Assembly: GCF_015291645.1 (NCBI RefSeq)
Contig: NZ_CP030055.1
Coordinates: 806,001 to 870,000 of the forward strand
Direction of reading: 5' to 3'
Source: Bradyrhizobium sp. CCBAU 53340
Lineage (GTDB): Bacteria; Pseudomonadota; Alphaproteobacteria; Rhizobiales; Xanthobacteraceae
DNA length: 64,000 bases
Positions 1 through 64,000 of the stretch are shown here, piece after piece. Both the position numbers and the translations under genes were made by a program. The notes beneath the pieces are model-generated. The model was not told the origin of the DNA and did no database searches. It saw only the letters and a list, made by a program, of their open reading frames with translations. Every line of letters starts with the position of its first letter. Within the stretch, counting starts at the first letter, position 1.

Positions 1-602
1 ATCTGGGCGAGCTCTACCGCGTGGAGGAGCATTACGCCGAAGCGGAGCCGCTGCTCAAGCGCTCGATCGCCATTCGGGAGAAAGCGCTCGGTCGGAGCGA
101 TCCTTCCATCGTGATGGCCCTGAGCAACCTTGCTGCCGTCTACAGCAATCAGGGACGCTACGACCAGTCGGAGCCGTTGTTCAAACGGGGACTCACCATT
201 CTTCAGAAGGCGAACGGCCCGGACGATCCCGAAGCCACGGTGTTGATGAGCAATCTCGCCGATGCCTACATGCATCGGCATCGCTACGCGGATGCCGAGC
301 GGCTGCTCAAGCGATCGATCGCGGTGACGGAGAAGGCCTACGGCCCCGACCATCCCGACATTGCCCAGGCGCAGAACAATCTGGCGACGCTCTATGCCCG
401 TCAGGGGCGCAATGCCGATGCCGAGCTTCTGTACAGGCAGTCGGTGGTCACCTACGAGAAGACGCTCGGTCCCGACCATCCGGATCTCGTCGACGTCCTC
501 GACAATCTCGCCGCGTTCTACAAGGACCAGGGTCGCTACGCCGATGCCCAGCAGCTGTTCAAACGGTCGGCGGCCATTCGCGCCAAAGCGCGGCCGATCT
601 GA
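1..602 (+). CDS. Tetratricopeptide repeat protein (5' truncated by window)
   Basis: The frame is open from the window edge (LGELYRVEEHY is readable before the first Met), so the true start lies upstream. At least four 42-residue TPR units of the kinesin-light-chain type are visible, each with a pattern like Y-x-x-A-E-x-L-x-K-R-x-x-x-I followed by GPDHPD and NNLA. Such repeats bind proteins or peptides; partner and location cannot be told without the N-terminus. The repeats resemble those at the N-terminus of the TPR-CHAT protein at 16858-19452, so the missing part could hold a signal peptide or an enzymatic domain. The next gene starts 6 bp after the stop, suggesting co-transcription. Confidence 0.85.
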   Translation, partial: LGELYRVEEHYAEAEPLLKRSIAIREKALGRSDPSIVMALSNLAAVYSNQGRYDQSEPLFKRGLTILQKANGPDDPEATVLMSNLADAYMHRHRYADAERLLKRSIAVTEKAYGPDHPDIAQAQNNLATLYARQGRNADAELLYRQSVVTYEKTLGPDHPDLVDVLDNLAAFYKDQGRYADAQQLFKRSAAIRAKARPI

Positions 603-608
603 GCCGCA

Positions 609-1088
609 ATGCGCATCTTCCTTGCTGCCATGATCCTCGTTGCCGTCACGGCGAATGCGTCGCCGAGCGCGGCCAGTGATTGGCAGTATGGTTGCCGAGG
701 CGTGCTGCCCAGCGGCGATGCGCCGGTCATCATCTTCAATCGCTCTTCGCTCATCATGCTGCCGAAGGCCTGGGTCGGCGGATCGCTGCTGGGTTCGGTC
801 AACGATCAGCTGCTGAGCTCGAGCTTCCGCGCCAGCGACAACAATTCGGGCCTGGTTCCGACCATGGTGTTCGCGCGCGACGATCATCCCGACGAAAAGC
901 TGACCCTGACCGAGACGTCGTCGAAAGTGATTTCGGATGTTCACCGACCGGCCGGCAGCCAGCCGCGCTCCGAGCAGATCACCACCTACCGCAAGGTCTA
1001 CCGGTGGGTCAGCGACGGCATCTATCGAGGTCCCTACGAGATCAAGATGGACTGCGTCAATTACGAGCTCTCGGCGCCGCACCGATAG
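609..1088 (+). CDS. Secreted hypothetical protein, 159 aa
   Basis: Not recognised as a named family. Residues 1-22 form a short, hydrophobic Sec-type signal peptide (MRIFLAAMILVAV, then A-rich), so the mature protein of about 135 residues is probably periplasmic. It has two cysteines (near residues 29 and 150) that could pair. The ATG follows the stop of the upstream TPR gene by 6 bp, so translation is probably coupled and the two may work together. A conserved hypothetical protein is the safest description. Confidence 0.7.
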   Translation: MRIFLAAMILVAVTANASPSAASDWQYGCRGVLPSGDAPVIIFNRSSLIMLPKAWVGGSLLGSVNDQLLSSSFRASDNNSGLVPTMVFARDDHPDEKLTLTETSSKVISDVHRPAGSQPRSEQITTYRKVYRWVSDGIYRGPYEIKMDCVNYELSAPHR

Positions 1089-1330
1089 CTTGCCAAGCCG
1101 CCTTGCCAAGTCGCATCTGATCTTGCGGTCATGCGTCCGCGGCCGCGCGGGCGGCCAACGAATTCACCGACAATTCTCAAAGTTTTTTGCGGATCGGCGG
1201 CCTAACCATGTCGGCACAGGCCGGTCTCGATCGTCCTTGGGGGGACATCGCCCGGATGCGCTGGACATTGGCCCCGCAGACATGAAGTGATGCCACCTCG
1301 AAGCGTTAAGATTGAACTGGAGCAAGACCC

Positions 1331-1747
1331 ATGAGGATTACCGTCGAAACCAGCGTCGCAGCCCCGATCGACCAGGTCTGGCGCGCCTATACGACCCCCG
1401 CGGACATCGTGAAGTGGAACGCCGCGTCGGACGACTGGCATACGACCAAGGCGACGGTCGACCTGCGGGAAGGCGGCCTGTTTTCGTCGCGCATGGAGGC
1501 CAAGGACGGCAGCATGGGCTTTGACTTCGCCGGGACCTACACGACCATCGTCGAGCACAAGCTGATCGAATATGCGTTCGGCCCTCGCAAGGCCGAGGTC
1601 GAGTTCGTGCCCGGATCGAAAGGCGTCACCGTCCGCGTCGTCTTTGATGGCGAAGAGACCCACTCGGTCGAGCAGCAGCGCGGCGGCTGGCAGGCGATCC
1701 TCGACAGCTTTGCGCGCTACGTCGAAGCGAAGCAGAAGGCGTCGTAA
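1331..1747 (+). CDS. SRPBCC / AHSA1-like domain protein
   Basis: A 138-residue protein that is a single START-like (SRPBCC) domain. It opens with the typical strand ITVETSVAAPIDQVWRAYT and the D-I-V-K-W-N-A segment, continues with the GG-L-F-S-S-R-M strand, and ends with the long C-terminal helix (GGWQAILDSFARYVEA). The fold binds hydrophobic ligands or, in Aha1 relatives, Hsp90; stand-alone bacterial members mostly have no known function. The ATG has a GGAG about 10 bp upstream. A strong hairpin follows before the convergent hydrolase gene. Confidence 0.85.
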   Translation: MRITVETSVAAPIDQVWRAYTTPADIVKWNAASDDWHTTKATVDLREGGLFSSRMEAKDGSMGFDFAGTYTTIVEHKLIEYAFGPRKAEVEFVPGSKGVTVRVVFDGEETHSVEQQRGGWQAILDSFARYVEAKQKAS

Positions 1748-1785
1748 AGGGCGTCGAGAGCAGGTCCCGCGGATGTCGTTCGCGC

Positions 1786-1817
1786 GCGGGCCGAGCGAGA
1801 CGGATCGCTCGGCCCGC
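1786..1817. terminator. Perfect 13-bp hairpin between convergent genes
   Basis: GCGGGCCGAGCGA (1786-1798), loop GACGGA, and the exact reverse complement (1805-1817). It lies between the SRPBCC stop (1747) and the hydrolase stop (1857), so it could end transcription from either side. No T-run follows, so a Rho-independent mechanism is not assured. A second perfect palindrome, GATCTGATCAGATC (1834-1847), lies just beyond it. Confidence 0.5.
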
Positions 1818-1856
1818 AACTTGCTCTTGATGAGATCTGATCAGATCAGATCGCTC

Positions 1857-2654
1857 TTATGCGGCTTTCACCAGCACATCAGTCAACCAATCCGGCTGGG
1901 AGATCATGACCGAGTGGCCGGACGTCGTGTTTTCGAGGACGGTCCAGGAACTGTCCGACCTGCATTCCGCGGCCGCCTTGTCCAGGGCGGCCAACTGGAA
2001 TTTTGGCAACCGGATGTAGGTCTTCTTCGCGACCTTTTCGCGAGCGCCCGATAGCTTCACCGGCTGGAGCCATGTGCCGATCGGTTGCGGTGTCACCTTT
2101 GACAGCACCCAGGCAACGTCTTGCGGATCGCTAAAGGCCGTCGGCGGGAGTGCTTTGGGCGCCGGACGGCTGATCGCGCCGTCCTCGATCGGGAAGGGAA
2201 CGAGGTCTCGGAACGCCTGGCCGTCGGCGGGTTTGACTGCATCAACCCAGACGATCGCAGACACGCGGCTTCCGATCCGCTCGAGAGCGCCCGATGCGGG
2301 ACATCCGGCATAGGAATGGGCGACGAGGCAAATGTCTTTCAGGTCTTCCCATTCGACGAGATTGGCGATGTCCGTGATGTGCGTGTCGAGATTGATCTCT
2401 TTGCTGAGAAGGTGCGAACGCTCCGCCAGTCCCGAGAGCGTAAACGCATAGACTTTATGGCCCTGCTTTTCGAGCCTCTCGGTGACGCGGTGCCAGCACC
2501 ATGCGCCGTAGAAGGCGCCGCCGATAAGAACGAAGGTCTTCCGTGCGGACTGGGCACGGGCATCGTCGATGCCGAATGAAGTTGCCGAGGCCGCGCCCAC
2601 TCCGGCCGCGAGACCGCCGATCATTCTGCGGCGCGTGACACCTGATAAAGTCAT
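1857..2654 (-). CDS. Tat-exported alpha/beta hydrolase, methyl-esterase-like
   Basis: A 265-residue alpha/beta hydrolase. A twin-arginine signal (VTRRRMIGG, then an alanine-rich stretch ending ARAQ) predicts folded export to the periplasm. The oxyanion segment FYGAWCWHRV, the nucleophile elbow VAHSYAG (Ser near residue 114) and a C-terminal GHSVM histidine match the plant salicylate/jasmonate methyl-esterase and hydroxynitrile-lyase group. The substrate cannot be predicted. A longer frame begins at a TTG at 2672, but the AGGAGG at 2661-2666 lies inside it, 6 bp before the ATG at 2654, so the ATG is taken as the start. Confidence 0.85.
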   Translation of the reverse strand: MTLSGVTRRRMIGGLAAGVGAASATSFGIDDARAQSARKTFVLIGGAFYGAWCWHRVTERLEKQGHKVYAFTLSGLAERSHLLSKEINLDTHITDIANLVEWEDLKDICLVAHSYAGCPASGALERIGSRVSAIVWVDAVKPADGQAFRDLVPFPIEDGAISRPAPKALPPTAFSDPQDVAWVLSKVTPQPIGTWLQPVKLSGAREKVAKKTYIRLPKFQLAALDKAAAECRSDSSWTVLENTTSGHSVMISQPDWLTDVLVKAA

Positions 2655-2660
2655 GAAATC

Positions 2661-2666
2661 CCTCCT
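2661..2666 (-). promoter_or_regulatory. Ribosome binding site that fixes the hydrolase start
   Basis: A perfect AGGAGG on the minus strand lies 6 bp before the ATG at 2654. It decides against the longer TTG-initiated reading frame that would include this motif as codons. Confidence 0.7.
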
Positions 2667-2943
2667 GCGCAAAAAATGGGTTCAAATAAGAGTGCGATAG
2701 TTTAATCGCCAAAATCGAATTGGTGGAAGACAGGTTCGGCAGGCTTCGAGGGAGATTTTGGTCCGGCTCCCGACCCGGCGGTGATTGCCAGCGCGTGCTC
2801 ATGCGCCGAGCCTTTCATTGCGGCTGACGTCTCCGCAAAGAAACGGCTAACCACGTTTTGAGGGCCGCATGGGCGAGGGCATGGGAAGTTAAATCAACCA
2901 GTGATAGCGTGTGTTTCCCGGGATCAACCAAGGGGAACCTGTC

Positions 2944-3258
2944 GTGCCTGGAATGACCAAGCCTCGCTCTTGGTTTCTGTCTGTCGCAGTGTGGATCGGG
3001 CTTGTCGGAGCTTTCGTCGCTTTGTTTGCGTTCACGTCAGGCAGCGGATTGCCATACTGGTTGGTGAGCCTTGTTGTCTCCTGGTTACCGTTCATTGTGC
3101 TCGTGGGTTTCTGGCTGTGGTTCTCGCGCAAGTACGGACGCACCGCATCCGGAGCGAGTTGGGTCGATCTCTACGAGCAGCAGGTCGCCGAATCCCAACG
3201 TACGAATGCATTGTTGGAGAGGATCGCAGCGGCTCTTGAGAAGCCCTCTGCAGGTTAG
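2944..3258 (+). CDS. Small inner-membrane protein with conserved C-terminal tail
   Basis: About 104 residues from a GTG with AGGGGA 7 bp upstream (2931-2936); a GTG at 2911 would add 11 residues. Two transmembrane helices (roughly residues 7-28 and 32-55) form a hairpin followed by basic residues (SRKYGR), which puts the C-terminus in the cytoplasm. The tail contains EQQVA, R-x-NA and AAALEK and is clearly related to the tail of the TPR protein encoded next. No named family was recognised. The downstream gene starts 31 bp later on the same strand, so the two may be co-transcribed. Confidence 0.75.
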   Translation: MPGMTKPRSWFLSVAVWIGLVGAFVALFAFTSGSGLPYWLVSLVVSWLPFIVLVGFWLWFSRKYGRTASGASWVDLYEQQVAESQRTNALLERIAAALEKPSAG

Positions 3259-3289
3259 CTCAGCCATGGGTGCATCGCTGGGAGGAAGG

Positions 3290-4384
3290 ATGCGCTCAAG
3301 AATTTTCGCGCGCATCTGGCTGGTTGTCCTGGCACTTGCGGCGGCCGATGCCGTCAGCCGGCCGGCGGCAGCCGACGACCAACAGGATTGCTTGCACGGG
3401 TCGAAGGAAGCCGCTCGATCGACCATCGCCGCCTGTACCCGCGCGATCGAAAGCGGCGACTACGATGACCAAAGCCTGTCCAATTTGTATCATGCGCGCG
3501 GCTACTCCTGGTCTTTGACAGACCTCGCCAATCGCGATGACCGCGCTTTGAACGATTACAGCGAGGCGATCCGGCGCGAACCCAAAGCTGTCAGCTCATT
3601 GCTGAACCGCTCGCATATCTACAACCAGCGGCATGACTACGCCCGGGCGATCGCGGACGTGAACCGGGCGTTCGAAGGCGACCTGTCGGACTATGGAAAG
3701 CGGGTCGGATACAGTGAGCGCGGCTATGCCTATCAGGCCAAGGGCGACAACGACCGTGCCATCGCAGACTATACTGACAGCCTCGGGCTGAATGCGGACA
3801 ACTACGTCGCCCTCACTTACCGAGGCAACGCCTACTTCGCCAAAGGCGATCTTGATCGCGCCATCGCCGACTACGACCATGTGATCGCGCTCTATCCGAA
3901 CTATGCGGTCGGTTACTACAACCGCTGCCTCGCCTACAGGGAAAAGGGAGACCTTGATCGCGTCATCGCCGACTGCAGCCAGGCGATCGCGCTCTATCCG
4001 CAATACAGGGACGCCTACTACTCTCGCAGCTACGCCTATCAGGCCAAGGGCGACCTCGACCGCGCCATCGCCGATTACGATCAGATGATCGCGCTCGATC
4101 CGAACGATAGCGACGCCCATAGCGGTCGTGCCTCCGCGTACCTGTCCAGGGGCGATCTTCGCCGCGCCGCCGCGGACGTCGGTCCGGAGCCGGTGCTATC
4201 TTTTCTCGTCGCCATTGGCTTTGGCGTGGCAGCCTGGTTGTGTTTCCGAGGCACGCGTGCGGGCGGGCGGCGGTCCGGGCGGACGATGATCGAGATGTGC
4301 GAGCAGCAGATCGCCGATATCAAGCGCCGGAACGCCGTCCTGGAGAAGGTCGCCGCGGCGTTGGAGAAGCGTTCGTCGGCTTAG
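3290..4384 (+). CDS. Periplasmic TPR protein with C-terminal membrane anchor
   Basis: A 364-residue protein: signal peptide (MRSRIFARIWLVVLALAAAD), then about seven tetratricopeptide repeats of the form A-x-G-D-x-D-R-A-I-A-D-Y-x-x-x-I-A-L-x-P, then one transmembrane helix (VLSFLVAIGFGVAAWLCF) and a basic cytoplasmic tail. The TPR array should therefore face the periplasm. The tail (EQQIA, R-x-NA, AAALEK) repeats the tail of the preceding small membrane protein. GGAGG at 3281-3285 supports the ATG at 3290; in-frame starts at 3266 and 3071 lack such a site, and 3071 would overlap the preceding gene. Its stop overlaps the convergent gene's stop by 4 bp. Confidence 0.8.
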   Translation: MRSRIFARIWLVVLALAAADAVSRPAAADDQQDCLHGSKEAARSTIAACTRAIESGDYDDQSLSNLYHARGYSWSLTDLANRDDRALNDYSEAIRREPKAVSSLLNRSHIYNQRHDYARAIADVNRAFEGDLSDYGKRVGYSERGYAYQAKGDNDRAIADYTDSLGLNADNYVALTYRGNAYFAKGDLDRAIADYDHVIALYPNYAVGYYNRCLAYREKGDLDRVIADCSQAIALYPQYRDAYYSRSYAYQAKGDLDRAIADYDQMIALDPNDSDAHSGRASAYLSRGDLRRAAADVGPEPVLSFLVAIGFGVAAWLCFRGTRAGGRRSGRTMIEMCEQQIADIKRRNAVLEKVAAALEKRSSA

Positions 4385-4626
4385 CATCCACGGCAGATAC
4401 CGCTGATCTTGCGATCGATCATGGCATCTTCCTGATCGAGGAAATCCTGCGGTCCCATGGTTGTTGGTGGCACGTCGGCCGCGTGCGGCTGGCGGTGACC
4501 GACCGGGGCCGTCCAGGGCTTTGTGGTCGTTTCCTTGCCGGCCGCCGATGGATGGAAGGATTGCGCCGACGCGGCGCCGATTGTCGCTACGAGTGCGAAC
4601 ACGACCAGGAGCTTCGAGGTGATCAT
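4381..4626 (-). CDS. Small secreted protein, 81 aa
   Basis: No family recognised. An N-terminal signal peptide (MITSKLLVVFALVATIGAAS, cleavage probably after ASA) precedes about 58 residues of polar, proline- and histidine-containing sequence with two cysteines in the last five residues (CRGC). The ATG at 4626 has GGAGA about 7 bp upstream; a longer start at 4671 would bury the signal peptide. The 3' end overlaps the TPR gene stop tail-to-tail by 4 bp. Confidence 0.65.
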   Translation of the reverse strand: MITSKLLVVFALVATIGAASAQSFHPSAAGKETTTKPWTAPVGHRQPHAADVPPTTMGPQDFLDQEDAMIDRKISGICRGC

Positions 4627-4753
4627 CGCGGTCTCCAAATGGCATCCGCGCGAGATGCGCGGCTCTGACATTCAGATTTGCGCCGGAGAGCTGTTATTCC
4701 GCGCCTGGCGGAGGCGTGATGCCGCCGTGATCCTGCCTTGCGGAGCGGCCTGG

Positions 4754-4963
4754 TCAGACCGGTACCTTGCGCCCGATCAGGCCGAATACGATCATGACGA
4801 GGCTGATGCCGCCGACGGCGCCGGAGACCTCTCCGACCGTGCGCATCAGGGCGACGGGGTCATTGGACCACAGCGTCATGTCGCGCATCGACAGGAAGAA
4901 CAGCACGGCCAGCACCAGCAGCACCGTGCCCACCGCAATCAATCGCCAGTTCCGTTGTCGCAT
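4754..4963 (-). CDS. Small two-helix membrane protein, 69 aa
   Basis: Two hydrophobic helices (about residues 8-25 and 46-64) joined by a polar loop containing SMRDMTLWSNDP, with basic ends (MRQRNWR and RKVPV). The charge pattern suggests both termini are cytoplasmic. The topology resembles small DUF3185-type proteins, but no family assignment is made. It is flanked by non-coding DNA and a repeat element and has no obvious operon partner. Confidence 0.6.
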   Translation of the reverse strand: MRQRNWRLIAVGTVLLVLAVLFFLSMRDMTLWSNDPVALMRTVGEVSGAVGGISLVMIVFGLIGRKVPV

Positions 4964-5067
4964 GACAGATGCTCCCCCGTATCGCCCGTGGACAGGCGTG
5001 TCGTTTCTCTGCAGGGGGATAGTGTCGCCGAGGCCGGATCGGGTTCAATCGGAGCGAGCCCTATCCC

Positions 5068-5200
5068 CGTCGTCCTGAGGTGCTCGCCTCTTCGGCGAGC
5101 CTCGAAGGACGATGGCCCTGCTGCCTGATCATGGCCGTTCATCCTTCGAGGCTCCGCCCACGATGCTTCGCATCGTGGGCCTCGCACCTCAGGATGACGG
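5068..5200. repeat. Composite palindromic repeat, TCGAAGGATG family
   Basis: The two ends match as inverted copies (CGTCCTGAGGTGC at the left, GCACCTCAGGATGACG at the right). Inside are further palindromes: CTCGCC-TCTTC-GGCGAG, an inverted CTCGAAGGA/TCCTTCGAG pair, and CCCACGATG-CTTCG-CATCGTGGG. It fills most of the gap between the small membrane gene and the racemase gene. Elements of this pattern are common between genes in Bradyrhizobium (recalled, not searched). Confidence 0.8.
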
Positions 5201-5349
5201 ATCGACGATGAACGACGCGAGGGCAAGGGCTGCCTTGCGTGGGGCGATCTCAAGCTCCGGCATTTTGACTCTTTCTTCCAGGCCGTGATTGGCGGATGTC
5301 GGCATCTTCGTTTACGATTCGGGCGGTCCAGATTTCGAAAGGCGAGAGA

Positions 5350-6039
5350 ATGCAAACCATCGGCCTGCTCGGCGGCATGAGCTGGGAGAGCACCGCGCTG
5401 TATTACAAGCTCATCAACGAGCGCGTCCGCGATCGGCTGGGCAAGCTGCATTCGGCCCCGCTGTTGATGTATTCCTACGATTTCCAGGACATCAAGGAGA
5501 TGCAATATGCCGGCCGCTGGGCGGAGGCGGCGGCGAGCCTTGCGAAAACGGCCGAGCTGCTCGAAAGCGCAGGGGCCCGCGCCATCGTGCTGTGCACGAA
5601 CACGATGCACAAGCTGGCGCCCGAGATCACAGCGAAGCTGACCGTTCCCTTCATTCACATCGGCGACGCGACGGCAGAGCGCATCCGGGCCAGGGGATAT
5701 CGGCGGGTCGGGCTGCTCGGCACCATCTTCACGATGGAAGAAGACTTCTACATCGACCGGCTGCGCGCCCATGATCTCGATGTCCTCATTCCGTCCGCCA
5801 GCGAGCGGGCCGATGTCAATCGCATCATCTATGACGAGCTGTGCCGCGGCGTCGTCGCCGATGCGTCGCGCCGTCGCTACCAGGAGGTGATGGCCGCGCT
5901 GGTCGCCCGAGGCGCGGAGTGCATCATCCTCGGCTGCACCGAAATCACGATGCTGGTCGGGGCTGCCGATACCTCGGTCGAGACGTTCGACACCACGGCC
6001 ATTCACGCCGAGACGGCGGCCGATTTTGCCATCGGGTGA
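5350..6039 (+). CDS. Aspartate/glutamate racemase family protein
   Basis: A 229-residue member of the cofactor-independent Asp/Glu racemase family. The N-terminus IGLLGGMSWEST is the family signature, and the two catalytic cysteines are present in CTNTMH (about C82) and GCTEI (about C196). Enzymes of this group invert the alpha carbon of aspartate, glutamate or related acids by a two-cysteine acid/base mechanism; the substrate here is not certain. The start at 5350 is preceded by AAAGGCGAGAGA. It appears monocistronic, between a repeat element and a LuxR-type gene. Confidence 0.9.
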   Translation: MQTIGLLGGMSWESTALYYKLINERVRDRLGKLHSAPLLMYSYDFQDIKEMQYAGRWAEAAASLAKTAELLESAGARAIVLCTNTMHKLAPEITAKLTVPFIHIGDATAERIRARGYRRVGLLGTIFTMEEDFYIDRLRAHDLDVLIPSASERADVNRIIYDELCRGVVADASRRRYQEVMAALVARGAECIILGCTEITMLVGAADTSVETFDTTAIHAETAADFAIG

Positions 6040-6308
6040 GTTCGGCTGTCGCTGGACCATCGCCATCCGAAGCCGGGTTCCGCGGCTCCGCGGCGCTCCG
6101 GATGACCTATGAACCGTCGGGTCATTGAAGCGGCGTCATGATGGCAGCGAGACTATCCGGGTTTGCCCGGGGGACAGCGTGATTGAGTTCCGTGGAAGCG
6201 GCTTGCTATCATGCCTCTCACATTCGAGCGGACCACAGCGGCTCAAGCGGAAATGGGCACCGCCCGCCAGAAGGTTCGGTCGATTTTGTTGGGTCTATCG
6301 CGGGGACA

Positions 6309-7421
6309 ATGACGGACATCGCTTTCGAGCACATCATCGATCGCATCCACGAGGCTGCGACCGTTCCGGAGCTCTGGCCGGAGGTTCTGGAAGCCATCGC
6401 GCATGCCGTAGGCGCATATGGCATGGTCATGATCACCTCGGACACCGACCCGTGGGCTGGCGTCTGGAATGGTGTTGTGACGTCGCCGTCGATCAGTGAG
6501 GCGTTCTCGGCGTTCATGCGTGAGGGTATCTCCAGCCGTACCGAGACCACACCCAGGCTTCTGGCGCTCGATCACCCCGGCTTCGTCAGCGAACAGGATG
6601 TCTTTTCGCTGGAAGAATGGGAGCGTGATCCATATCGGGTGGAGTGGAACAAGAAATGGGGCTTCGAGCACGCCTGCGCGACTGCGGTCCATAGCCCCTC
6701 CGGTGAGCTCATTGTCTTTCACATGGAAAGACTGGCAGGCCGGCCTGCCTTTTCACGGCAGGATCTTGATTTCCTCGACCGCTTTCGTCCCCATCTCGCA
6801 CGGGCGGCGCTGCTGTCGACCCGTTGGCGCCTCGCCCGGATGCGGGCGGCGACCGAGGCGTTGGCGCTGGTCGGCCTGCCGGCCCTCGCCATCGCGGGGT
6901 CCGGACGGGTCGTGGCGGCGAACGCCCTGATCGAAGGCATGACGGATGTCCTGCGGTGGTTGCCGAAGGACCGGCTTGCCATCAGGGACGGCGCAGCCGA
7001 CGCGCTGCTGCGCACCGGCCTGGCTCAGCTCGGATCGCCTGAAGCGCCCGTGTGTTCCTTCGCGGCGCGCCGGGCAAGCGACCAGGATCGGGTGGTATTT
7101 CATCTCGTTTCGATGCCGGGCGAAGCGCGCGATCTGTTCAATGGGGCGGTCGGCCTCCTGATTGTGACGCCCGTGACCGCCTCCCAGGCGCCAAGCCTTG
7201 CGCTCATTCGTGGCCTGTTCGATCTCACCCCAAGCGAGGCCCGCGTTGCGCGTGGCATCGCGCAGGGACAGACGATCGGCGACATCGCGGCGCATCACGG
7301 GCTGAGCCGCGAAACGATCCGCACGCAGATCAAGGCCGTCCTCGCCAAGACGGGAACGCGAAACCAGAAGAGCGCAGCTGCGCTCTTCGGTGCGATCCCC
7401 AGGTTACCCCTCAACGATTGA
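6309..7421 (+). CDS. LuxR-type helix-turn-helix transcriptional regulator
   Basis: About 370 residues from the ATG at 6309, which has GGGGA just upstream; an upstream TTG at 6183 would add 42 poorly supported residues. The C-terminal 60 residues are a LuxR/GerE DNA-binding domain (LTPSEARVARGIAQG, then the recognition-helix part LSRETIRTQIKAVLAKTG). The N-terminal two thirds have no receiver-domain Asp pocket or AHL-binding signature and may hold a PAS/GAF-like sensor (the segment around LALVGLPALAIAGSGRVVAAN is PAS-like). Target genes are unknown. Confidence 0.85.
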   Translation: MTDIAFEHIIDRIHEAATVPELWPEVLEAIAHAVGAYGMVMITSDTDPWAGVWNGVVTSPSISEAFSAFMREGISSRTETTPRLLALDHPGFVSEQDVFSLEEWERDPYRVEWNKKWGFEHACATAVHSPSGELIVFHMERLAGRPAFSRQDLDFLDRFRPHLARAALLSTRWRLARMRAATEALALVGLPALAIAGSGRVVAANALIEGMTDVLRWLPKDRLAIRDGAADALLRTGLAQLGSPEAPVCSFAARRASDQDRVVFHLVSMPGEARDLFNGAVGLLIVTPVTASQAPSLALIRGLFDLTPSEARVARGIAQGQTIGDIAAHHGLSRETIRTQIKAVLAKTGTRNQKSAAALFGAIPRLPLND

Positions 7422-8205
7422 CGCCGGCAAGAATCCGGCCGGATCGGATTAACCTTGGCTATGCGTCGGCGCCTCTTCACCCAAAGGGGTGAAGACACGG
7501 GCATGCCGTCCGGGGTCAACTCCGTCGATAAGTCTGACGAGAAGCCGCAGGGATGGTGGGACCGGAGTTTCCGATTTTCGAAATGACGTTGGCGCAGCGC
7601 AGGCGACGAGCATGGGCTTGGAGCGTCTGCACCAGCCAGGGCGTGGTGGTGATGCAGGGCCGGGAACGAAGCCGACCTGCCGCAAAGTACCACGCCGAAA
7701 GAGCGCTCTTCCTGCTGCTGCTGACCGCCCCCTACCGGTCGCGACTTCCGGCGTAGCGAGGCCCTCATCGAGGCCGCGCCGGAGCCTGAATCGAGATCAG
7801 AGATTGCCAGCCGCCCGGTCGTCGGGAAATGTGTCCTGGTCGGCGCCGGCCGGCCGCAGACATCCTTCGTCGTGTGGCGCGAGATCATTTCCACCGTGCC
7901 ATGGGAATTCCGAAGCCGCCGCTGCAGGCGCCCGTTGAACTCAGGCAAGAGCGGGAGCACCGCATCCTCGTAGGCTCTGAAGTCCGCAACGCCCTCTGCC
8001 GGAATTCGGGCGATGAGCGCAAAAGTGACGGGGATGGTTTAATGGGACATCGTCGGCTGCAGGCTGCATCACCGCTATGATGCCATCATACCCCTGTTTT
8101 GCCCGACGGATCAAGCGATTTTCGTAAAAATCGAAAAAGCGTAGCGCCGCCAATACGCCGGCTACTGTGCATGGGGTTGTTTTCGAGATTTGCGTCGTCC
8201 GGCTC
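7422..8205. other. About 800 bp without an intact gene
   Basis: Open frames here are short, on both strands, and show no family signature or good ribosome-binding site. The only recognisable content is the decayed gene remnant at 7885-8060. The stretch between the LuxR gene and the lepA 3' end therefore looks like eroded coding DNA. Confidence 0.5.
7885..8060 (-). pseudogene. Remnant of a small stress-barrel (DUF1330-like) protein gene
   Basis: On the minus strand, ATG TCC CAT is followed at once by a stop (TAA). The same frame then reads about 50 protein-like residues: VTFALIARIPAEG, DFRAYEDAVLPLLPEF and NGRLQRRLR, then similarity ends after HGTVEM. The pattern (beta strand, Y-E-x-x-V-L-P-L-L, G-G/N-R-L) resembles small dimeric alpha-beta barrel proteins such as DUF1330. 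The early stop and lost C-terminal half indicate a pseudogene. The family call is inference. Confidence 0.45.
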
Positions 8206-8235
8206 CGAAAATCCCGGGCCGGACCCCGACCGGCC
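8206..8235 (-). terminator. Possible lepA terminator hairpin
   Basis: Directly after the lepA stop codon, the minus strand reads GGCCGG (8235-8230), a 7-base loop, and CCGGCC (8222-8217), then CGGGATTTTC. The stem touches the stop codon, and the T-run is only four bases, so this is a weak Rho-independent candidate. Confidence 0.4.
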
Positions 8236-10047
8236 TCAGCTGTCGACCTTCAGTGCGGCAATGAAGGCTTCCTGCGGGATGTCGACCTTGCCGAACTGCC
8301 GCATCTTCTTCTTGCCTTCCTTCTGCTTCTCCAGAAGTTTTCGCTTACGCGTGATGTCGCCGCCGTAGCACTTGGCGGTGACGTCCTTGCGCAGCGCGCG
8401 CACGGTCTCGCGCGCGATCACCTTGCCGCCGATCGCCGCCTGGATCGGGATCTGGAACATGTGCGGCGGGATCAGCTCCTTCATCTTCTCGACCATGGCG
8501 CGGCCGCGCCCTTCCGCGCGGGTGCGGTGGACCAGCATCGAGAGCGCATCGACCGGCTCGGCGTTGACCAGGATCTGCATCTTGACGAGATCGGCCGGCT
8601 TGTAGTCGGTGAGATGATAGTCGAACGAGGCGTAGCCCTTGGAGACCGACTTCAGGCGGTCGTAGAAGTCGAACACGACCTCGTTGAGCGGCAGGTCGTA
8701 TTTCACCATGGCGCGGGAGCCGACATAGGTCAGCTCCTTCTGCGAGCCGCGGCGGTCCTGGCACAGCTTCAGCACGCTGCCGAGATATTCGTCGGGCGTC
8801 ATGATCGTCGCCTCGATCCAGGGCTCCTGGATCTCCTCGATCTTCACCACGTCAGGCATGTCGACGGGATTGTGGATCTCGAGCTCGGTGCCGTCGGTGA
8901 GCTTCATCTTGTAGATGACGCTCGGCGCGGTCGCGATCAGGTTGAGGTCGAACTCGCGCGACAGCCGCTCCTGGATGATCTCGAGGTGGAGCAGGCCGAG
9001 GAAGCCGCAGCGAAAGCCGAAGCCGAGTGCGGCCGAGGTCTCCATCTCGAAGGAGAAGCTGGCGTCGTTCAGCCGCAGCTTGCCCATCGCGGCGCGCAGC
9101 GTCTCGAAGTCGTCGGCGTCGACAGGGAACAGGCCGCAGAACACCACGGGGATCGCCGGCTTGAAGCCCGGCAGCATCTCGGTGACGGGCTTTCGGTCGT
9201 CGGTGATGGTGTCGCCGACGCGGGTGTCGGCCACTTCCTTGATCGCGGCGGTGATGAAGCCGATCTCGCCGGGGCCGAGTTCGTCGACCTGCTGCATCTT
9301 CGGCGTGAAGAAGCCGACGCGCTCGACGTCGTAGGCGGCGCCCGTGCCCATCATGCGCACGCGCTGGCCCTTCTTCATGACGCCGTCGACGATGCGCACC
9401 AGCACGACGACGCCGAGATAGACGTCGTACCAGCTGTCGACCAGCAGCGCCTTCAGCGTCGCGTCGCGATCGCCCTTCGGCGGCGGCAGGCGGGTGACGA
9501 TGGCTTCGAGCACATCAGGGATGCCGAGGCCGGTCTTGGCCGAGATCATTACCGCGTCGGAAGCGTCGATGCCGATGACGTCCTCGATCTGCTGCTTGAC
9601 CTTCTCCGGCTCGGCGGCCGGCAGGTCGACCTTGTTCAGGACCGGGACGATCTCGTGATTGTTGTCGAGCGCCTGGTAGACATTGGCGAGCGTCTGCGCT
9701 TCCACGCCCTGGCTGGCGTCCACCACCAGCAGGGAACCCTCGCACGCCGCCAGCGACCGCGACACCTCGTAGGCGAAGTCGACATGGCCGGGCGTGTCCA
9801 TCAGGTTGAAGATGTAATCCTTGCCGTCCTTGGCGCGGTACTGGAGCCGCACCGTCTGCGCCTTGATGGTGATGCCGCGCTCGCGCTCGATGTCCATGGA
9901 ATCGAGCACCTGCTCCTTGCCCGCCATTTCGCGGTCGGAGAGGCCGCCCGTCATCTGGATCAGGCGATCGGCCAGCGTCGATTTGCCATGGTCGATGTGG
10001 GCGACGATGGAGAAATTGCGGATGTTGGAAATGGGGACGGTCGTCAT
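8236..10047 (-). CDS. lepA: Elongation factor 4 (LepA), ribosome back-translocase
   Basis: A 603-residue translational GTPase of full family length. The G1 motif [15 protein letters not shown]3 DTPGHVDF and G4 NKVDLP lie in the N-terminal GTP domain. The C-terminus carries the LepA-specific domain with [20 protein letters not shown]. LepA binds the ribosome and acts on stalled or mistranslocated complexes and on initiation or assembly under stress. The chosen ATG begins [13 protein letters not shown]; an upstream GTG-like extension is not family-like. It is divergent from the glycosyltransferase gene (113 bp apart). Confidence 0.98.
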
Positions 10048-10160
10048 GGGCGCGGGATACCACTCACATCCCCGTGCGGCAACCATATTGCTGTATTTTC
10101 AGGGCCTTTCTTCACGCCAAGCTGATTCCACCTGATGCCAAAACGCGCTACGCAGGCGCC

Positions 10161-11786
10161 ATGTCAACGACCTCGATCCCCTCCGCCCGCGCGCGCGTGA
10201 AAAACCGGGTGAGCTTCAACCGCTTCCGGGCCTGGCTGGTCGCCTACGCGACCGACCCCTCCGCCCGGCTCTGGCTGGTGATCCAGCTCGCTATCCTGCA
10301 TGCGGTGATCTGGACCTTCATCCTGATCAATCTCAAGGCAGCGCAGGATGTTCACATGGACGTCGCAGAGGCCTGGGGCTGGGGCCAGAAATTCCTCTGG
10401 GGCTACGGCAAGCACCCGCCGCTGTCGGGCTGGATCGCGGGCCTCTGGTTCAAGCTGTTCCCGGCGACGGACTGGGCGACCTATGCGCTGGCGATGACGA
10501 CCGTCGGCGTCGGCATGGTGATCTGCTGGCTGGTGGCGATGCGCGTCGTCGACCCCAGGCGCGCGTTCCTGGTCGTGGTGATGGTCGCGCTCTATCCGAT
10601 CTTCAATTTCAAGGGGTTCAAGTACAACCCCGATCTGCTTCAGCTCGTCACTCTGCCGTTGGTCGTGCTGGCTTATCTCAACGCGTTCGAGAAGCGGAGC
10701 TGGCAGTCGGGCGTCTGGCTCGGGCTTGCCGGCGCGCTGGCGCTGATGACCAAATATTGGGTGCTGACCATGATCGGCGCCATCGGCCTTGCCGCGCTGA
10801 TCCATCCGGAGCGGATGCGATTCCTGCTGTCGCCGGCGCCATGGGTTGCGATCGCGACGATGGTCGTGGCGATGATCCCGCACATCATCTGGCTCGCGGA
10901 CGCGCATTTCGTGCCGCTGACCTATGCCGGCGACACCTACAGCCTCGAGGATGCCGGTCTCGTGCATCAGCTCGCGGCCGGCTATGCCCTGCATAATTTT
11001 GCGCTGCTGGCGCTGCCGGTGGCGCTTGCCGGGCTCGCAATGGCGCTGGTGCCGCCGTGGGCGACGCTGCTGATGCGCGCGCCCTCGCGCATCGTCACGC
11101 GGGCCTGGGCGCGCGGCGTCAATCCCGGTGTCAATGTTTCGCAGGCGCTGAACATCTGGATCATCCAGATCATCGTTGCGGTCGGCCCGCCGCTCGGCGC
11201 GCTTGTCTTCAGCGTCTACTTGAAGACCGACTGGGGCATCTCGCTGTTCTTCCTGGTGCCGCTGGCGCTGGTCGCGATCCCCACGCTGCGGGTACAGAGC
11301 GCGGTGTTGTTCAACATCACCGCGATCTGGCTCGTGCTCAGCGTCGCGACGCTCATCGCCTCGCCCTGGATCGCCGCGCGCGAGATGGCGGCGAACAGGG
11401 ACAACACGGCGACCTATGGCGCCCGCTCGGAGCTCGCGCGCGAGCTGACGCAAGCCTGGCATTCGCGCTTCGCCTCGCGCTGGGCGATCGTCGCCGGCAC
11501 CATGGAGTCGATCCAGCCGATGGTGTTCTACAGTCCCGACCATCCGGTTGCGTTCATCCCGAACGAAGCCTGGAGCTCGGGGCTGACGTCACTCGATGAG
11601 GTCAAGAAGGACGGCTTCATCGGCGTGTTCGATCCGACCGACGGCCGTTTGCCCGCGTTCGAAAAATGGGTGTCGGAGATCGCGCCGAACGCCGAGCGCA
11701 TGGTGATGACGACGCGCCGCTTCACTCACGGCAAGGCCGGCCCGTCAATGACGTGGAATATCTACATCGCCCCGCCGGCGAAGTGA
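10161..11786 (+). CDS. GT39-family membrane glycosyltransferase (ArnT/PMT-like)
   Basis: A 541-residue protein with a cytoplasmic N-terminus and about ten or more transmembrane helices. The first periplasmic loop carries the acidic and H-P-P-L signature DVHMDVAEAWGWGQ and GYGKHPPLSGWI, typical of glycosyltransferases that use polyprenyl-phosphate sugars. A soluble C-terminal part of about 100 residues follows the last helix. Relatives modify lipid A, glycans or proteins in the periplasm; the acceptor is unknown. The start ATG is at 10161. It converges with ptsH 18 bp downstream. Confidence 0.85.
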   Translation: MSTTSIPSARARVKNRVSFNRFRAWLVAYATDPSARLWLVIQLAILHAVIWTFILINLKAAQDVHMDVAEAWGWGQKFLWGYGKHPPLSGWIAGLWFKLFPATDWATYALAMTTVGVGMVICWLVAMRVVDPRRAFLVVVMVALYPIFNFKGFKYNPDLLQLVTLPLVVLAYLNAFEKRSWQSGVWLGLAGALALMTKYWVLTMIGAIGLAALIHPERMRFLLSPAPWVAIATMVVAMIPHIIWLADAHFVPLTYAGDTYSLEDAGLVHQLAAGYALHNFALLALPVALAGLAMALVPPWATLLMRAPSRIVTRAWARGVNPGVNVSQALNIWIIQIIVAVGPPLGALVFSVYLKTDWGISLFFLVPLALVAIPTLRVQSAVLFNITAIWLVLSVATLIASPWIAAREMAANRDNTATYGARSELARELTQAWHSRFASRWAIVAGTMESIQPMVFYSPDHPVAFIPNEAWSSGLTSLDEVKKDGFIGVFDPTDGRLPAFEKWVSEIAPNAERMVMTTRRFTHGKAGPSMTWNIYIAPPAK

Positions 11787-11804
11787 GACTGCCGTTCCGG
11801 GGTG

Positions 11805-12122
11805 CTAAACCCCTTCCTCGTTGAACTTGCTTTCAACGAGCTCGGTGATCGCCACAAGCGCAGCTTCCGCATCCGCACCGGCGGCCGCGACCGTGATCGT
11901 GGTGCCGGGGCCTGCAGCTAACATCATCAGGCCCATGATCGAGGTGCCGCCGACGGTCTCGCCGCCGCGCGTCACCCACACCTGCGCGTTGAAGCGCTCG
12001 ACCGCCTGGACGAATTTCGCCGAGGCGCGCGCATGCAGGCCGCGCTTGTTGATGATCAGGAGCTCCTTGGAGATCGCGCCCGCGGGCACGCCAGTCCCGG
12101 CTTGTGGCGCGTCGTCACTCAT
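11805..12122 (-). CDS. ptsH: HPr phosphocarrier protein
   Basis: A 105-residue HPr with a 16-residue N-terminal extension. The phosphorylatable histidine is in RGLHARAS (about H30), and the regulatory serine segment GGTSIMGLMMLAA (about S61), the target of HprK, is present. In Hyphomicrobiales, HPr belongs to the nitrogen-type PTS: it passes phosphate from PtsP to EIIA proteins and regulates metabolism rather than transporting sugars. The start overlaps the EIIA stop by 4 bp (ATGA), so translation is coupled. It is the last gene of the chvI-chvG-hprK-EIIA-ptsH cluster. Confidence 0.95.
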   Translation of the reverse strand: MSDDAPQAGTGVPAGAISKELLIINKRGLHARASAKFVQAVERFNAQVWVTRGGETVGGTSIMGLMMLAAGPGTTITVAAAGADAEAALVAITELVESKFNEEGV

Positions 12123-12520
12123 TTGCCGGCGAGCACTCGGCTGGCGATGGTGACGTATTTGCGTCCGGCTTCCTGTGCCATCGCGATCGCGTCGGGCAGC
12201 GGACGCTCTTCGCGCACCTTGGCGAGCTTCACCAGCATGGGCAGGTTGATGCCCGCGAGCACTTCGACCTTGGGTCTGCTCATGCAGGAAATCGCAAGGT
12301 TCGACGGCGTGCCGCCGAACATGTCGGTGAGAATCGCAACGCCGTCGCCGGAATCGACGCGGTTAACCGCCTCGATGATGTCGCTTCGGCAGAGATCGGA
12401 ATCATCTTCGGCCCCGATCGTAATCGCTTCGATTTGCTTTTGTGGGCCCATGACGTGTTCAAGCGCTGCCTTGAATTCGTCGGCAAGGCGCCCGTGGGTC
12501 ACAAGTACTAGACCAATCAT
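12119..12520 (-). CDS. PTS EIIA component, mannose family
   Basis: A 133-residue EIIA-Man-type domain protein. The phosphorylation-site histidine is in MIGLVLVTHG (about H9), and the family segment LTDMFGGTPSN is present. No EIIB or EIIC sugar permease is encoded nearby, which fits the regulatory PTS of alphaproteobacteria where this protein (often named ManX or EIIA-Man) accepts phosphate from HPr. The start chosen is MIGLVL at 12520, with GGGAG upstream; an upstream in-frame start would add 12 non-family residues. It lies 207 bp downstream of hprK and overlaps ptsH. Confidence 0.93.
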   Translation of the reverse strand: MIGLVLVTHGRLADEFKAALEHVMGPQKQIEAITIGAEDDSDLCRSDIIEAVNRVDSGDGVAILTDMFGGTPSNLAISCMSRPKVEVLAGINLPMLVKLAKVREERPLPDAIAMAQEAGRKYVTIASRVLAGK

Positions 12521-12727
12521 CGGAAAACTCCCGCGGGCGCTTTTGGTGCACCGCACGAACGCGCCACTTTGACCATCCAGAGCCCCCGCGCAAGAGGGGA
12601 TGTTGCGTATCTCCCTGAATCTAGACGGATGGATGAGGGGAGCTGCGCCGGTCTATTCGGTCGCGAGTGTGGGGTTCATATGGTTACCATTTCCCTTCAA
12701 ACAATCGGCCGAAGGGTTAGGGGAAGG

Positions 12728-13192
12728 TTAACTCTTGGTAGTGGTCAAGGCCGCGACAACCAATGGGAGCGGCGAATGGCCCCGGCCGACGGGGATTCGC
12801 GGTATTTCGACACCAAAAATGGCTGTTTTCAGCGATTCCGGCGCCGGCAGGCGTTCGGCGTCGTCGGCGTCCAGATCGACCACGAGGCCGACCGCCGCAT
12901 GCTCCACGAAGTCGCATCGGCGGATTCCAAGCCCGCGAATCTCGATTAGTCCCGCCAGGGCGGGAGCTGGGCGAACCACAATTTCATGGCCGAGTGTCGC
13001 CAGATGGACACGGTCGTCGCCGACCAGAACGGCGCTGTCGACCACCCCTGACCGGCCCGCGATGATCAAATCGAAGGCAAGCCGCGACTTGCCGGCGCCC
13101 GAAGGCCCGCGGATCAGCACCCCCAGGGACCCGACCTTGACCGCGGAGGCGTGAACGCTCGGCCCGCCGTCGTTCAGACTGCCTTGGCTCAT
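12728..13192 (-). CDS. hprK: HPr kinase/phosphorylase, short alphaproteobacterial form
   Basis: A 154-residue protein that is only the C-terminal catalytic domain of HprK. The P-loop GPSGAGKS is at about residues 29-36, and the signature EIRGLGI follows. Firmicute HprK is about 310 residues with an extra N-terminal domain; the short form is normal for Hyphomicrobiales. It phosphorylates HPr on the regulatory serine, and that serine is present in the downstream ptsH. Its ATG overlaps the chvG stop by 4 bp (ATGA), coupling it to the sensor kinase. Confidence 0.95.
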   Translation of the reverse strand: MSQGSLNDGGPSVHASAVKVGSLGVLIRGPSGAGKSRLAFDLIIAGRSGVVDSAVLVGDDRVHLATLGHEIVVRPAPALAGLIEIRGLGIRRCDFVEHAAVGLVVDLDADDAERLPAPESLKTAIFGVEIPRIPVGRGHSPLPLVVAALTTTKS

Positions 13193-14979
13193 AGCGCCGG
13201 CAGCCTCACCACAAAGCGTGCGCCCGCGACCGTCGGCGCCCCGTCTTCGTCCGCGGGGCCGGCGCGGTTCTCGGCCCAGATGCGTCCGCCATGGGCGTCC
13301 ACGATCTGCTTGGAGATCGAGAGCCCAAGGCCGGAATTCTGGCCAAAGCCCTGATGCGGCCGGTCGGTGTAGAAGCGCTCGAAGATGCGCTCCAGCGCGT
13401 CGTCGCGAATGCCGGGGCCGTCGTCGTCGACCACGATCTCGATCTCGCCGCGAACACGGCGGCAGATCAGCCGCACCTTGCTGCCTGCTTCCGAAAACGA
13501 CTGCGCGTTGGAGAGCAGGTTGGAGACCACCTGCCCGAGCCGCGAATCATGACCGCTGACCGAGAACGTGTCGGTCGGGCCGCGGCCCTCGAAGCGCGCC
13601 TCGACGGCGACGTCGTGGCCAAGCTTGGTTTCATTGGCGACGGCGACCAGCGTGCCGAGCAGGCGCCTGAGATCGACCGGGATCGCATCCTGCCGCTGCA
13701 ATTCGGCGTCGAGGCGGCTTGCGTCGGAAATGTCCGAGATCAGCCGGTCGAGCCGCTTGACGTCATGCTCGATCACCTCGAGCAGGCGGGCGCGGCTGTT
13801 CTCGTTGCGCGCCAGCGGCATCGTCTCGACCGCGGAGCGCAGCGAGGTCAGCGGGTTTTTCAGCTCGTGGGCGACGTCGGCAGCGAACATCTCGATCGCC
13901 TCGATCCGCTTGTAGAGCGCACTGGTCATGTCGCGCAGCGCGCCGGAGAGATGGCCGATCTCGTCGCGGCGGCGGGTGAAGTCGGGGATCTCGACGCGGG
14001 TCTTGATGCGGCGCCGGACCCGCTCGGCGCTGTCGGCAAGCCGGCGCACCGGGCCAGCGATGGTGCTCGCAAGCAGCAGCGACAGCATGATCATGACGGC
14101 GGCCGCGACGCCGCCGACCTTGAGGATCGCCAGACGCTCGGCCGTGACCATCTGGTCGATTTCGTCGCCCTGGGTCGACAGCATCAATGCGCCGTGGATG
14201 GCACGCGCACGCTGCACGGGGACCGCCACCGAGACGATCACCTCGCCGCGCGTATCAATCCGCACCATCGAGCGCTTCTGGCCTTGGAGCGCATCGGCCA
14301 CCTCGACATAGCCCTTGCCGTTCTCGCGCCCGAGTTCGCGATAGAGCGGCAGGTCGCCGCGGTTCAGATAGGTCCGCACCGGGACCATCATGCGTTCGAC
14401 GAGGCCCGGCTTTTGGGACAGCGGCGGCAGCGGAAAGCCCCGCACGCTATCGAGATCACGGCTGTCGAGCAGCACGCTCCCGTTGGGATCGAAAATCCGC
14501 GCACGGGTCTTGGTCGGCGAGATCAGCGTGCTCAACACCGGCGCAACGCGCTCGGGATTGATCGGAAAATCCAGCGAATCATCCATCCCGCCGTAGCTCT
14601 CGCCCAGCTTCAGGTCGAGCAGCCGCTCGGGATCGACGGTGATCGCGTTGGTCTGCACCGTCGCCGATGCGCCGATGGCGCCGGCGATGATCTCGGCCTG
14701 CACCAGCAGGCTCTGTGCACGCGCGTCGATCAGGCCGGCGCGGAACTGCGACAGATAGAGGATGCTCGCGACCAGCGCGACGAGGCCGGCAAGGTTGAGC
14801 GAGACGATGCGGCGGGTCAGGCTCGAGAATGACAGCGCGAAGAAGAACTGGCCGGCGCGCTTGAGCCAGTTCAGCGGCCCCCAGCCTTTCGCAACCGGCT
14901 TGTCCTCATGGTCCGGGGCGCCGTGGGATAAGATCTCCTCGGCGTTCGAACTCGGATCAGGCTGCGTTCGGTCAAGCAA
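13189..14979 (-). CDS. chvG: Sensor histidine kinase ChvG (ExoS)
   Basis: A 596-residue membrane sensor kinase of full ChvG length. Order: cytoplasmic N-terminus, transmembrane helix (about 55-75), a periplasmic sensor domain of about 200 residues, a second helix, HAMP, HisKA with AHELKNPLTSLRSA (about H371), then HATPase with VDDDGPGIRDDALERIFERF and NSGLGLSI. With ChvI it controls acid and envelope-stress responses, exopolysaccharide and host interaction in rhizobia and agrobacteria. The start is assigned to a TTG (14979) without a strong ribosome site, so the exact N-terminus is uncertain. hprK overlaps its 3' end. Confidence 0.95.
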   Translation of the reverse strand: MLDRTQPDPSSNAEEILSHGAPDHEDKPVAKGWGPLNWLKRAGQFFFALSFSSLTRRIVSLNLAGLVALVASILYLSQFRAGLIDARAQSLLVQAEIIAGAIGASATVQTNAITVDPERLLDLKLGESYGGMDDSLDFPINPERVAPVLSTLISPTKTRARIFDPNGSVLLDSRDLDSVRGFPLPPLSQKPGLVERMMVPVRTYLNRGDLPLYRELGRENGKGYVEVADALQGQKRSMVRIDTRGEVIVSVAVPVQRARAIHGALMLSTQGDEIDQMVTAERLAILKVGGVAAAVMIMLSLLLASTIAGPVRRLADSAERVRRRIKTRVEIPDFTRRRDEIGHLSGALRDMTSALYKRIEAIEMFAADVAHELKNPLTSLRSAVETMPLARNENSRARLLEVIEHDVKRLDRLISDISDASRLDAELQRQDAIPVDLRRLLGTLVAVANETKLGHDVAVEARFEGRGPTDTFSVSGHDSRLGQVVSNLLSNAQSFSEAGSKVRLICRRVRGEIEIVVDDDGPGIRDDALERIFERFYTDRPHQGFGQNSGLGLSISKQIVDAHGGRIWAENRAGPADEDGAPTVAGARFVVRLPAL

Positions 14980-15036
14980 TGCTCACGCCCGCGTTAGGAC
15001 AGCTCGTTGCGACGGTCCCCGCATCCTAGAGCATGC

Positions 15037-15061
15037 CCGGTTCTGATGGAATCAGAACCGG
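15037..15061. repeat. Perfect hairpin in the chvI-chvG spacer
   Basis: CCGGTTCTGAT (15037-15047), loop GGA, and ATCAGAACCGG (15051-15061): an 11-bp perfect stem with a 3-base loop, in the 116 bp between the chvI stop and the chvG start. No T-run is present. It could be an attenuator or mRNA-stabilising hairpin between the two genes, or a dispersed repeat. Confidence 0.6.
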
Positions 15062-15095
15062 CGCAGCCCTCATCTGTCGTGAAGGCGCGTGCGCC

Positions 15096-15797
15096 TCAGG
15101 CTTCCTTGAAGCGGTAGCCGACGCCGTAGAGCGTCTCGATCATCTCGAACTCGTTGTCGACCACCTTGAACTTCTTGCGCAGCCGCTTGATGTGGCTGTC
15201 GATGGTGCGGTCGTCGACATAGACCTGGTCGTCATAGGCGGCATCCATCAGCGCGTTGCGGCTCTTGACCACGCCGGGCCGGGTCGCCAGCGCCTGCAGG
15301 ATCAGGAATTCGGTGACGGTCAGCGTCACCGGCTCGTTCTTCCAGGTGCAGGTATGCCGTTCCGGATCCATGCGCAGTAGGCCGCGATCGAGCGCCTTGG
15401 CGTCGTTCTCTTTCGGCGCGACGGTCGGATCCTTCGGCGCCGAGCGGCGCAGCACCGCCTTGACGCGTTCGACCAGGAGACGTTGCGAGAACGGTTTGCG
15501 GATAAAGTCGTCGGCGCCCATCTTGAGGCCGAACAGCTCGTCGATCTCTTCGTCCTTGGAGGTCAGGAAGATCACCGGCAGGTCGGACTTCTGGCGGAGC
15601 CGGCGCAGCGTCTCCATGCCGTCCATGCGCGGCATCTTAATGTCGAGGATGGCGAGATCAGGCTGGGTGGTGCGAAAACCGTCCAGCGCGGAGGCGCCGT
15701 CGGTATAAGTCATGATGCGATAGCCTTCGGCTTCCAGCGCGATCGAGACGGATGTGAGAATGTTGCGGTCGTCGTCGACCAAAGCGATTGTGGGCAT
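15096..15797 (-). CDS. chvI: Response regulator ChvI, OmpR family
   Basis: A 233-residue OmpR/PhoB-type regulator, the partner of ChvG. The receiver domain has the acidic pocket VDDD (residues 7-10), the phosphorylation site [11 protein letters not shown] (about D52) and a [12 protein letters not shown] segment. The winged-helix DNA-binding domain covers the C-terminal 100 residues ([37 protein letters not shown]). The ATG at 15797 is preceded by AGAGAGG; the frame extends further upstream but without family-like sequence. It heads the minus-strand cluster that runs to ptsH. Confidence 0.96.
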
Positions 15798-16039
15798 GAG
15801 CCTCTCTGCTTTCTGCTTTCCGTTTGGGTCGTGGCTTAAACGGCGAGCAATCCAGTGATGCGCCGCATACATGGGTGCCGAATTTGGCGTTCGAACCTTG
15901 TCACCGAGCAATGCAAGCAGGGCTGAAGTGTGACCAAGTTCCACGAAACACGGCGGATTCGCCGCATGTCGACCCATAACCGGGCTCGGGTTTACCCGAA
16001 AAAAGGCCCGCCTTGCAACCACCCGAACCGAGAAAGCCC

Positions 16040-16774
16040 ATGCAACCGACCCCCGATTTTACCCCCCAGAAGCTGGCCAAATCGCTGCTCAGGCGGTCGC
16101 GGCAGGGGGCGCTCGCAACCCTGATGCCTGATAGTGGCGCCCCCTATTGTTCCCTGGTCAATCTGGCCAGCCATCCCGACGGTTCGCCGATCCTGTTGAT
16201 CTCGCGATTGGCTGTTCATACCAAGAATATCCTCGCAGACAGTCGGGTCTCCCTGATGCTGGACGAGCGCGCCGCGGGAGACCCCCTGGAAGGCGCCCGG
16301 ATCATGCTGTCCGGCCGGGCCGAACTGGCCGAAGACGAGAAAGATCTGCTCCAGTGGCGGTATCTCAATGCCCACCCGTCGGCGGCGGCCTTTGTCTCGT
16401 TCAAGGACTTTTCTTTTTTTCGGATCCGGCCAACGGGAACCCATCTGGTGGCTGGCTTTGGCCGAATCATCGATCTCAGGCCGGAGCAGTTCCTGACGGA
16501 CCTTGCTGGCGCGGAGGACCTGCTGGCGGCGGAGGAGGGGGCGGTCGAGCATATGAATGCCGATCATCGCGACGCCATGGGTCTTTACGCAACGAAGCTT
16601 CTGGGGGCGGCCGCGGGCGACTGGCGCTGCACCGGCTGCGATCCTGAAGGCCTCGACATGCAGGATGGCCAGACTGCGCTGCGACTGGTTTTTCCGGAGC
16701 GGGTCACCGATGGCATGTCACTGCGCAAAATGCTGGTCCGCCTGGCGGGCGAAGCGCGCGCCAAGCCGGACTAG
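16040..16774 (+). CDS. HugZ-like pyridoxamine-oxidase-fold protein
   Basis: A 244-residue protein. The N-terminal two thirds are a split-barrel flavin/heme-binding domain ([19 protein letters not shown], then [20 protein letters not shown]), and the C-terminus is a DUF2470-type domain ([19 protein letters not shown]). This architecture is that of the HugZ family, whose studied members bind or degrade heme; no heme-uptake genes lie nearby, so the role is open. The start at 16040 is chosen over a TTG nine codons upstream. It sits between chvI and the TPR-CHAT gene. Confidence 0.85.
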
Positions 16775-16857
16775 AAGAGACGGACTGGGCACATTGAACG
16801 CTGCCCCCCATCGCTGCGACCCAAGCTCATGTTCGGTGAGGTTGGCAGCGAGGGTTC

Positions 16858-19452
16858 ATGACAAATCGTCGTTCGGCATGGGTCGCAGGCCTGGCGCTCG
16901 CGATCACCGCATCGCTTGTCACGCCCGGCTTTGCCCAGAAGGGCGATCTCGCGGCCCAGAGTGCGCGGATCAATGGGCTCAGAACAGCCGGGAAATATGC
17001 GGAAGCGCTGCCTTTGGCGCAGGCCATGGTGGCCTCACTCGAGAACACCGGCAACAACCGCGATCTTGCCGCCGCGCTCAACAACCTCGCGCAGATCTAT
17101 GCCGACCAGGGACACGACGATCAGGCCGAACCGGTCTACAAGCGCGCCATCGCGCTGATGGAGAAGGGGACCGGCCTCGACAGCGTCGAGATCGCGCCCG
17201 TGCTGAACAACCTCGCCGCGCTCGATCAGCGGCAGGGCCGTTTCACCGAGGCCGAACCGCTGTTCAAGCGTGCGCTGGCCGTCCGCGAAAAGGCGCTGTC
17301 GCGCGAGCATCCCGATGTCGGCCAGTCCCTGAACAATCTCGCGACGCTCTATGTGAAGCAGGAGCATTTCGCGGAGGCCGAGCCGCTGTTCCAGCGCGCG
17401 CTTGCGATCTTCCAGAAGGTCGGCGGTCCCGAGCACCCGGCGGTCGCGACGCTGCTGAACAATCTCGGCCAGCTCTGTCGTGACCTCAACCGCGACGGCG
17501 ATGCCGAAGCGCCGATCAAGCGCTCGCTTGCGATCCGTGAAAAGGTGCTGGGACCCGATCATCCCGATGTCGCGCGGTCCCTCAACAATCTCGCCGGCCT
17601 CTACGAGCACCAGCAGCGCTATGCCGATGCCGAGCCGCTGTATCGCCGCGCGCTCGCCATCCGCGAACGTGCGCTTGGGCCTGATCATCCCGACGTCGCG
17701 ACATCGACCAGCAATCTCGCTTATTTCCTCTATGTGTCGGGACGAACCGCGGACGCGTTGCCGCTTGCCGAAAAGACGCTTGCGAACAATCGCGCGCAGC
17801 TGCGTGTGGTGCTGCCGATCCTGTATGCGGCGCGCCAGCAATCGCTGCTGCCTGATGACAAGGCGCTGGACCAGGCGCTCGCTGCGATCCAGCGCGGCAC
17901 GCAATCCTCCGCCGCATCGGCCGTGAACAAGCTCGCGGTGCGGCTTGCTGCCGGCAGCGACCGGCTCGCCGAGCTGGTGCGCAAGGACCAGGATCTTGCG
18001 GCCGAATCCGAGGCGCTCGACAAGGCGATCATCACGGCCGTGTCGAAATCATCGGCGCAACGCAACGTCGGCTCCGAGCAGCGCAGTCGCGCACGGATCG
18101 CAGCCATTGCAAACGAGCGCACCGGCTTGCAGAAGACGCTCGCGGTCGAATTTCCCGACTACGCCTCGCTCTCCAATCCGCTGCCGCTGACGGTCAATGA
18201 CGTCCAGCCGCTGCTGTCGGCCGATGAAGCGATGGTGCTCTATTCCGTCGTCGACAAGCGCAGCTATGTCATCGCGATCACGCGGGAGAGCGCCGTCTGG
18301 AAGGAAATCCCGCTTGGCGCGGACGCGCTGGCACAGAAGGTCACGTCTTTCCGCAGAGGTCTCGATGTCGGCAGGGTGCGCGATGGCTCCGGCAAATCGG
18401 GTCTGTTCGACCTCGCTCTCGCCAATGAGCTCTATGTCACGCTGCTCGGGCCGGTCGAGGCGCTGACCAAGGACAAGCGCAGCCTTCTCTTGGTGCCGTC
18501 AGGCGCGCTGACCGCACTGCCGTTTCATCTGCTCGTCACGGAGCCGCCGCAAGCTGCGATCCCTGATACGCTCGAGGGCTATCGCAGCGCCGCCTGGCTG
18601 CTGCGGCGCCAGGCTGTCTCGGTGCTGCCGTCGGTGGTCAGCCTGAAATCGCTGCGCGCCTTTGCGCGCAAGGACGAGGGCGTCAAGCCGATGACCGGCT
18701 TTGGCGATCCCGTATTCAATCCCGCCGAGGGCGGTGCTTCCGACCGTCGCGCCGCAGGCGGCAAGGTTGCTTCACGCAGCATCGCGACGATTGCCTATAC
18801 CGACTTCTGGCGCGGCGCAGGCGTCGATCGCGCGCGGCTTGCGCAGGCGTTGCCGCAGCTTCCGGATACGGCGGACGAGTTGAACGCCGTGGCGAAAGAT
18901 GTCGGTGCTGCCGAGGGTGACATCCATCTCGGCCGCGACGCCAGCGAGGCGACGCTCAAGCGTGCACCGCTTGCTCAATACAGTATCGTTTACTTTGCGA
19001 CCCACGGTCTCGTCGCCGGCGATATCAAGGGTGTGGGCGAGCCCTCGCTCGCGCTGTCCATTCCCGACCAGCCCTCGGAGCTCGACGACGGTTTGCTCAC
19101 GGCGAGCGAGGTCGCGCAGCTCAAGCTCAATGCAGATTGGGTCGTGCTGTCGGCCTGCAACACGATCGCCGGCGACAAGCCTGGCGCCGAGGCCTTGTCG
19201 GGACTTGCGCGCGCCTTCTTCTATGCTGGGGCTCGGGCGCTGCTGGTCTCGCATTGGGCGGTGGATTCCGACGCTGCCACACGCTTGACCACTTCGACTT
19301 TCGATCTGCTCAAAAACGAACCAAACATCGGCAGAGCCGAAGCTCTGCGTCGCGCGATGCTAGCGTATGTTGATGACCCGTCGTCGCCCCGCAACGCCTA
19401 CCCTGCAATGTGGGGACCGTTCGCGCTCATTGGCGAAGGCGCGCGACGATAA
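16858..19452 (+). CDS. Secreted TPR-CHAT domain protein (caspase-like peptidase)
   Basis: An 864-residue protein. Residues 1-26 are a signal peptide ending FAQ. Residues 30-310 hold about six 42-residue kinesin-light-chain-type TPRs (NNLA, GPDHPD). A linker of about 130 residues leads to a C-terminal CHAT domain with the predicted catalytic dyad: His in [10 protein letters not shown] (about H716) and Cys in LSACNTIAG (about C767). CHAT proteins are caspase/separase-fold cysteine peptidases, often paired with TPRs as substrate or partner binders. Export to the periplasm is predicted; the target is unknown. The start ATG at 16858 follows GAGGGTTC. Confidence 0.92.
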
Positions 19453-19721
19453 AGCGGCGCAACATTTGTGCGTCGCAAAACACTCGGTAACGCTGAAACA
19501 GGCATTTGGTTGCGCGATCATTCGTGATTTTTGTATCAAGCCGCTCAAGGCTGACATGCGCGACGTTTGGCGCGGTCCTTGAATAAACCAATTCCTGCGG
19601 GATCAGCTTGGCAACGCCAGCGTTCACCATTATTAGGTCGTCCAGCCGAGGCCGGACGGCCTATAATTCACGGTGACCGCGATGGCGACTGAGCTAGGTC
19701 GCACTGTGTGTCGCGGGTTCT

Positions 19722-19727
19722 AGGAGG
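19722..19727 (+). promoter_or_regulatory. Ribosome binding site that fixes the pckA GTG start
   Basis: A perfect AGGAGG lies 7 bp before the GTG at 19735 and inside the longer frame that begins at 19708, so the GTG is the supported start. Confidence 0.75.
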
Positions 19728-19734
19728 ATTTTTC

Positions 19735-21351
19735 GTGAAAGAGACGGGCGTGCGCAACGGTGCCTTCGGCGCCGACAAATTCGGCTTAAAGAATCTCAAA
19801 CAGGTTCACTGGAACCTCGGCGCGCCGCAGCTCTATCAATACTCGCTCGCTGCGGGCGAGGCGGTGCTGTCCGCCGACGGCGCACTCTGCGCCGACACGG
19901 GCGAGTTCACGGGCCGCAGTCCGAAAGACAAGTTCACGGTGCGTGACGCCACCACCGACAAGAAGATGTGGTGGGCCGGCAACCAGTCGATCACCTCCGA
20001 GCAGTTCGAAACTCTGTATCAGGACTTCCTCAAGCACGCCGAAGGCAAGAGCCTGTTCGCACAGGACCTCTATGGCGGCGCCGATCCGGCCTACCGGATC
20101 AAGACCCGCGTCTTCACCGAGCTGGCCTGGCACTCGCTGTTCATCCGCACACTGCTGATTCGCCCCGAGGCGATCGAGCTGTCGACCTTCGTGCCCGAGC
20201 TCACCATCATCGACATGCCGAGCTTCCGCGCCGATCCGAAGCGCCATGGCTGCAAGTCGGAGAACGTCGTCGCGATCGACTTCGCCCGCAAGATCGTGCT
20301 GATCGGCGGCTCCTACTACGCCGGCGAGATGAAGAAGTCGGTCTTCACCACGCTCAACTACTATCTGCCCGAGCGCGGCGTGATGCCGATGCATTGCTCG
20401 GCCAATGTCGGCGCCAAGGGTGACACCGCGATCTTCTTCGGACTGTCGGGCACCGGCAAGACCACGCTGTCGGCCGATCCGAATCGCACCCTGATCGGCG
20501 ACGATGAGCACGGCTGGGGTCCGAACGGCGTGTTCAATTTCGAAGGCGGCTGCTATGCCAAGTGCATCAAGCTGTCGCAGGAGGCCGAGCCGCAGATCTA
20601 TGCCGCCTCGACCCGCTTCGGCGCGGTGCTGGAGAATTGCGTGCTCGACGAAGACACCCGCATCGTCGACTTTGACGACGGCTCCAAGACCGAGAACACG
20701 CGCTCGGCCTATCCGCTCGATTTCATCCCGAACGCTTCGCGCAGCGGCCGCGCGCCGCAGCCGAAGAACGTGGTGATGCTCGCCGCCGACGCCTTCGGCG
20801 TGCTGCCGCCGATCGCCAAGCTGTCGCCGGCGCAGGCGATGTATCACTTCCTCTCCGGCTACACCGCCAAGGTCGCCGGCACCGAGCGCGGGCTCGGCAA
20901 TGAGCCGCAGCCAGAATTCTCGACCTGCTTCGGCTCGCCGTTTCTGCCGCTCGACCCGAGCGTCTACGGCAACATGCTGCGCGACCTCATTGCCCAGCAC
21001 AATGTCGACTGCTGGCTGGTCAACACCGGCTGGACCGGCGGCAAGTACGGCGTCGGCTCGCGCATGCCGATCAAGGTGACGCGCGCCTTGCTCACCGCTG
21101 CGCTCGACGGAAGCTTGCGCAATGTCGAATTCCGCACCGACAAATATTTCGGCTTCGCGGTCCCGACCGCGCTGCCGGGCGTGCCGAGCGAGATCCTCAA
21201 TCCGGTCAATACCTGGAAGGACAAGGACGAGTTCGACAAGACCGCACGTGGTCTGGTCGGCATGTTCCAGAAGAACTTCGCCAAGTTCGAGGCCCAGGTG
21301 GATGCAGAGGTGCGTGCGGCGGCGCCGGACGTGAAGCTCGCGGCGGAGTAA
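19735..21351 (+). CDS. pckA: Phosphoenolpyruvate carboxykinase (ATP)
   Basis: A 538-residue ATP-type PEPCK, the normal family length. It converts oxaloacetate and ATP to PEP and CO2, the first step of gluconeogenesis from C4-dicarboxylates, which matters in rhizobia growing on succinate or malate. The nucleotide-binding loop [16 protein letters not shown] and the substrate segment [13 protein letters not shown] are intact. The start is a GTG with AGGAGG 7 bp upstream. A Rho-independent terminator follows. In many Hyphomicrobiales pckA adjoins chvI divergently; here two genes lie between them. Confidence 0.98.
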
Positions 21352-21372
21352 TTTCCAAATCGCTTGGAATGC

Positions 21373-21400
21373 AAAAGGGCGGCCGCAAGGCTGCCCTTTT
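21373..21400 (+). terminator. Rho-independent terminator of pckA
   Basis: AAAAGGGCGGC (21373-21383), loop CGCAAG, and GCTGCCCTTTT (21390-21400), an 11-bp stem with one G-T pair, then TGTTTGTGG. It lies 21 bp after the pckA stop and has both a GC-rich core and a T-run. Confidence 0.85.
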
Positions 21401-21434
21401 GTTTGTGGCCATGTGCGCGAACCACATTCTCGGT

Positions 21435-21574
21435 GTCGTCCCGGCGAAGGCCGGGACCCATACCGCGTGATCTATCGAGGGCGCGTAGTGCACGTACCGG
21501 TGAAGAAGAGATCACTGCAAGTCTTCGCCAAACGACGCCCTATGGTTATGGGTCCCGGCCTGCGCCGGGACGGC
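21435..21574. repeat. Composite inverted repeat, GGGACCCATA family
   Basis: Two arms of about 27 bp face each other: the left contains CCCGGCGAAGGCCGGGACCC and the right TATGGGTCCCGG followed by CCTGCGCCGGGAC. Each arm is itself a hairpin. The interior of about 80 bp has no gene but includes TCTTCGCCAAAC (21522-21533), which recurs at the same distance from the right arm in the element at 49633-49786. Confidence 0.85.
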
Positions 21575-21590
21575 GTCGAGACAGTTGCAC

Positions 21591-22412
21591 CTACGCCTTG
21601 AAATACGCGATCTGCGTCGTCGTCGCGAGCAGTCTGCCGTTCGGCGACCACAGCTCGGCGTTCTGGTCGGCGTAGCTCTTGTGCATGATTTTCGAATCGG
21701 CCGTCGCCAGCACGCGGGTGATGTCTTCAGCCGCGAGTTCCTCACCGTCGGTGTGGAAATAGGTGGTCAGCGACACCGTGCCGAACGGCACCAGCTCGCG
21801 CCGGACGTGGAAGATGCGGCCAAAGAAGGCGTCCGACATCGACATCAGCGACAGCATGTCGAGCTTGCGCGGTTCGCGATCGCTGATCCAGAGTTTTGAA
21901 TAGGTGCTGGCGAGTGCGGCCTGCGGCCGCCCGATCCGCATCTCGCCCTCGACGAAGCGGAATTCATACTGGTTGGCCCAGGACGCCTTGATCTTCGGGA
22001 ATGGCAGCGTCTCTTCGAATGGCTTTGCATCCGGCGCTTTTGCCGCTCGATGCTCCCAGGATGGCCGCCGCTCGGCGAACACGGCGGTGGCAAGCGTTGC
22101 GACCTCGCCGCCGCCTTGGCTGAGTTCGACGCTCCAGTGCTGGCTGGATCGGTTGGCCTTCACCAGGCGGATGTCGAGATCGAACGGACCCTTGGCGATC
22201 GGCGCGCAGTAATTGACGGTCAGCGCCAGCGGATCGCCGGAGGCTTGCGGATGCTCGATCAGCGCGCGGAGGATGGTCGCGGCAGTCGCGCCCCCGAATG
22301 GACCGACGAAGGCCCAGTAATCGTCGCTGGTGTGTCCCTGCCAACGCGAGTCGCCGGCGGTGATACGGGTGGCGTCGTCGAAGGGATGCGCGAGCTTGGC
22401 GTGCATTGTCAT
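21591..22412 (-). CDS. TesB-like acyl-CoA thioesterase family protein
   Basis: A 273-residue double-hotdog protein. The N-terminal hotdog shows the family features SRWQGHTSDDYWAFVGPFGG and the strand LTVNYCAPIAKGPFDL, and the second hotdog ends with LATADSKIMHKSYADQNAELW. Such enzymes hydrolyse acyl-CoA thioesters; the acyl chain cannot be predicted. The start ATG is at 22412 (a second ATG lies two codons on). It lies 88 bp downstream of the glycogen phosphorylase gene on the same strand, so the two may share a transcript. Confidence 0.82.
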   Translation of the reverse strand: MTMHAKLAHPFDDATRITAGDSRWQGHTSDDYWAFVGPFGGATAATILRALIEHPQASGDPLALTVNYCAPIAKGPFDLDIRLVKANRSSQHWSVELSQGGGEVATLATAVFAERRPSWEHRAAKAPDAKPFEETLPFPKIKASWANQYEFRFVEGEMRIGRPQAALASTYSKLWISDREPRKLDMLSLMSMSDAFFGRIFHVRRELVPFGTVSLTTYFHTDGEELAAEDITRVLATADSKIMHKSYADQNAELWSPNGRLLATTTQIAYFKA

Positions 22413-22500
22413 GTCCGGCGTTCAATGACGGACGTCATATCACATCCGCCGCCGGCTTGTGCAATTACCTCTGGGGTAGGGATCTCATGCTGCGGAAAAA

Positions 22501-25035
22501 TCAGCTCGCCGTGTCGCGCAGCTTCTCGGCCTCCTGGAACGGAGGCGTGATCGGGTTCACCGGCACGTTCCAGATTTCCTCGGCATATTCGCGGATGGTG
22601 CGGTCGGACGAGAACCACGCCATGCGCGCGACGTTGAGGATGGAGGCTCTCGTCCAGGCCGGCGCGACCAGCCAGCGCGCATCGACCGCGCGCTGCGCCT
22701 CGTAATAGGAATCGAAATCGGCGCTGACCATATAATGATCGAGATAGCGCAGCGCATGCGCGATCGATTCGAAGCGGCCGGGATCGCCGGGCGAGAACTC
22801 GCCGACGCCGATCGCGTTGATGGCGCGCTGGAGCTTCGGTGAATTGCGGATCACGTCGGAGGCATCTAAGCCCTGCTTGCGCCGGATCATCACATCGCCG
22901 GCCTCCATGCCGAAGATCGCGATGTTCTCCGCGCCGACCTGGTCGCGGATCTCGATATTGGCGCCGTCGAGCGTACCGATGGTGATGGCGCCGTTGAGTG
23001 CCAGCTTCATGTTGCCGGTGCCGGAGGCCTCCATGCCGGCGGTCGAGATCTGCTCGGACAGGTCGGCGGCGGGAATGATCACCTCCGCCAGGCTGACATT
23101 GTAGTCCGGCAGGAACACGACCTTCAGCTTGCCGCCGATGGCGGGATCGTTGTTGACGATTTCGGCGACGTCGTTGATCAGCTTGATGATCAGTTTTGCG
23201 TATTTGTAGCTCGCCGCCGCCTTGCCCGCGAAGATCTTCACCCGCGGCACCCAGTTGCCATCCGGATCGTCCTTGATCGACTGATACAGCGCGACCGTCT
23301 CGATGATGTTGAGCAGCTGGCGCTTGTATTCGTGGATGCGCTTGATCTGCACGTCGAACAATGCGGTCGGATCGACCTTGATGCCGAGCCGCTCGCCGAT
23401 CAGGCGCGCAAGCGCGGTCTTGTTGTGCAGCTTGACGCTGCGGAACTTCTTCTGGAATTCGACGTCGCTGGCGCGCGCCTCGATCTGCGAGAGCAGGGTC
23501 GGGTCGTCGAGCACGGCATCGCCGCAGGTCTCGCGCAACAGCTCGGTCAGCTTCGGGTTCGCCAGCATCAGCCAGCGGCGGAAGGTGATGCCGTTGGTCT
23601 TGTTGGTGATGCGGCCGGGATAGAGATGGTTGAGGTCGTGGAACACGGTCTCGCGCATCAAATCCGAATGCATCGCCGAGACGCCGTTGATGCGGTGCGA
23701 GCCGACGAAGGCGAGCTGGCCCATGCGGACGCGGCGTCCGCTCTTCTCGTCGATCAGCGAGACCGAGGCGCGGAAGTCGATGTCGCCGGGCGCGCGTGCT
23801 TCAGCCAGGGCCAGATGCTGGACGTTGATACGGTAGATGATCTCGAGATGCCGCGGCAACAGTCGCTCGAACAGCTCGACCGGCCAGGTCTCCAGCGCTT
23901 CGGGCAGCAGCGTATGATTGGTGTAGGAGAGGGTGGCGACCGTGATCTTCCAGGCCTCGTCCCAGCGGAAGTTGTGGAGATCGACGAGGATGCGCATCAG
24001 CTCGGTGACGGCGAGGCTCGGATGGGTGTCGTTGAGCTGCACCGCGACCTTGGACGACAGGCTGCGGAGCTGGCCGTCCGACGACAGATGCCGTTTGACC
24101 AGGTCCTGTAGCGAGGCCGAGACGAAGAAATATTCCTGCCGCAGCCGCAGTTCGCGGCCCGCCGGGCTCTCATCGTTCGGGTAGAGGAATTTGCAGATCG
24201 CTTCCGCGCGCGCCTGCTCGGCGCTGGCGCTGACATAGTCGCCCATGTTGAAAGCGTCGAGCTTGAGCGGATCGGGCGAGCGCGCCGACCACAGCCGCAG
24301 CGCGTTGACGTGCTGGCCACGCCAGCCGACGATCGGCGTGTCATAGGCGATCGCCTGCACCGTTTCGCCCGGATGCCAGATCGCGCGGTCGCGGCCTCTG
24401 TCGTCAACATGCTCGACGCCGCCGCCGAAATTGACGTCGTAGATCACTTCCGGCCGCTGCAATTCCCAGGGGTTGCCGAAGCCGAGCCACTCGTCCGGAT
24501 ATTCCTGCTGCCAGCCCTGATTGATGATCTGGCGGAACAGGCCGTAATCGTAGCGGATGCCATAGCCGATCGCGGGGATCGACAGCGTGGCCATGCTCTC
24601 CATGAAGCAGGCGGCGAGCCGCCCGAGGCCGCCATTGCCGAGCGCGGCGTCCGGCTCGCATTTGCGCAGCTCGGGCAGCGAGACACCGAGATCGCCGAGC
24701 GCGACCTCGAAGATCTTGAGTAGGCCCATGTTGTTGAGCGCATCGGTGAAGAGGCGGCCGATCAGGAATTCGAGCGAAAGATAATAGACGCGCTTGCGGC
24801 CTGCGTCGTAGCTGCGCTTCTCGGCCGAAAGCCAGCGATGCACGATGCGGTCGCGCAGCGCCAGCGCCGCGGCCTGGTACCAGTCGTGCCTGGTCGCCAT
24901 GCCCGCGTCCTTGCCGATGGCAAGGCGCAGCTTCGCCAGGATCGCGCCCTTGATCTCCGCCAGCGCGAGCTCGTCGATCGGCTGACCGGGGGCGGGGAAA
25001 TTTGGCTGGAACGATTGATCTTGCAAGGCCGTCAC
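22501..25035 (-). CDS. glgP: Glycogen/starch phosphorylase
   Basis: About 840 residues, a full-length alpha-glucan phosphorylase that releases glucose-1-phosphate from glycogen. The pyridoxal-phosphate lysine segment EASGTGNMKLALNGAI and the glucan-binding region EFLIGRLFTDALNNMG are intact. The start is uncertain: the frame is open to a GTG at 25113, a GTG lies at 25035, and a TTG at 25026 is the only one with AGGA at a usable distance. No other glg genes are present in the window. It is divergent from the small secreted gene at 25235. Confidence 0.93.
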   Translation of the reverse strand: MTALQDQSFQPNFPAPGQPIDELALAEIKGAILAKLRLAIGKDAGMATRHDWYQAAALALRDRIVHRWLSAEKRSYDAGRKRVYYLSLEFLIGRLFTDALNNMGLLKIFEVALGDLGVSLPELRKCEPDAALGNGGLGRLAACFMESMATLSIPAIGYGIRYDYGLFRQIINQGWQQEYPDEWLGFGNPWELQRPEVIYDVNFGGGVEHVDDRGRDRAIWHPGETVQAIAYDTPIVGWRGQHVNALRLWSARSPDPLKLDAFNMGDYVSASAEQARAEAICKFLYPNDESPAGRELRLRQEYFFVSASLQDLVKRHLSSDGQLRSLSSKVAVQLNDTHPSLAVTELMRILVDLHNFRWDEAWKITVATLSYTNHTLLPEALETWPVELFERLLPRHLEIIYRINVQHLALAEARAPGDIDFRASVSLIDEKSGRRVRMGQLAFVGSHRINGVSAMHSDLMRETVFHDLNHLYPGRITNKTNGITFRRWLMLANPKLTELLRETCGDAVLDDPTLLSQIEARASDVEFQKKFRSVKLHNKTALARLIGERLGIKVDPTALFDVQIKRIHEYKRQLLNIIETVALYQSIKDDPDGNWVPRVKIFAGKAAASYKYAKLIIKLINDVAEIVNNDPAIGGKLKVVFLPDYNVSLAEVIIPAADLSEQISTAGMEASGTGNMKLALNGAITIGTLDGANIEIRDQVGAENIAIFGMEAGDVMIRRKQGLDASDVIRNSPKLQRAINAIGVGEFSPGDPGRFESIAHALRYLDHYMVSADFDSYYEAQRAVDARWLVAPAWTRASILNVARMAWFSSDRTIREYAEEIWNVPVNPITPPFQEAEKLRDTAS

Positions 25036-25234
25036 TTCCTGGTCGACAGAAACACCACTAAACCCTACGCGTCTTGCCCCTGCACCGGAACCATCGCTGG
25101 CGCGGCCGTGCACTGCGCTGGCGTAAAATTATGCAAGGAATGGGCCGGTTTGGGAACCCGGAGCAGCACGGAGGAACGCTGATTTGGTGCTAGAGTGGGC
25201 GCAGATTCAGCCATCAGTGTGGAGGAGACGCCCC

Positions 25235-25474
25235 ATGAAACCTCTGATGAGACTGCTGATCGAAATCGCGACCGCAGCGCTTCTCGTCATCTGCATCGCC
25301 ACCTCGAGCGCCGCCTTCGCCGCCGGCAAGCGCAGCGCCGATGGCCTCAGCTGCGCCGTCTCGCTCCCGCAAAACGCAACGCCAGCGCAACGCTGCGCCG
25401 CCATCAAGCGCCAATGCGGCGGCAAGTTCTACGCGAGTGCGTGCGGGGACAAGCTGATGTCGGCGGTGAATTGA
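25235..25474 (+). CDS. Small secreted cysteine-containing protein, 79 aa
   Basis: A clear signal peptide (MKPLMRLLIEIATAALLVIC, then an alanine-rich stretch ending FAA) precedes a mature part of about 48 residues. It has four cysteines spaced C-x(14)-C-x(7)-C-x(8)-C, suggesting two disulfides in the periplasm. No family was recognised. GGAGGAGAC lies 5-13 bp before the ATG, a strong translation signal. The GIY-YIG repeat element begins 32 bp after the stop. Confidence 0.75.
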   Translation: MKPLMRLLIEIATAALLVICIATSSAAFAAGKRSADGLSCAVSLPQNATPAQRCAAIKRQCGGKFYASACGDKLMSAVN

Positions 25475-25506
25475 GGCGTTGGACGAAGCGAAACTGTCGC
25501 CCCATT

Positions 25507-25868
25507 GTCGTCCTGGCGAAAGCCAGGACCCATTACCCCGACTGTCAGATGAGGCCCGACTGATCATTCCAGTCAGGATTTTCTCGCTCGATCAACTTGA
25601 TCTTCCAATCGCGTTTCCAGAATTTCAGCTGCTTCTCGCGCGCAATGGCTTCCTGCGGTGTCGCAAATGCCAAGGCGGAAGACCTTGTACTTCTGCACGA
25701 ACTTGGAACCGCGACCCGAACGGTGCAGGTCAATCCGCGCGCGGATGTTATTGTGATGGCGGCTCGCCAGAATATAGACGTAGTAGCTGCCTGCGCTCAT
25801 GGGTGCGGCTCAAGCTCGCAAGAGCAACGCTGACCGGGGTAATGGGTCCTGGCTTTCGCCAGGACGAC
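25507..25868. mobile_element. 362-bp inverted-repeat element carrying a GIY-YIG remnant
   Basis: The left end (25507-25539) and right end (25836-25868) are exact 33-bp reverse complements. Both contain CCTGGCGAAAGCCAGG, itself a hairpin, followed by ACCCATTACCCC. The arms resemble the GGGACCCATA repeats at 21435 and 49633, but here they enclose a degraded GIY-YIG gene. Target-site duplication was not evident. The element lies between two plus-strand genes and interrupts neither. Confidence 0.7.
25545..25800 (-). pseudogene. Degraded GIY-YIG endonuclease gene
   Basis: From ATG at 25800 the frame reads SYYVYILASRHHNNI, the start of a GIY-YIG domain, then jumps to RARIDLHRSGRGSKFVQKY, missing the stretch that normally holds Y-I-G and V-T-N-D-L. 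After KVFRL (near 25672) the frame is lost. It resumes in another frame as FATPQEAIAREKQLKFWKRD and ends NPDW at the stop at 25545. Thus one in-frame deletion removed the catalytic YIG, and a second deletion shifted the frame. Intact relatives are about 95-100 residues; this copy cannot be active. Confidence 0.8.
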
Positions 25869-25997
25869 GGCTTTTAGCAACCAGCTGTTCAGCATCAGAA
25901 CAAATTAAGAACACTTTAGCAAGTCTTTGATATATCATTGTGATTCGGCGCATTGCCGACACAATATCTAGGGTCTGTCAGACGTTGCGAGGACTAC

Positions 25998-26429
25998 ATG
26001 TCCACCATTGCCTTCGATCAATTTGCTCTCACCCGGATCGCCGATTTCGCACGGTCGCTGTCGCGGTTGCATCAGGCGGCGCGGCGCTATGCCGTCGACG
26101 ATGACCAGTTTGATCGCGAGTTCAACGCGGTGTGCCAGTCGATCTGGGGCTACACGATCGACGACATTAGCGACGATCTGTTCACGGCCGCAGATCATCA
26201 CTTCCTGGACACGCTGGACGAAGCGCATGCGCGGATCTTTGCGGCCGAGCAGGGTTATGACCTTGTCAGCGAGACTGGCATGCTGACCGACTGGTGGGGC
26301 TTCTGCTGGATGATTCTCGCCGAGAAGCGCGGCCTGCTCACGGCGGAAAACCGCGCTGCCGCGCGCGCGGCGATCGAGGAGAAATATCTGGCCGCGCCGA
26401 ATGTGATCGGGGTGATTATCGGGCGGTAG
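25998..26429 (+). CDS. Conserved hypothetical protein, 143 aa
   Basis: No named family was recognised. The protein is acidic and mostly helical, with no signal peptide or membrane helix, so it is probably cytoplasmic. It is rich in aspartate and tryptophan, with notable segments DDDQFDREFNAVCQSIWGY and TDWWGFCWMIL. The ATG at 25998 has GCGAGGA a few bases upstream; the frame extends 15 codons further without support. A palindromic repeat begins 12 bp after the stop. Confidence 0.65.
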   Translation: MSTIAFDQFALTRIADFARSLSRLHQAARRYAVDDDQFDREFNAVCQSIWGYTIDDISDDLFTAADHHFLDTLDEAHARIFAAEQGYDLVSETGMLTDWWGFCWMILAEKRGLLTAENRAAARAAIEEKYLAAPNVIGVIIGR

Positions 26430-26440
26430 CGCCGCGACCT

Positions 26441-26530
26441 CCGTCATTGCGAGGAGCTCTTGCGACGAAGCAATCGAGAGTGCCGCCGCAGAAGCATTTC
26501 TGGATTGCTTCGCTACGCTCGCAATGACGG
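26441..26530. repeat. Palindromic repeat, CGTCATTGCGAG family
   Basis: CCGTCATTGCGAGGAGC at the left and the inverted GCTACGCTCGCAATGACGG at the right, with GAAGCAATC/GATTGCTTC as a second inverted pair inside. It fills the gap between the 143-aa gene and the DUF2865 gene and may act as a bidirectional 3' structure between these convergent genes. Confidence 0.8.
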
Positions 26531-26541
26531 CGTGGAGGGCC

Positions 26542-27354
26542 TTAATCCAGCCCCGCCCGCTTCGCCGATTTCGCCGGCGACTTCGGTGCCGTTACGTCAG
26601 GCAGTGTCTCGCGCACGATCTCGGCGGACGGCGCATCGGCCGCCACCGTGTCCGCGCGAACTGGGGCCACCCTCATCTCGCCGAGCCGGGCGCGGACCTG
26701 CGCGGTGAGGCCGGGATAGGAAGCGACGGGCGTGAACTCCGCGGTCTGCTCCTGGCCAAGCCGGACGCCGGTATAGGCGACCAGGCCGTCAGTGGTGGCA
26801 ATGACGTCGCCGGCCTTCAGCGACGAGTCGAGGGCCAAATCGACCGGAGCGAGGCCGGCCGGCTCGCGGCCGTTGCAGGTGCAATCCGCGCGCAGCGCCT
26901 TGCGATAGGCGAACGCGTTCTCGCTGTCGGCGTAGCGCTCACCGGTCTGCGAATAGGCGCCGTCGATCGAGGAGCCGAAATAGACCTTGGTCGTGCTGGC
27001 AGGACAGAAGGCCTGACACATCTGCGCCGGCGAGGCGAGGCCGCGCATCAGCGGAAAATATTTGCCGTCACAGCTGCGCACGCAGAACGCCGGGCCAGAG
27101 CCGCCGGCCGCCGCCGAGCGCGTCGGCGGCACATATTGCGGCTGGACGGCCGGGTTCTGCTGACCGGTGAAGGGATCGGCATAGGAGTTCGCCTGCTGCG
27201 GCACGTCGCGTTGAGGCCGCTGCTGCATTCCGCCGAAGAAGAAGTCGAACAGGCCTTCGGCTGAAACCGGGGCCGGGGCGGCAAGCAGCGGGCTTGCGAG
27301 AATGGCGGCCAAAAGCATCGCGCGACGCCGCGCATGGGATACAATCGTACGCAA
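26542..27354 (-). CDS. DUF2865 secreted protein
   Basis: A 270-residue exported protein. A signal peptide (about residues 1-32, basic start then LLAAILASPLLAAPAPVSA) is followed by a Q/P-rich stretch and the cysteine-rich DUF2865 core: FCVRSCDGKYFPL, CQAFCPAS, YFGSSIDGAY and CTCNG. The core's six cysteines suggest disulfides in the periplasm. DUF2865 is common in Bradyrhizobium relatives and has no known function. It lies downstream of pyrE on the same strand with a 109-bp gap, and it converges with the 143-aa gene. Confidence 0.88.
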   Translation of the reverse strand: MRTIVSHARRRAMLLAAILASPLLAAPAPVSAEGLFDFFFGGMQQRPQRDVPQQANSYADPFTGQQNPAVQPQYVPPTRSAAAGGSGPAFCVRSCDGKYFPLMRGLASPAQMCQAFCPASTTKVYFGSSIDGAYSQTGERYADSENAFAYRKALRADCTCNGREPAGLAPVDLALDSSLKAGDVIATTDGLVAYTGVRLGQEQTAEFTPVASYPGLTAQVRARLGEMRVAPVRADTVAADAPSAEIVRETLPDVTAPKSPAKSAKRAGLD

Positions 27355-27463
27355 CGCTTACTCCACCCGACGCTACTGAAGCGGCCGCGACCATCAGGTC
27401 TCAGCACATGATTCACCATAGAGCGGGATGGTAAATGAGCGGTTGAGGGGGCGCCTCGGGCCG

Positions 27464-28027
27464 CTATGCCTTCAGGAATTCCGAGGCCTTGTACAGCGAG
27501 CGGAACGGCAGGCCGGCCGCGCCGAACGTGTCGGTGGCGCCTTCCTCGCGATCGACCATGGTCAGCACCAGCACCACTTCAGCGCCGGTTTCGCGCACGG
27601 ATTCCACCGCCTTCATCGCCGAGCCGCCGGTCGTGGTGACGTCCTCGACGATCACGACGCGCTTGCCGGCGAGCGTTTCGCCTTTCGGCAGGCCTTCGAT
27701 CGCGAGCCTGGCGCCGTGCTCCTTCGGCTTCTTGCGCACGAAGAAGGCCGCGATCGGATGGCCCTTGATCCAGGAGATCTGCGCCAGCGCGCCGGCGAGC
27801 GGTACCGCGCCCATTTCGAGGCCGCCGATGAAATCGAGATTATCGTCCTTCAGCGCCTCGTAGGTCAGCTCGGCGAGCAGGGTCGCGCCTTCGGGGTCGA
27901 GCATGGTCGGCTTGAGGTTGAAATAGAAATCGCTCTTGCGGCCCGACGCGAGCGTCACCTCACCGCGGCCGAAGGAGCGGCGACGGATGATTTCGAACAG
28001 GCGGGCTCGGGAGGCAGATTTCGACAC
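27464..28027 (-). CDS. pyrE: Orotate phosphoribosyltransferase
   Basis: A 187-residue OPRTase. It joins orotate to PRPP, giving OMP in pyrimidine synthesis. The PRPP-binding motif [14 protein letters not shown] is intact, and [14 protein letters not shown] matches the family N-terminus. The start is a GTG at 28027 (reading [11 protein letters not shown]), with AGGGA 5 bp upstream; the frame is open far upstream but that part is not family-like. The divergent glutathione transferase gene begins about 200 bp away. Confidence 0.95.
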
Positions 28028-28183
28028 GGTGGTCCCTCGAACAGGGTTTTGAGAGGTGGCGGAATTTATCCGCGACAGCGGCGACATTCCAGAGGGGGCG
28101 TCCCCAGTCAACAGGGATCGGCCATCCCGGTCCGCCGGTTGTGGCGGCACAACCTTCTGGAGTAGGTGGAGGCCCGATATCGT

Positions 28184-28219
28184 GGGCAAGAAACTGGGCA
28201 AGAAACTGGGCAAGGAAAC
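28184..28219 (+). repeat. 12-bp tandem repeat just before the GST start
   Basis: GGGCAAGAAACT occurs twice exactly (28184-28195, 28196-28207) and once altered (GGGCAAGGAAAC, 28208-28219), followed by GGCAA and the ATG. The altered third copy creates the purine-rich AAGGAAA that can serve as ribosome binding site. Copy number could vary and shift translation signals. Confidence 0.85.
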
Positions 28220-28225
28220 AGGCAA

Positions 28226-28852
28226 ATGACCATCGAGCTGCACACCTGGAACACGCCGAACGGCCGCAAAATCTCGGTCGCCCTTGAGGAAATGGGGCTG
28301 CCCTACAAAGTGGTTCCGGTGAACATCACCAACGGCGAGCAAATGGCGCCGGCGTTCCTCAAGCTTTCCCCCAATAACAAGATCCCCGCGATCGTCGATC
28401 CCGAGGGGCCGGACGGCAAGCCGGTCAGTGTCTTCGAATCCGGCGCGATTCTGCTCTATCTCGGCGAAAAGACCGGCAAATTCCTGCCGAAATCGCTCGC
28501 AGGCCGCATCCCCGTCTACGAATGGCTGATGTGGCAGATGGGCGGTTTCGGCCCGATGCCCGGCCAGGTGCATCATTTCATTGCACTCGAGAACGAGCAG
28601 GACCGTGCCTACGGGCTCAAGCGCTTCATGGCGGAGACCCGCCGGCTTTACGGCGTGCTGGACCGTCGCCTGGACGGCCGGGACTTTGTCGCCGGCGATC
28701 TCTCGATCGCCGATTTCGCCATCCTGGGCTGGGCCTGGCGCCACCCTCGCCACAAGGTTGATCTCGCCGACTTCCCCAACGTCAAGCGCTGGTATGAGGC
28801 GCTGATGGCCCGCCCCGCGGTGAAGCGCGGCATGGAGGCGAAGCTGGATTGA
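28226..28852 (+). CDS. YfcG/YghU-like glutathione transferase (disulfide oxidoreductase)
   Basis: A 208-residue nu-class GST. The N-terminal thioredoxin-like domain has [18 protein letters not shown] (residues 10-27, the T-P-N-G motif that replaces a catalytic Tyr/Ser), followed by [14 protein letters not shown] and the glutathione-binding [15 protein letters not shown]. The helical C-terminal domain has [15 protein letters not shown] and HHF. This closely follows E. coli YfcG, which reduces disulfides with glutathione in the cytoplasm. Tandem 12-bp repeats precede the ATG. An IR element follows the stop. Confidence 0.93.
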
Positions 28853-28861
28853 TTTTCGCTT

Positions 28862-29025
28862 TTACCCTCCCCTGGAGGGGGAGGGTCGATCGCGCGCAGC
28901 GCGAGCGGGGTGGGATGATCTCTCCACTCGGGCACCGCTTCGGTGGAGAGACTGTCACCCCACCCCGCTACGCATTCCGCTTCGCTCCATGCGCAGCGAC
29001 CCTCCCCCTCCAGGGGAGGGTGAAG
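28862..29025. repeat. 164-bp inverted repeat, CCCTCCCC family
   Basis: The ends are TACCCTCCCCTGGAGGGGGA and its inverted copy near 28998-29023; each end is also a short hairpin (CCCCTGGAGGGG). Inside, GGGGTGGGATGA faces an inverted CACCCCACCCC, and CTCTCCAC faces GTGGAGAG. It separates the convergent GST and LysE-family genes and may fold into a long branched structure at both 3' ends. Confidence 0.85.
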
Positions 29026-29033
29026 AAAGAATC

Positions 29034-29669
29034 TCACACCTTCTTCGCTTCCACCGCCATCCGCACGGCAAGCCCGGCCAGCACGGTGCCCATCAGCCAG
29101 CGCTGCACCAGCATCCAGCTCGGCCGGCTTGCCAGGAACAGCGCGATCGATCCGGCGGCGAGCGCGATCATCGCATTGACGCTGACGCTGATTGCGATCT
29201 GGATCGCGCCCAGTGCCACCGACTGCGTCAGCACGCTACCGGCGGCGGGATCGATGAACTGCGGCAGCAGCGCCAGATATAGCATCGCGATCTTCGGATT
29301 GAGCAGGTTGGTGACGAAGCCCATCGCGAACAATTTGCGCGGGCTGTCGATCGCGAGCTTCTTGACCTGAAACGGCGAGCGTCCGCCCGGCTTCACCGCC
29401 TGCCAGGCCAGCCACAACAGATAACCGGCGCCGGCAAAGCGCAGCGCGTCATAGGCAAAGGGGATGGCGAGCAGCAGCGCCGTGATGCCGAACGCCGCAC
29501 ACAGCATGTAGAATACAAAGCCCAGCGCGACGCCGCCGAGCGAGACGATGCCGGCCGCCGGTCCCTGCGTGATCGAGCGCGAGATCAGATAGATCATGTT
29601 CGGTCCTGGCGTGAGCACGAGACCAAGGCAGACGAGAGCAAAGCCGAGCAGGGCGGAGGTGTGGGGCAT
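29034..29669 (-). CDS. LysE/RhtB family amino acid exporter
   Basis: A 211-residue inner-membrane protein with about six transmembrane helices. The family signature LTPGPNMIYLISRS lies after the first helix, with GFVFYMLCAAFGIT and GAGYLLWLAWQ following. Members export amino acids such as lysine, threonine or homoserine lactone; the substrate is not predictable. The start ATG is at 29669. A short spacer separates it from the FMN reductase gene upstream on the same strand. Confidence 0.9.
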   Translation of the reverse strand: MPHTSALLGFALVCLGLVLTPGPNMIYLISRSITQGPAAGIVSLGGVALGFVFYMLCAAFGITALLLAIPFAYDALRFAGAGYLLWLAWQAVKPGGRSPFQVKKLAIDSPRKLFAMGFVTNLLNPKIAMLYLALLPQFIDPAAGSVLTQSVALGAIQIAISVSVNAMIALAAGSIALFLASRPSWMLVQRWLMGTVLAGLAVRMAVEAKKV

Positions 29670-29759
29670 GGCTGAACCGGTGCAGGAGATGCACCGGTTC
29701 TAATGTGCGCGGCGCGGCGCCGCCATCGCGCAATTGCACGGAGGACAATTCATTTGACG

Positions 29760-30299
29760 CTACACGTCAGCTTGCGCGGTGCCGATGAACGCCGCGAAAC
29801 GCTCGATTGCCAAACGCAAAGGCTCGGCCAGGGCAGGATCGGCGGCGATGCTGTGCTCGTCCCAGGCGCCGCCCAGCAGCGGCAGCGTCACGCAGGCCTC
29901 CGTGGCGAGCCGTGCCGACATCGTCTCCAGCGTCAGCGTCAGGGCCGCCAGCCCGTGTGTCGCGCGCGGTGACGTGTTGATCAGAGCGACGGGCTTGTCT
30001 GGAAATTCGTGGCTGCCGACGAGCCAGTCGAGCGCGTTCTTCAGCACGCCTGCGACGCCGCGGGCATATTCGGGGCTCGAGATCAGGAGGCCGTCGACGC
30101 TGCCGATCAGGTGGCGCATCACCCCGACCGCTGCAGGCACATCATCGCCATCGAGATCCGGATTGAAGAAAGGCAGATCCGCAATTCCCTCGAACAGGAT
30201 CACCTCGACGCCAGCGGGCGCGAGCCGAGCGGCTGCGCGCAAGACCGCGGTATTGCTCGAACCTGCGCGCAGGCTGCCGGAGATGGCGGCGATCTTCAT
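29760..30299 (-). CDS. NADPH-dependent FMN reductase family protein
   Basis: A 179-residue flavodoxin-fold protein. The N-terminal GSLRAGSSNTAVLRA is the FMN phosphate-binding loop, and SSPEYARGVAGVLKNALDW is the second FMN-binding segment characteristic of the family (chromate/azo/quinone reductases). It probably transfers electrons from NAD(P)H to FMN or quinones. The start is ATG at 30299. The polA stop lies 10 bp upstream on the same strand, so it is likely co-transcribed with polA. Confidence 0.92.
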   Translation of the reverse strand: MKIAAISGSLRAGSSNTAVLRAAARLAPAGVEVILFEGIADLPFFNPDLDGDDVPAAVGVMRHLIGSVDGLLISSPEYARGVAGVLKNALDWLVGSHEFPDKPVALINTSPRATHGLAALTLTLETMSARLATEACVTLPLLGGAWDEHSIAADPALAEPLRLAIERFAAFIGTAQADV

Positions 30300-30309
30300 G
30301 GGGTGGCCG

Positions 30310-33300
30310 TCAGTGCGCCTCGTCCCAGTTCTTGGCCGCACGCGCGTCGACGTGCAGTGGGACCGACAACAGCACGGCCGGGAACGGCGCGTCCTGCATC
30401 ACGTGCTGCACGACGGGAAGCGTCTTCTCGACCTCGGCATCCGGTACCTCGAAGATCAGTTCGTCGTGCACCTGAAGCAGCATCTGTGCCGAGAGCTTCT
30501 TTTCGGTAAGCGCATCCTCCACTCGCGTCATGGCGCGGCGGATGATGTCCGCGGCGGTGCCCTGAAGCCTCGCATTGATCGCGGCGCGTTCGTTGAAGGC
30601 GCGCACCGAGGCGTTGGATGCTTTGATGTCAGGATAGTGGCACTTGCGGCCGAACAGCGTGGTGACGTAGCCGTGGCTCCGGCAGAAATCGCGCGTCTCG
30701 TCCATATAGGCGCGGATGCCGGGGAAGCGCTCGAAGTATTTCTTGATGTAGGCCGAGGCCTCCTCGCGGGCGATGCCGAGCTGGTTGGCGAGGCCGAACG
30801 CCGAGATGCCGTAGATGATGCCGAAATTGATCGCCTTGGCGCGGCGGCGAATCTCGCTCGGCATGCCCTTGATCGGTACGCCGAACATTTCCGATGCGGT
30901 CATCGCGTGAATGTCGAGGCCGTCGCGGAACGCCTGCTTCAACACGGGGATGTCCGCGATCTCCGCCAGCAGCCGCAGCTCGATCTGCGAATAGTCCGCG
31001 GAGACCAGCTTATGGCCTGGTGTCGCGATGAAGGCGCGGCGGATTTTTCGGCCGTCCTCGGTACGAACAGGAATGTTCTGCAGGTTCGGCTCGTTCGACG
31101 ACAGCCGGCCCGTGGTGGTCGCGGCCAGGGCGTAGGTCGTGTGCACGCGATGGGTCTGCGGATTGACATAGGTCGGCAGCGCGTCGGTGTAGGTCGATTT
31201 CAGCTTCGAGACCTGCCGCCACTCCAGAATCTTGCGCGGAAAATCGTGACCCTGCTCGGCGAGCTCGTCGAGCACCTGCGCGGTGGTCGACCACGCGCCG
31301 GTCTTGGTCTTGGTACCTCCAGGCAAGCCCATCTTGCCGAACAGGATGTCGCCGATCTGCTTGGGGCTGCCGACGTTGACCGGCTCGCCGGCGATCTGCT
31401 GGATCTCGGCCTCGACGCGTGCGGCGGTCTGGGCGAAATCACCTGACAGCCGCGACAGCACCTGGCGGTCGATCGAGATGCCACGCCGCTCCATGCGCGC
31501 AAGCACGGAGACCAGCGGCCGCTCCAGCGTCTCGTAGACCGTCGTCATGTGTTCTGCGACGAGGCGCGGTTTCAGCACGCGCCACACCCGCAGGGCGATG
31601 TCGGCGCTCTCAGCCGACAGCGGCGCCGCCTTGTCGATCGGCACCTGGTCGAAGGTGATCTTGCCCTTGCCGCTGCCGAGCAGCTCGTTCTCCTTCAGCA
31701 TGGCATGGCCGAACCAGCGCTCGGCAAGCGATTCGATTGCATGTGAGCCGCGGCCGGCATCGAGCACGTAGGAGATCAGCAGCGCATCGTCGATGTTGCG
31801 CAAAGTGATGCCGTGCTGCGTCAGCATGACGGCAGCGAACTTGATGTCGAAACCGATCTTGAGAATTCCTGATGATTCCAGCACGGGACGCAGCGCGTTG
31901 ATTGCGTCGGCGTGCTTGACCTGATCCGGCGCGAGACCGGCGTCGAACAGACCGGCACCGCCGCCGGACTGCTTGTGCGCCAGCGGGACGTAGCAGGCCT
32001 CGTTCGGCGCCAGCGCCAATGCAATACCGCAGAGATCGGCCTGCATCGGATCGATGGAACTGGCCTTGATCTCGATCGCGACATGGCCGGCATCATGGAT
32101 GCGTGCGATGAAGGCGTTGAGTTCCTTCAGCGACTTGATTGCCTGATACTTGGCTCGGTCGACCGGAAGCTTGCGCAGCGCTTCCTCGCGTGCAGCGGCG
32201 AGCGAGATCGGTGCGCCCTTGGGGCTCGCAGCCTTGTCCTCCTTGCCAGCCGATGCGTTGCGCTCGCCCGGTCGGGGCTGCGGCACCGTGCCGATCCCCG
32301 GCGTCGGCGCGACATCGGAGGGCGGCAGCGGCGAGAACACGCTGGCGCCGCTGGCATAGCCGGGATCGGCGTCGACATTGGAAGGATCGATCTGCGAATA
32401 ATCGGCGACACGCCGCGTCAGCGTGGTGAATTCCATCGCCTTCAGGAAGGCGATCAGCTTGCGCGCATCGGGCTCGTGGACGGCGAGGTCGTCGAGCGGC
32501 ACCTCGAGACCGACCTTGTCATCGAGCAGGACGAGCTGCCGCGAGATGCGCGCCTTCTCGGCGTTTTCGAGCAAGGCTTCGCGGCGCTTCGGCTGCTTGA
32601 TCTCGGTGGCGCGGAACAGGAGCTGTTCGAGGTCGCCATATTCGACGATCAGCTGCGCCGCGGTCTTGATGCCGATGCCGGGCACGCCGGGCACGTTGTC
32701 GGTGGAATCGCCGGCCAGCGCCTGCACCTCGACGACCTTCTCCGGCGGCACGCCGAACTTCTCGATCACCTCGGGGATGCCGATGCGGCGATCCTTCATG
32801 GTGTCGTACATCGTGATCTTGTCGTTCACGAGCTGCATCAGATCCTTGTCGGAGGACACGATGGTCGTGGTGGCGCCGCGTTCGCTCGCCTGCCGCGCAT
32901 AGGTGGCGATGAGATCGTCGGCCTCGAAGCCGGTCTGTTCCAGGCAGGGCAGGTCGAAGGCGCGCACGGCTTCGCGGATCAGGGCGAATTGCGGAATCAG
33001 ATCATCGGGTGCCGGCGGCCGGTGTGCCTTGTACTCGGGATAGATCTTGTTGCGGAAGGTCACTTCCGACTTGTCGAACACGATGGCCAGATGCGTCGGC
33101 CGATTGTCCGCGGGCATGTCGCGGAGCAGCTTCCACAGCATGTTGCAGAAGCCGAGCACGGCATTGACCTGCAGACCGTCGGATTTGCGGTTCAGCGGCG
33201 GCAGCGCGTGATAGGCGCGGAAGATGTAGCCGGAACCATCGACCAGGAAGATATGGTCGCCTTTTCCAGCCGCCTTGGCTGCAACCGGTTTGGCAGCAGC

Positions 33301-33372
33301 TGTCGCAGCAGCGGGCTTGGTGTCGGCTTTGGCTGAGGTCTTCGGGGATGTCTTGGGGGAGCTCTTGGGCAT
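30310..33372 (-). CDS. polA: DNA polymerase I
   Basis: A 1020-residue Pol I. After an Ala/Lys-rich tail of about 38 residues comes the 5'-3' exonuclease (FLVDGSGYIFRAYHALPPL, FDKSEVTFRN, the helix-hairpin-helix GVPGIGIKTA). Next are a 3'-5' exonuclease-like domain and the polymerase domain (VSADYSQIELRLLAEI, RRRAKAINFGIIYG, QVHDELIFEV), whose catalytic acids are intact. The middle domain has lost most proofreading residues: E434, K436, L585 and S589 stand where E. coli has D355, E357, Y497 and D501; only D529 (for D424) remains. The role is gap repair and Okazaki primer removal. Confidence 0.98.
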   Translation of the reverse strand: MPKSSPKTSPKTSAKADTKPAAATAAAKPVAAKAAGKGDHIFLVDGSGYIFRAYHALPPLNRKSDGLQVNAVLGFCNMLWKLLRDMPADNRPTHLAIVFDKSEVTFRNKIYPEYKAHRPPAPDDLIPQFALIREAVRAFDLPCLEQTGFEADDLIATYARQASERGATTTIVSSDKDLMQLVNDKITMYDTMKDRRIGIPEVIEKFGVPPEKVVEVQALAGDSTDNVPGVPGIGIKTAAQLIVEYGDLEQLLFRATEIKQPKRREALLENAEKARISRQLVLLDDKVGLEVPLDDLAVHEPDARKLIAFLKAMEFTTLTRRVADYSQIDPSNVDADPGYASGASVFSPLPPSDVAPTPGIGTVPQPRPGERNASAGKEDKAASPKGAPISLAAAREEALRKLPVDRAKYQAIKSLKELNAFIARIHDAGHVAIEIKASSIDPMQADLCGIALALAPNEACYVPLAHKQSGGGAGLFDAGLAPDQVKHADAINALRPVLESSGILKIGFDIKFAAVMLTQHGITLRNIDDALLISYVLDAGRGSHAIESLAERWFGHAMLKENELLGSGKGKITFDQVPIDKAAPLSAESADIALRVWRVLKPRLVAEHMTTVYETLERPLVSVLARMERRGISIDRQVLSRLSGDFAQTAARVEAEIQQIAGEPVNVGSPKQIGDILFGKMGLPGGTKTKTGAWSTTAQVLDELAEQGHDFPRKILEWRQVSKLKSTYTDALPTYVNPQTHRVHTTYALAATTTGRLSSNEPNLQNIPVRTEDGRKIRRAFIATPGHKLVSADYSQIELRLLAEIADIPVLKQAFRDGLDIHAMTASEMFGVPIKGMPSEIRRRAKAINFGIIYGISAFGLANQLGIAREEASAYIKKYFERFPGIRAYMDETRDFCRSHGYVTTLFGRKCHYPDIKASNASVRAFNERAAINARLQGTAADIIRRAMTRVEDALTEKKLSAQMLLQVHDELIFEVPDAEVEKTLPVVQHVMQDAPFPAVLLSVPLHVDARAAKNWDEAH

Positions 33373-33472
33373 GGCCGCAATGTATGAATTTTTGCGGCAA
33401 AAGACAGCCTCGACAGGGCGCAAATTTGCCGACTCACACAGACAAATCAAGGCATCGGCAAAGGCCGCCAGA

Positions 33473-34315
33473 TCAGGCCAGGCAGCCCTCGATGAAACTC
33501 GCCACCGCGCGCACCGCCGGCGTGCGGCGCAGGTCGCGATGGACGACCAGCCAGATTTCGCGCCCGACCGGGCGTCCGCCGATGTCATGCCGCTCGAGCC
33601 GCGGATCGGCATCGCCAAGGAATCTTGGCAACGCCGCCAGCCCAATTCCTGTCCTGGCGGCCGCTGCCTGGTTCTCCAGATCATTGGTGCGCAGCACGAT
33701 CTCGCGCGATCCGGCAAAGCGCCTTAGCCAGCGCTGTTGGGGAGCTTCATCCATGCTGGCATCGTAGGCGATGAAGGCGAAGGCGTGTGGATGTGTTGCC
33801 CTCAGATATTCGGGCGAGCCGTAGAGAGCGAACTCGAAATAGCCGATCTTGCGGGCGATCAGCCCCGGCTCCGTCGGGCGGGACAGGCGAAGCGCCAGAT
33901 CGGCCTCGCGTCGATTGAGTGAAGCCGTACGCTTCTCGCCGATCAGCTTGATCGTGATGCCAGGGTGCTGTTGTCGCAGCCGGATCAGCTTCGGCGCGAT
34001 CAGAAGATTGGCGAGCGAAGGTGGCGCGCTGATCGCGATCTCGCCGCCGACCTCCGATTTCGAGGCTTGCGCGGCGCGCTCAACCGCAAATGACGTCTCC
34101 GCCATCGGTGCACCGGTCTTGGCGATGCGCTTGCCGTCCTCGGTGAGCTCATAGCTGCGCGGCCTGCGGTCCACGAGCTTCAGCGACATCGATGCCTCCA
34201 GCGCGGCGACCCGGCGGGCTACGGTCACGTGATCGACATTGAGGCTCCGTGCCGCGGCTGACAGGCTGCCCTCGCGTGCGAGCGCCAGAAAATGCTGCAG
34301 GTCGGTCCAGTCCAT
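33473..34315 (-). CDS. LysR-family transcriptional regulator
   Basis: A 280-residue LysR-type regulator. The N-terminal winged helix-turn-helix starts MDWTDLQHFLALAREGSLSA and has VDHVTVARRVAALEASMSLKL as recognition segment. The C-terminal domain is a periplasmic-binding-protein-like effector fold (GEIAISAPPSLANLL, RREADLALRLSRP). It is divergent from the quinone oxidoreductase gene, 96 bp away, the usual layout for a regulator and its target. The ATG at 34315 has no strong ribosome site; a GTG at 34330 is the alternative. Confidence 0.92.
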   Translation of the reverse strand: MDWTDLQHFLALAREGSLSAAARSLNVDHVTVARRVAALEASMSLKLVDRRPRSYELTEDGKRIAKTGAPMAETSFAVERAAQASKSEVGGEIAISAPPSLANLLIAPKLIRLRQQHPGITIKLIGEKRTASLNRREADLALRLSRPTEPGLIARKIGYFEFALYGSPEYLRATHPHAFAFIAYDASMDEAPQQRWLRRFAGSREIVLRTNDLENQAAAARTGIGLAALPRFLGDADPRLERHDIGGRPVGREIWLVVHRDLRRTPAVRAVASFIEGCLA

Positions 34316-34411
34316 TGTGCGAAATCTCACATCACAAGCTCAATTATGGACAGTTTCGCAGATTCTCGGATCGATCCATAGTTCCTTCGATCGTCGAGAG
34401 GACGCCGCAAC
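34316..34411. promoter_or_regulatory. Divergent LysR/quinone-reductase control region
   Basis: Two nested inverted repeats are visible: GCGAAA (34319-34324) with TTTCGC (34354-34359), and TATGGA (34345-34350) with TCCATA (34375-34380). The region is AT-richer than its surroundings. A classic T-N11-A LysR box was not pinned down, so operator assignment is inference. Confidence 0.4.
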
Positions 34412-35383
34412 ATGGCCGTGATGATGAGAGTGAAGGCGCCGGGCGGCGTAGACCAGCTCGAACTGGCAAGCGCCGATCTGCCGCCGCCCGGCCGCGGGGA
34501 GGTCCGGCTGCGGCAAACCGCGATCGGCGTCAATTTCATCGACATCTACCAGCGCCTCGGCCTCTACGCCCTCCCTCCCGAGCGAATTCCCGGCGTCGAG
34601 GCCGTCGGCGTCGTTGCGGCATTGGGTAGCGAGGTCACCGGTCTCGAGGTCGGGGATCGTGTCGCTTATGCGGGCACGCCGGTCGGCGCCTACGCGTCCG
34701 AGCGCAACATGCCCGCCTGGCGATGCGTGAAGATTCCAGCCGGTCTACCGGACGAGCTCGTCGCCGCAGCGTTCGTCAAGGGCATTACAGCAGACATGCT
34801 GCTTGGTCGCGTGTTTCCAGTCGGTCGCGGGACGAGTGTTCTCGTCCATAGCGCCGCGGGAGGGCTCGGGCAGCTATTGACGCGCTGGGCGAGTGCGCGC
34901 GGCGCGGTGGTGATCGGAACCGTGGGTTCGCCAGCGAAAGTCGACATCGCCCGTGCCGCCGGCGCGCGCCATGTGATCGTCGGGCGGGACGCCGATTTTG
35001 CCGCGGCCGTCGCTGATTTCACCACCGGAGCCGGCGTCGATGTCGCCTATGACGGCGTCGGCGGGACGACCTTGCAGAAGACTTTCGGCTGCGTGCGGCC
35101 ATTCGGCGTCGTGGCGAGCATTGGACAATCGGCCGGGCCGATTCCGTCCGTCGAGGTCAACGAACTCGGGCCGCGGCGCAGCCTCATGTTGGCGCGTCCG
35201 AGTGTCATGGCCCACATGAACGATGCCAGTGCGTATCGGGCTTCTGCCGAACGGGTGCTTGCCGCGATGGCAGAGGGCGTGCTCACGGTGATCGGCAAAG
35301 CCTACAGCCTGCAGGACGCGGCGCTGGCGCAAGCCGATCTGGAAGCCGGGCGTACGACGGGAGCTCTCTATCTGCGACCCTGA
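34412..35383 (+). CDS. NADPH:quinone oxidoreductase, zinc-independent MDR family
   Basis: A 323-residue medium-chain dehydrogenase/reductase of the quinone reductase (QOR) type. The N-terminal catalytic domain has VNFIDIYQRLGLYALPPERI and GVEAVGVVAALGSEV; the Rossmann part has VLVHSAAGGLGQLLTRWA. Cys/His zinc ligands of alcohol dehydrogenases are absent. It likely reduces quinones or alpha,beta-unsaturated carbonyls with NADPH. The divergent LysR regulator is the probable controller. It ends 5 bp before the convergent acyltransferase gene. Confidence 0.93.
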   Translation: MAVMMRVKAPGGVDQLELASADLPPPGRGEVRLRQTAIGVNFIDIYQRLGLYALPPERIPGVEAVGVVAALGSEVTGLEVGDRVAYAGTPVGAYASERNMPAWRCVKIPAGLPDELVAAAFVKGITADMLLGRVFPVGRGTSVLVHSAAGGLGQLLTRWASARGAVVIGTVGSPAKVDIARAAGARHVIVGRDADFAAAVADFTTGAGVDVAYDGVGGTTLQKTFGCVRPFGVVASIGQSAGPIPSVEVNELGPRRSLMLARPSVMAHMNDASAYRASAERVLAAMAEGVLTVIGKAYSLQDAALAQADLEAGRTTGALYLRP

Positions 35384-35388
35384 TCGGC

Positions 35389-36459
35389 CTATTCCGCGGC
35401 CTGCAGCACCGGGCCTGCCTTTTTCGGGGCGATCCAGAATGTGTCCGGTCGCTCGAACAGGAAGTCGGCGTGCAGCAGCAAGGCGGCCCGCCAGATCGCG
35501 AGCGATCCGAGCACGCCGACGACGGTCACGATCAGCGACACCGTGCCGATGTCGGAGATGATGCTCGCGCGCAGCAGCAGTGTGCGCGTTGCGGCCATCG
35601 GCAGGAAGAATGCGAGATATATCACGATCGAATGCTCGCCGCAGAAGCGGAGAAAGTTGCACCAATGCGCGCGTGCGAGCAGCGTCCCGATGGTGATGAT
35701 CGCGCACGCGCCGGCAAAACCGAGCATGAGCGAGACGATTTTCCATTCGCTGGCGCCGAGCGCGACGAGGCCGGCATTCGTGATCGCCCAGGTCGCGAGC
35801 GCGGCGAGCGCCAGGGCAGGATGATGGCGCGCGCGATCCGACAGCGCGAACACGTAAGGCGCAAACAGATAGCCCGAATAGAAATAGACGAAGCGTGCGC
35901 AGAACTCGTCGATCACGGTCCAGCCGGTCGTGATGCGCGCCGTCTCCAAGGCGGCCGCCGCGAACCAGATCGCAAGCGGCGGGAATTTGCGTGTCAGTTT
36001 TGTGACGACGAAGAAGACCGGCAGCAGGTAGATGAACCAGAGCGTGCCGAAGGGTTCGACGAAGGATTCGAGATACAGCACACCCACATCGCGCCAGCCG
36101 GTTTCAGCGGCAAACGCCGGGGCCTTGAAGCCGAACTGGATTGTCACCCAGACGACATAAAAATAGGCGAAATGCACCACCTTGCGGTCGAGATAGGTTC
36201 GCCAGTCCCGATCGATCACCAGCGGCAGGAACAGGCCAGAAATCAGGAAGAAATCCGGCATCCGGAACGGTTTTGCGAAAGCCACCAGGACATGCATGAA
36301 GCCGGTCTCACCGGCGGCGAGCTCGACGCCCAGAACCGAATGCATCATCACGACCATGACGATGCAGATGCCCTTGGCATAGTCGACCCAGTCGACGCGC
36401 GCGGCAGCTGAGGCTTTGGGGAACCTTTCGCTCGCGGCTGATGTGCCTGATCGTGCCAT
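35389..36459 (-). CDS. Acyltransferase-3 family membrane protein
   Basis: A 356-residue polytopic inner-membrane protein with about ten transmembrane helices. The N-terminal RVDWVDYAKGICIVMVVMMH contains the acyltransferase-3 signature with the conserved histidine, and the next loop has FRMPDFFLISGLFL. Such enzymes (NodX, OafA, OpgC-like) O-acylate sugars of polysaccharides, lipopolysaccharide or glucans at the membrane. The UDP-glucose dehydrogenase gene lies divergently upstream, consistent with surface polysaccharide work, but a link is inference. Confidence 0.88.
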   Translation of the reverse strand: MARSGTSAASERFPKASAAARVDWVDYAKGICIVMVVMMHSVLGVELAAGETGFMHVLVAFAKPFRMPDFFLISGLFLPLVIDRDWRTYLDRKVVHFAYFYVVWVTIQFGFKAPAFAAETGWRDVGVLYLESFVEPFGTLWFIYLLPVFFVVTKLTRKFPPLAIWFAAAALETARITTGWTVIDEFCARFVYFYSGYLFAPYVFALSDRARHHPALALAALATWAITNAGLVALGASEWKIVSLMLGFAGACAIITIGTLLARAHWCNFLRFCGEHSIVIYLAFFLPMAATRTLLLRASIISDIGTVSLIVTVVGVLGSLAIWRAALLLHADFLFERPDTFWIAPKKAGPVLQAAE

Positions 36460-36652
36460 GTGTCTCGTTTCGAGGCGTGTTCCGCCCGGTTCTGTGTGGG
36501 CGTGGGGCAGTGTGGCGCCCAGTGGTTTCCGACTTCTTTACCGGTACAAATCGCGTGCCGGTTTCTGAGCGCGGGCTCTTCCTTCCCGACGGGAAAATGC
36601 TAAACCGCCCCCGGATTGGGGCTTTGTTAACCAAGCTGAAACAGGGATTTTC

Positions 36653-37969
36653 ATGCGCATCACGATGATCGGCACGGGTTACGTGGGACTGGTGTCCGGG
36701 GCCTGCTTTGCTGATTTCGGCCACGACGTGGTTTGTGTCGACAAGGACGAGAGGAAGATCGCGGCGCTTCATCGCGGTGAAATCCCGATCTACGAACCGG
36801 GCCTCGACGAGCTGGTCGCAACCAACGTCAAGGCCAAGCGCCTGAGCTTCACCACTGATCTGTCGCAGCCGGTTGCGGATGCCGATGCCGTGTTCATCGC
36901 CGTCGGCACGCCCTCGCGCCGCGGCGACGGCCATGCCGATCTCTCCTATGTGTACGCCGCCGCGAAGGAGATCGCGCAATCGTTGTCGGGCTTCACCGTG
37001 GTGGTGACGAAGTCGACCGTGCCTGTCGGCACCGGCGACGAGGTCGAGCGCATCATCCGCGAGACCAATCCGAAGGCGGACGTCGTGGTCGCCTCCAATC
37101 CGGAGTTCCTGCGCGAGGGCGCGGCGATCCGCGACTTCAAATTCCCCGACCGCGTCGTGGTCGGCACCTCCGACGAGCGCGGCCGCAAGGTGATGGGCGA
37201 CATCTACCGCCCGTTGTCGCTGAATCAGGCGCCGCTGATGTTCACCGCGCGTCGCACCGCCGAGATGATCAAATACGCCGCGAATGCGTTCCTGGCGACC
37301 AAGATCACCTTCATCAACGAGATCGCGGATCTCTCCGAGAAGGTCGGCGCCAACGTGCAGGAGGTCGCGCGCGGCATTGGCCTGGATAACCGCATCGGTA
37401 CCAAGTTCCTGCACGCCGGTCCCGGCTTCGGCGGCTCCTGTTTCCCCAAGGACACCAAAGCGCTGATCAAGATCGCGCAGGACTACGACGTCTCCTTGCG
37501 CATCGTCGAATCCGTGCTGGCGGTCAACGAGAACCGCAAGCGCGCGATGGCGCGCAAAGTGAGCCAGGCGCTCGGCGGCTCCTTGCGCGGCAAGACCATC
37601 GCGGTGCTCGGCCTCACCTTCAAGCCCGACACCGACGACATGCGCGATGCGCCATCGATCCCGCTGGTCACAGGTCTCCTCGACATGGGCGCGAAGGTAA
37701 AGGCGTTCGACCCGGTCGGCATGGAGCAGGCCAAGAGCGAGTTGCCAAACATCACCTATTGCGAGGATGCCTATTCCTGCGCGCAAGGCGCCGACGCGAT
37801 GGTCGTCGTCACCGAATGGGTGCAGTTCCGTGGCCTCGACCTCGACCGGTTGAAGGCGACCATGGCGCAGCCCGTCGTCGTCGATCTTCGCAACATCTAC
37901 AGCCCCGACGACATGGCCGCGGCCGGCTTCACCTATGAGAGCGTCGGACGCCCGTCCGTGCAGGGCTGA
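36653..37969 (+). CDS. UDP-glucose 6-dehydrogenase
   Basis: A 438-residue UDP-glucose/GDP-mannose dehydrogenase. The N-terminal Rossmann motif is GTGYVGLVSGACFADFG; the catalytic cysteine lies in GPGFGGSCFPKDTKAL; the C-terminal UDP-binding domain has LGLTFKPDTDDMRDAPS. It oxidises UDP-glucose to UDP-glucuronate, a precursor for acidic surface polysaccharides (RkpK role in rhizobia). GDP-mannose is possible but less likely from overall similarity to bacterial Ugd. A BIME-like repeat follows the stop. Confidence 0.95.
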   Translation: MRITMIGTGYVGLVSGACFADFGHDVVCVDKDERKIAALHRGEIPIYEPGLDELVATNVKAKRLSFTTDLSQPVADADAVFIAVGTPSRRGDGHADLSYVYAAAKEIAQSLSGFTVVVTKSTVPVGTGDEVERIIRETNPKADVVVASNPEFLREGAAIRDFKFPDRVVVGTSDERGRKVMGDIYRPLSLNQAPLMFTARRTAEMIKYAANAFLATKITFINEIADLSEKVGANVQEVARGIGLDNRIGTKFLHAGPGFGGSCFPKDTKALIKIAQDYDVSLRIVESVLAVNENRKRAMARKVSQALGGSLRGKTIAVLGLTFKPDTDDMRDAPSIPLVTGLLDMGAKVKAFDPVGMEQAKSELPNITYCEDAYSCAQGADAMVVVTEWVQFRGLDLDRLKATMAQPVVVDLRNIYSPDDMAAAGFTYESVGRPSVQG

Positions 37970-37992
37970 CGATCCTTCATCGCGCATAATTC

Positions 37993-38081
37993 CGTCATGG
38001 CCGGGCTTGTCCCGGCCATCCACGTCTGTTTTCTAGGCGCGTCAGATAACGTGGATGCCCGGGACAAGCCCGGGCATGACG
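37993..38081. repeat. BIME-like double hairpin, copy 1
   Basis: Left arm ATGGCCGGGCTTGTCCCGGC continuing to CATCCACG; right arm CGTGGATGCCCGGGACAAGC continuing to CCGGGCATGAC. Each arm is a self-hairpin; the left has GGCC ends and the right GCCC/GGGC ends. The element stops 13 bp before the hrpB start codon, so it forms most of the hrpB upstream region. Confidence 0.9.
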
Positions 38082-38094
38082 AACGGATAGATTT

Positions 38095-40569
38095 TTGCCC
38101 CGCACTTTCGACACGCCCCTCCCGATCGATGCCGTGCTCGACGATTTGTCGCGCACGCTGGATCAGCACAACGCAGCCGTGCTGGTCGCCCCTCCGGGCG
38201 CCGGCAAGACCACGCGCGTGCCACTGGCGCTGCTCGATGCGCCCTGGGCTCAAGGCAAAAAGATCATCGTGCTGGAGCCGCGCCGCATCGCGGCGCGCGC
38301 CAGCGCGGACCGCATGGCCAAATCGCTGGACGAGCGGGCAGGAGAGACCGTCGGCTACCGCGTCCGCTTCGGCTCGAAGATCTCGCGGGCCACACGCATC
38401 GAGGTCGTGACCGAAGGTATTTTCACCCGCCAGATCCTCGATGATCCCGAGCTGTCAGGCACTGCCGCCATCCTGTTCGACGAATTCCACGAGCGCTCGC
38501 TCGATGCTGACCTGGGGCTGGCGCTGGCGCGCGACGCGCAGCTCGGTCTGCGTGAGGATCTGCGCATCCTGGTGATGTCGGCGACGCTCGATGGCGCCCG
38601 TGTCGCAAAGCTGCTGGGGGCGGCGCCCGTCGTCGAGAGCGAGGGCCGCGCCTTTCCGGTCGAAACCCGCTATCTCGGCCGCAAGGCGGATGCGCCGATC
38701 GAGCGGCAGATGGCGGATGCGATCGCATCCGCGCTCCGCGCCGACAGCGGCTCGGTGCTGGCCTTTCTGCCGGGCGCGGCCGAAATCCGCCGTACCCAGA
38801 CTTTCCTGGCCGAGCGCGTTCAGGATGCCAGTATCGAGATCGTACCGCTGTTCGGCGCGCTCGACGCCGCCGTGCAGGATCGCGCCATTTCTCCCGCGCC
38901 CAAGGGCATGCGCAAGGTCGTGCTCGCGACCTCGATCGCGGAGACCTCGCTGACGATCGAGGGTGTGCGCATCGTAGTCGATTCCGGTCTCGCCCGCGTA
39001 CCGCGCTACGAGCCGGACATCGGCCTGACGCGGCTCGAGACCGTGCGCGCTGCGCGTGCCGCAGTCGATCAGCGCCGCGGCCGTGCCGGCCGCACCGAGC
39101 CCGGCGTGTGCTATCGGCTCTGGGACGAGCCGCAGACGGCGTCGCTCGCGCCCTACACCCAACCTGAGATCCTGAGCGCCGACCTGTCCTCGCTGGTGCT
39201 CGATCTCGCGCAATGGGGCGTCGCCGACCCCTCAGCGCTGTCGTTTCTTGATCCCCCGCCCGCGCCGGCATGGAAGGAAGCCAAAAGCCTGCTCTCCGAG
39301 CTCAACGCCCTCGATCGCGACGGCCGTATCACAGCGGAGGGCAAGAGCCTGCGCGCGCTGGCGCTGCCGCCGCGGCTGGCGCGCATGATCGTGGATTCGC
39401 ATCGCGTCGGCTGCGGCGAAGACGCGGCCGAGATCGCGGCCATCCTGACCGAGCGCGGACTTGGCGGCGACAGCGCCGATCTCGAGCACCGGCGCGACCA
39501 GTTTCGCCGCGACCGCTCGCCGCGGGCGGCCAGCGCGCGCGATCTGGCGCGCCGCTGGGCCTCGCAGGTGGCCGCGTCGGAGAAGGCGGGGCCGCAGGAA
39601 GATCTCTCGACCGGCCTAATGCTCGCCTATGCGTTCCCGGATCGTGTCGCGCGCAACCGCGGCAATGGTAGTTTCGTGCTTGCCAACGGCCGCGGCGCCG
39701 CGGTGGAGCAGACCTCGTCGCTCGCCCGCGCACCCTACATCGCCATCGGCGAAATGACCGGAACGGCTGCGAGCGGTCGCATCCTGCTCGCCGCGCAAAT
39801 CGCCGAAGACGACATCGAGCGGCACTTCGCCGAGCATATCGAGAGCGTCGACGAAATCTCTTTTGATCGCGGTGCGATGGCATTGCGCGCTCGGCGCAAG
39901 CGCGTGCTGCATGCGATCACGCTGTCCGAGACGACGCTTGCCGTGTCGCCCTCGGAGGACACTGCGCGCATCTTCGCCGACGGGTTGATCGCCGCGGGCC
40001 TCGATCGGCTGCCCTGGTCGAAGGCCGCAAAACAATGGCGCGACCGCGTGATGTTCTTGCGCAAAGCCGAGGGCGAGAGCTGGCCCGATCTCTCCGACAA
40101 TGGACTGATCGCGCGGCGCGACGATTGGCTGGTGCCTGTTCTCTACGACAAGATTGCGCTGAAGGACGTCTCCGCCGGCGATCTCTCCGATGCGCTGATG
40201 GCGCTGCTGCCATGGGAGATGCGCGCACGACTGGATCGCGAGGCACCGACGCATTTCGAGGCGCCGACGGGAAGCGCGCTCGCGATCGACTACGAGGCCG
40301 AACAGGGGCCGACCATCGCCGTCAGGCTCCAGGAATTGTTCGGCCTCAACACCCATCCGTCGATCGCGGCCGGCAAGGTGCCGCTGGTGCTGGAATTGCT
40401 GTCGCCGGCGCAGCGCCCGGTCCAGGTGACGCGCGATCTGCCCGGATTCTGGCGCGGCAGCTATGCGGCGGTGCGTTCGGACCTGCGCGGCCGGTATCCG
40501 CGCCATCCCTGGCCGGACGATCCGGCCAGCGCCGCACCGACCCGCCGGGCGAAGCCGCGCGGGACGTGA
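38095..40569 (+). CDS. hrpB: ATP-dependent helicase HrpB
   Basis: An 824-residue DEAH-box helicase of full HrpB length. Motifs in order: Walker A GAGKTTRVPLALL, DEFHERSLDADLGLA (DEAH-like DEFH), SAT, and QRRGRAGR, followed by the HA2 and HrpB-specific C-terminal domains. HrpB is probably an RNA helicase; its cellular role is poorly known. The start is a TTG at 38095 (PRTFDTPLPID), with GGAT about 9 bp upstream. The adjacent palindromic repeat may affect expression. Confidence 0.95.
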   Translation: MPRTFDTPLPIDAVLDDLSRTLDQHNAAVLVAPPGAGKTTRVPLALLDAPWAQGKKIIVLEPRRIAARASADRMAKSLDERAGETVGYRVRFGSKISRATRIEVVTEGIFTRQILDDPELSGTAAILFDEFHERSLDADLGLALARDAQLGLREDLRILVMSATLDGARVAKLLGAAPVVESEGRAFPVETRYLGRKADAPIERQMADAIASALRADSGSVLAFLPGAAEIRRTQTFLAERVQDASIEIVPLFGALDAAVQDRAISPAPKGMRKVVLATSIAETSLTIEGVRIVVDSGLARVPRYEPDIGLTRLETVRAARAAVDQRRGRAGRTEPGVCYRLWDEPQTASLAPYTQPEILSADLSSLVLDLAQWGVADPSALSFLDPPPAPAWKEAKSLLSELNALDRDGRITAEGKSLRALALPPRLARMIVDSHRVGCGEDAAEIAAILTERGLGGDSADLEHRRDQFRRDRSPRAASARDLARRWASQVAASEKAGPQEDLSTGLMLAYAFPDRVARNRGNGSFVLANGRGAAVEQTSSLARAPYIAIGEMTGTAASGRILLAAQIAEDDIERHFAEHIESVDEISFDRGAMALRARRKRVLHAITLSETTLAVSPSEDTARIFADGLIAAGLDRLPWSKAAKQWRDRVMFLRKAEGESWPDLSDNGLIARRDDWLVPVLYDKIALKDVSAGDLSDALMALLPWEMRARLDREAPTHFEAPTGSALAIDYEAEQGPTIAVRLQELFGLNTHPSIAAGKVPLVLELLSPAQRPVQVTRDLPGFWRGSYAAVRSDLRGRYPRHPWPDDPASAAPTRRAKPRGT

Positions 40570-40688
40570 GGCCGCATTAACCGTCCGCTCATCCTTTTCG
40601 TCAAAATAACAACGGCTCTGCCGCGGCCTCGCTCGCGGACCGGCTTGCCGCGTGTTGAAATCGGGCTTTCCGGCTCGAAAGTGGTGTG

Positions 40689-41201
40689 ATGCGTAACATT
40701 ATGATCTTCGCGGCCATCATGATCGGCCTCGGTACATTCATGGCAGAGATGGCGGACAAGATGAGCTCCGCGTCGGCCACGTCGGCTCCGCGTATGACGG
40801 TTGCGGTCGCGACCACGGCGCCGGCCGGCGGCCGCAGCCTCAACATCCCCCGCGACAGCCGTGGTCACTTCCAGACCGAAGGCCGCATCGACGGTCAGCG
40901 CATCGGCTTCATGGTCGACACCGGCGCATCGGTGGTGGCGCTGAACGAGACCTCGGCCGCGCGCTTCGGCCTGCGCCCCTCGCGCAGCGAATACAACGCC
41001 ACCGTCACGACCGCGAACGGCACCATCAAGGCCGCGCGCACCCGCATCGCCATGCTCGACGTCGGGGGCCTCGTGGTGCGCGACGTCGATGCCATGGTGC
41101 TGCCGGACGCCGCGCTGTCGGAGAACCTGCTCGGCCTGTCCTTCCTGTCCCGTCTGAAGCGGTTCGAATACGCCAACGGCCAGATGGTGCTGGAGCAGTA
41201 G
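40689..41201 (+). CDS. TIGR02281-type retropepsin-like aspartic protease
   Basis: A 170-residue protein. An N-terminal hydrophobic segment (MRNIMIFAAIMIGLGTFM) is a membrane anchor or uncleaved signal. The rest is a single retropepsin-like domain with the catalytic GFMVDTGASVVALN (about D77) and the downstream hydrophobic-Gly segment ENLLGLSFLSRL. Members are believed to act as homodimers, one Asp per chain, in the periplasm; substrates are unknown. The ATG at 40689 directly follows a possible GTG start. Confidence 0.9.
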   Translation: MRNIMIFAAIMIGLGTFMAEMADKMSSASATSAPRMTVAVATTAPAGGRSLNIPRDSRGHFQTEGRIDGQRIGFMVDTGASVVALNETSAARFGLRPSRSEYNATVTTANGTIKAARTRIAMLDVGGLVVRDVDAMVLPDAALSENLLGLSFLSRLKRFEYANGQMVLEQ

Positions 41202-41387
41202 GCCGCCGTTCGCGCCCGCCGCGGCCCCTTTATTTCAGATCATTTTTTCGGGCGACCGTCGCGGTCACGTTTCCCTGTTGCCAAACTGCCGCAATTATCG
41301 GCCATAGGTCGTCATTCCCGCCTTCCGCTCCGGCCCGGCATTCGCTAAGGCTGCATCAATTCCTGCCTTCTTCACGAGACCGTCTCA

Positions 41388-42887
41388 ATGTTTCCCAAGC
41401 CGAAATCCGTCCTGCTGCCCAACACCTACGCTTTCGAATCCGAGCCGATGGTGAAGCCCACGGGTTTTCGCGAATACGACGCGCGCTGGTTGTTCCAGAA
41501 GGAAATCAACCTCATGGGCGTGCAGGCGCTCGGCATGGGCCTCGGCGCGCTGATCGCCGAGCTCGGCGTCAAGCAGGAGATCGTCACCGGTCACGACTTC
41601 CGCGGCTACTCGGCCTCGATCAAATACGCGCTGATCTCCGGCCTGATGGCTGCGGGCTGCAAGGTGCACGACATCGGCCTTGCGGTGACGCCGATGGCCT
41701 ATTTCGCGCAGTTCGATCTCGATGTGCCCTGCGTCGCCATGGTCACGGCTTCGCATAACGACAATGGCTGGACCGGCGTGAAGATGGGTGCCAACCGTCC
41801 GCTGACCTTCGGTCCCGACGAGATGACGCGGCTGAAGGAGATCGTGCTGGGCGCCGCGTTCAAGAATAAGGCCGGCGGCTCCTACCAGTTCCACGAGAAC
41901 TATCCGGCGCGCTACATCGCCGATCTCACGGGCCGCCCGAAGCTGACGCGCAAGCTGAAAGTAGTCGCGGCCTGCGGCAACGGCACCGCCGGCGCATTCG
42001 CACCGCAGGTGCTGGAGGCGATCGGCTGCGAGGTGATTCCGCTCGACACCGAGCTCGACCACACCTTCCCGAAATACAATCCGAACCCTGAGGACATGGA
42101 GATGCTGCACGCGATCCGCGACGCGGTGCTGCATCACAACGCCGATGTCGGCCTTGGCTTCGATGGCGACGGCGACCGTTGCGGCGTCGTCGACAACACC
42201 GGCGAGGAGATCTTTGCCGACAAGGTCGGCGTGATGCTGGCGCGCGACATGTCGGCGATCCAGAAGGACGCCCAGTTCATCGTCGACGTGAAGTCGACGG
42301 GCCTGTTCATCACCGATCCGGTCCTGCAGAAGCAGGGCGCCAAGACCGCCTATTGGAAGACCGGCCATTCCTACATGAAGCGCCGCACCAACGAAACCGG
42401 CGCGCTCGCCGGCTTCGAGAAATCAGGCCATTTCTTCTTCAACAAGCCCTACGGCCGCGGCTATGACGACGGCCTGGTCTCGGCGCTCGCGATCTGCGAC
42501 ATGCTCGACCGTGCGCCCGGCAAGTCGATGGCCGACCTCAAGAACGCGCTGCCGAAGACCTGGTCGTCGCCGACCATGTCGCCGCATTGCGCCGACGAGG
42601 TCAAATACGGCGTCATCGACAAGGTGGTGAAGCACTTCGAAGGCTTGCAGGCCAAGGGCGCCAAGATCGGGGGGCAGGCGATCCGCGATCTCGTCACCGT
42701 CAATGGCGTGCGCGTCACGGTCGAGGACGGCAGCTGGGGCCTGGTGCGCGCCTCCTCGAATAAGCCCGAGCTCGTGGTCGTGGTCGAGAGCCCGGTATCC
42801 GAGCAGCGCATGCACGACATGTTCGAGATGGTGAACAGCGTGCTGCGCACGCATCCCGAAGTCGGCGAATACAATCAGAAGATCTGA
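41388..42887 (+). CDS. Phosphomannomutase/phosphoglucomutase
   Basis: A 499-residue alpha-D-phosphohexomutase. The phosphoserine loop is MVTASHNDNGWTGVKMG (about S122), the metal-binding loop GFDGDGDRCGVVDN, and the sugar-binding segment GALAGFEKSGHFFF carries the ExSGH signature. It interconverts 1- and 6-phosphates of mannose or glucose (AlgC/ManB role), feeding nucleotide sugars for surface polysaccharides together with the UDP-glucose dehydrogenase encoded upstream. The stop lies within a hairpin shared with the convergent desaturase gene. Confidence 0.94.
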   Translation: MFPKPKSVLLPNTYAFESEPMVKPTGFREYDARWLFQKEINLMGVQALGMGLGALIAELGVKQEIVTGHDFRGYSASIKYALISGLMAAGCKVHDIGLAVTPMAYFAQFDLDVPCVAMVTASHNDNGWTGVKMGANRPLTFGPDEMTRLKEIVLGAAFKNKAGGSYQFHENYPARYIADLTGRPKLTRKLKVVAACGNGTAGAFAPQVLEAIGCEVIPLDTELDHTFPKYNPNPEDMEMLHAIRDAVLHHNADVGLGFDGDGDRCGVVDNTGEEIFADKVGVMLARDMSAIQKDAQFIVDVKSTGLFITDPVLQKQGAKTAYWKTGHSYMKRRTNETGALAGFEKSGHFFFNKPYGRGYDDGLVSALAICDMLDRAPGKSMADLKNALPKTWSSPTMSPHCADEVKYGVIDKVVKHFEGLQAKGAKIGGQAIRDLVTVNGVRVTVEDGSWGLVRASSNKPELVVVVESPVSEQRMHDMFEMVNSVLRTHPEVGEYNQKI

Positions 42888-42903
42888 GCGCTTGCGAGCG
42901 CTC
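42886..42903. terminator. Hairpin spanning two convergent stop codons
   Basis: GAGCGC (42886-42891), loop TTGCGA, GCGCTC (42898-42903). It overlaps the mutase stop codon at one end and the desaturase stop at the other, so one short hairpin may serve both genes. No T-run is present. Confidence 0.35.
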
Positions 42904-43738
42904 AGCCACCCGGTGGGCCGAACAGCGCGCGCAGTTTCGCGCTCGTGCCGCGGGCCTTCCAGACATCGGCAAGCATCGCGATCCACTCGCCAAGTGCAAT
43001 CCGGATCGGGTTGAACGACGGCACGCCGCCGACGAGACCGAAGCGGAGTGGCTGGTCTTTGGGTCGCTCGGCAAAGCTGCCGAACAGACGGTCGAACACG
43101 ATCAGGATGCCGCCATAGTTCTTGTCGAGGCAGGGCTCGTTGCAGGCATGATGCACGCGATGGTGCCTCGGCGTGTTGAGCACCCATTCGAGCGCGCCGA
43201 GATTTAGTGCAAAGCCGCTGTGGATGAAGAACTGGTAGAACAGGTTGATCCCCAGCATCGCCACGATCGCGAGCGGATGAAAGCCGATCAGCGCCAGCGG
43301 CAAGAAGAACAGGAAATTCCCCGAGATGTTGCCGGTCCAGCCGAGCCGGATCGCCGCCGTCAAATTCAGCCGCGTCGTCGAGTGATGCACCGCATGCGTC
43401 GCCCACATCCAGCGGATTCGATGCGAGGCACGATGTTGCCAATAGTAGAGAAATTCGCTGCCGAGGAATAAGCCTGCGAGTGCGGGCAGGCTGGTTGGTG
43501 CGAAGTCGAACAAGCGATGCTCGTACGAAAATGCGAATGGCACGGCAAGAAAGCCCGCCCCCAGCGCGCGGAGCAGCTTCTGCCCGAGCGCGACGCCGAA
43601 TGACGCGACGCTTTCGCGCCAGTCATGGGTGTCGCGATGGGCGAGCCGGCCGATGCCGTATTCGAGCAGCATCAAGCCGATCGCCGTGGCCAGGATCGCG
43701 CGCCGGAGCGTCGGATCGAGGAGTGATGCATATCCCAC
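42902..43738 (-). CDS. Sterol desaturase / fatty acid hydroxylase family protein
   Basis: A 278-residue integral membrane di-iron enzyme. The histidine boxes are visible: HRASHRIRWMWATHAVHHS and HRVHHACNEPCLDKNYGG, with several transmembrane helices around them. The family hydroxylates or desaturates lipids, sterols, carotenoids or ether lipids; in bacteria the substrate is mostly unknown. The start is a GTG at 43738 with GGAGG 5 bp upstream. The gene follows the cysteine-rich secreted gene by 9 bp on the same strand. Confidence 0.9.
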   Translation of the reverse strand: MGYASLLDPTLRRAILATAIGLMLLEYGIGRLAHRDTHDWRESVASFGVALGQKLLRALGAGFLAVPFAFSYEHRLFDFAPTSLPALAGLFLGSEFLYYWQHRASHRIRWMWATHAVHHSTTRLNLTAAIRLGWTGNISGNFLFFLPLALIGFHPLAIVAMLGINLFYQFFIHSGFALNLGALEWVLNTPRHHRVHHACNEPCLDKNYGGILIVFDRLFGSFAERPKDQPLRFGLVGGVPSFNPIRIALGEWIAMLADVWKARGTSAKLRALFGPPGG

Positions 43739-43743
43739 GGCTT

Positions 43744-43748
43744 CCTCC
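43744..43748 (-). promoter_or_regulatory. Ribosome binding site touching the upstream stop codon
   Basis: GGAGG on the minus strand lies 5 bp before the GTG start of the desaturase gene and shares base 43748 with the upstream gene's TAG. This supports the GTG start and translational coupling. Confidence 0.6.
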
Positions 43749-44059
43749 TATTTCGGCGCGGCGCCGGCGCTGACGGCGCTGTTCCTGAGCGCCTGCGCGC
43801 GAGGCAGAGCCTGTGCGCAGGTCGAGGTGAGCTGACCGGCGTGAGATTGCAGACAGGCAAGGATGCGCCCGCCGCCCGGCGCGACCTTGTTGCAAAGGCT
43901 GTCATAGTCGGCGCGGCAGGCCTGCATGACCGCTCGCGCTTCGCTGCGCATCTGCGGGGACGTCTGGATCTGTGCGCGTGCGGGCGGAGCGGCGGCAACG
44001 CCGAGGGCGATGATGGTTGCTGCCTGCGGCAGCGCAATCAGGCGGACGATCGATGACAC
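43748..44059 (-). CDS. Secreted cysteine-rich-repeat protein, 103 aa
   Basis: A signal peptide (about 27 residues ending ARA) precedes a mature part of about 75 residues with four cysteines in CRADYDSLCNKVAPGGG and ILACLQSHAGQLTSTC. The pattern C-x(6)-C-x(12)-C-x(11)-C matches the Golgi-apparatus-protein-type cysteine-rich repeat found in small secreted bacterial proteins. The start is a GTG at 44059 with AGAAGGA about 9 bp upstream. Function is unknown; location is probably periplasmic, disulfide-bonded. It precedes the desaturase gene by 9 bp. Confidence 0.75.
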   Translation of the reverse strand: MSSIVRLIALPQAATIIALGVAAAPPARAQIQTSPQMRSEARAVMQACRADYDSLCNKVAPGGGRILACLQSHAGQLTSTCAQALPRAQALRNSAVSAGAAPK

Positions 44060-44136
44060 AGTGCTGATCCTTCTCTGGTCTGACGCGATGAACCGCCGCC
44101 GCGCGGGGCTGTCGCGGCGGCGGCTTTGCCCGCTGC

Positions 44137-44358
44137 TCAGCGCGAGATCGTGCCGGTGCGGGTGTAGGTGTTGCCGGCCGGGCCGGTGCGGGTGATGCTG
44201 CGCGTGCAGCTGCCGTTGCCGCAGCTTCCGGTCGCATTGATGCTGGAGGTGCCGCGCGGGCCGTTCACCGTCGCCGACCGTGTCCAAGCACGGGCGTCTG
44301 CGGCGGCGGCTACCGACAAGGCGCCGATGACGAGGGAGGTGAAGAAGAGCTTGTTCAT
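44137..44358 (-). CDS. Small secreted Gly/Thr/Arg-rich protein, 73 aa
   Basis: A signal peptide (MNKLFFTSLVIGALSVAAAA, then DARA) precedes about 50 residues rich in Thr, Arg, Gly and Ser with a repeated T-R-T-G motif (SITRTGPAGNTYTRTG) and two cysteines (GSCGNGSC). The mature part is low-complexity and basic. No known function. The ATG is at 44358. It is upstream of the cysteine-rich-repeat gene on the same strand, with a GC-rich hairpin (44093-44123) between them. Confidence 0.7.
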   Translation of the reverse strand: MNKLFFTSLVIGALSVAAAADARAWTRSATVNGPRGTSSINATGSCGNGSCTRSITRTGPAGNTYTRTGTISR

Positions 44359-44540
44359 GGTCGTCGTCTCCGTGTGGGGCTGCCGTGAGCGGGAGCCGTG
44401 GTGGAGAGACTGGGACTGCGGCGTCTACGCCGCTTTGCCGGGTGGAAACGACTGTTATGGCTTTGTCGGCGCCGTGTAACACTATGTAACAACGCCTGTG
44501 CTGCCCTTGCGCAGTGCGTGCCATCGGCCACAATGCGGCC

Positions 44541-45263
44541 ATGAGCGCGCAAGCAGCCACGATTCTCATGGTGGAGGACGATCTCGAGATCAGCCGCCTC
44601 GTCGCCGATTTCATGCGGCGCGAGGGCTTCGAGGTCGCCTGCGTCGCGGACGGCAAGGCGATGGATGCGATGCTCCAGCGCCTGCGGCCCGATCTCGTGA
44701 TCCTCGATCTGATGCTGCCGGGCGAGGATGGGCTGTCGATCTGTCGCCGCTTGCGCGCCGACGACTCCCTGCCGATCCTGATGCTTACCGCCAAGAGCGA
44801 TGAGATCGATCGCGTGGTCGGCCTCGAGATGGGGGCTGACGATTATCTCGCAAAACCGTTCGGGCCCCGCGAACTGCTGGCCCGCGTTCGCGCCATCCTG
44901 CGCCGTGCCAACGGCACGCCGGCAAAGCCGCTGGTCCGGCGCTTCGCCTTCGATCGCTTTGTCATCGACCTCGATGCGCGCAGCGTCGAGACGATCGAGG
45001 CCGAGACACCGGAGCTGCAATTGACCAGTGCCGAGTTCGACCTGCTCGGCTGCTTCGTGCAGCGGCCGCGCCGCGTGCTGACGCGCGACCAGATCCTCGA
45101 TTGGACGCGTGGTCGCTCGGCCGAGCCGTTCGACCGCACGGTGGACATGCTGATCTCGCGGCTGCGCCGCAAGCTCGACGGTGCCAGCCCGGGCTCCAAT
45201 CTGATCACGACGGTGCGCAATGGCGGTTATCTGTTCACCGCGACCGTCAAGCAGGTGTCGTGA
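44541..45263 (+). CDS. OmpR-family response regulator
   Basis: A 240-residue regulator. The receiver domain has MVEDDLEISRL, the phosphorylation site VILDLMLPGEDG (about D56) and YLAKPFGPRELL. A winged-helix DNA-binding domain follows (TSAEFDLLGCFVQRP, FDRTVDMLISRLRRKL, RNGGYLF). The stop TGA overlaps the start of the kinase gene (TGATG), so both are made together as a two-component system. Targets are unknown; the divergent secreted-protein genes next to it are candidates by position only. Confidence 0.93.
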   Translation: MSAQAATILMVEDDLEISRLVADFMRREGFEVACVADGKAMDAMLQRLRPDLVILDLMLPGEDGLSICRRLRADDSLPILMLTAKSDEIDRVVGLEMGADDYLAKPFGPRELLARVRAILRRANGTPAKPLVRRFAFDRFVIDLDARSVETIEAETPELQLTSAEFDLLGCFVQRPRRVLTRDQILDWTRGRSAEPFDRTVDMLISRLRRKLDGASPGSNLITTVRNGGYLFTATVKQVS

Positions 45264-46612
45264 TGCTGCGCGTGACGCTCGCCGCCCGGCTGGCGCTGAT
45301 CGGACTGGCCGGATTTGCAGTGGGGATCACCGTCGTCCTGGCGGTCTTCTACCGCACCACGGTGCACGAGAACGAGCTGACGCGGCCCTCGCCTGCGCGG
45401 CTCGAGGCCCTGGCAACGCTGCTCGAGCGCACGAGAGGTGACTCGCGGCAGGCTGTGCTCGACGCGGTGTCGTCGCCGCAATTCATGGCTCGGATCGTGC
45501 CCGGAGCCGCGCCGGCCAGCGGCGAGACGCCGCCGCAGCAGGCGCAGTTGCGCGAGATCTATGCGGCCGGCCTTGCCGGCCGCCCCGTGGAGATCGTGCC
45601 GCCGCCGGATCATCGCGCCAGCCGGCTGTTTCCTCGTATCGCGCGCCTGATGGCCAACGCTGCCGAATTCCGCATCGGTCTGCGCGGCGGCGAACTGTTG
45701 GTCATCGACGCCTATACCCGTCTGCCGGTGACCCCGTTCGGCCTGCCCGTCGGCTTCGGTGCCGGCTTGTTCGGTTCGATCGTGGCGCTGCTGGCGCTGC
45801 TCGTCATGCAGCGCGAGACGCGGCCATTGGCACAGCTCGCCGCCGCGGTCGATCGCGTCGACCTGTCGGCCGATCCGCCGAAACTGCCGGACGCCCGCCG
45901 CAGCGCGCCGGAAATCCGCGCCGTTATCGCCGCCTTCAACCGCCTGCAGGAGCGGCTTGCCGAGATGCTGCGCGCACGCATGACGCTGGTCGGCGGCATC
46001 GCCCATGACGTCAGGACCTTTGCGACCCGGCTGCGGCTGCGGGTCGAGCACATCCCCGACGATGCCGAACGGCAGCGGGCGGTGGCCGATATCGACGACA
46101 TGATCCGGCTGCTCGACGACGCGCTGCTGTCGGCACGGGCGGGCGCCGGCGGCCTGTCGCAGGAAATGGTCGAACTGACCGTGCTGATTGCCGTCGAGGT
46201 GCACGACCGCCACGCTCAGGGCAAGCCGGTCGATCTGATCACGGATGAGCGTGCGCGCAACGTGGTCGTGCTCGGCGACCGGCTGGCGCTACGGCGGATC
46301 CTCGCCAACATCATCGACAACGCACTCGCCTATGGCCACGCCGCGCATGTGCGCGCATCGCTGAAGGATGGCGCGGTGATCGTGGCGATCGACGATGATG
46401 GGCCGGGCATTCCCGCCGACCAGCGGCAGGCCGTGCTGGAGCCATTCCATCGCCTGGAGCAATCGCGCAATCGCGCCACCGGCGGCGCCGGTCTCGGCCT
46501 TGCCGTGGTGCGCAGCCTGGTCGAGGCCCATGGTGGAACGATCGACATCGCCGCCGCTCCCGGCGGAGGCACGCGGGTCAATGTCGTGCTGCCGGTGTTT
46601 CGGCCGGCGTGA
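45263..46612 (+). CDS. Sensor histidine kinase, partner of preceding regulator
   Basis: A 449-residue membrane kinase: first helix (about 11-30), periplasmic loop of about 120 residues, second helix (about 165-185), HAMP, HisKA and HATPase. The phospho-acceptor box reads GGIAHDVRTFATRLRLRVE (about H248); the usual Pro after HDxRT is replaced (HDVRTFA). ATP-binding boxes: ILANIIDNALAYG, AIDDDGPGIPADQ, GGAGLGLAVV. The ATG overlaps the regulator stop by one base. It ends 4 bp from the convergent Lrp-type gene. Confidence 0.93.
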   Translation: MLRVTLAARLALIGLAGFAVGITVVLAVFYRTTVHENELTRPSPARLEALATLLERTRGDSRQAVLDAVSSPQFMARIVPGAAPASGETPPQQAQLREIYAAGLAGRPVEIVPPPDHRASRLFPRIARLMANAAEFRIGLRGGELLVIDAYTRLPVTPFGLPVGFGAGLFGSIVALLALLVMQRETRPLAQLAAAVDRVDLSADPPKLPDARRSAPEIRAVIAAFNRLQERLAEMLRARMTLVGGIAHDVRTFATRLRLRVEHIPDDAERQRAVADIDDMIRLLDDALLSARAGAGGLSQEMVELTVLIAVEVHDRHAQGKPVDLITDERARNVVVLGDRLALRRILANIIDNALAYGHAAHVRASLKDGAVIVAIDDDGPGIPADQRQAVLEPFHRLEQSRNRATGGAGLGLAVVRSLVEAHGGTIDIAAAPGGGTRVNVVLPVFRPA

Positions 46613-46616
46613 AGCG

Positions 46617-47126
46617 TCAGGCCGCGACCACGGCCGGGATCGGCAGCGCGGTGACCGACTTGATCTTCTCCATCGCGAAGCGCGAGGTGACGTTCTTCAG
46701 CGGCACGGCGGCAATCAGCTTCTTGTAGAACACGTCGTAGGCCTGCATGTCGGCGACGACGACACGCAGCATGTAATCGACATCGCCGGCCATGCGGTAG
46801 AATTCCATCACCTCGGGCATGGCGCTGACCGCCTCGGCGAATTTCTTCAGCCAGGCGTCGGAGTGGTCGGAACTCTCCACCGAGACGAATACGGAGATGC
46901 CGAGCCCGATCTTGTTCTGATCGACCAGCGCCACCCGCTTCAGGATCACGCCGTCAGCCTCCAGGCGCTGGATGCGCTTCCAGCAAGGGGTCGAGGACAG
47001 CCCGACGCGGTCGCCGATTTCGGCGACGGAGAGGGAGGCGTCCTCCTGCAGTACCATCAGGATCTTGCGGTCGATGGCGTCGAGGCGGCGGCTGGTCTCG
47101 GGGATCTGGACTGCGGCGTCGGTCAT
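46617..47126 (-). CDS. Lrp/AsnC-family transcriptional regulator
   Basis: A 169-residue Lrp-type regulator. The N-terminal helix-turn-helix (SRRLDAIDRKILMVLQEDAS, VGLSSTPCWKRIQRLEADGV) is followed by the RAM ligand-binding domain (GISVFVSVESS, MAGDVDYMLRVVVADMQAYD). It probably senses an amino acid. It lies downstream of HIT-nudC-pfkB on the same strand with a 97-bp gap holding an operator-like inverted repeat, so it may have its own autoregulated promoter. Confidence 0.94.
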   Translation of the reverse strand: MTDAAVQIPETSRRLDAIDRKILMVLQEDASLSVAEIGDRVGLSSTPCWKRIQRLEADGVILKRVALVDQNKIGLGISVFVSVESSDHSDAWLKKFAEAVSAMPEVMEFYRMAGDVDYMLRVVVADMQAYDVFYKKLIAAVPLKNVTSRFAMEKIKSVTALPIPAVVAA

Positions 47127-47154
47127 TTAAAGAACTTTGTTCCATTTCATGGGC

Positions 47155-47180
47155 TGATTTCCCTGATATAGAGAAAATCA
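47155..47180. promoter_or_regulatory. Operator-like inverted repeat before the Lrp-type gene
   Basis: GATTTCC (47156-47162) faces GAAAATC (47173-47179) across an AT-rich centre (CTGATATAGA), with one mismatch. It lies 30-53 bp upstream of the start codon, where Lrp-type proteins often bind to control their own genes. Confidence 0.35.
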
Positions 47181-47223
47181 TTCTATAGCAAGACCATAAT
47201 CTCAGCGTCCCCTCGGAATGGCT

Positions 47224-48147
47224 CTAACGCCTGTTCTGCAAAAACGCTTCAACTTCAATACGTTGCGGCGCGGCCAAGCCGCCGCCATGGCGGGTGCATT
47301 TCAAAGCCGCGGCCGCGGCGGCGAATCGCAGCGCCTCGCGTAGGCCTCCGCCTTCGGCGAGCCGAAGCGTGAAGGCGCCATGGAAGACGTCGCCGGCGCC
47401 CAGCGTATCCGCAGCCTCGACCGGAAAGGCCGGCGTCTCCTCCAGCCGGCCCGCCTCGTTCAACCATATCGTGCCCTCAGGGCCGCGCGTGGCGGCGAGG
47501 AAAGCCGGCGTGAGTTTGGCGAGCCGCCTCAAGGCCTCGCCGTCCTCAGTGATGCCAGCGGTCTCCTGCACCTGCTCGCTGGCAAACAGCAGATGCGAGG
47601 CTGAAGTGAGCAGGTCGTCGGTCAGCGCCATCGCGCGATCGACGCCGACGATGACAGGAATGCCGCGCCGGCGCGCCTCGGTGCAAAGATCGATGCAAAA
47701 GGCGCCGCAGCGGCTCTCGACGAGGACAGCCTGGCAATCGGCGAGCAGCTCATCTGCATCTGATAGCTTCACGCTCCACAGCGCAGGATCGCGATAAATG
47801 GTCAGCGTTCGTTCGCCCGTGGCGTCGATGATGATCGCTGAGACGGGGGTGGCCGCGCCCGGTATGCGCACGATGTGCGACGTCTCGATGCCCTCGGCAG
47901 CCATCCGTTCGAGGATGAAGCCGCTCGATGTCTCCAGTACATCGCCCAACGGCCCCGCAAATGCGACGCGGCCGCCGAGTCGTGCCATCGCGATCGCGGC
48001 ATTGAGCGCGTTGCCGCCGCAGATCTCGGCGAGATGCGTGGCGTTGGCCTTGCTGCCGCGCTCCGGCACGGTCTCCACCCGGAAGGTGAGGTCGCGCACG
48101 GGGATGCCGATGCACAGGATGCGCGGCGCGATCGCAGGGTGCGCCAT
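47224..48147 (-). CDS. PfkB-family carbohydrate kinase
   Basis: A 307-residue ribokinase-type sugar kinase. The N-terminal GGNALNAAIAMARLGG is the PfkB signature 1 region, and DTLGAGDVFHGAF carries signature 2 with the catalytic Asp (GAGD). The substrate may be a ribose-, fructose- or nucleoside-like sugar. It starts 8 bp after the nudC stop on the same strand, so HIT, nudC and this kinase form an operon with a nucleotide theme. Confidence 0.92.
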   Translation of the reverse strand: MAHPAIAPRILCIGIPVRDLTFRVETVPERGSKANATHLAEICGGNALNAAIAMARLGGRVAFAGPLGDVLETSSGFILERMAAEGIETSHIVRIPGAATPVSAIIIDATGERTLTIYRDPALWSVKLSDADELLADCQAVLVESRCGAFCIDLCTEARRRGIPVIVGVDRAMALTDDLLTSASHLLFASEQVQETAGITEDGEALRRLAKLTPAFLAATRGPEGTIWLNEAGRLEETPAFPVEAADTLGAGDVFHGAFTLRLAEGGGLREALRFAAAAAALKCTRHGGGLAAPQRIEVEAFLQNRR

Positions 48148-48155
48148 CGGCCGCC

Positions 48156-49094
48156 TCAGCTCTTGTCGTGCACCCAGCGGCCAAGCAGGTGATGGGCGAT
48201 CGCAAACGGATGAGGTCCGGCTAACCCGTCCGGATGGGTCCGTTTCAGCATCAACGCCGCCTCATCGCGCGTGAACCAGCGTGCGTCCTCCAGCTCGGAA
48301 TGGTCGACCACGATGTCCTCGTTCAGCGCCCGCGCGCTGCAGCCGATCATCAGCGACGACGGATAGGGCCAGGGCTGCGTCATGTAGTACCGCACGTCAG
48401 TGCAGCGAATGCCCGATTCCTCCAGGATTTCGCGGCGTACCGCGTCCTCGATGGTCTCGGCGGCCTCGACGAAGCCGGCCAGGCACGAAAACATGCCCGG
48501 CGGAAATTGCTTCTGTCGGCCGAGCAGGCATTTTTCGCCCGATGCCACCAGCATGATCACGACGGGATCGGTGCGCGGAAAGTGCTCGGCCTTGCAGGCC
48601 GGGCAGTCGCGCTTCCAGCCGCCTTCCTTCATCGCGCTGCGGGTGCCGCAATTGGCACAATAGCCGTGGCGCTGGTGCCAGCCGACCATCGACTTCGCCA
48701 TCGCGATTGCCGAGAGCTCCTCGGGCGGAATCGCGCCCTGCATTGCCATGCCGCGCAGTTCGGTGACGGTGTAGTCCTCGCGTCCAACAAGCTTTTCGGC
48801 CGCAGCCTGTGCGAGACCCATGCCGAAGATCGCCGCGCCGTCGCGCAGGCCCAGAAAGATGGTTCCGGGATTGGCGCCGCATTTCAGCGCTTCGTCGATC
48901 GAGAGCAGGGCGCGCACCTTGTCGCCGTCGCGCTTCACCAGCAGGGAATCGCGGTAGACCACATAGGCGCGCGACGACGATTTCTGCTCCATCGCGAACA
49001 GTTTTTCGTCGTCACGGCGCAGATGCGCGGCGCGGTCGAGGATGTTGGTGACGAAGGCCGGTTGTCCCAGTGGAAACGAGTCGAATGCTGACAT
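48156..49094 (-). CDS. nudC: NAD(+) diphosphatase / NADH pyrophosphatase NudC
   Basis: A 312-residue Nudix hydrolase. It has an N-terminal NudC domain, a four-cysteine zinc ribbon (CANCG, CPAC) and the Nudix box GFVEAAETIEDAVRREILEE followed by SGI. The C-terminal LMIGCSARA fits the NudC SQPWPxPxSLM-type signature (TQPWPYPSSLM here). It splits NADH to NMNH and AMP and can remove NAD caps from RNA. The ATG at 49094 is used; a TTG at 49109 would overlap the HIT stop as TTGA. Confidence 0.95.
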   Translation of the reverse strand: MSAFDSFPLGQPAFVTNILDRAAHLRRDDEKLFAMEQKSSSRAYVVYRDSLLVKRDGDKVRALLSIDEALKCGANPGTIFLGLRDGAAIFGMGLAQAAAEKLVGREDYTVTELRGMAMQGAIPPEELSAIAMAKSMVGWHQRHGYCANCGTRSAMKEGGWKRDCPACKAEHFPRTDPVVIMLVASGEKCLLGRQKQFPPGMFSCLAGFVEAAETIEDAVRREILEESGIRCTDVRYYMTQPWPYPSSLMIGCSARALNEDIVVDHSELEDARWFTRDEAALMLKRTHPDGLAGPHPFAIAHHLLGRWVHDKS

Positions 49095-49105
49095 TTCTTG
49101 TTCTT

Positions 49106-49525
49106 TCAACCCAACCAGATCTTTCGGCGAAGCGCGCTGATGAAATTCTGAACCTCGGCTGCGTCATGCGCCAAGGGCGGCATGACGCCCCAGACCGGCC
49201 GCGGCCAGGCGGCGTCACTGGTACGGCGTGCGATGATGTGAACGTGAAGCTGCGGCACGAGATTGCCGAGCGCTGCGACATTGAGCTTGTCGCATTTGGT
49301 GATCTCCTTCAGCGCGCGTGAGACGCGGGAGATCTCGGTCATCAATTGCGCCTGCTGCACCTCGTCGAGATCGATGATCTCGACCGCATCAGGGCGCCGC
49401 GGCACCAGCAGCAGCCAAGGATAATGCGCATCCTTGATGACCAGCACCTTCGACAGGGGCAGATCGCCGATATCGATGGTGTCCTCTTTCAGGCGGGAGT
49501 GCAGCGACCAGGCGGGTTCGGGCAT
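49106..49525 (-). CDS. HIT-domain protein
   Basis: A 139-residue histidine-triad protein. The motif QLHVHIIAR gives H-x-H, with the third triad position hydrophobic-I-A in place of the last histidine, as in some bacterial HIT branches; the KVLVIKDAHYPWLLLVPRR strand is typical. HIT proteins hydrolyse or transfer nucleotides (AMP-lysine, Ap4A). It starts the nudC-pfkB operon. The start ATG is at 49525. Confidence 0.88.
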   Translation of the reverse strand: MPEPAWSLHSRLKEDTIDIGDLPLSKVLVIKDAHYPWLLLVPRRPDAVEIIDLDEVQQAQLMTEISRVSRALKEITKCDKLNVAALGNLVPQLHVHIIARRTSDAAWPRPVWGVMPPLAHDAAEVQNFISALRRKIWLG

Positions 49526-49632
49526 GGAGGTTTCCGGATGGCCCGGCGGGGCGGGCGTGATTGGCGCCGACCATACGATAGGGAGTCCCTGAGGGGAAGG
49601 ATGGCGCCCCCGCTGTCATCGCATACGCGGTC

Positions 49633-49786
49633 GTCGTCCCGGACAAGCGCGCCCCAAGCGCGCGCCGATCCGGGACCCATAGCCACAGGGAGTAGTTATG
49701 GCGTGAGCTGCCAACTCCGAATCTTCGCCAAACTCAATCCTGTGGCTATGGGTCCCGGGTCTGCGCTGTCGCTTGCCCGGGACGAC
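49633..49786. repeat. Composite inverted repeat, GGGACCCATA family
   Basis: CCGGGACCCATAGCCACAGG (49670-49689) is exactly inverted at 49739-49758, and outer ends GTCGTCCCGG and CCGGGACGAC also face each other. The interior contains TCTTCGCCAAAC (49722-49733), shared with the element at 21435-21574 at the same spacing from the right arm. No gene is inside. Confidence 0.87.
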
Positions 49787-49813
49787 AGCTGAGTTTGTCG
49801 CACCGGCCGGTGA

Positions 49814-50941
49814 CTACGCCTCCGCCAGCACCCGCGCATTGGCGCGGATCGAGGCTTCGCTGACGCGGATTCCGAGGCCCGGACCATCGGGCACGACAAC
49901 GTGACCCGCACGATTCGCCACGCGCTCTTCCAGCACGTCCTCGGTCAGCACGTGGTGCGGCATGTAGAATTCACAGCCGAGCGAGATGCCGGGCGTCGCC
50001 GCGATCAGCTGCGTTCCCGCGGCTAGCCCAATGCCGCCCTCCCACAGCGTGCCGCCATAGCCGGGCAGGCCGGCGATGTCGGCGATCGCCATGATCGCCT
50101 GCGCCTCGAACAGGCCGCCGGCCTTCATCAGCTTGATCGAAACCGCGTCCGCCGCCTCGCGACGCACCACCTCCATCATGTCGCGGCGGTCGAAGCAGCT
50201 TTCGTCGGCAAGCACAGGCGTTTCCAGCGCCGCGGTGAGCTGCGCCATCACGTCGAGGAACTTGCGGGGCACCGGCTGCTCGATGAAGGTCGGCGCAAAT
50301 TCTTCGACATCGCGCAGGATCTTGATCGCGCCGAACGGCGCCAGCGCCTGGTTGTAGTCGACGCGCAGATCGACCTTGTCGCTGAACTCCTTCCGGATCG
50401 CTTCGAGATGATCGAGATCCTCGCGATGCGGCTTCACGCCGGTCTTGACCTTGTAGATGGCGTTGCCTTCCGGAACCATCTTTCGCATGCGCTCGAGATC
50501 GGCGGCGAAATCGGGATCGGCAATCGAGAAGGAAAGGGGGATGGTGTCGCGCACGCGGCCACCGAGCAGGTCGGCGACCGAGAGCCCTGATGCTTTGCCG
50601 ACGATGTCGAGCAGCGCCATCTCGATCGCGACTTTTGCTTCGGCGTGCCCGACCAGCGCGCGCTCGAGCTCCGCCATCAGCGCGCGGATACGGCGCACGG
50701 ATTTGCCGAGCAGGATCGGCCTTAAGTAAATATCGAGCGCGGCGAACGCGGCCTCAGGCGTGCCCGTGAACACCTCCCACGGCGCCGCCTCGCCCCAGCC
50801 GACGATGCCGTCACTCGAGGTGAGTTCGAGCAGCACGCGCTTCACCGTGCCCTTGACGTTGCCGACGCCCTGCAGGCGCGCCATCTTGATCGGGCTCTCG
50901 ATCAGGAACAGCCTGATGCGTGCGATGGTTGCTTCGCTCAT
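49814..50941 (-). CDS. Enolase-superfamily enzyme, muconate-lactonizing subgroup
   Basis: A 375-residue member of the mandelate racemase/muconate cycloisomerase superfamily. An N-terminal capping domain precedes the barrel. The K-x-K base is in YKVKTG, metal ligands in LRVDYN, FIEQP and LADES, and the second lysine in SIKLMKAGG, all intact. Members include cycloisomerases, N-acylamino-acid racemases and dipeptide epimerases; the amino-acid-type ABC transporter encoded in the same operon favours an amino-acid derivative. The start overlaps the SDR stop by 4 bp (ATGA). Confidence 0.9.
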
Positions 50942-51723
50942 GTCAGGCCTCCATTGACGTGCCAGACCTGGCCGGTGACGTAGGATGCTTTGGGAGATGC
51001 CAGGAAGGCAATGATCTCGGCAACTTCCTCCGGCCGTCCGCGGCGGCGCATCGGGATCAGCGCTTCGGTTGCGGCGATTTGCTCGGGAGACAGCCGGCTC
51101 TCGCTCGGCTTGTCCTTGACGATGAGGCCCGGTGCCACCGCGTTGACGGTGATGCCGTCCGTCGCGAGCTCGACTGCGGTGAGCCGCACCAGCGTTTCGA
51201 GCGCGGAGCGGCTTGCGGCCGTGGCTGCGAACGGTGCGAATTCGGGCCGGATTGCGTGCGCCACGAAAGAAGACACCGCGACGATCCGCGCATCCTGTCC
51301 GGCCCGCAGCAGCGGCAGCGCGGCCGCGACCATCCGCGTGAACGCGAGCGCCGATTCGTCCATCGCCTGCCGGAACTGATCCGCCGGCGTGCCGATCGCG
51401 CTGCCGCGGCGGGCGTGGCCGCCGACGAGAACCAGTCCATCGAGTCGACCGAAGGCCGATTGCACGGCGGCGATCGCGTCGGCGACGGCCGCTTCCTCAG
51501 CGAGGTCGCCGCGGCATTGCCCGACATAGGCGCCGCGTTCCTCCGCTTCCTCCATTGCCTCATCGAGGCCCACCCAGTTCGACCGCGTGTGCAGCAGGAG
51601 ACCTACGCCAGGTGCCGCTAGTCGTCTCGCTGTGGCGCGACCGATGCCGCTGGCGGCGCCCGTCACGAGATAGACGCGATCGATAGGAGTTTGTCCTGCT
51701 TCGGGAAGAAGTACCTGGCTCAT
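50938..51723 (-). CDS. SDR-family protein lacking the Tyr-Lys catalytic pair
   Basis: A 261-residue short-chain dehydrogenase fold. The NAD(P)-binding motif [19 protein letters not shown] is intact, and the C-terminal VNAVAPGLI and [12 protein letters not shown] are typical. The active-site serine is present ([10 protein letters not shown], about S151/S152), but the expected Y-x-x-x-K is absent: the segment reads [16 protein letters not shown], with no Tyr or Lys. It may bind cofactor without normal catalysis. The ATG at 51723 shares a base with the ATPase stop; a GTG at 51726 is also possible. Confidence 0.88.
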
Positions 51724-52517
51724 CACGATGCCGGTGTGGCCGGCGGCAGCGCGCCGGTGCGGTGGAAATGGCTGAGGAAGGCGCGCGTCGCGGCTTCCCC
51801 GGGATTGTCGATCACCTGCCGCGCCGGACCTTCCTCGACGACGACGCCGTCGCGCATGAAGATCAGGCGGTCGGCGACCTCGCGGGCAAAGGCGATCTCA
51901 TGGGTGACGATCACCATGGTCATGCCTTCGGACGCCAGGCGTTGCATGACGTTGAGCACTTCACCGACGAGCTCGGGATCGAGCGCAGAGGTCGCCTCGT
52001 CGAACAGCATCACGTCAGGCTCCATCGCGAGCGCACGCGCGATCGCGACGCGCTGCTTCTGGCCGCCGGAGAGCGTTGCCGGATATTGATCGGCCTTTTC
52101 GGCGAGCCCGACCTTGGCGAGCTGCGCGCGCGCGAGCTTTTCGGCGTCCGCCTTGGTCATGCGCCGCACGGTGACCGGCCCCTCCATGACGTTCTGCAGC
52201 GTCGTCATGTGCGGGAACAGATTGAAGTGCTGGAACACCATTCCGGTGGTGGCGCGGAACTTTGCGAGTGTCTTCACATCAGGCAGTTTTGAGCCCTCGT
52301 CGAACGCAAAGCGCGTGTCGCCGACGCGCACGCTACCACCGTCGGGTACGACCAGGAGGTTGATGCAGCGAAGCAGCGTCGACTTGCCCGAGCCCGACGG
52401 GCCGATCAGTGCCACGACGCCGCCCTTGGCGACGTCGAGATTGATGTTCTTGAGGACCTCGTTGCTGCCAAAGCTCTTGCGCAGGCTGCGGATCTCGATT
52501 TTTGACGTCTCGCTCAT
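51723..52517 (-). CDS. Amino acid ABC transporter, ATP-binding protein
   Basis: A 264-residue ATPase of the polar amino acid uptake (HisP/GlnQ) group. Walker [18 protein letters not shown], signature [16 protein letters not shown], Walker [15 protein letters not shown] and the H-loop VTHEI are intact. It powers import through the permease encoded just upstream, whose stop it overlaps by 4 bp (ATGA). The downstream SDR overlaps its stop, so the whole five-gene set is translationally linked. Confidence 0.96.
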
Positions 52518-53176
52518 TCGCTCACCGCCAGTCGCTTCTCGCCGCGCCGGACGAGGATGGTGAGCGGAATCAGGATCGCCGCATAGGCGACCGCAACCGC
52601 GGTGTAGGTCTCCAGCGGCCGGTAGCTGTCATGCGCCGCGACCTGGCTTTGATAGACGAGATCAGGCACCGCCAGCACCGAGACCAGCGAGGTGTTCTTG
52701 AACTGGATGATCGACTGGTTCATCAGCGCCGGGATCATGCGCTTGATCGCCTGCGGCAGCACGATGCGCCGCATGCTCTGGCCTGGTGTCATGCCGAGCG
52801 CGGCGCCGGCTTCGGACTGACCCTTGTCGATCGAGATGATGCCGCCGCGGATGATCTCCGAATAGAACGAGCCGCCATAGAGCGAGAGCGCCAGCGCGGA
52901 CGCCGTGATCGGCGTCATCTCGACGCCGGCGAGGATCGGCAGCGCATAATAGAACCAGATCAGCTGCACCAGGATCGGCGTGCAGCGGAATGCCTCGATG
53001 AAGGTGAGGGCGAGGAGCCGCACCGGCTTGAAGCGCGACAGGCTGCCGAACGCCCCGAACAGGCCGAACACGAGGCCGAGCGCCACGATCACGACGGTGA
53101 AGCCGACGGTGACGCCGAGCCCGTTGAGAAAGAGCCAGCGATAGCTCCAGAGGATGCCGAAGTCCCACTGATACAT
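52514..53176 (-). CDS. Amino acid ABC transporter, permease
   Basis: A 220-residue permease of the HisM/GlnP group with about five transmembrane helices. The N-terminal helix region [20 protein letters not shown] and the EAA loop [20 protein letters not shown], which contacts the ATPase, are typical. Only one permease gene is present, so it would act as a homodimer. A BIME-like repeat (53209-53295) separates it from the binding-protein gene upstream. Confidence 0.95.
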
Positions 53177-53208
53177 GCGTGTTCTACTCGTACCCCACGT
53201 CGAAACTT

Positions 53209-53295
53209 GTCATCATGCCCGGGCTTGTCCCCTGCATCCACGTTCTTGGAGCCGCGGGTCAGGCGTGGATGGCCGGGGCAAGCCCGGCCATGACG
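53209..53295. repeat. BIME-like double hairpin, copy 2
   Basis: Left arm ATGCCCGGGCTTGTCCCCTG (then CATCCACG), which has lost part of its hairpin; right arm CGTGGATGGCCGGGGCAAGC then CCGGCCATGACG, intact. It sits inside the transporter operon, between binding protein and permease, where a stable hairpin could raise binding-protein mRNA over the rest. Confidence 0.85.
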
Positions 53296-53323
53296 TTGCG
53301 GATGCTGAGGTGCTCACCACACC

Positions 53324-54178
53324 TTACAACGAAACGCCCGGCGGAATGTCCGCCTCCGTCACGCCCACCAGCTCCATGTTGGTGATGATGGCGTTGCGGA
53401 TGAAGCCGAGGCCCTTGTTGAAGTCGATCCAGGTGTTGACGTAGTCGCGAAAGGTCTTGTCGGTCTCGCGGCGGAAGCCGGCATTCGAGGTCGTCGCGAA
53501 AATCGGCGTCGGCAGCACGAACTGGCCGAGCGAGGGGTTCTTCTTCAGCACGGTCAGCGACAGCATGGTGATCAGGCACTGCGCGTCGACGCGGCCGGTC
53601 TGGAGCGCGGCGGTGGCATCATCAGCGGTCTTCAGCCGGGTGATCTGCGCCTTCGGCGTCAGGCGGCTGACGACCTGGTCGTGCGAGGAGCCCTGGTCGA
53701 CCGCAATCTTGATGTCGGGCGAGTTCAGCTCGGCCCAGCTCTTCGGCTTGAAGTCCTTCTTGCAGAGGATGCCGAAGGCGTTGTTGAAGACCGGCACCGA
53801 GAAGTCGATCACCAGCGCGCGCTTCGGGGTCGGATTCAGGCCGAAGAAGATGTCGATCTTGTTGGATTGCAGGTCGAGCACCGAATTGCCCCAGGTGGTT
53901 TCGGTGATCTCCAGCTCGGCCTCCATGTCGTCGGCGAGGCCTTTCGCAATGTCGATGTAAAAGCCCTTCCATTGGCCGCTGGCGAGATCCTTCATGTAAT
54001 AGGGCGCGCCGCCGCCGACCGCGCCGATCCGCATCTTCTTGGTGCGGCGGATGCGGGCAAAGGTCGATTCGTTGGGATCGGCAGCCTGGGCCACGGCCGG
54101 GGAGGCCAGCGCGCCCGCGGCGGCTGCGCTGATGGCGCCAAGCCCGACAATCGATGCAACATCACGACGTGTAACCAT
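53324..54178 (-). CDS. Amino acid ABC transporter, substrate-binding protein
   Basis: A 284-residue periplasmic solute-binding protein of family 3. The N-terminus has a twin-arginine-like export signal (VTRRDVASIVGLGAIS, ending AVAQA). The mature part starts with KKMRIGAVGGGAPYY, has GFYIDIAKGLADDM and IDFSVPVF, and is the type that binds polar amino acids. It heads the minus-strand operon (binding protein, permease, ATPase, SDR, enolase-type enzyme). The ATG at 54178 gives the export signal; upstream frame is not family-like. The SRP RNA gene lies divergently upstream. Confidence 0.95.
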   Translation of the reverse strand: MVTRRDVASIVGLGAISAAAAGALASPAVAQAADPNESTFARIRRTKKMRIGAVGGGAPYYMKDLASGQWKGFYIDIAKGLADDMEAELEITETTWGNSVLDLQSNKIDIFFGLNPTPKRALVIDFSVPVFNNAFGILCKKDFKPKSWAELNSPDIKIAVDQGSSHDQVVSRLTPKAQITRLKTADDATAALQTGRVDAQCLITMLSLTVLKKNPSLGQFVLPTPIFATTSNAGFRRETDKTFRDYVNTWIDFNKGLGFIRNAIITNMELVGVTEADIPPGVSL

Positions 54179-54323
54179 TGGGATCAATCGCTTTTCTGGT
54201 TGGAAGGGTTCCGGCAGCGTTCTTATCAAGGCAGCCCGGACGACGAAAGCACAGCCTATCGGCTGGGCAGGCCCGGAATTGCCCGGATGCTGGGCAAGAT
54301 CAAGCTCTTCAAGCCGATACCCG

Positions 54324-54353
54324 CTTGCTTTCCGCTCCCTTTGGCCCCAAATA
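54324..54353 (+). promoter_or_regulatory. Probable promoter of the SRP RNA
   Basis: CTTGCT (54324-54329) and CAAATA (54348-54353), 18 bp apart, resemble the alphaproteobacterial housekeeping pattern CTTGAC-N17-CTATAT. They lie 6-7 bp before the expected RNA 5' end. Confidence 0.4.
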
Positions 54354-54358
54354 GGGAC

Positions 54359-54460
54359 CGGGAGATTGGCGGTGGACGAGCCACTCGCCAACCGGGTCAG
54401 GTCCGGAAGGAAGCAGCCCTAACGAGGTCCGGATCGGGTCGCTCGTCAGTCTCCTACCTG
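54359..54460 (+). ncRNA. ffs: Signal recognition particle RNA, small bacterial type
   Basis: The nearly invariant SRP hairpin GGTCAGGTCCGGAAGGAAGC (54396-54415) is present, followed by AGCCCTAACGAGGTCC closing the domain IV stem. The outer ends pair: GGAGATTG (54361-54368) with CAGTCTCC (54447-54454). A run of T (54461-54466) follows, probably the terminator. The RNA binds Ffh and targets membrane proteins. Ends are estimated to a few bases. Its place just before dnaX is conserved in alphaproteobacteria. Confidence 0.95.
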
Positions 54461-54551
54461 TTTTTTCGAGCGAATTGCGCCGGCGGGCTTCCCGCCAGCG
54501 CGCTCCTGTCCGCAAAAGCCAGCCGAGAGACATTCCATTGCGGATTGACCG

Positions 54552-56393
54552 ATGACCGACGCTGGCGCCCCTCAAAATCCTGACAGCGCCGGCCCGGCCG
54601 GCAACGCGCCCTACCGGGTGCTGGCGCGCAAATACCGCCCCTCGAGCTTCGACGATCTGATCGGCCAGGAGGCCGTGGTCCGCACCGTCTCCAATGCGTT
54701 CGAGACCGGGCGTATTCCGCAGGCCTGGATCCTCACCGGCGTCCGTGGTGTCGGCAAGACCACCACTGCGCGCATCCTCGCCCGGGCGCTCAACTACGAG
54801 ATGCCGGACGGCTCGGTGAAAGGCCCGACCATCCACATGCCGACCTTGGGCGTGCATTGCCAGGCGATCATGGAAAGCCGGCACATGGACGTGCTGGAGA
54901 TGGACGCGGCCTCGCATACCGGCGTCGACGACGTCCGCCAGATCAACGACAGCGTGCGCTATGCGCCGGCCAGCGCTCGCTACAAGGTCTACATCATCGA
55001 CGAAGTCCACATGCTGTCGACGGCGGCGTTCAACGCCTTCCTGAAGACGCTGGAGGAGCCGCCGGAGCACGCCAAGTTCGTGTTCGCGACGACCGAGATC
55101 CGCAAGGTTCCGGTCACGGTGTTGTCGCGCTGCCAGCGATTTGACCTGCGCCGCGTCGAGGCCGACGTCCTGATGAAGCACCTCGCCAATATCGCGGCCA
55201 AGGAGAGCGTCGAGATCGAGCCCGAGGCGCTCGGCATTATCGCCCGCGCCGCGGAAGGCTCGGTGCGCGATTCGCTGTCGCTGCTGGACCAGGCGATCGC
55301 GCATGCGGCGGGCCAGGTGAAGGCGGATGCGGTCAGGCAGATGCTCGGCCTTGCTGACCGGACCCGCGTCATTGATCTGTTCGATTCGCTGGCGCGCGGT
55401 GACATTGCAGCGGCCTTCAAGGAGTTCCGCGACCAGTACGATGTCGGAGCCGATCCCATCGTCGTGCTCTCGGACCTTGCGGAGTTCGTCAATTTCGTCA
55501 CCCGCGTGAAGATCGTACCGGCGACCGCCGACAATGTCGCCTATGGCGAGACCGAGCGCGTCCGCGCGAAGGAGTTCGCCTCGAAGATCTCGATGCGCGT
55601 GCTGTCGCGGATGTGGCAGATGCTGCTCAAGGGCATCACCGAGGTGCAGGCGGCGACGCGGCCCGCGGCAGCTGCCGAGATGGTGCTGGTGCGCATCGCC
55701 TATGTCGCCGATTTGCCGACGCCGGACGAAGCCATCCGGATGCTGGAGCAGAACGGCGGCGGCTCGCCGGTCGTGAGTAGCGGAAGTAGCGCCCGCAGCA
55801 GCGCGCCGGCTGCGCCGACGGCGTCCGCGGTGCCGGTCGCGTCAGCCGCGCCCGTTCGCATGCCGACCTCATCGCCCTCAGCGTTTGGCGGCGGTGCCCG
55901 GCCGCAGATGGCGGCGCCCGCGCCGGATCCGCAAGGGGCTGCGCCCCAGCTGCGCGTCACCAGCTTCACCCAGCTCGTTGCGCTCGCCGGGCAGAAGCGC
56001 GACCTCATGACCAAGAGCGCGCTCGAAGGCGACATGCGGCTCGTCCGTTTCGAGGAGGGCCGGCTCGAAATCGCGCTCGAGCCGAACGCCGCCAAGACCA
56101 TGATCACCGAGCTCGCGAAAAAATTCGAGCTGTGGACCGGCCGGCGCTGGACCGTGATCGTTTCCAACGAGCAGGGCCAGCCGACGCTGCGCTCGATGAA
56201 TCAGGCCGCCAAGCAGGAACATGCGCGCACGGCGGAAGCTGATCCGCGCGTGCAGGAGGTGCTGGCGCGCTTCCCCGGTGCGAAGGTCGTCGAGGTCCGC
56301 AAGCTTGCCCCCGAGACGCCGGAATCCGATATTAACGCCGACTATGGCTCTGATGATCCGATCGACGGTTCCGAAGCCGACGACGATCTCTGA
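54552..56393 (+). CDS. dnaX: DNA polymerase III subunits gamma/tau
   Basis: A 613-residue clamp-loader ATPase. AAA+ domain: Walker [20 protein letters not shown], Walker [14 protein letters not shown]-type motif [12 protein letters not shown]. An Ala/Pro/Ser-rich linker (about 400-460) leads to the tau-type C-terminus, which binds the polymerase. Of the four zinc-module cysteines expected between Walker A and VLEMDAAS, only one is present (GVHCQAI). It loads the sliding clamp and organises the replisome. It is followed by ybaB and recR in the usual order. Confidence 0.97.
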
Positions 56394-56419
56394 GCCACTC
56401 TTTCCAAGGACGAACACCC

Positions 56420-56740
56420 ATGGCTGATTTTCTCGGCATGATGAAGCAGGCAGCGCAGCTGCAATCCAAGATGCAGGAGATGCAGGAGCAGCTCGGCAAT
56501 GTGGAGGTCGAGGGCATCTCCGGCGGCGGTCTCGTCGCCGTGCGCATGACCGCGAAGATGGACGTCAAGGGCGTCAAGATCGATCCCTCGCTGATGAAGG
56601 CCGAAGAGCGCGAGGTGCTGGAAGACCTGCTCGTCACCGCGCTCAGTGATGCCCGCCGCAAGGCGGAGGCCGCAATGCAGGAGAAGATGCAGTCGCTGAC
56701 CGGCGGACTCGGCCTGCCGCCGGGGCTGTTCGGCCAGTAA
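56420..56740 (+). CDS. YbaB/EbfC family nucleoid-associated protein
   Basis: A 106-residue YbaB/EbfC protein: an N-terminal helix ([20 protein letters not shown]), a small sheet ([19 protein letters not shown]), and a C-terminal helix ([15 protein letters not shown]). Family members form dimers that bind DNA and are linked to recombination. It lies 26 bp after dnaX and 1 bp before recR, a conserved operon. Confidence 0.95.
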
Positions 56741-56741
56741 G

Positions 56742-57344
56742 ATGGGCGCGGTTGCAGGTCCCGAAATCGAGCGGCTGGTCCAGCTTCTCGCACGGCTGCC
56801 GGGTTTGGGCCCGCGCTCCGCGCGGCGCGCGGCGCTGCATCTGATCAAGAAGCGCGAAGCGCTGATGATGCCGCTGTCGTCGGCCTTGCAGGTCGCGCTG
56901 GACAAGGTCCAGGTCTGCAAGACCTGCGGCAATATCGACACGCAAAATCCCTGCACCGTCTGCACCGATCCGAAGCGCGACCCCGCGATCATCGTCGTCG
57001 TCGCCGACGTCGCCGATCTCTGGGCGCTGGAGCGGGCCAACGCGACGCAAGGCCGCTATCACGTGCTCGGCGCGACATTGTCGCCGCTCGACGGCGTCGG
57101 TCCGCAGGACCTCACCATCGACGCACTGGTCGCCCGTGCCCATGCACCCGAGGTGCACGAGATCATCCTGGCGCTGAATGCCACAGTCGACGGCCAGACC
57201 ACGGCGCATTACATCACCGACCTGCTTCAGGACGCCAACGTCAAGGTCACCCGGCTCGCGCACGGTGTGCCTGTCGGCGGTGAGCTTGATTATCTCGACG
57301 AGGGCACGCTATCGGCCGCGATGCGGCAGCGGACCCTGTTCTAG
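56742..57344 (+). CDS. recR: Recombination protein RecR
   Basis: A 200-residue RecR of normal length. Helix-hairpin-helix [19 protein letters not shown], zinc finger [16 protein letters not shown], and Toprim domain [15 protein letters not shown] with [12 protein letters not shown]. It acts with RecO and RecF to load RecA at gaps. The ATG is 1 bp after the ybaB stop. The stop codon is inside the start of a dispersed repeat (57343-57400). Confidence 0.97.
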
Positions 57345-57400
57345 AGCGTTTTCGAGCGAAGTGGATACCGGTTCGCGTGAAGAAAACGCGTCAAAACAAG
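57343..57400. repeat. Dispersed AGAGCGTTTTCGAGCG repeat
   Basis: AGAGCGTTTTCGAGCGAAGT, GGATACCGGTTCGCGTGAAG and AAAACGCGTCAAAAC in sequence. GCGTTTTC near the left faces GAAAACGC near the right, so it can form a hairpin. It begins on the recR stop codon. This type recurs across many alphaproteobacterial genomes (recalled, not searched). Confidence 0.75.
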
Positions 57401-57432
57401 AACTTCCATCCAGACTTCACGGAACGGACGAC

Positions 57433-57867
57433 ATGACGAAACTTTTCGCCACACGCTTCGCTTTGGTCGCGACGATGCTGCTGCTGGTGACGCCGGCCAT
57501 CGCCGCGCAGCAGGACGACGAGGCGCCGCCGCCCGCGAAGCCCGGCAAGCCGATCAGCGCCGGCGAGGTGCTCTCGGGCGAGCTGAACGCCATGAAGATC
57601 CGCGACGTCAAGAACGCCGGCAAGCGTGTTGCGATGTACCAGATCACCTCCGAGCCGCGCCGCCTGCCGGCGCCGAACGGGCTGTGCGATCTCGAGACCG
57701 GACCCGAGACCTTCCAGCTCGTCACCTCCAGCGACGCGCAGGCCTCGCAGCTGAAATCGTTCGTCGGCAAGGAGATCTCGGTGAAGGTGGACGAGATCGC
57801 CTGCGCCAGCGATCCCGGCCAGATGAGCGAGGCCGTGGTAACGAAGTGGAGCTTGGTGAAGAAGTAA
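57433..57867 (+). CDS. Secreted hypothetical protein, 144 aa
   Basis: A signal peptide (MTKLFATRFALVATMLLLVT, ending AIAA) precedes a polar mature part of about 118 residues: an acidic and proline-rich start (QQDDEAPPPAKPGKP), then a compact region with two cysteines (GLCDLETGPE and DEIACASDPG) that could pair. No family recognised. The ATG at 57433 follows a purine-rich stretch (GGAACGGACGAC). It lies downstream of recR but separated by a repeat, so it may be transcribed independently. Confidence 0.75.
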   Translation: MTKLFATRFALVATMLLLVTPAIAAQQDDEAPPPAKPGKPISAGEVLSGELNAMKIRDVKNAGKRVAMYQITSEPRRLPAPNGLCDLETGPETFQLVTSSDAQASQLKSFVGKEISVKVDEIACASDPGQMSEAVVTKWSLVKK

Positions 57868-57883
57868 GGGGCGGCAGGCGAGG

Positions 57884-57975
57884 TGCCGTAGGGAAAGCGA
57901 AGCGTGCCCACGCACTGTTGACGACCGGGAGAAATGGTGGGCACGGCGCGTCGCGCCTTTGCCCACCCTACGGCA
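57884..57975. repeat. Palindromic repeat, GCCGTAGGG family
   Basis: TGCCGTAGGG at the left and CCCTACGGCA at the right are exact inverted copies, and CGTGCCCAC (57903-57911) faces GTGGGCACG (57937-57945). It lies between convergent genes (the 144-aa secreted protein and the AmpG-type permease). Confidence 0.8.
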
Positions 57976-57999
57976 TTGCGGCTGCGGCGCGTGCTCGCC

Positions 58000-59364
58000 C
58001 TAAACTCGCACCGGCCCCAGCGCCTCGAAATGTCCGCGCTTCTGCAGCCAGGTCAGCAGCACCAGGCTCGGGATCGCCACCAGCACGCAGATCACGAAGA
58101 ACAGCGGCCAGCCGGTCGCGTGTGCGACATAGCCTGCGCCGGCCGAAAGATAGGTCCGCCCCACCGCGGCGAGCGCGGTCAGCAGCGCGTATTGCGTCGC
58201 GGTGTGCAGCGGGTTCTGGCACAGCGCGGAGAGATAGGCGACGAAGATCACAGTGCCGATGGCGCTGGTAAAATTCTCGGCGCAGATCGCGAGCGCCAGC
58301 GCCCATTGATTGGTGCCGACCACAGCGAGCCAGGAGAAGGTGAGATTCGCCAGCGCCTGCGCCATGCCGCCGATCCAGAGCGATGCCGCCAGCGAATAAC
58401 GCCGCGCGACAAAGCCGCCGGCAAAGCCGCCGATCAGCGTCGCAGCGAGGCCAACGCCCTTCACGATCGCCGCATAGTCATTACGGGTGAAGCCGAGGTC
58501 GATCACGAACGGTGCCGTCATCGTGCCGGAGAACGCGTCGGTGAACTTGAACAGCACGACGAAGGCAAGCGCGGCAATCGCGTCCTTGCGCGACAGGAAT
58601 TCCGAGAAGGCGCCGATCGTCGCCTGCAGCACGCGCGTGAACGCGGTCTCGTCGTGCGTCGCTGCTTCCGCCCGTACGGACTGCTCGGGCTCGGTCGCGA
58701 CCAGTGCCGTAATGGTCCCGATCAGGACCATCGCCGCCATCACCACATAGCCCCACATCCAGGCCGACGGGCGGGCAATGCCGCTGCTCTCGAAGCCGGA
58801 GACGATGAACAGCGCGCCCGCGGTCGAAACCAGCATGCCGATGCGATAGGCCGCGACATAGGAGGCCATGCCAGCCGCCTGCTCGCTTTCCGGCAGGCTC
58901 TCGACGCGGAAGGCGTCGACCACGATGTCCTGCGTCGACGACGTCATGGCGACGAGGAGAGCGGCAAGAGCCACGAAGAAGATCGAGCGTCCCGGATCGG
59001 TAACCGCGAGCAGCAGGATGGCAACGATCAGCAGCAGTTGCGAGAACAACAGCCAGCCACGGCGGCGGCCGAAGGCACGGGTGAACGCCGGCACGTGCAG
59101 TGCGTCGACGAGCGGCGCCCAGAGGAATTTCAGCGTGTAGGGCGTACCGACCAGCGCGAACTTTCCAATGGTCTCGAGATCAACGCCGGCCTCCCGCAGC
59201 CACACCAGCAGCGTCGAGCCCGACAGCGCCAGAGGCAGCCCGGAGGAGAAGCCGAGGAACAGCACGATCAGCACCCGCGGCTGCAGGTAGACAGCGAGAC
59301 TGTCACGCCAGGAGGTCGAAGGGGCCTCGGGGGCGCCGGAAGAAGTCGCGTCGGGTGCGGTCAT
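58000..59364 (-). CDS. ampG: AmpG-type muropeptide permease (MFS)
   Basis: A 454-residue major facilitator with 12-14 transmembrane helices. The N-terminal part LIVLFLGFSSGLPLALSGST and VGTPYTLKFLWAPLVD and the segment STQDIVVDAFRVESL are characteristic of AmpG. It imports GlcNAc-anhydroMurNAc peptides released from cell-wall turnover, for recycling and, in some bacteria, beta-lactamase induction. No ampC/ampR genes are nearby. The start ATG is at 59364. Confidence 0.92.
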   Translation of the reverse strand: MTAPDATSSGAPEAPSTSWRDSLAVYLQPRVLIVLFLGFSSGLPLALSGSTLLVWLREAGVDLETIGKFALVGTPYTLKFLWAPLVDALHVPAFTRAFGRRRGWLLFSQLLLIVAILLLAVTDPGRSIFFVALAALLVAMTSSTQDIVVDAFRVESLPESEQAAGMASYVAAYRIGMLVSTAGALFIVSGFESSGIARPSAWMWGYVVMAAMVLIGTITALVATEPEQSVRAEAATHDETAFTRVLQATIGAFSEFLSRKDAIAALAFVVLFKFTDAFSGTMTAPFVIDLGFTRNDYAAIVKGVGLAATLIGGFAGGFVARRYSLAASLWIGGMAQALANLTFSWLAVVGTNQWALALAICAENFTSAIGTVIFVAYLSALCQNPLHTATQYALLTALAAVGRTYLSAGAGYVAHATGWPLFFVICVLVAIPSLVLLTWLQKRGHFEALGPVRV

Positions 59365-59410
59365 GGGGAGGTGTTAGCAGATTCTGGCCGTGATGCCTCG
59401 GCCACAAATA

Positions 59411-59498
59411 CCGTCATGCCCGGGCTTGTCCCGGGCATCCACGTTCCTCGTGCCGTTGAAAAGACCGTGGATGGCCGGGACAAGCCCGGCCATGACGG
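59411..59498. repeat. BIME-like double hairpin, copy 3
   Basis: Left arm ATGCCCGGGCTTGTCCCGGG then CATCCACG; right arm CGTGGATGGCCGGGACAAGC then CCGGCCATGACGG. The arm types are in the opposite order to copy 1 (GCCC type left, GGCC type right). It lies between ampG and rmuC. Confidence 0.9.
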
Positions 59499-59505
59499 CT
59501 GAGAA

Positions 59506-60705
59506 CTACTCCCCCGCCTGGAGCTTCCGCGGAAACAGCTCGCCCGCACCCGTCGCCACCAGCCGCGGGCCCTCGGGCGCATCGGTCTTGCTGAAATCGA
59601 GCTCCTCGATCCGGCCCGCCCGCTTCTCGATCTTGTCGGCGGAGATCAGGATCTGGCGGACGTCCTCGTTGGCGTCGGCGAAGTGCTTCTGCAATTTCAG
59701 CACGCGGTCGCGCAGACGGCCGAGATCGTCGCCAAGCTTGATCACTTCGGTCTGGATCTGGTCGGCGGCATCGCGCATGCGCGCGTCCTTCATGATCTGC
59801 TGCATCACCTGGATCGCCAGCATCAGAAGCGAGGGTGATACCAGCACGACGCGGGCCCGATAGGCCTTCTGGATCACGTCGTCGAAACCGTCATGGATCT
59901 CGGCGTAGACCGATTCCGATGGCACGAACATCAGCGCCATCTCCTGGGTCTCGCCGGTGACGAGGTATTTTTCCGCGATGTCGCTGACATGCTTCATCAC
60001 GTCGCCGCGTAGCCGCTGCGTGGCGAGGCGCTTCTCTTCGTCGGTGCGGGCATCGTGCAGCGCGGTCATCGCCTCCAGCGGGAATTTCGCGTCGATGCAG
60101 AGCGGGCGCTGGTCGGGCAGGAACACCACGCAATCGGGCCGCTTGCCGGTCGAAAGCGTGAACTGGAATTCGTAGGACCCCTTCGGCAGGCCGTCCTGGA
60201 CGATCGCCTCCATCCGCGCTTGTCCAAACGCGCCGCGCGACTGCTTGTTGGCGAGCACGTCGCGCAAGGTCGTCACCTGCGTGGTGAGGTCAGTCAGGTT
60301 CTTGTGCGCGCTGTCGATGATGCCGAGCCGCTCGTGCAGCGCGCGCAGGCTCTCCATGGTGTTGCGGGTCGAATGTTCCATGGACTGGCCGACCCGGTGG
60401 GTCACCGAATCCAGCCGCTCGTTCACCGCCCGCGCCATCTCGGCCTGGCGCCCGGCGAGCGTCTGGGTCATGGCGTCGACCCGGCCGGAGGCCTCGCTCT
60501 GCGCGTGCAGCACCTGGGCGAGGCGCTCTTCCAGCTCGTCGGCCCGGATCGCGCTCGCCATCGCGAGTTCCGCGCCCCGCCGCCCGGACCTGGCGATCAC
60601 CACGGCAATCACCACCAGCAGGATGAGTACGAGGGCGCCGAAGCCGATCAGCACATCGATTCCGCGCACCGGCCAGTCGCCCAGCATGAAAATGATCTCG
60701 TTCAT
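59506..60705 (-). CDS. rmuC: DNA recombination protein RmuC
   Basis: A 399-residue RmuC. One N-terminal transmembrane helix (GALVLILLVVIAVVIAR), a long coiled coil (about 40-150), then the RmuC nuclease-like domain with GSYEFQFTLSTGKRPDCVVF and IDAKFPLEAM, and MFVPSESVYAEI. It limits inversions at short repeats, which is notable in a genome rich in inverted repeats. The start ATG is at 60705. The peptide deformylase gene lies divergently upstream. Confidence 0.95.
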   Translation of the reverse strand: MNEIIFMLGDWPVRGIDVLIGFGALVLILLVVIAVVIARSGRRGAELAMASAIRADELEERLAQVLHAQSEASGRVDAMTQTLAGRQAEMARAVNERLDSVTHRVGQSMEHSTRNTMESLRALHERLGIIDSAHKNLTDLTTQVTTLRDVLANKQSRGAFGQARMEAIVQDGLPKGSYEFQFTLSTGKRPDCVVFLPDQRPLCIDAKFPLEAMTALHDARTDEEKRLATQRLRGDVMKHVSDIAEKYLVTGETQEMALMFVPSESVYAEIHDGFDDVIQKAYRARVVLVSPSLLMLAIQVMQQIMKDARMRDAADQIQTEVIKLGDDLGRLRDRVLKLQKHFADANEDVRQILISADKIEKRAGRIEELDFSKTDAPEGPRLVATGAGELFPRKLQAGE

Positions 60706-60875
60706 GGCTGCCCTTCTAGCCGATTCGCAGCCCAGAGCGAACGAAGAGAGAACGGTGGGGCTAACGGCCCCCTCATTTTTATGGTTAACGAAAGCTGAAG
60801 TTTTATGGTTAGCGAACCGTTAACGTGTTCCCGGCCGCATTGACCGCTTGTCGCGCGCGGCTTAAATCGCCCGCC

Positions 60876-61403
60876 ATGGCCCTCAGAGAAATCATCATCC
60901 TGCCCGACAAGCAGCTGCGCCTCGTCTCCAAGCCGATCGAGAAGGTCACGTCGGAGATCCGCAAGCTTGCCGACGACATGTTCGAAACCATGTACGACGC
61001 GCCCGGCATTGGCCTCGCTGCGATCCAGATCGCGCAGCCGCTGCGGCTGATCACCATGGACCTCGCCAAGCCCAACCAGGACGGCGAGACCAAGCCGGAG
61101 CCGCGTGTTTTCATCAACCCCGAGATCCTCAGCTCGTCCGAAGAGCTTTCGGTCTACGAGGAAGGTTGCCTCTCGATCCCCGAATATTACGAGGAGGTCG
61201 AGCGCCCGGCGAAGGTGCGGGTGCGCTTCACCGATCTCGACGGCAAGGTGCACGAGGAGGACGCCGAAGGCCTCTACGCCACCTGCATCCAGCACGAGAT
61301 CGACCATCTCAACGGCGTGCTGTTCGTCGACTATCTCTCAAAGCTCAAGCGCGACCGCGTCATCAAGAAGTTCGAGAAAGCCGCCAAGCGCGCGGGGGAG
61401 TAG
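60876..61403 (+). CDS. def: Peptide deformylase
   Basis: A 175-residue deformylase with all three metal motifs: [21 protein letters not shown] and QHEIDHLNG. It removes the formyl group from nascent proteins. The ATG at 60876 starts [15 protein letters not shown]. Together with fmt just downstream it forms the usual def-fmt pair (followed by truA), but a BIME-like element lies between def and fmt. Confidence 0.97.
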
Positions 61404-61421
61404 AGCCCGGCTCTCACACGT

Positions 61422-61510
61422 CGTCATGGCCGGGCTTGACCCGGCCATCCACGCCTTGCTTGCTTTGTCACCAAGACCGTGGATGCCCGGGACAAGCCCG
61501 GGCATGACGG
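61422..61510. repeat. BIME-like double hairpin, copy 4
   Basis: Left arm ATGGCCGGGCTTGACCCGGC then CATCCACG; right arm CGTGGATGCCCGGGACAAGC then CCGGGCATGACGG. It lies between def and fmt, 30 bp before the fmt start, inside a normally continuous operon. Confidence 0.9.
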
Positions 61511-61540
61511 AGAACCAGAACTCTCACCGAACGCAGCCAC

Positions 61541-62476
61541 ATGCCCCTCCGCCTGATCTTCATGGGCACGCCCGATTTCTCCGTGCCGACGCTGCTCGAG
61601 CTCGTCGCGCATGGCCACGAGATCGTGGCCGTCTACACCCGCGCGCCGAAGCCGGGCGGCCGGCGCGGGCTGCAGATGCAGCCGACCCCGGTCGAGGAAG
61701 CTGCGCGAAAACTCGGCGTGCCTGTGCTGACGCCGAAGACGCTGAAGACGCAGGAAGCGCTTGCCGAATTCGGTGCCTTTGAGGCCGATGCCGCAGTCGT
61801 CGTCGCCTATGGCATGATCCTGCCGCAGGCGATCCTCGATGCGCCGAAGCTCGGCTGCTACAACCTTCACGCTTCGCTGCTGCCGCGCTGGCGCGGTGCC
61901 GCGCCGATCAACCGCGCGATCATGGCCGGCGATGCCGAGAGCGGCGTCATGGTGATGAAGATGGATGTCGGCCTGGATACCGGCGACGTCGCCATGGCCG
62001 AGCGTCTTGCCATCACGGACAACATGACCGCGGCCGATCTGCACGATCGCCTCTCCCGTCTCGGTGCCGACCTGATGGTGCGCGCGATGGCGGCGCTCGA
62101 CCGCGGCGGGCTGCAGCTGAAGAAGCAGAGCGAGGACGGCGTCACCTACGCTGCCAAGATCGACAAGGCCGAGGCGCGGATCGACTGGAGCAAGCCTGCG
62201 CACGCGGTGCTGCGCCATATCCACGGTCTTTCGCCGTTTCCCGGTGCCTGGACCGAACTCTCAGGCGTCAACGAAAATGCGCGCGTCAAAATCCTGCGCT
62301 GTGAGCTTGCGAAGGGATCGGGAGAGCCGGGCACGGTGCTGGATCATCAGCTCACTATCGCGTGCGGCGAGGGCGCCATACGCATTCTCGAGCTTCAGCG
62401 CGAAGGCAAGGCGCGGATGCCGGCCACTGACTTCCTGCGCGGCGTGAAGGTTGAGCCGCCGATGCGGCTGGTCTGA
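61541..62476 (+). CDS. fmt: Methionyl-tRNA formyltransferase
   Basis: A 311-residue enzyme. The formyltransferase domain has [17 protein letters not shown], the catalytic region [19 protein letters not shown] and the Asp segment [10 protein letters not shown]; a C-terminal tRNA-binding domain follows. It formylates initiator Met-tRNA. The stop shares bases with the truA start (TGATG), so the two are co-translated. Confidence 0.97.
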
Positions 62477-63213
62477 TGCCCCGCTACAAGCTCACCATCG
62501 AATATGACGGCGCGCCGTTCTTCGGCTGGCAGATCCAGGACACGCTGCCGTCGGTGCAGGGCGCGTTGGAAGCAGCCGTGAAGGCGATGACCGGTGCCGA
62601 TTTGCGCGTGCACGGCGCCGGCCGCACCGATGCCGGTGTGCATGCGCGCGGCCAGGTCGCGCATGTCGATGTCGAGAAGCAGTTTCCACCTGGACGCTTT
62701 CGCGATGGGTTGAACGCGCATCTGCGCCCGCATCCGATCGCGGTGCTCGAGGCCGAGATCGTGCCCGATACGTTCGAGGCGCGCTTCTCGGCGGTGAAAC
62801 GCCACTACCGCTACCGCGTCATCAACACCCGCGCCAATCTCGCGCTCGACGTCGGCCACGCCTGGCGCGTGCCGCGCCGGCTCGATGCCGACGCCATGCA
62901 TGCCGCCGCTCAGCGCCTGCTCGGCAAGCATGATTTCACGACCTTTCGCGACACCGAGTGCCAGGCCAAGTCGCCGGAGAAGACGCTCGATCAGCTCGAC
63001 GTCACGCGCGACGGCCGCGAGATCATCATCGTCACCTCGGCGCGCTCGTTCCTGCACAGCCAGGTGCGCTCGATGGTGGGATCGCTGGTCTGGGTCGGCG
63101 AGGGACGCTGGACCGCGGACGATCTCTCCGCAGCGCTCGCCGCCCGCAACCGCGCCGCCTGCGGCATCGTCGCGCCGCCGGAAGGGCTGTATCTGATAAA
63201 GGTGGATTATTGA
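62476..63213 (+). CDS. truA: tRNA pseudouridine(38-40) synthase TruA
   Basis: A 245-residue TruA. The catalytic aspartate is in [17 protein letters not shown] (about D52), with [17 protein letters not shown] at the N-terminus and [17 protein letters not shown] near the end. It isomerises uridines 38-40 in the anticodon arm of many tRNAs. The ATG overlaps the fmt stop by one base. A repeat element separates it from the convergent dapE. Confidence 0.97.
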
Positions 63214-63257
63214 GGTACGTGTGCGCGTCGAAAGCGCGCTCTCGCCACACACTTGGT

Positions 63258-63359
63258 GTCATGCCCCGGCTTGACCGGGGCATCCAGTACGCCGCGGCCT
63301 CTCGGTTCTATCACAATCGTTTCGGAGTACTGGATCGCCCGGTCAAGCCGGGCGATGAC
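63258..63359. repeat. BIME-like double hairpin, copy 5 (variant)
   Basis: Left arm ATGCCCCGGCTTGACCGGGG then CATCCAGTAC; right arm GTACTGGATCGCCCGGTCAA then GCCGGGCGATGAC. The stem bases differ from copies 1-4, but each arm is still a perfect hairpin. It separates the convergent truA and dapE genes. Confidence 0.88.
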
Positions 63360-63386
63360 AGCGGAATGCTTGGCGAAGACTGCGCC

Positions 63387-64000
63387 CTACCCAAAATACC
63401 GCGTCAGTATCCCGCGATACACCTTGGTCAGCTTCTCCAGATCCGTCACCGGCACGCGCTCGTTGATCTGGTGCATGGTCTGGCCGACCAGGCCGAATTC
63501 GATCACTGGGCAATAGCTCGAGATGAAACGGGCATCCGAGGTGCCGCCTGAGGTCGACAGCTCAGGCTTGCGGCCCGTCACCTCTTCGATCGCCGACACC
63601 GCAAGGTCAGTGAACGGGCCCGGCTTGGTCACGAATACGTTGGAGTTCGATGGCTCCCAGACGATGCGGGCCTTGATGCGGTTGCCGCAGGCTTTGGCGA
63701 GGCGCGCCTCGACCAGCTCGCGCAAGGATGCTTGCGTATGGTTGTCGTTGTAGCGGATGTTGAATCTGGCGCGGGCCTCGCCGGGGATGACGTTGAACGC
63801 CTTGTTGCCGACGTCGACCGAGACGAATTCCAGATTGGAGGCCTGGAACTGCGCGCTGCCGTTGTCGAGCGGCTCGTCCGAGATCGCCACGATCAACCGC
63901 GAAATATCCGGCACGGGGTTGGCCGCGCGGTGCGGATAGGCCACATGGCCTTGCACGCCGTCGACGACGAGCGTGCCCGATTGCGAGCCGCGGCGGCCGA
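63387..64000 (-). CDS. dapE: Succinyl-diaminopimelate desuccinylase (5' end beyond window)
   Basis: About 204 C-terminal residues are visible; the start lies beyond 64000. [20 protein letters not shown] covers the end of the dimerisation domain and its conserved His; [20 protein letters not shown] and [12 protein letters not shown] with a metal-binding segment near the C-terminus are typical of DapE. The enzyme splits N-succinyl-LL-diaminopimelate in lysine and peptidoglycan synthesis. The stop is at 63387. Confidence 0.95.

Follow-up and report, generated by a model that had tools for sequence, protein, structure and literature searches.

A broken GIY-YIG nuclease gene between inverted CGTC-tagged repeats in Bradyrhizobium, and a candidate cognate enzyme for extragenic palindromes

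Introduction

Why should a broken nuclease gene lie between two perfectly inverted copies of a short repeat that occurs elsewhere on the same chromosome without any gene? The question is raised by a 362-bp element of Bradyrhizobium sp. CCBAU 53340, which we analysed within a stretch of 64,000 nucleotides (hereafter the window; positions 806,001 to 870,000 of contig NZ_CP030055.1). A first-pass annotation, made from the sequence alone, had suggested a system in which small GIY-YIG nucleases mobilise or maintain palindromic repeats, comparable in logic to RAYT transposases and their REP sequences. The reading at which we arrive, and to which we give a probability of roughly 0.7, is that a GIY-YIG nuclease cognate to these REPs promotes the spread or upkeep of its own repeats, by analogy with the RAYT/REP pairing and with an unrelated enzyme.

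The repeats concerned resemble the CGTC-tagged REPs. As characterised by Di Nocera and co-workers in 2013 (PMC3733652), these carry an unpaired CGTC, TGTC or CCTC tag at one end, a stem of 8-9 bp, a loop of 4-5 and a CCA tail; they form inverted dimers, sit in intergenic gaps, are found in Bradyrhizobium, and include dRS3 of Neisseria as well as RPE-4 and RPE-6 of Rickettsia. A-T pairing at the first two positions of the stem is given there as almost invariable and not as defining. According to the same paper, the superfamily is apparently without a dedicated transposase, and the authors suggest that its enzyme has been lost or that other transposases act on it; the word GIY is absent from the text of that paper. 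Among the matches listed for the open full-text literature, we found no report of a link between GIY-YIG enzymes and REPs; in one paper the terms GIY-YIG, RAYT and extragenic palindrome co-occur on separate annotation lines, unlinked.

The element in the window

The two arms of the element are reverse complements at 34 of 34 positions and lie 294 nt apart (Table 1). They had been described as perfect 33-bp inverted ends; the exact complementarity stands, and the length is corrected to 34 nt. Each arm folds into a hairpin, as had also been claimed, with an 8-bp stem, a 4-base loop and a folding energy of -9.4 kcal/mol (z -5.8 and -4.3), and a 29-base arm pattern, with at most 3 mismatches allowed, finds the two arms as its sole matches in the window and nothing in 100 shuffles. 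The TGTC tag ahead of the 8-bp stem, the GAAA loop and the CCA tail fit the CGTC-tagged REPs, whereas the A-T stem trait is lacking in the window type, which has G-C and then T-A; the repeats of other lineages read GTCATT.... Rfam gave no match within 20000-28000.

Between the arms, the nuclease gene can no longer be read through: its first frame starts MSAGSYYVYILASRHH and then continues without the GTLYIGVT segment, while its C-terminal part lies in a different frame (...AREKQLKFWKRDWKIKLIERENPDWND). Positions 25548-25673 match residues 51-92 of an intact relative, P0001, at 64% (E 1.1e-12), and the window copy, at 13.7 bits, is below the cut-off of PF01541. Relative to L070, the nearest among the intact B1 elements compared (88% DNA identity), it has lost 24 bp in frame, and with them the GT-YIGVT segment, and has a frameshifting net deletion of 11 bp; the loss of both YIG segment and frame had thus been read correctly. 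The element is probably a REP-GIY-REP unit that has decayed, that is, a 93-aa single-domain nuclease between facing CGTC-REPs with their tags outward.

Perfect arms around a dead gene need no recent insertion, since B1 arms stay near the consensus of their type in every species seen, and we have dropped the idea that they mark one. Mean agreement with the consensus over all 15 B1 loci is 97% for the left arm and 97% for the right, and in B2 it is 89% and 88%; the mean between-species identity of the gene DNA is 83% in B1 and 77% in B2. In lineage A the arms agree at 90% on the left and 69% on the right (control stretch, 46-48%), the low right value arising because a doublet follows the gene and the inward arm is often outside the 150 bp examined.

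Table 1. Coordinates of the element, its neighbours and related repeats in the window
Feature	Position	Strand	Remarks
Gene-less inverted doublet of the arm's CGTC-REP family, CCCGGCGAAGGCCGGG body	21435..21575 (end approximate)		21435-21580 folds, z -8.0
Left neighbour ORF	25184..25474	+	Beside the right neighbour in 52/86 genomes: 25/26 with the nuclease gene intact, 9/11 broken, 18/49 without it
Left arm	25507..25540	+	B1-type CGTC REP with its tagged end facing outward and its CCAT tail facing the gene; inverted repeat, hairpin and pattern
GIY-YIG nuclease remnant, lineage B1	about 25545..25800	-	ORFs 25573-25800 and 25545-25733; match to P0001; alignment to intact relative
Right arm	25835..25868	-	Same B1 REP, inverted; inverted repeat and hairpin
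Right neighbour gene	25981..26429	+	Used for orthology and the flank tree; at least 300 bp in 86 genomes
Doublet of another CGTC-tagged repeat, CGTCATTGCGAGGAGC...GAAGCAATC	26442..26529 (ends approximate)		Between convergent genes; 26440-26532 folds, z -5.4
Gene-less inverted doublet of the arm's CGTC-REP family, longer hairpin body	49633..49786 (end approximate)		49645-49790 folds, z -8.2

Dispersed repeats of the same family

Four matches to GGGACCCATA occur in the window (at 21453, 21547, 49672 and 49747), with 0.05 expected, and they fall in two inverted doublets of the arm's family, which upholds the proposed kinship of the element's ends with the repeats at 21435 and 49633. In the genome as a whole, the 20-base hairpin has 34 matches with at most 2 mismatches (reversed control, 0), among which there are 9 close inverted pairs; eight span 114-143 bp and the pair in the window spans 356 bp. 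By these matches and pairs, the arms and the dispersed repeats of this genome are the same repeats.

The further doublet downstream of the element belongs to another CGTC-tagged repeat. Inspected by eye in 29 relatives, its gap (26430-26542) holds this doublet in one orientation or the other, doublets from other families, or a stub left by collapse, and is by this inspection a hot spot of REP turnover.

Framing of intact relatives

As a measure of framing, we took the longest stretch in the 200 bp ahead of a gene that recurs exactly, in inverted orientation, in the 200 bp behind it, and set the threshold at 14 bases. The genus set comprised 110 loci among the matches listed (down to about E 6e-27); the phylum set comprised 107 loci, 27 delivered directly and 80 chosen from the match list, of which 106 were analysed (L241 was without match) and two, L144 and L167, come from the genus itself; and the named set consisted of the best 80 of at least 586 relatives.

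Of the genus loci, 91 of 110 (among the matches listed) are framed, against none of 330 intervals of equal size and none of 44 other ORFs (100 aa or longer) in the same loci, so that intact relatives are framed more often than random genes. The layout first noticed, a nuclease gene framed by repeats that are found gene-less elsewhere, is thus seen in the window and across the genus, with intact relatives associated with such repeats and arms that agree with the dispersed copies. Beyond the genus, framing was found at 60 of 106 loci in the phylum draw (1/318 control intervals; 0/56 other ORFs), and it declines away from the subfamily, since the framed share drops with bit score: 50/76 at 85 bits or more, 9/22 at 60-85 and 1/8 at 45-60. 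The named loci, which span proteobacteria, Nitrospira, Planctomycetes, Anaerolineae and Patescibacteria, among others, are framed in 45 of 80 cases (the best 80 of at least 586), or 43 of the 74 with full flanks, against 1/240 intervals and 5/267 other ORFs. Hairpins with the CGTC-like end outward stand on both sides of 80/110, 42/106 and 52/80 loci in the three sets, compared with 1/330, 1/318 and 1/240 intervals. Two observations count against a nuclease dedicated to these repeats: other ORFs also have CGTC-like hairpins on both sides (3/56 and 5/267 in the phylum and named sets; 0/44 in the genus set), and about four in ten of the phylum and named loci fall below the 14-base threshold.

In the genome that contains the window, the intact relative at C1:648141 is framed, and two further GIY genes, L001 and one in L003, are unframed (longest inverted match 7 and 9). 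The latter two bear on passive co-location, by which gene and REPs would both accumulate in permissive intergenic gaps. REPs do occupy gaps, those between convergent genes included, as this would have it; the random-interval and gene-boundary controls disfavour it, however, as do these two unframed genes and the matched repeat types on the two sides of the nuclease (see below), and we regard it as very improbable.

Individual settings of the gene were also viewed by eye. In Azospirillum lipoferum 4B (L402), the gene, flanked by one doublet on either side, separates sufB from sufC in the suf operon; in Neisseria gonorrhoeae, dRS3-like repeats lie beside it; and in Sinorhizobium meliloti, a CCTC-type variant lies by it.

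The enzyme

The intact relative P0001 matches the Pfam family GIY-YIG (PF01541) at 66.2 bits, with a cut-off of 22.6, and T5orf172 as well, with GIY_YIG_2 sub-threshold; Pfam detected in it neither Y1_Tnp nor any domain beyond the GIY-YIG fold. In an alignment of 29 sequences, five residues (Y16, G18, H30, E63 and N82) do not vary and two more (Y5 and R26) hardly do; we take all seven to be GIY-YIG active-site residues. The structure model is confident and of GIY type (pLDDT 94.8, pTM 0.86). Within the lineages, dN/dS has medians of 0.04-0.10, at dS values close to saturation (0.9-1.5), and the protein is therefore under selection. The small nuclease gene is common, as 2990 proteins at E <= 1e-6 were found among 2994 candidates in one word-based search. 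Its nearest solved structures, by sequence, are the UPF0213 single-domain GIY-YIG proteins 1zg2 and 1ywl of the PDB (E 2e-8 and 7e-6), to which the similarity is weak. Libraries of defence and phage families yielded nothing beyond weak partial matches, one to PDC-S14, a candidate defence family (E 8e-4), and one of a PHROGs homing family to residues 1-33 (E 9e-5).

At three loci (L183, L198 and L246), the nuclease frame enters the downstream REP, which there codes for a C-terminal ...PLSRE. A single Y1_Tnp gene was found in the genome that contains the window (L361, C1:2230038-2230304); it is located between ggtgacagtgcactaaat-type inverted repeats unrelated to the arms, a TIRYT-like arrangement.

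Nuclease lineage and repeat type

Seven repeat types were defined from the genus flanks seen, and C2 was pooled with C ahead of the tree analysis. At 84 of the 88 loci that could be typed in both flanks, the two types agree, the other four loci being C/C2 mixes; for 22 of the 110 genus loci, a type was assigned to one flank alone. Mapped onto a tree of 106 nuclease proteins, the types require 6 changes, the least possible for seven labels, against a mean of 64 when shuffled. This congruence is largely joint inheritance, because the 110 genus loci (among the matches listed) occupy just 14 genomic sites. The type is kept across sites, lineage A being found at five, E at three, and C and F at two each. 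Nuclease lineage and REP type go together.

Repeat numbers across genomes

The presence of GIY-A, GIY-B and GIY-C was assigned from identity bands among the matches listed, with partial GIY-A and one partial GIY-C taken as present and with G041 and G063 excluded from GIY-B; REP counts include the unit's own arms, and B-REP numbers are the difference of two genome-wide repeat counts. Across 117 genomes, so counted, the median number of A-REPs is 36 with GIY-A and 4 without it, that of B-REPs 126 with GIY-B and 7.5 without it, and that of C-REPs 16 with GIY-C and 7 without it. The cognate (diagonal) AUC is 0.81, 0.94 and 0.74 for A, B and C, and off-diagonal values are 0.40-0.68. The highest of the latter, C-REPs with GIY-B (AUC 0.68, p 0.003, the copy-number p-values ignoring phylogeny), counts against the cognate reading, as do the 8 of 38 GIY-A genomes with at most 5 A-REPs; the genome that contains the window has 3.

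In a comparison of phylogenetically independent pairs, which are few, GIY-B and B-REPs above 20 gave 8 supported pairs, of which 4.7 run the same way and 0.0 the opposite way (median p 0.06), and A-REPs above 10 do not follow GIY-B (0.9 same, 2.0 opposite). The paired test for GIY-A (12 pairs, among the results listed) is weak and unspecific, with 2.6 same and 0.2 opposite for A-REPs above 30 and 2.7 and 0.6 for B-REPs above 20. How many cognate REPs a genome has away from the unit is associated with its having the cognate nuclease lineage, and the RAYT-like logic put forward at the outset is strengthened by these numbers together with the lineage-specific repeat types.

Both associations bear on the alternative that another transposase, RAYT or otherwise, moves the CGTC-REPs, and that the GIY-YIG gene is cargo caught between two of them. 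The scarcity of sites with the gene (14 for 110 loci) beside numerous doublets would suit such cargo, and Di Nocera 2013 allows for other transposases (PMC3733652). Yet cargo predicts neither REP types matched to the nuclease lineage nor REP numbers specific to the cognate one, and the association of gene and REP recurs in many phyla. A RAYT as the mover in the genome that contains the window was considered and rejected, the one Y1_Tnp gene found there lying between unrelated repeats. We judge the cargo explanation improbable.

History of the site

All 117 genus genomes match the stretch 25870-26600 somewhere, a few only briefly. The comparison of orthologous sites that the first-pass annotation had asked for was made in 86 genomes, and intact, broken and element-free sites were found: 26 carry an intact nuclease gene, 11 a broken one (the genome of the window among them) and 49 none, numbers that are not frequencies, as the set includes loci picked for carrying the gene, and the median B-REP counts are 129, 75 and 8, respectively. 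In 31 of the 49 gene-less genomes, the left neighbour is missing there as well, so their gap is not strictly an equivalent position; genomes that have both neighbours give medians of 132 (25 intact), 79 (9 broken) and 9 (18 without the gene). The highest B-REP counts without the gene (140 in G084, 57 in G005, 55 in G012 and 39 in G020) count against a cognate nuclease.

On a tree of the two flanking genes, presence of the gene changes 16 times, at least 12 of them on supported branches (28 when shuffled). Carriers switch between versions B1 and B2 10 times, with at least 7 of these switches on supported branches (12.4 when shuffled). Gene similarity and flank similarity are uncorrelated over B1/B2 pairs (rho -0.17) and reach rho 0.47 within B1 and 0.46 within B2; because these last correlations are moderate, the history is in part vertical. 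The gene with its arms has come, gone and been exchanged as one unit at a fixed place, although ordinary recombination between flanks could be an alternative cause of the exchange. Between the same neighbours, the element is inverted in 1/26 cases at the main A site, 2/19 at the C site and 1/6 at an E site (L056, L104, L134 and L138), which may reflect recombination between arms or re-insertion of the unit. As regards a target-site duplication, the sample held no clean filled/empty pair of close relatives.

Such a history matters for a third alternative, in which the REPs serve the gene or shield the chromosome from it, as terminators or self-marks, and the two form a regulatory, defence or addiction-like pair that is not mobile. 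The spacing measured in lineages A and B (a REP 38-56 bp before the gene in 43/47 and 10-33 bp after it in 23/27), the nuclease frames that enter a REP, the strong purifying selection and the weak partial match to PDC-S14 all speak for a pair of this sort. Taken alone, it leaves unexplained why cognate REPs are numerous at a distance from the gene, the persistence of REPs where the gene is broken and the exchange of the unit at one site, and we consider it unlikely.

Discussion

The reading that we prefer, a nuclease cognate to its REPs, can be put as a sequence of steps. The nuclease would recognise its own REP as a hairpin or cruciform and cut there, and host repair would then copy or homogenise the unit and, acting in trans, the short doublets that lack a gene. 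The repair-copy step is the more tentative part, being about half as probable as the reading as a whole. GIY-YIG enzymes hydrolyse DNA. Because of this hydrolytic chemistry, and because a single domain was found, strand transfer by the enzyme is unlikely, and the repeats would spread by break repair or gene conversion, in a homing-like manner, rather than by HUH transesterification as in RAYT.

That repeat types belonging to single nuclease lineages occur in many bacteria suggests, from sequence comparison, that a large repeat family has in this nuclease the missing partner by which it is spread or maintained. We lean somewhat towards the wider proposal that the CGTC-REPs of many phyla, dRS3 included, are dispersed substrates of dedicated nucleases of about 93 aa, each lineage of which would recognise its own palindrome and spread or homogenise it by cutting and repair-coupled copying.

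RAYT, or TnpA-REP, with its GTAG REPs (REPtron, REPIN), is a close parallel, by analogy and not by membership. There too an enzyme gene lies between REPs, the enzyme lineage is matched to REP type, gene copies are few and gene-less inverted doublets many, and the repeat is a hairpin with a tagged foot. The enzyme differs, being an HUH/Y1 transposase in RAYT, while here there is a GIY-YIG domain and Pfam finds no Y1_Tnp; so does the tag, which is GTAG there and CGTC/TGTC-like here. With the CGTC-tagged REPs, as described in PMC3733652, the present repeats share the tag, the 8-bp stem, the 4-base loop, the CCA tail and the inverted dimers.

Two other kinds of element invite comparison. Free-standing GIY-YIG homing endonucleases are exemplified by the phage seg genes and I-TevI. 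They have in common with the present unit the GIY-YIG domain and, as an evolutionary pattern alone here, gain, decay and loss at one site; unlike them, the unit has REP arms and dispersed gene-less copies, and no separate DNA-binding domain was seen in it. Transposons with terminal inverted repeats (TIR), which are accompanied by MITEs, share such repeats with the window element, but their short copies are internal deletions; the doublets were tried as internally deleted gene-bearing units here, and this is mostly unsupported, tail similarity being seen in 8/47 upstream and 3/27 downstream.

If the reading is true, the open question of the enzyme of the CGTC-REPs becomes accessible to a direct biochemical test, and a small nuclease gene, common and as yet unassigned in function, gains a role. 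The REP life-style would then have arisen with two unrelated enzymes, and a hydrolysis-based counterpart of RAYT/REP would be a new kind of minimal mobile element.
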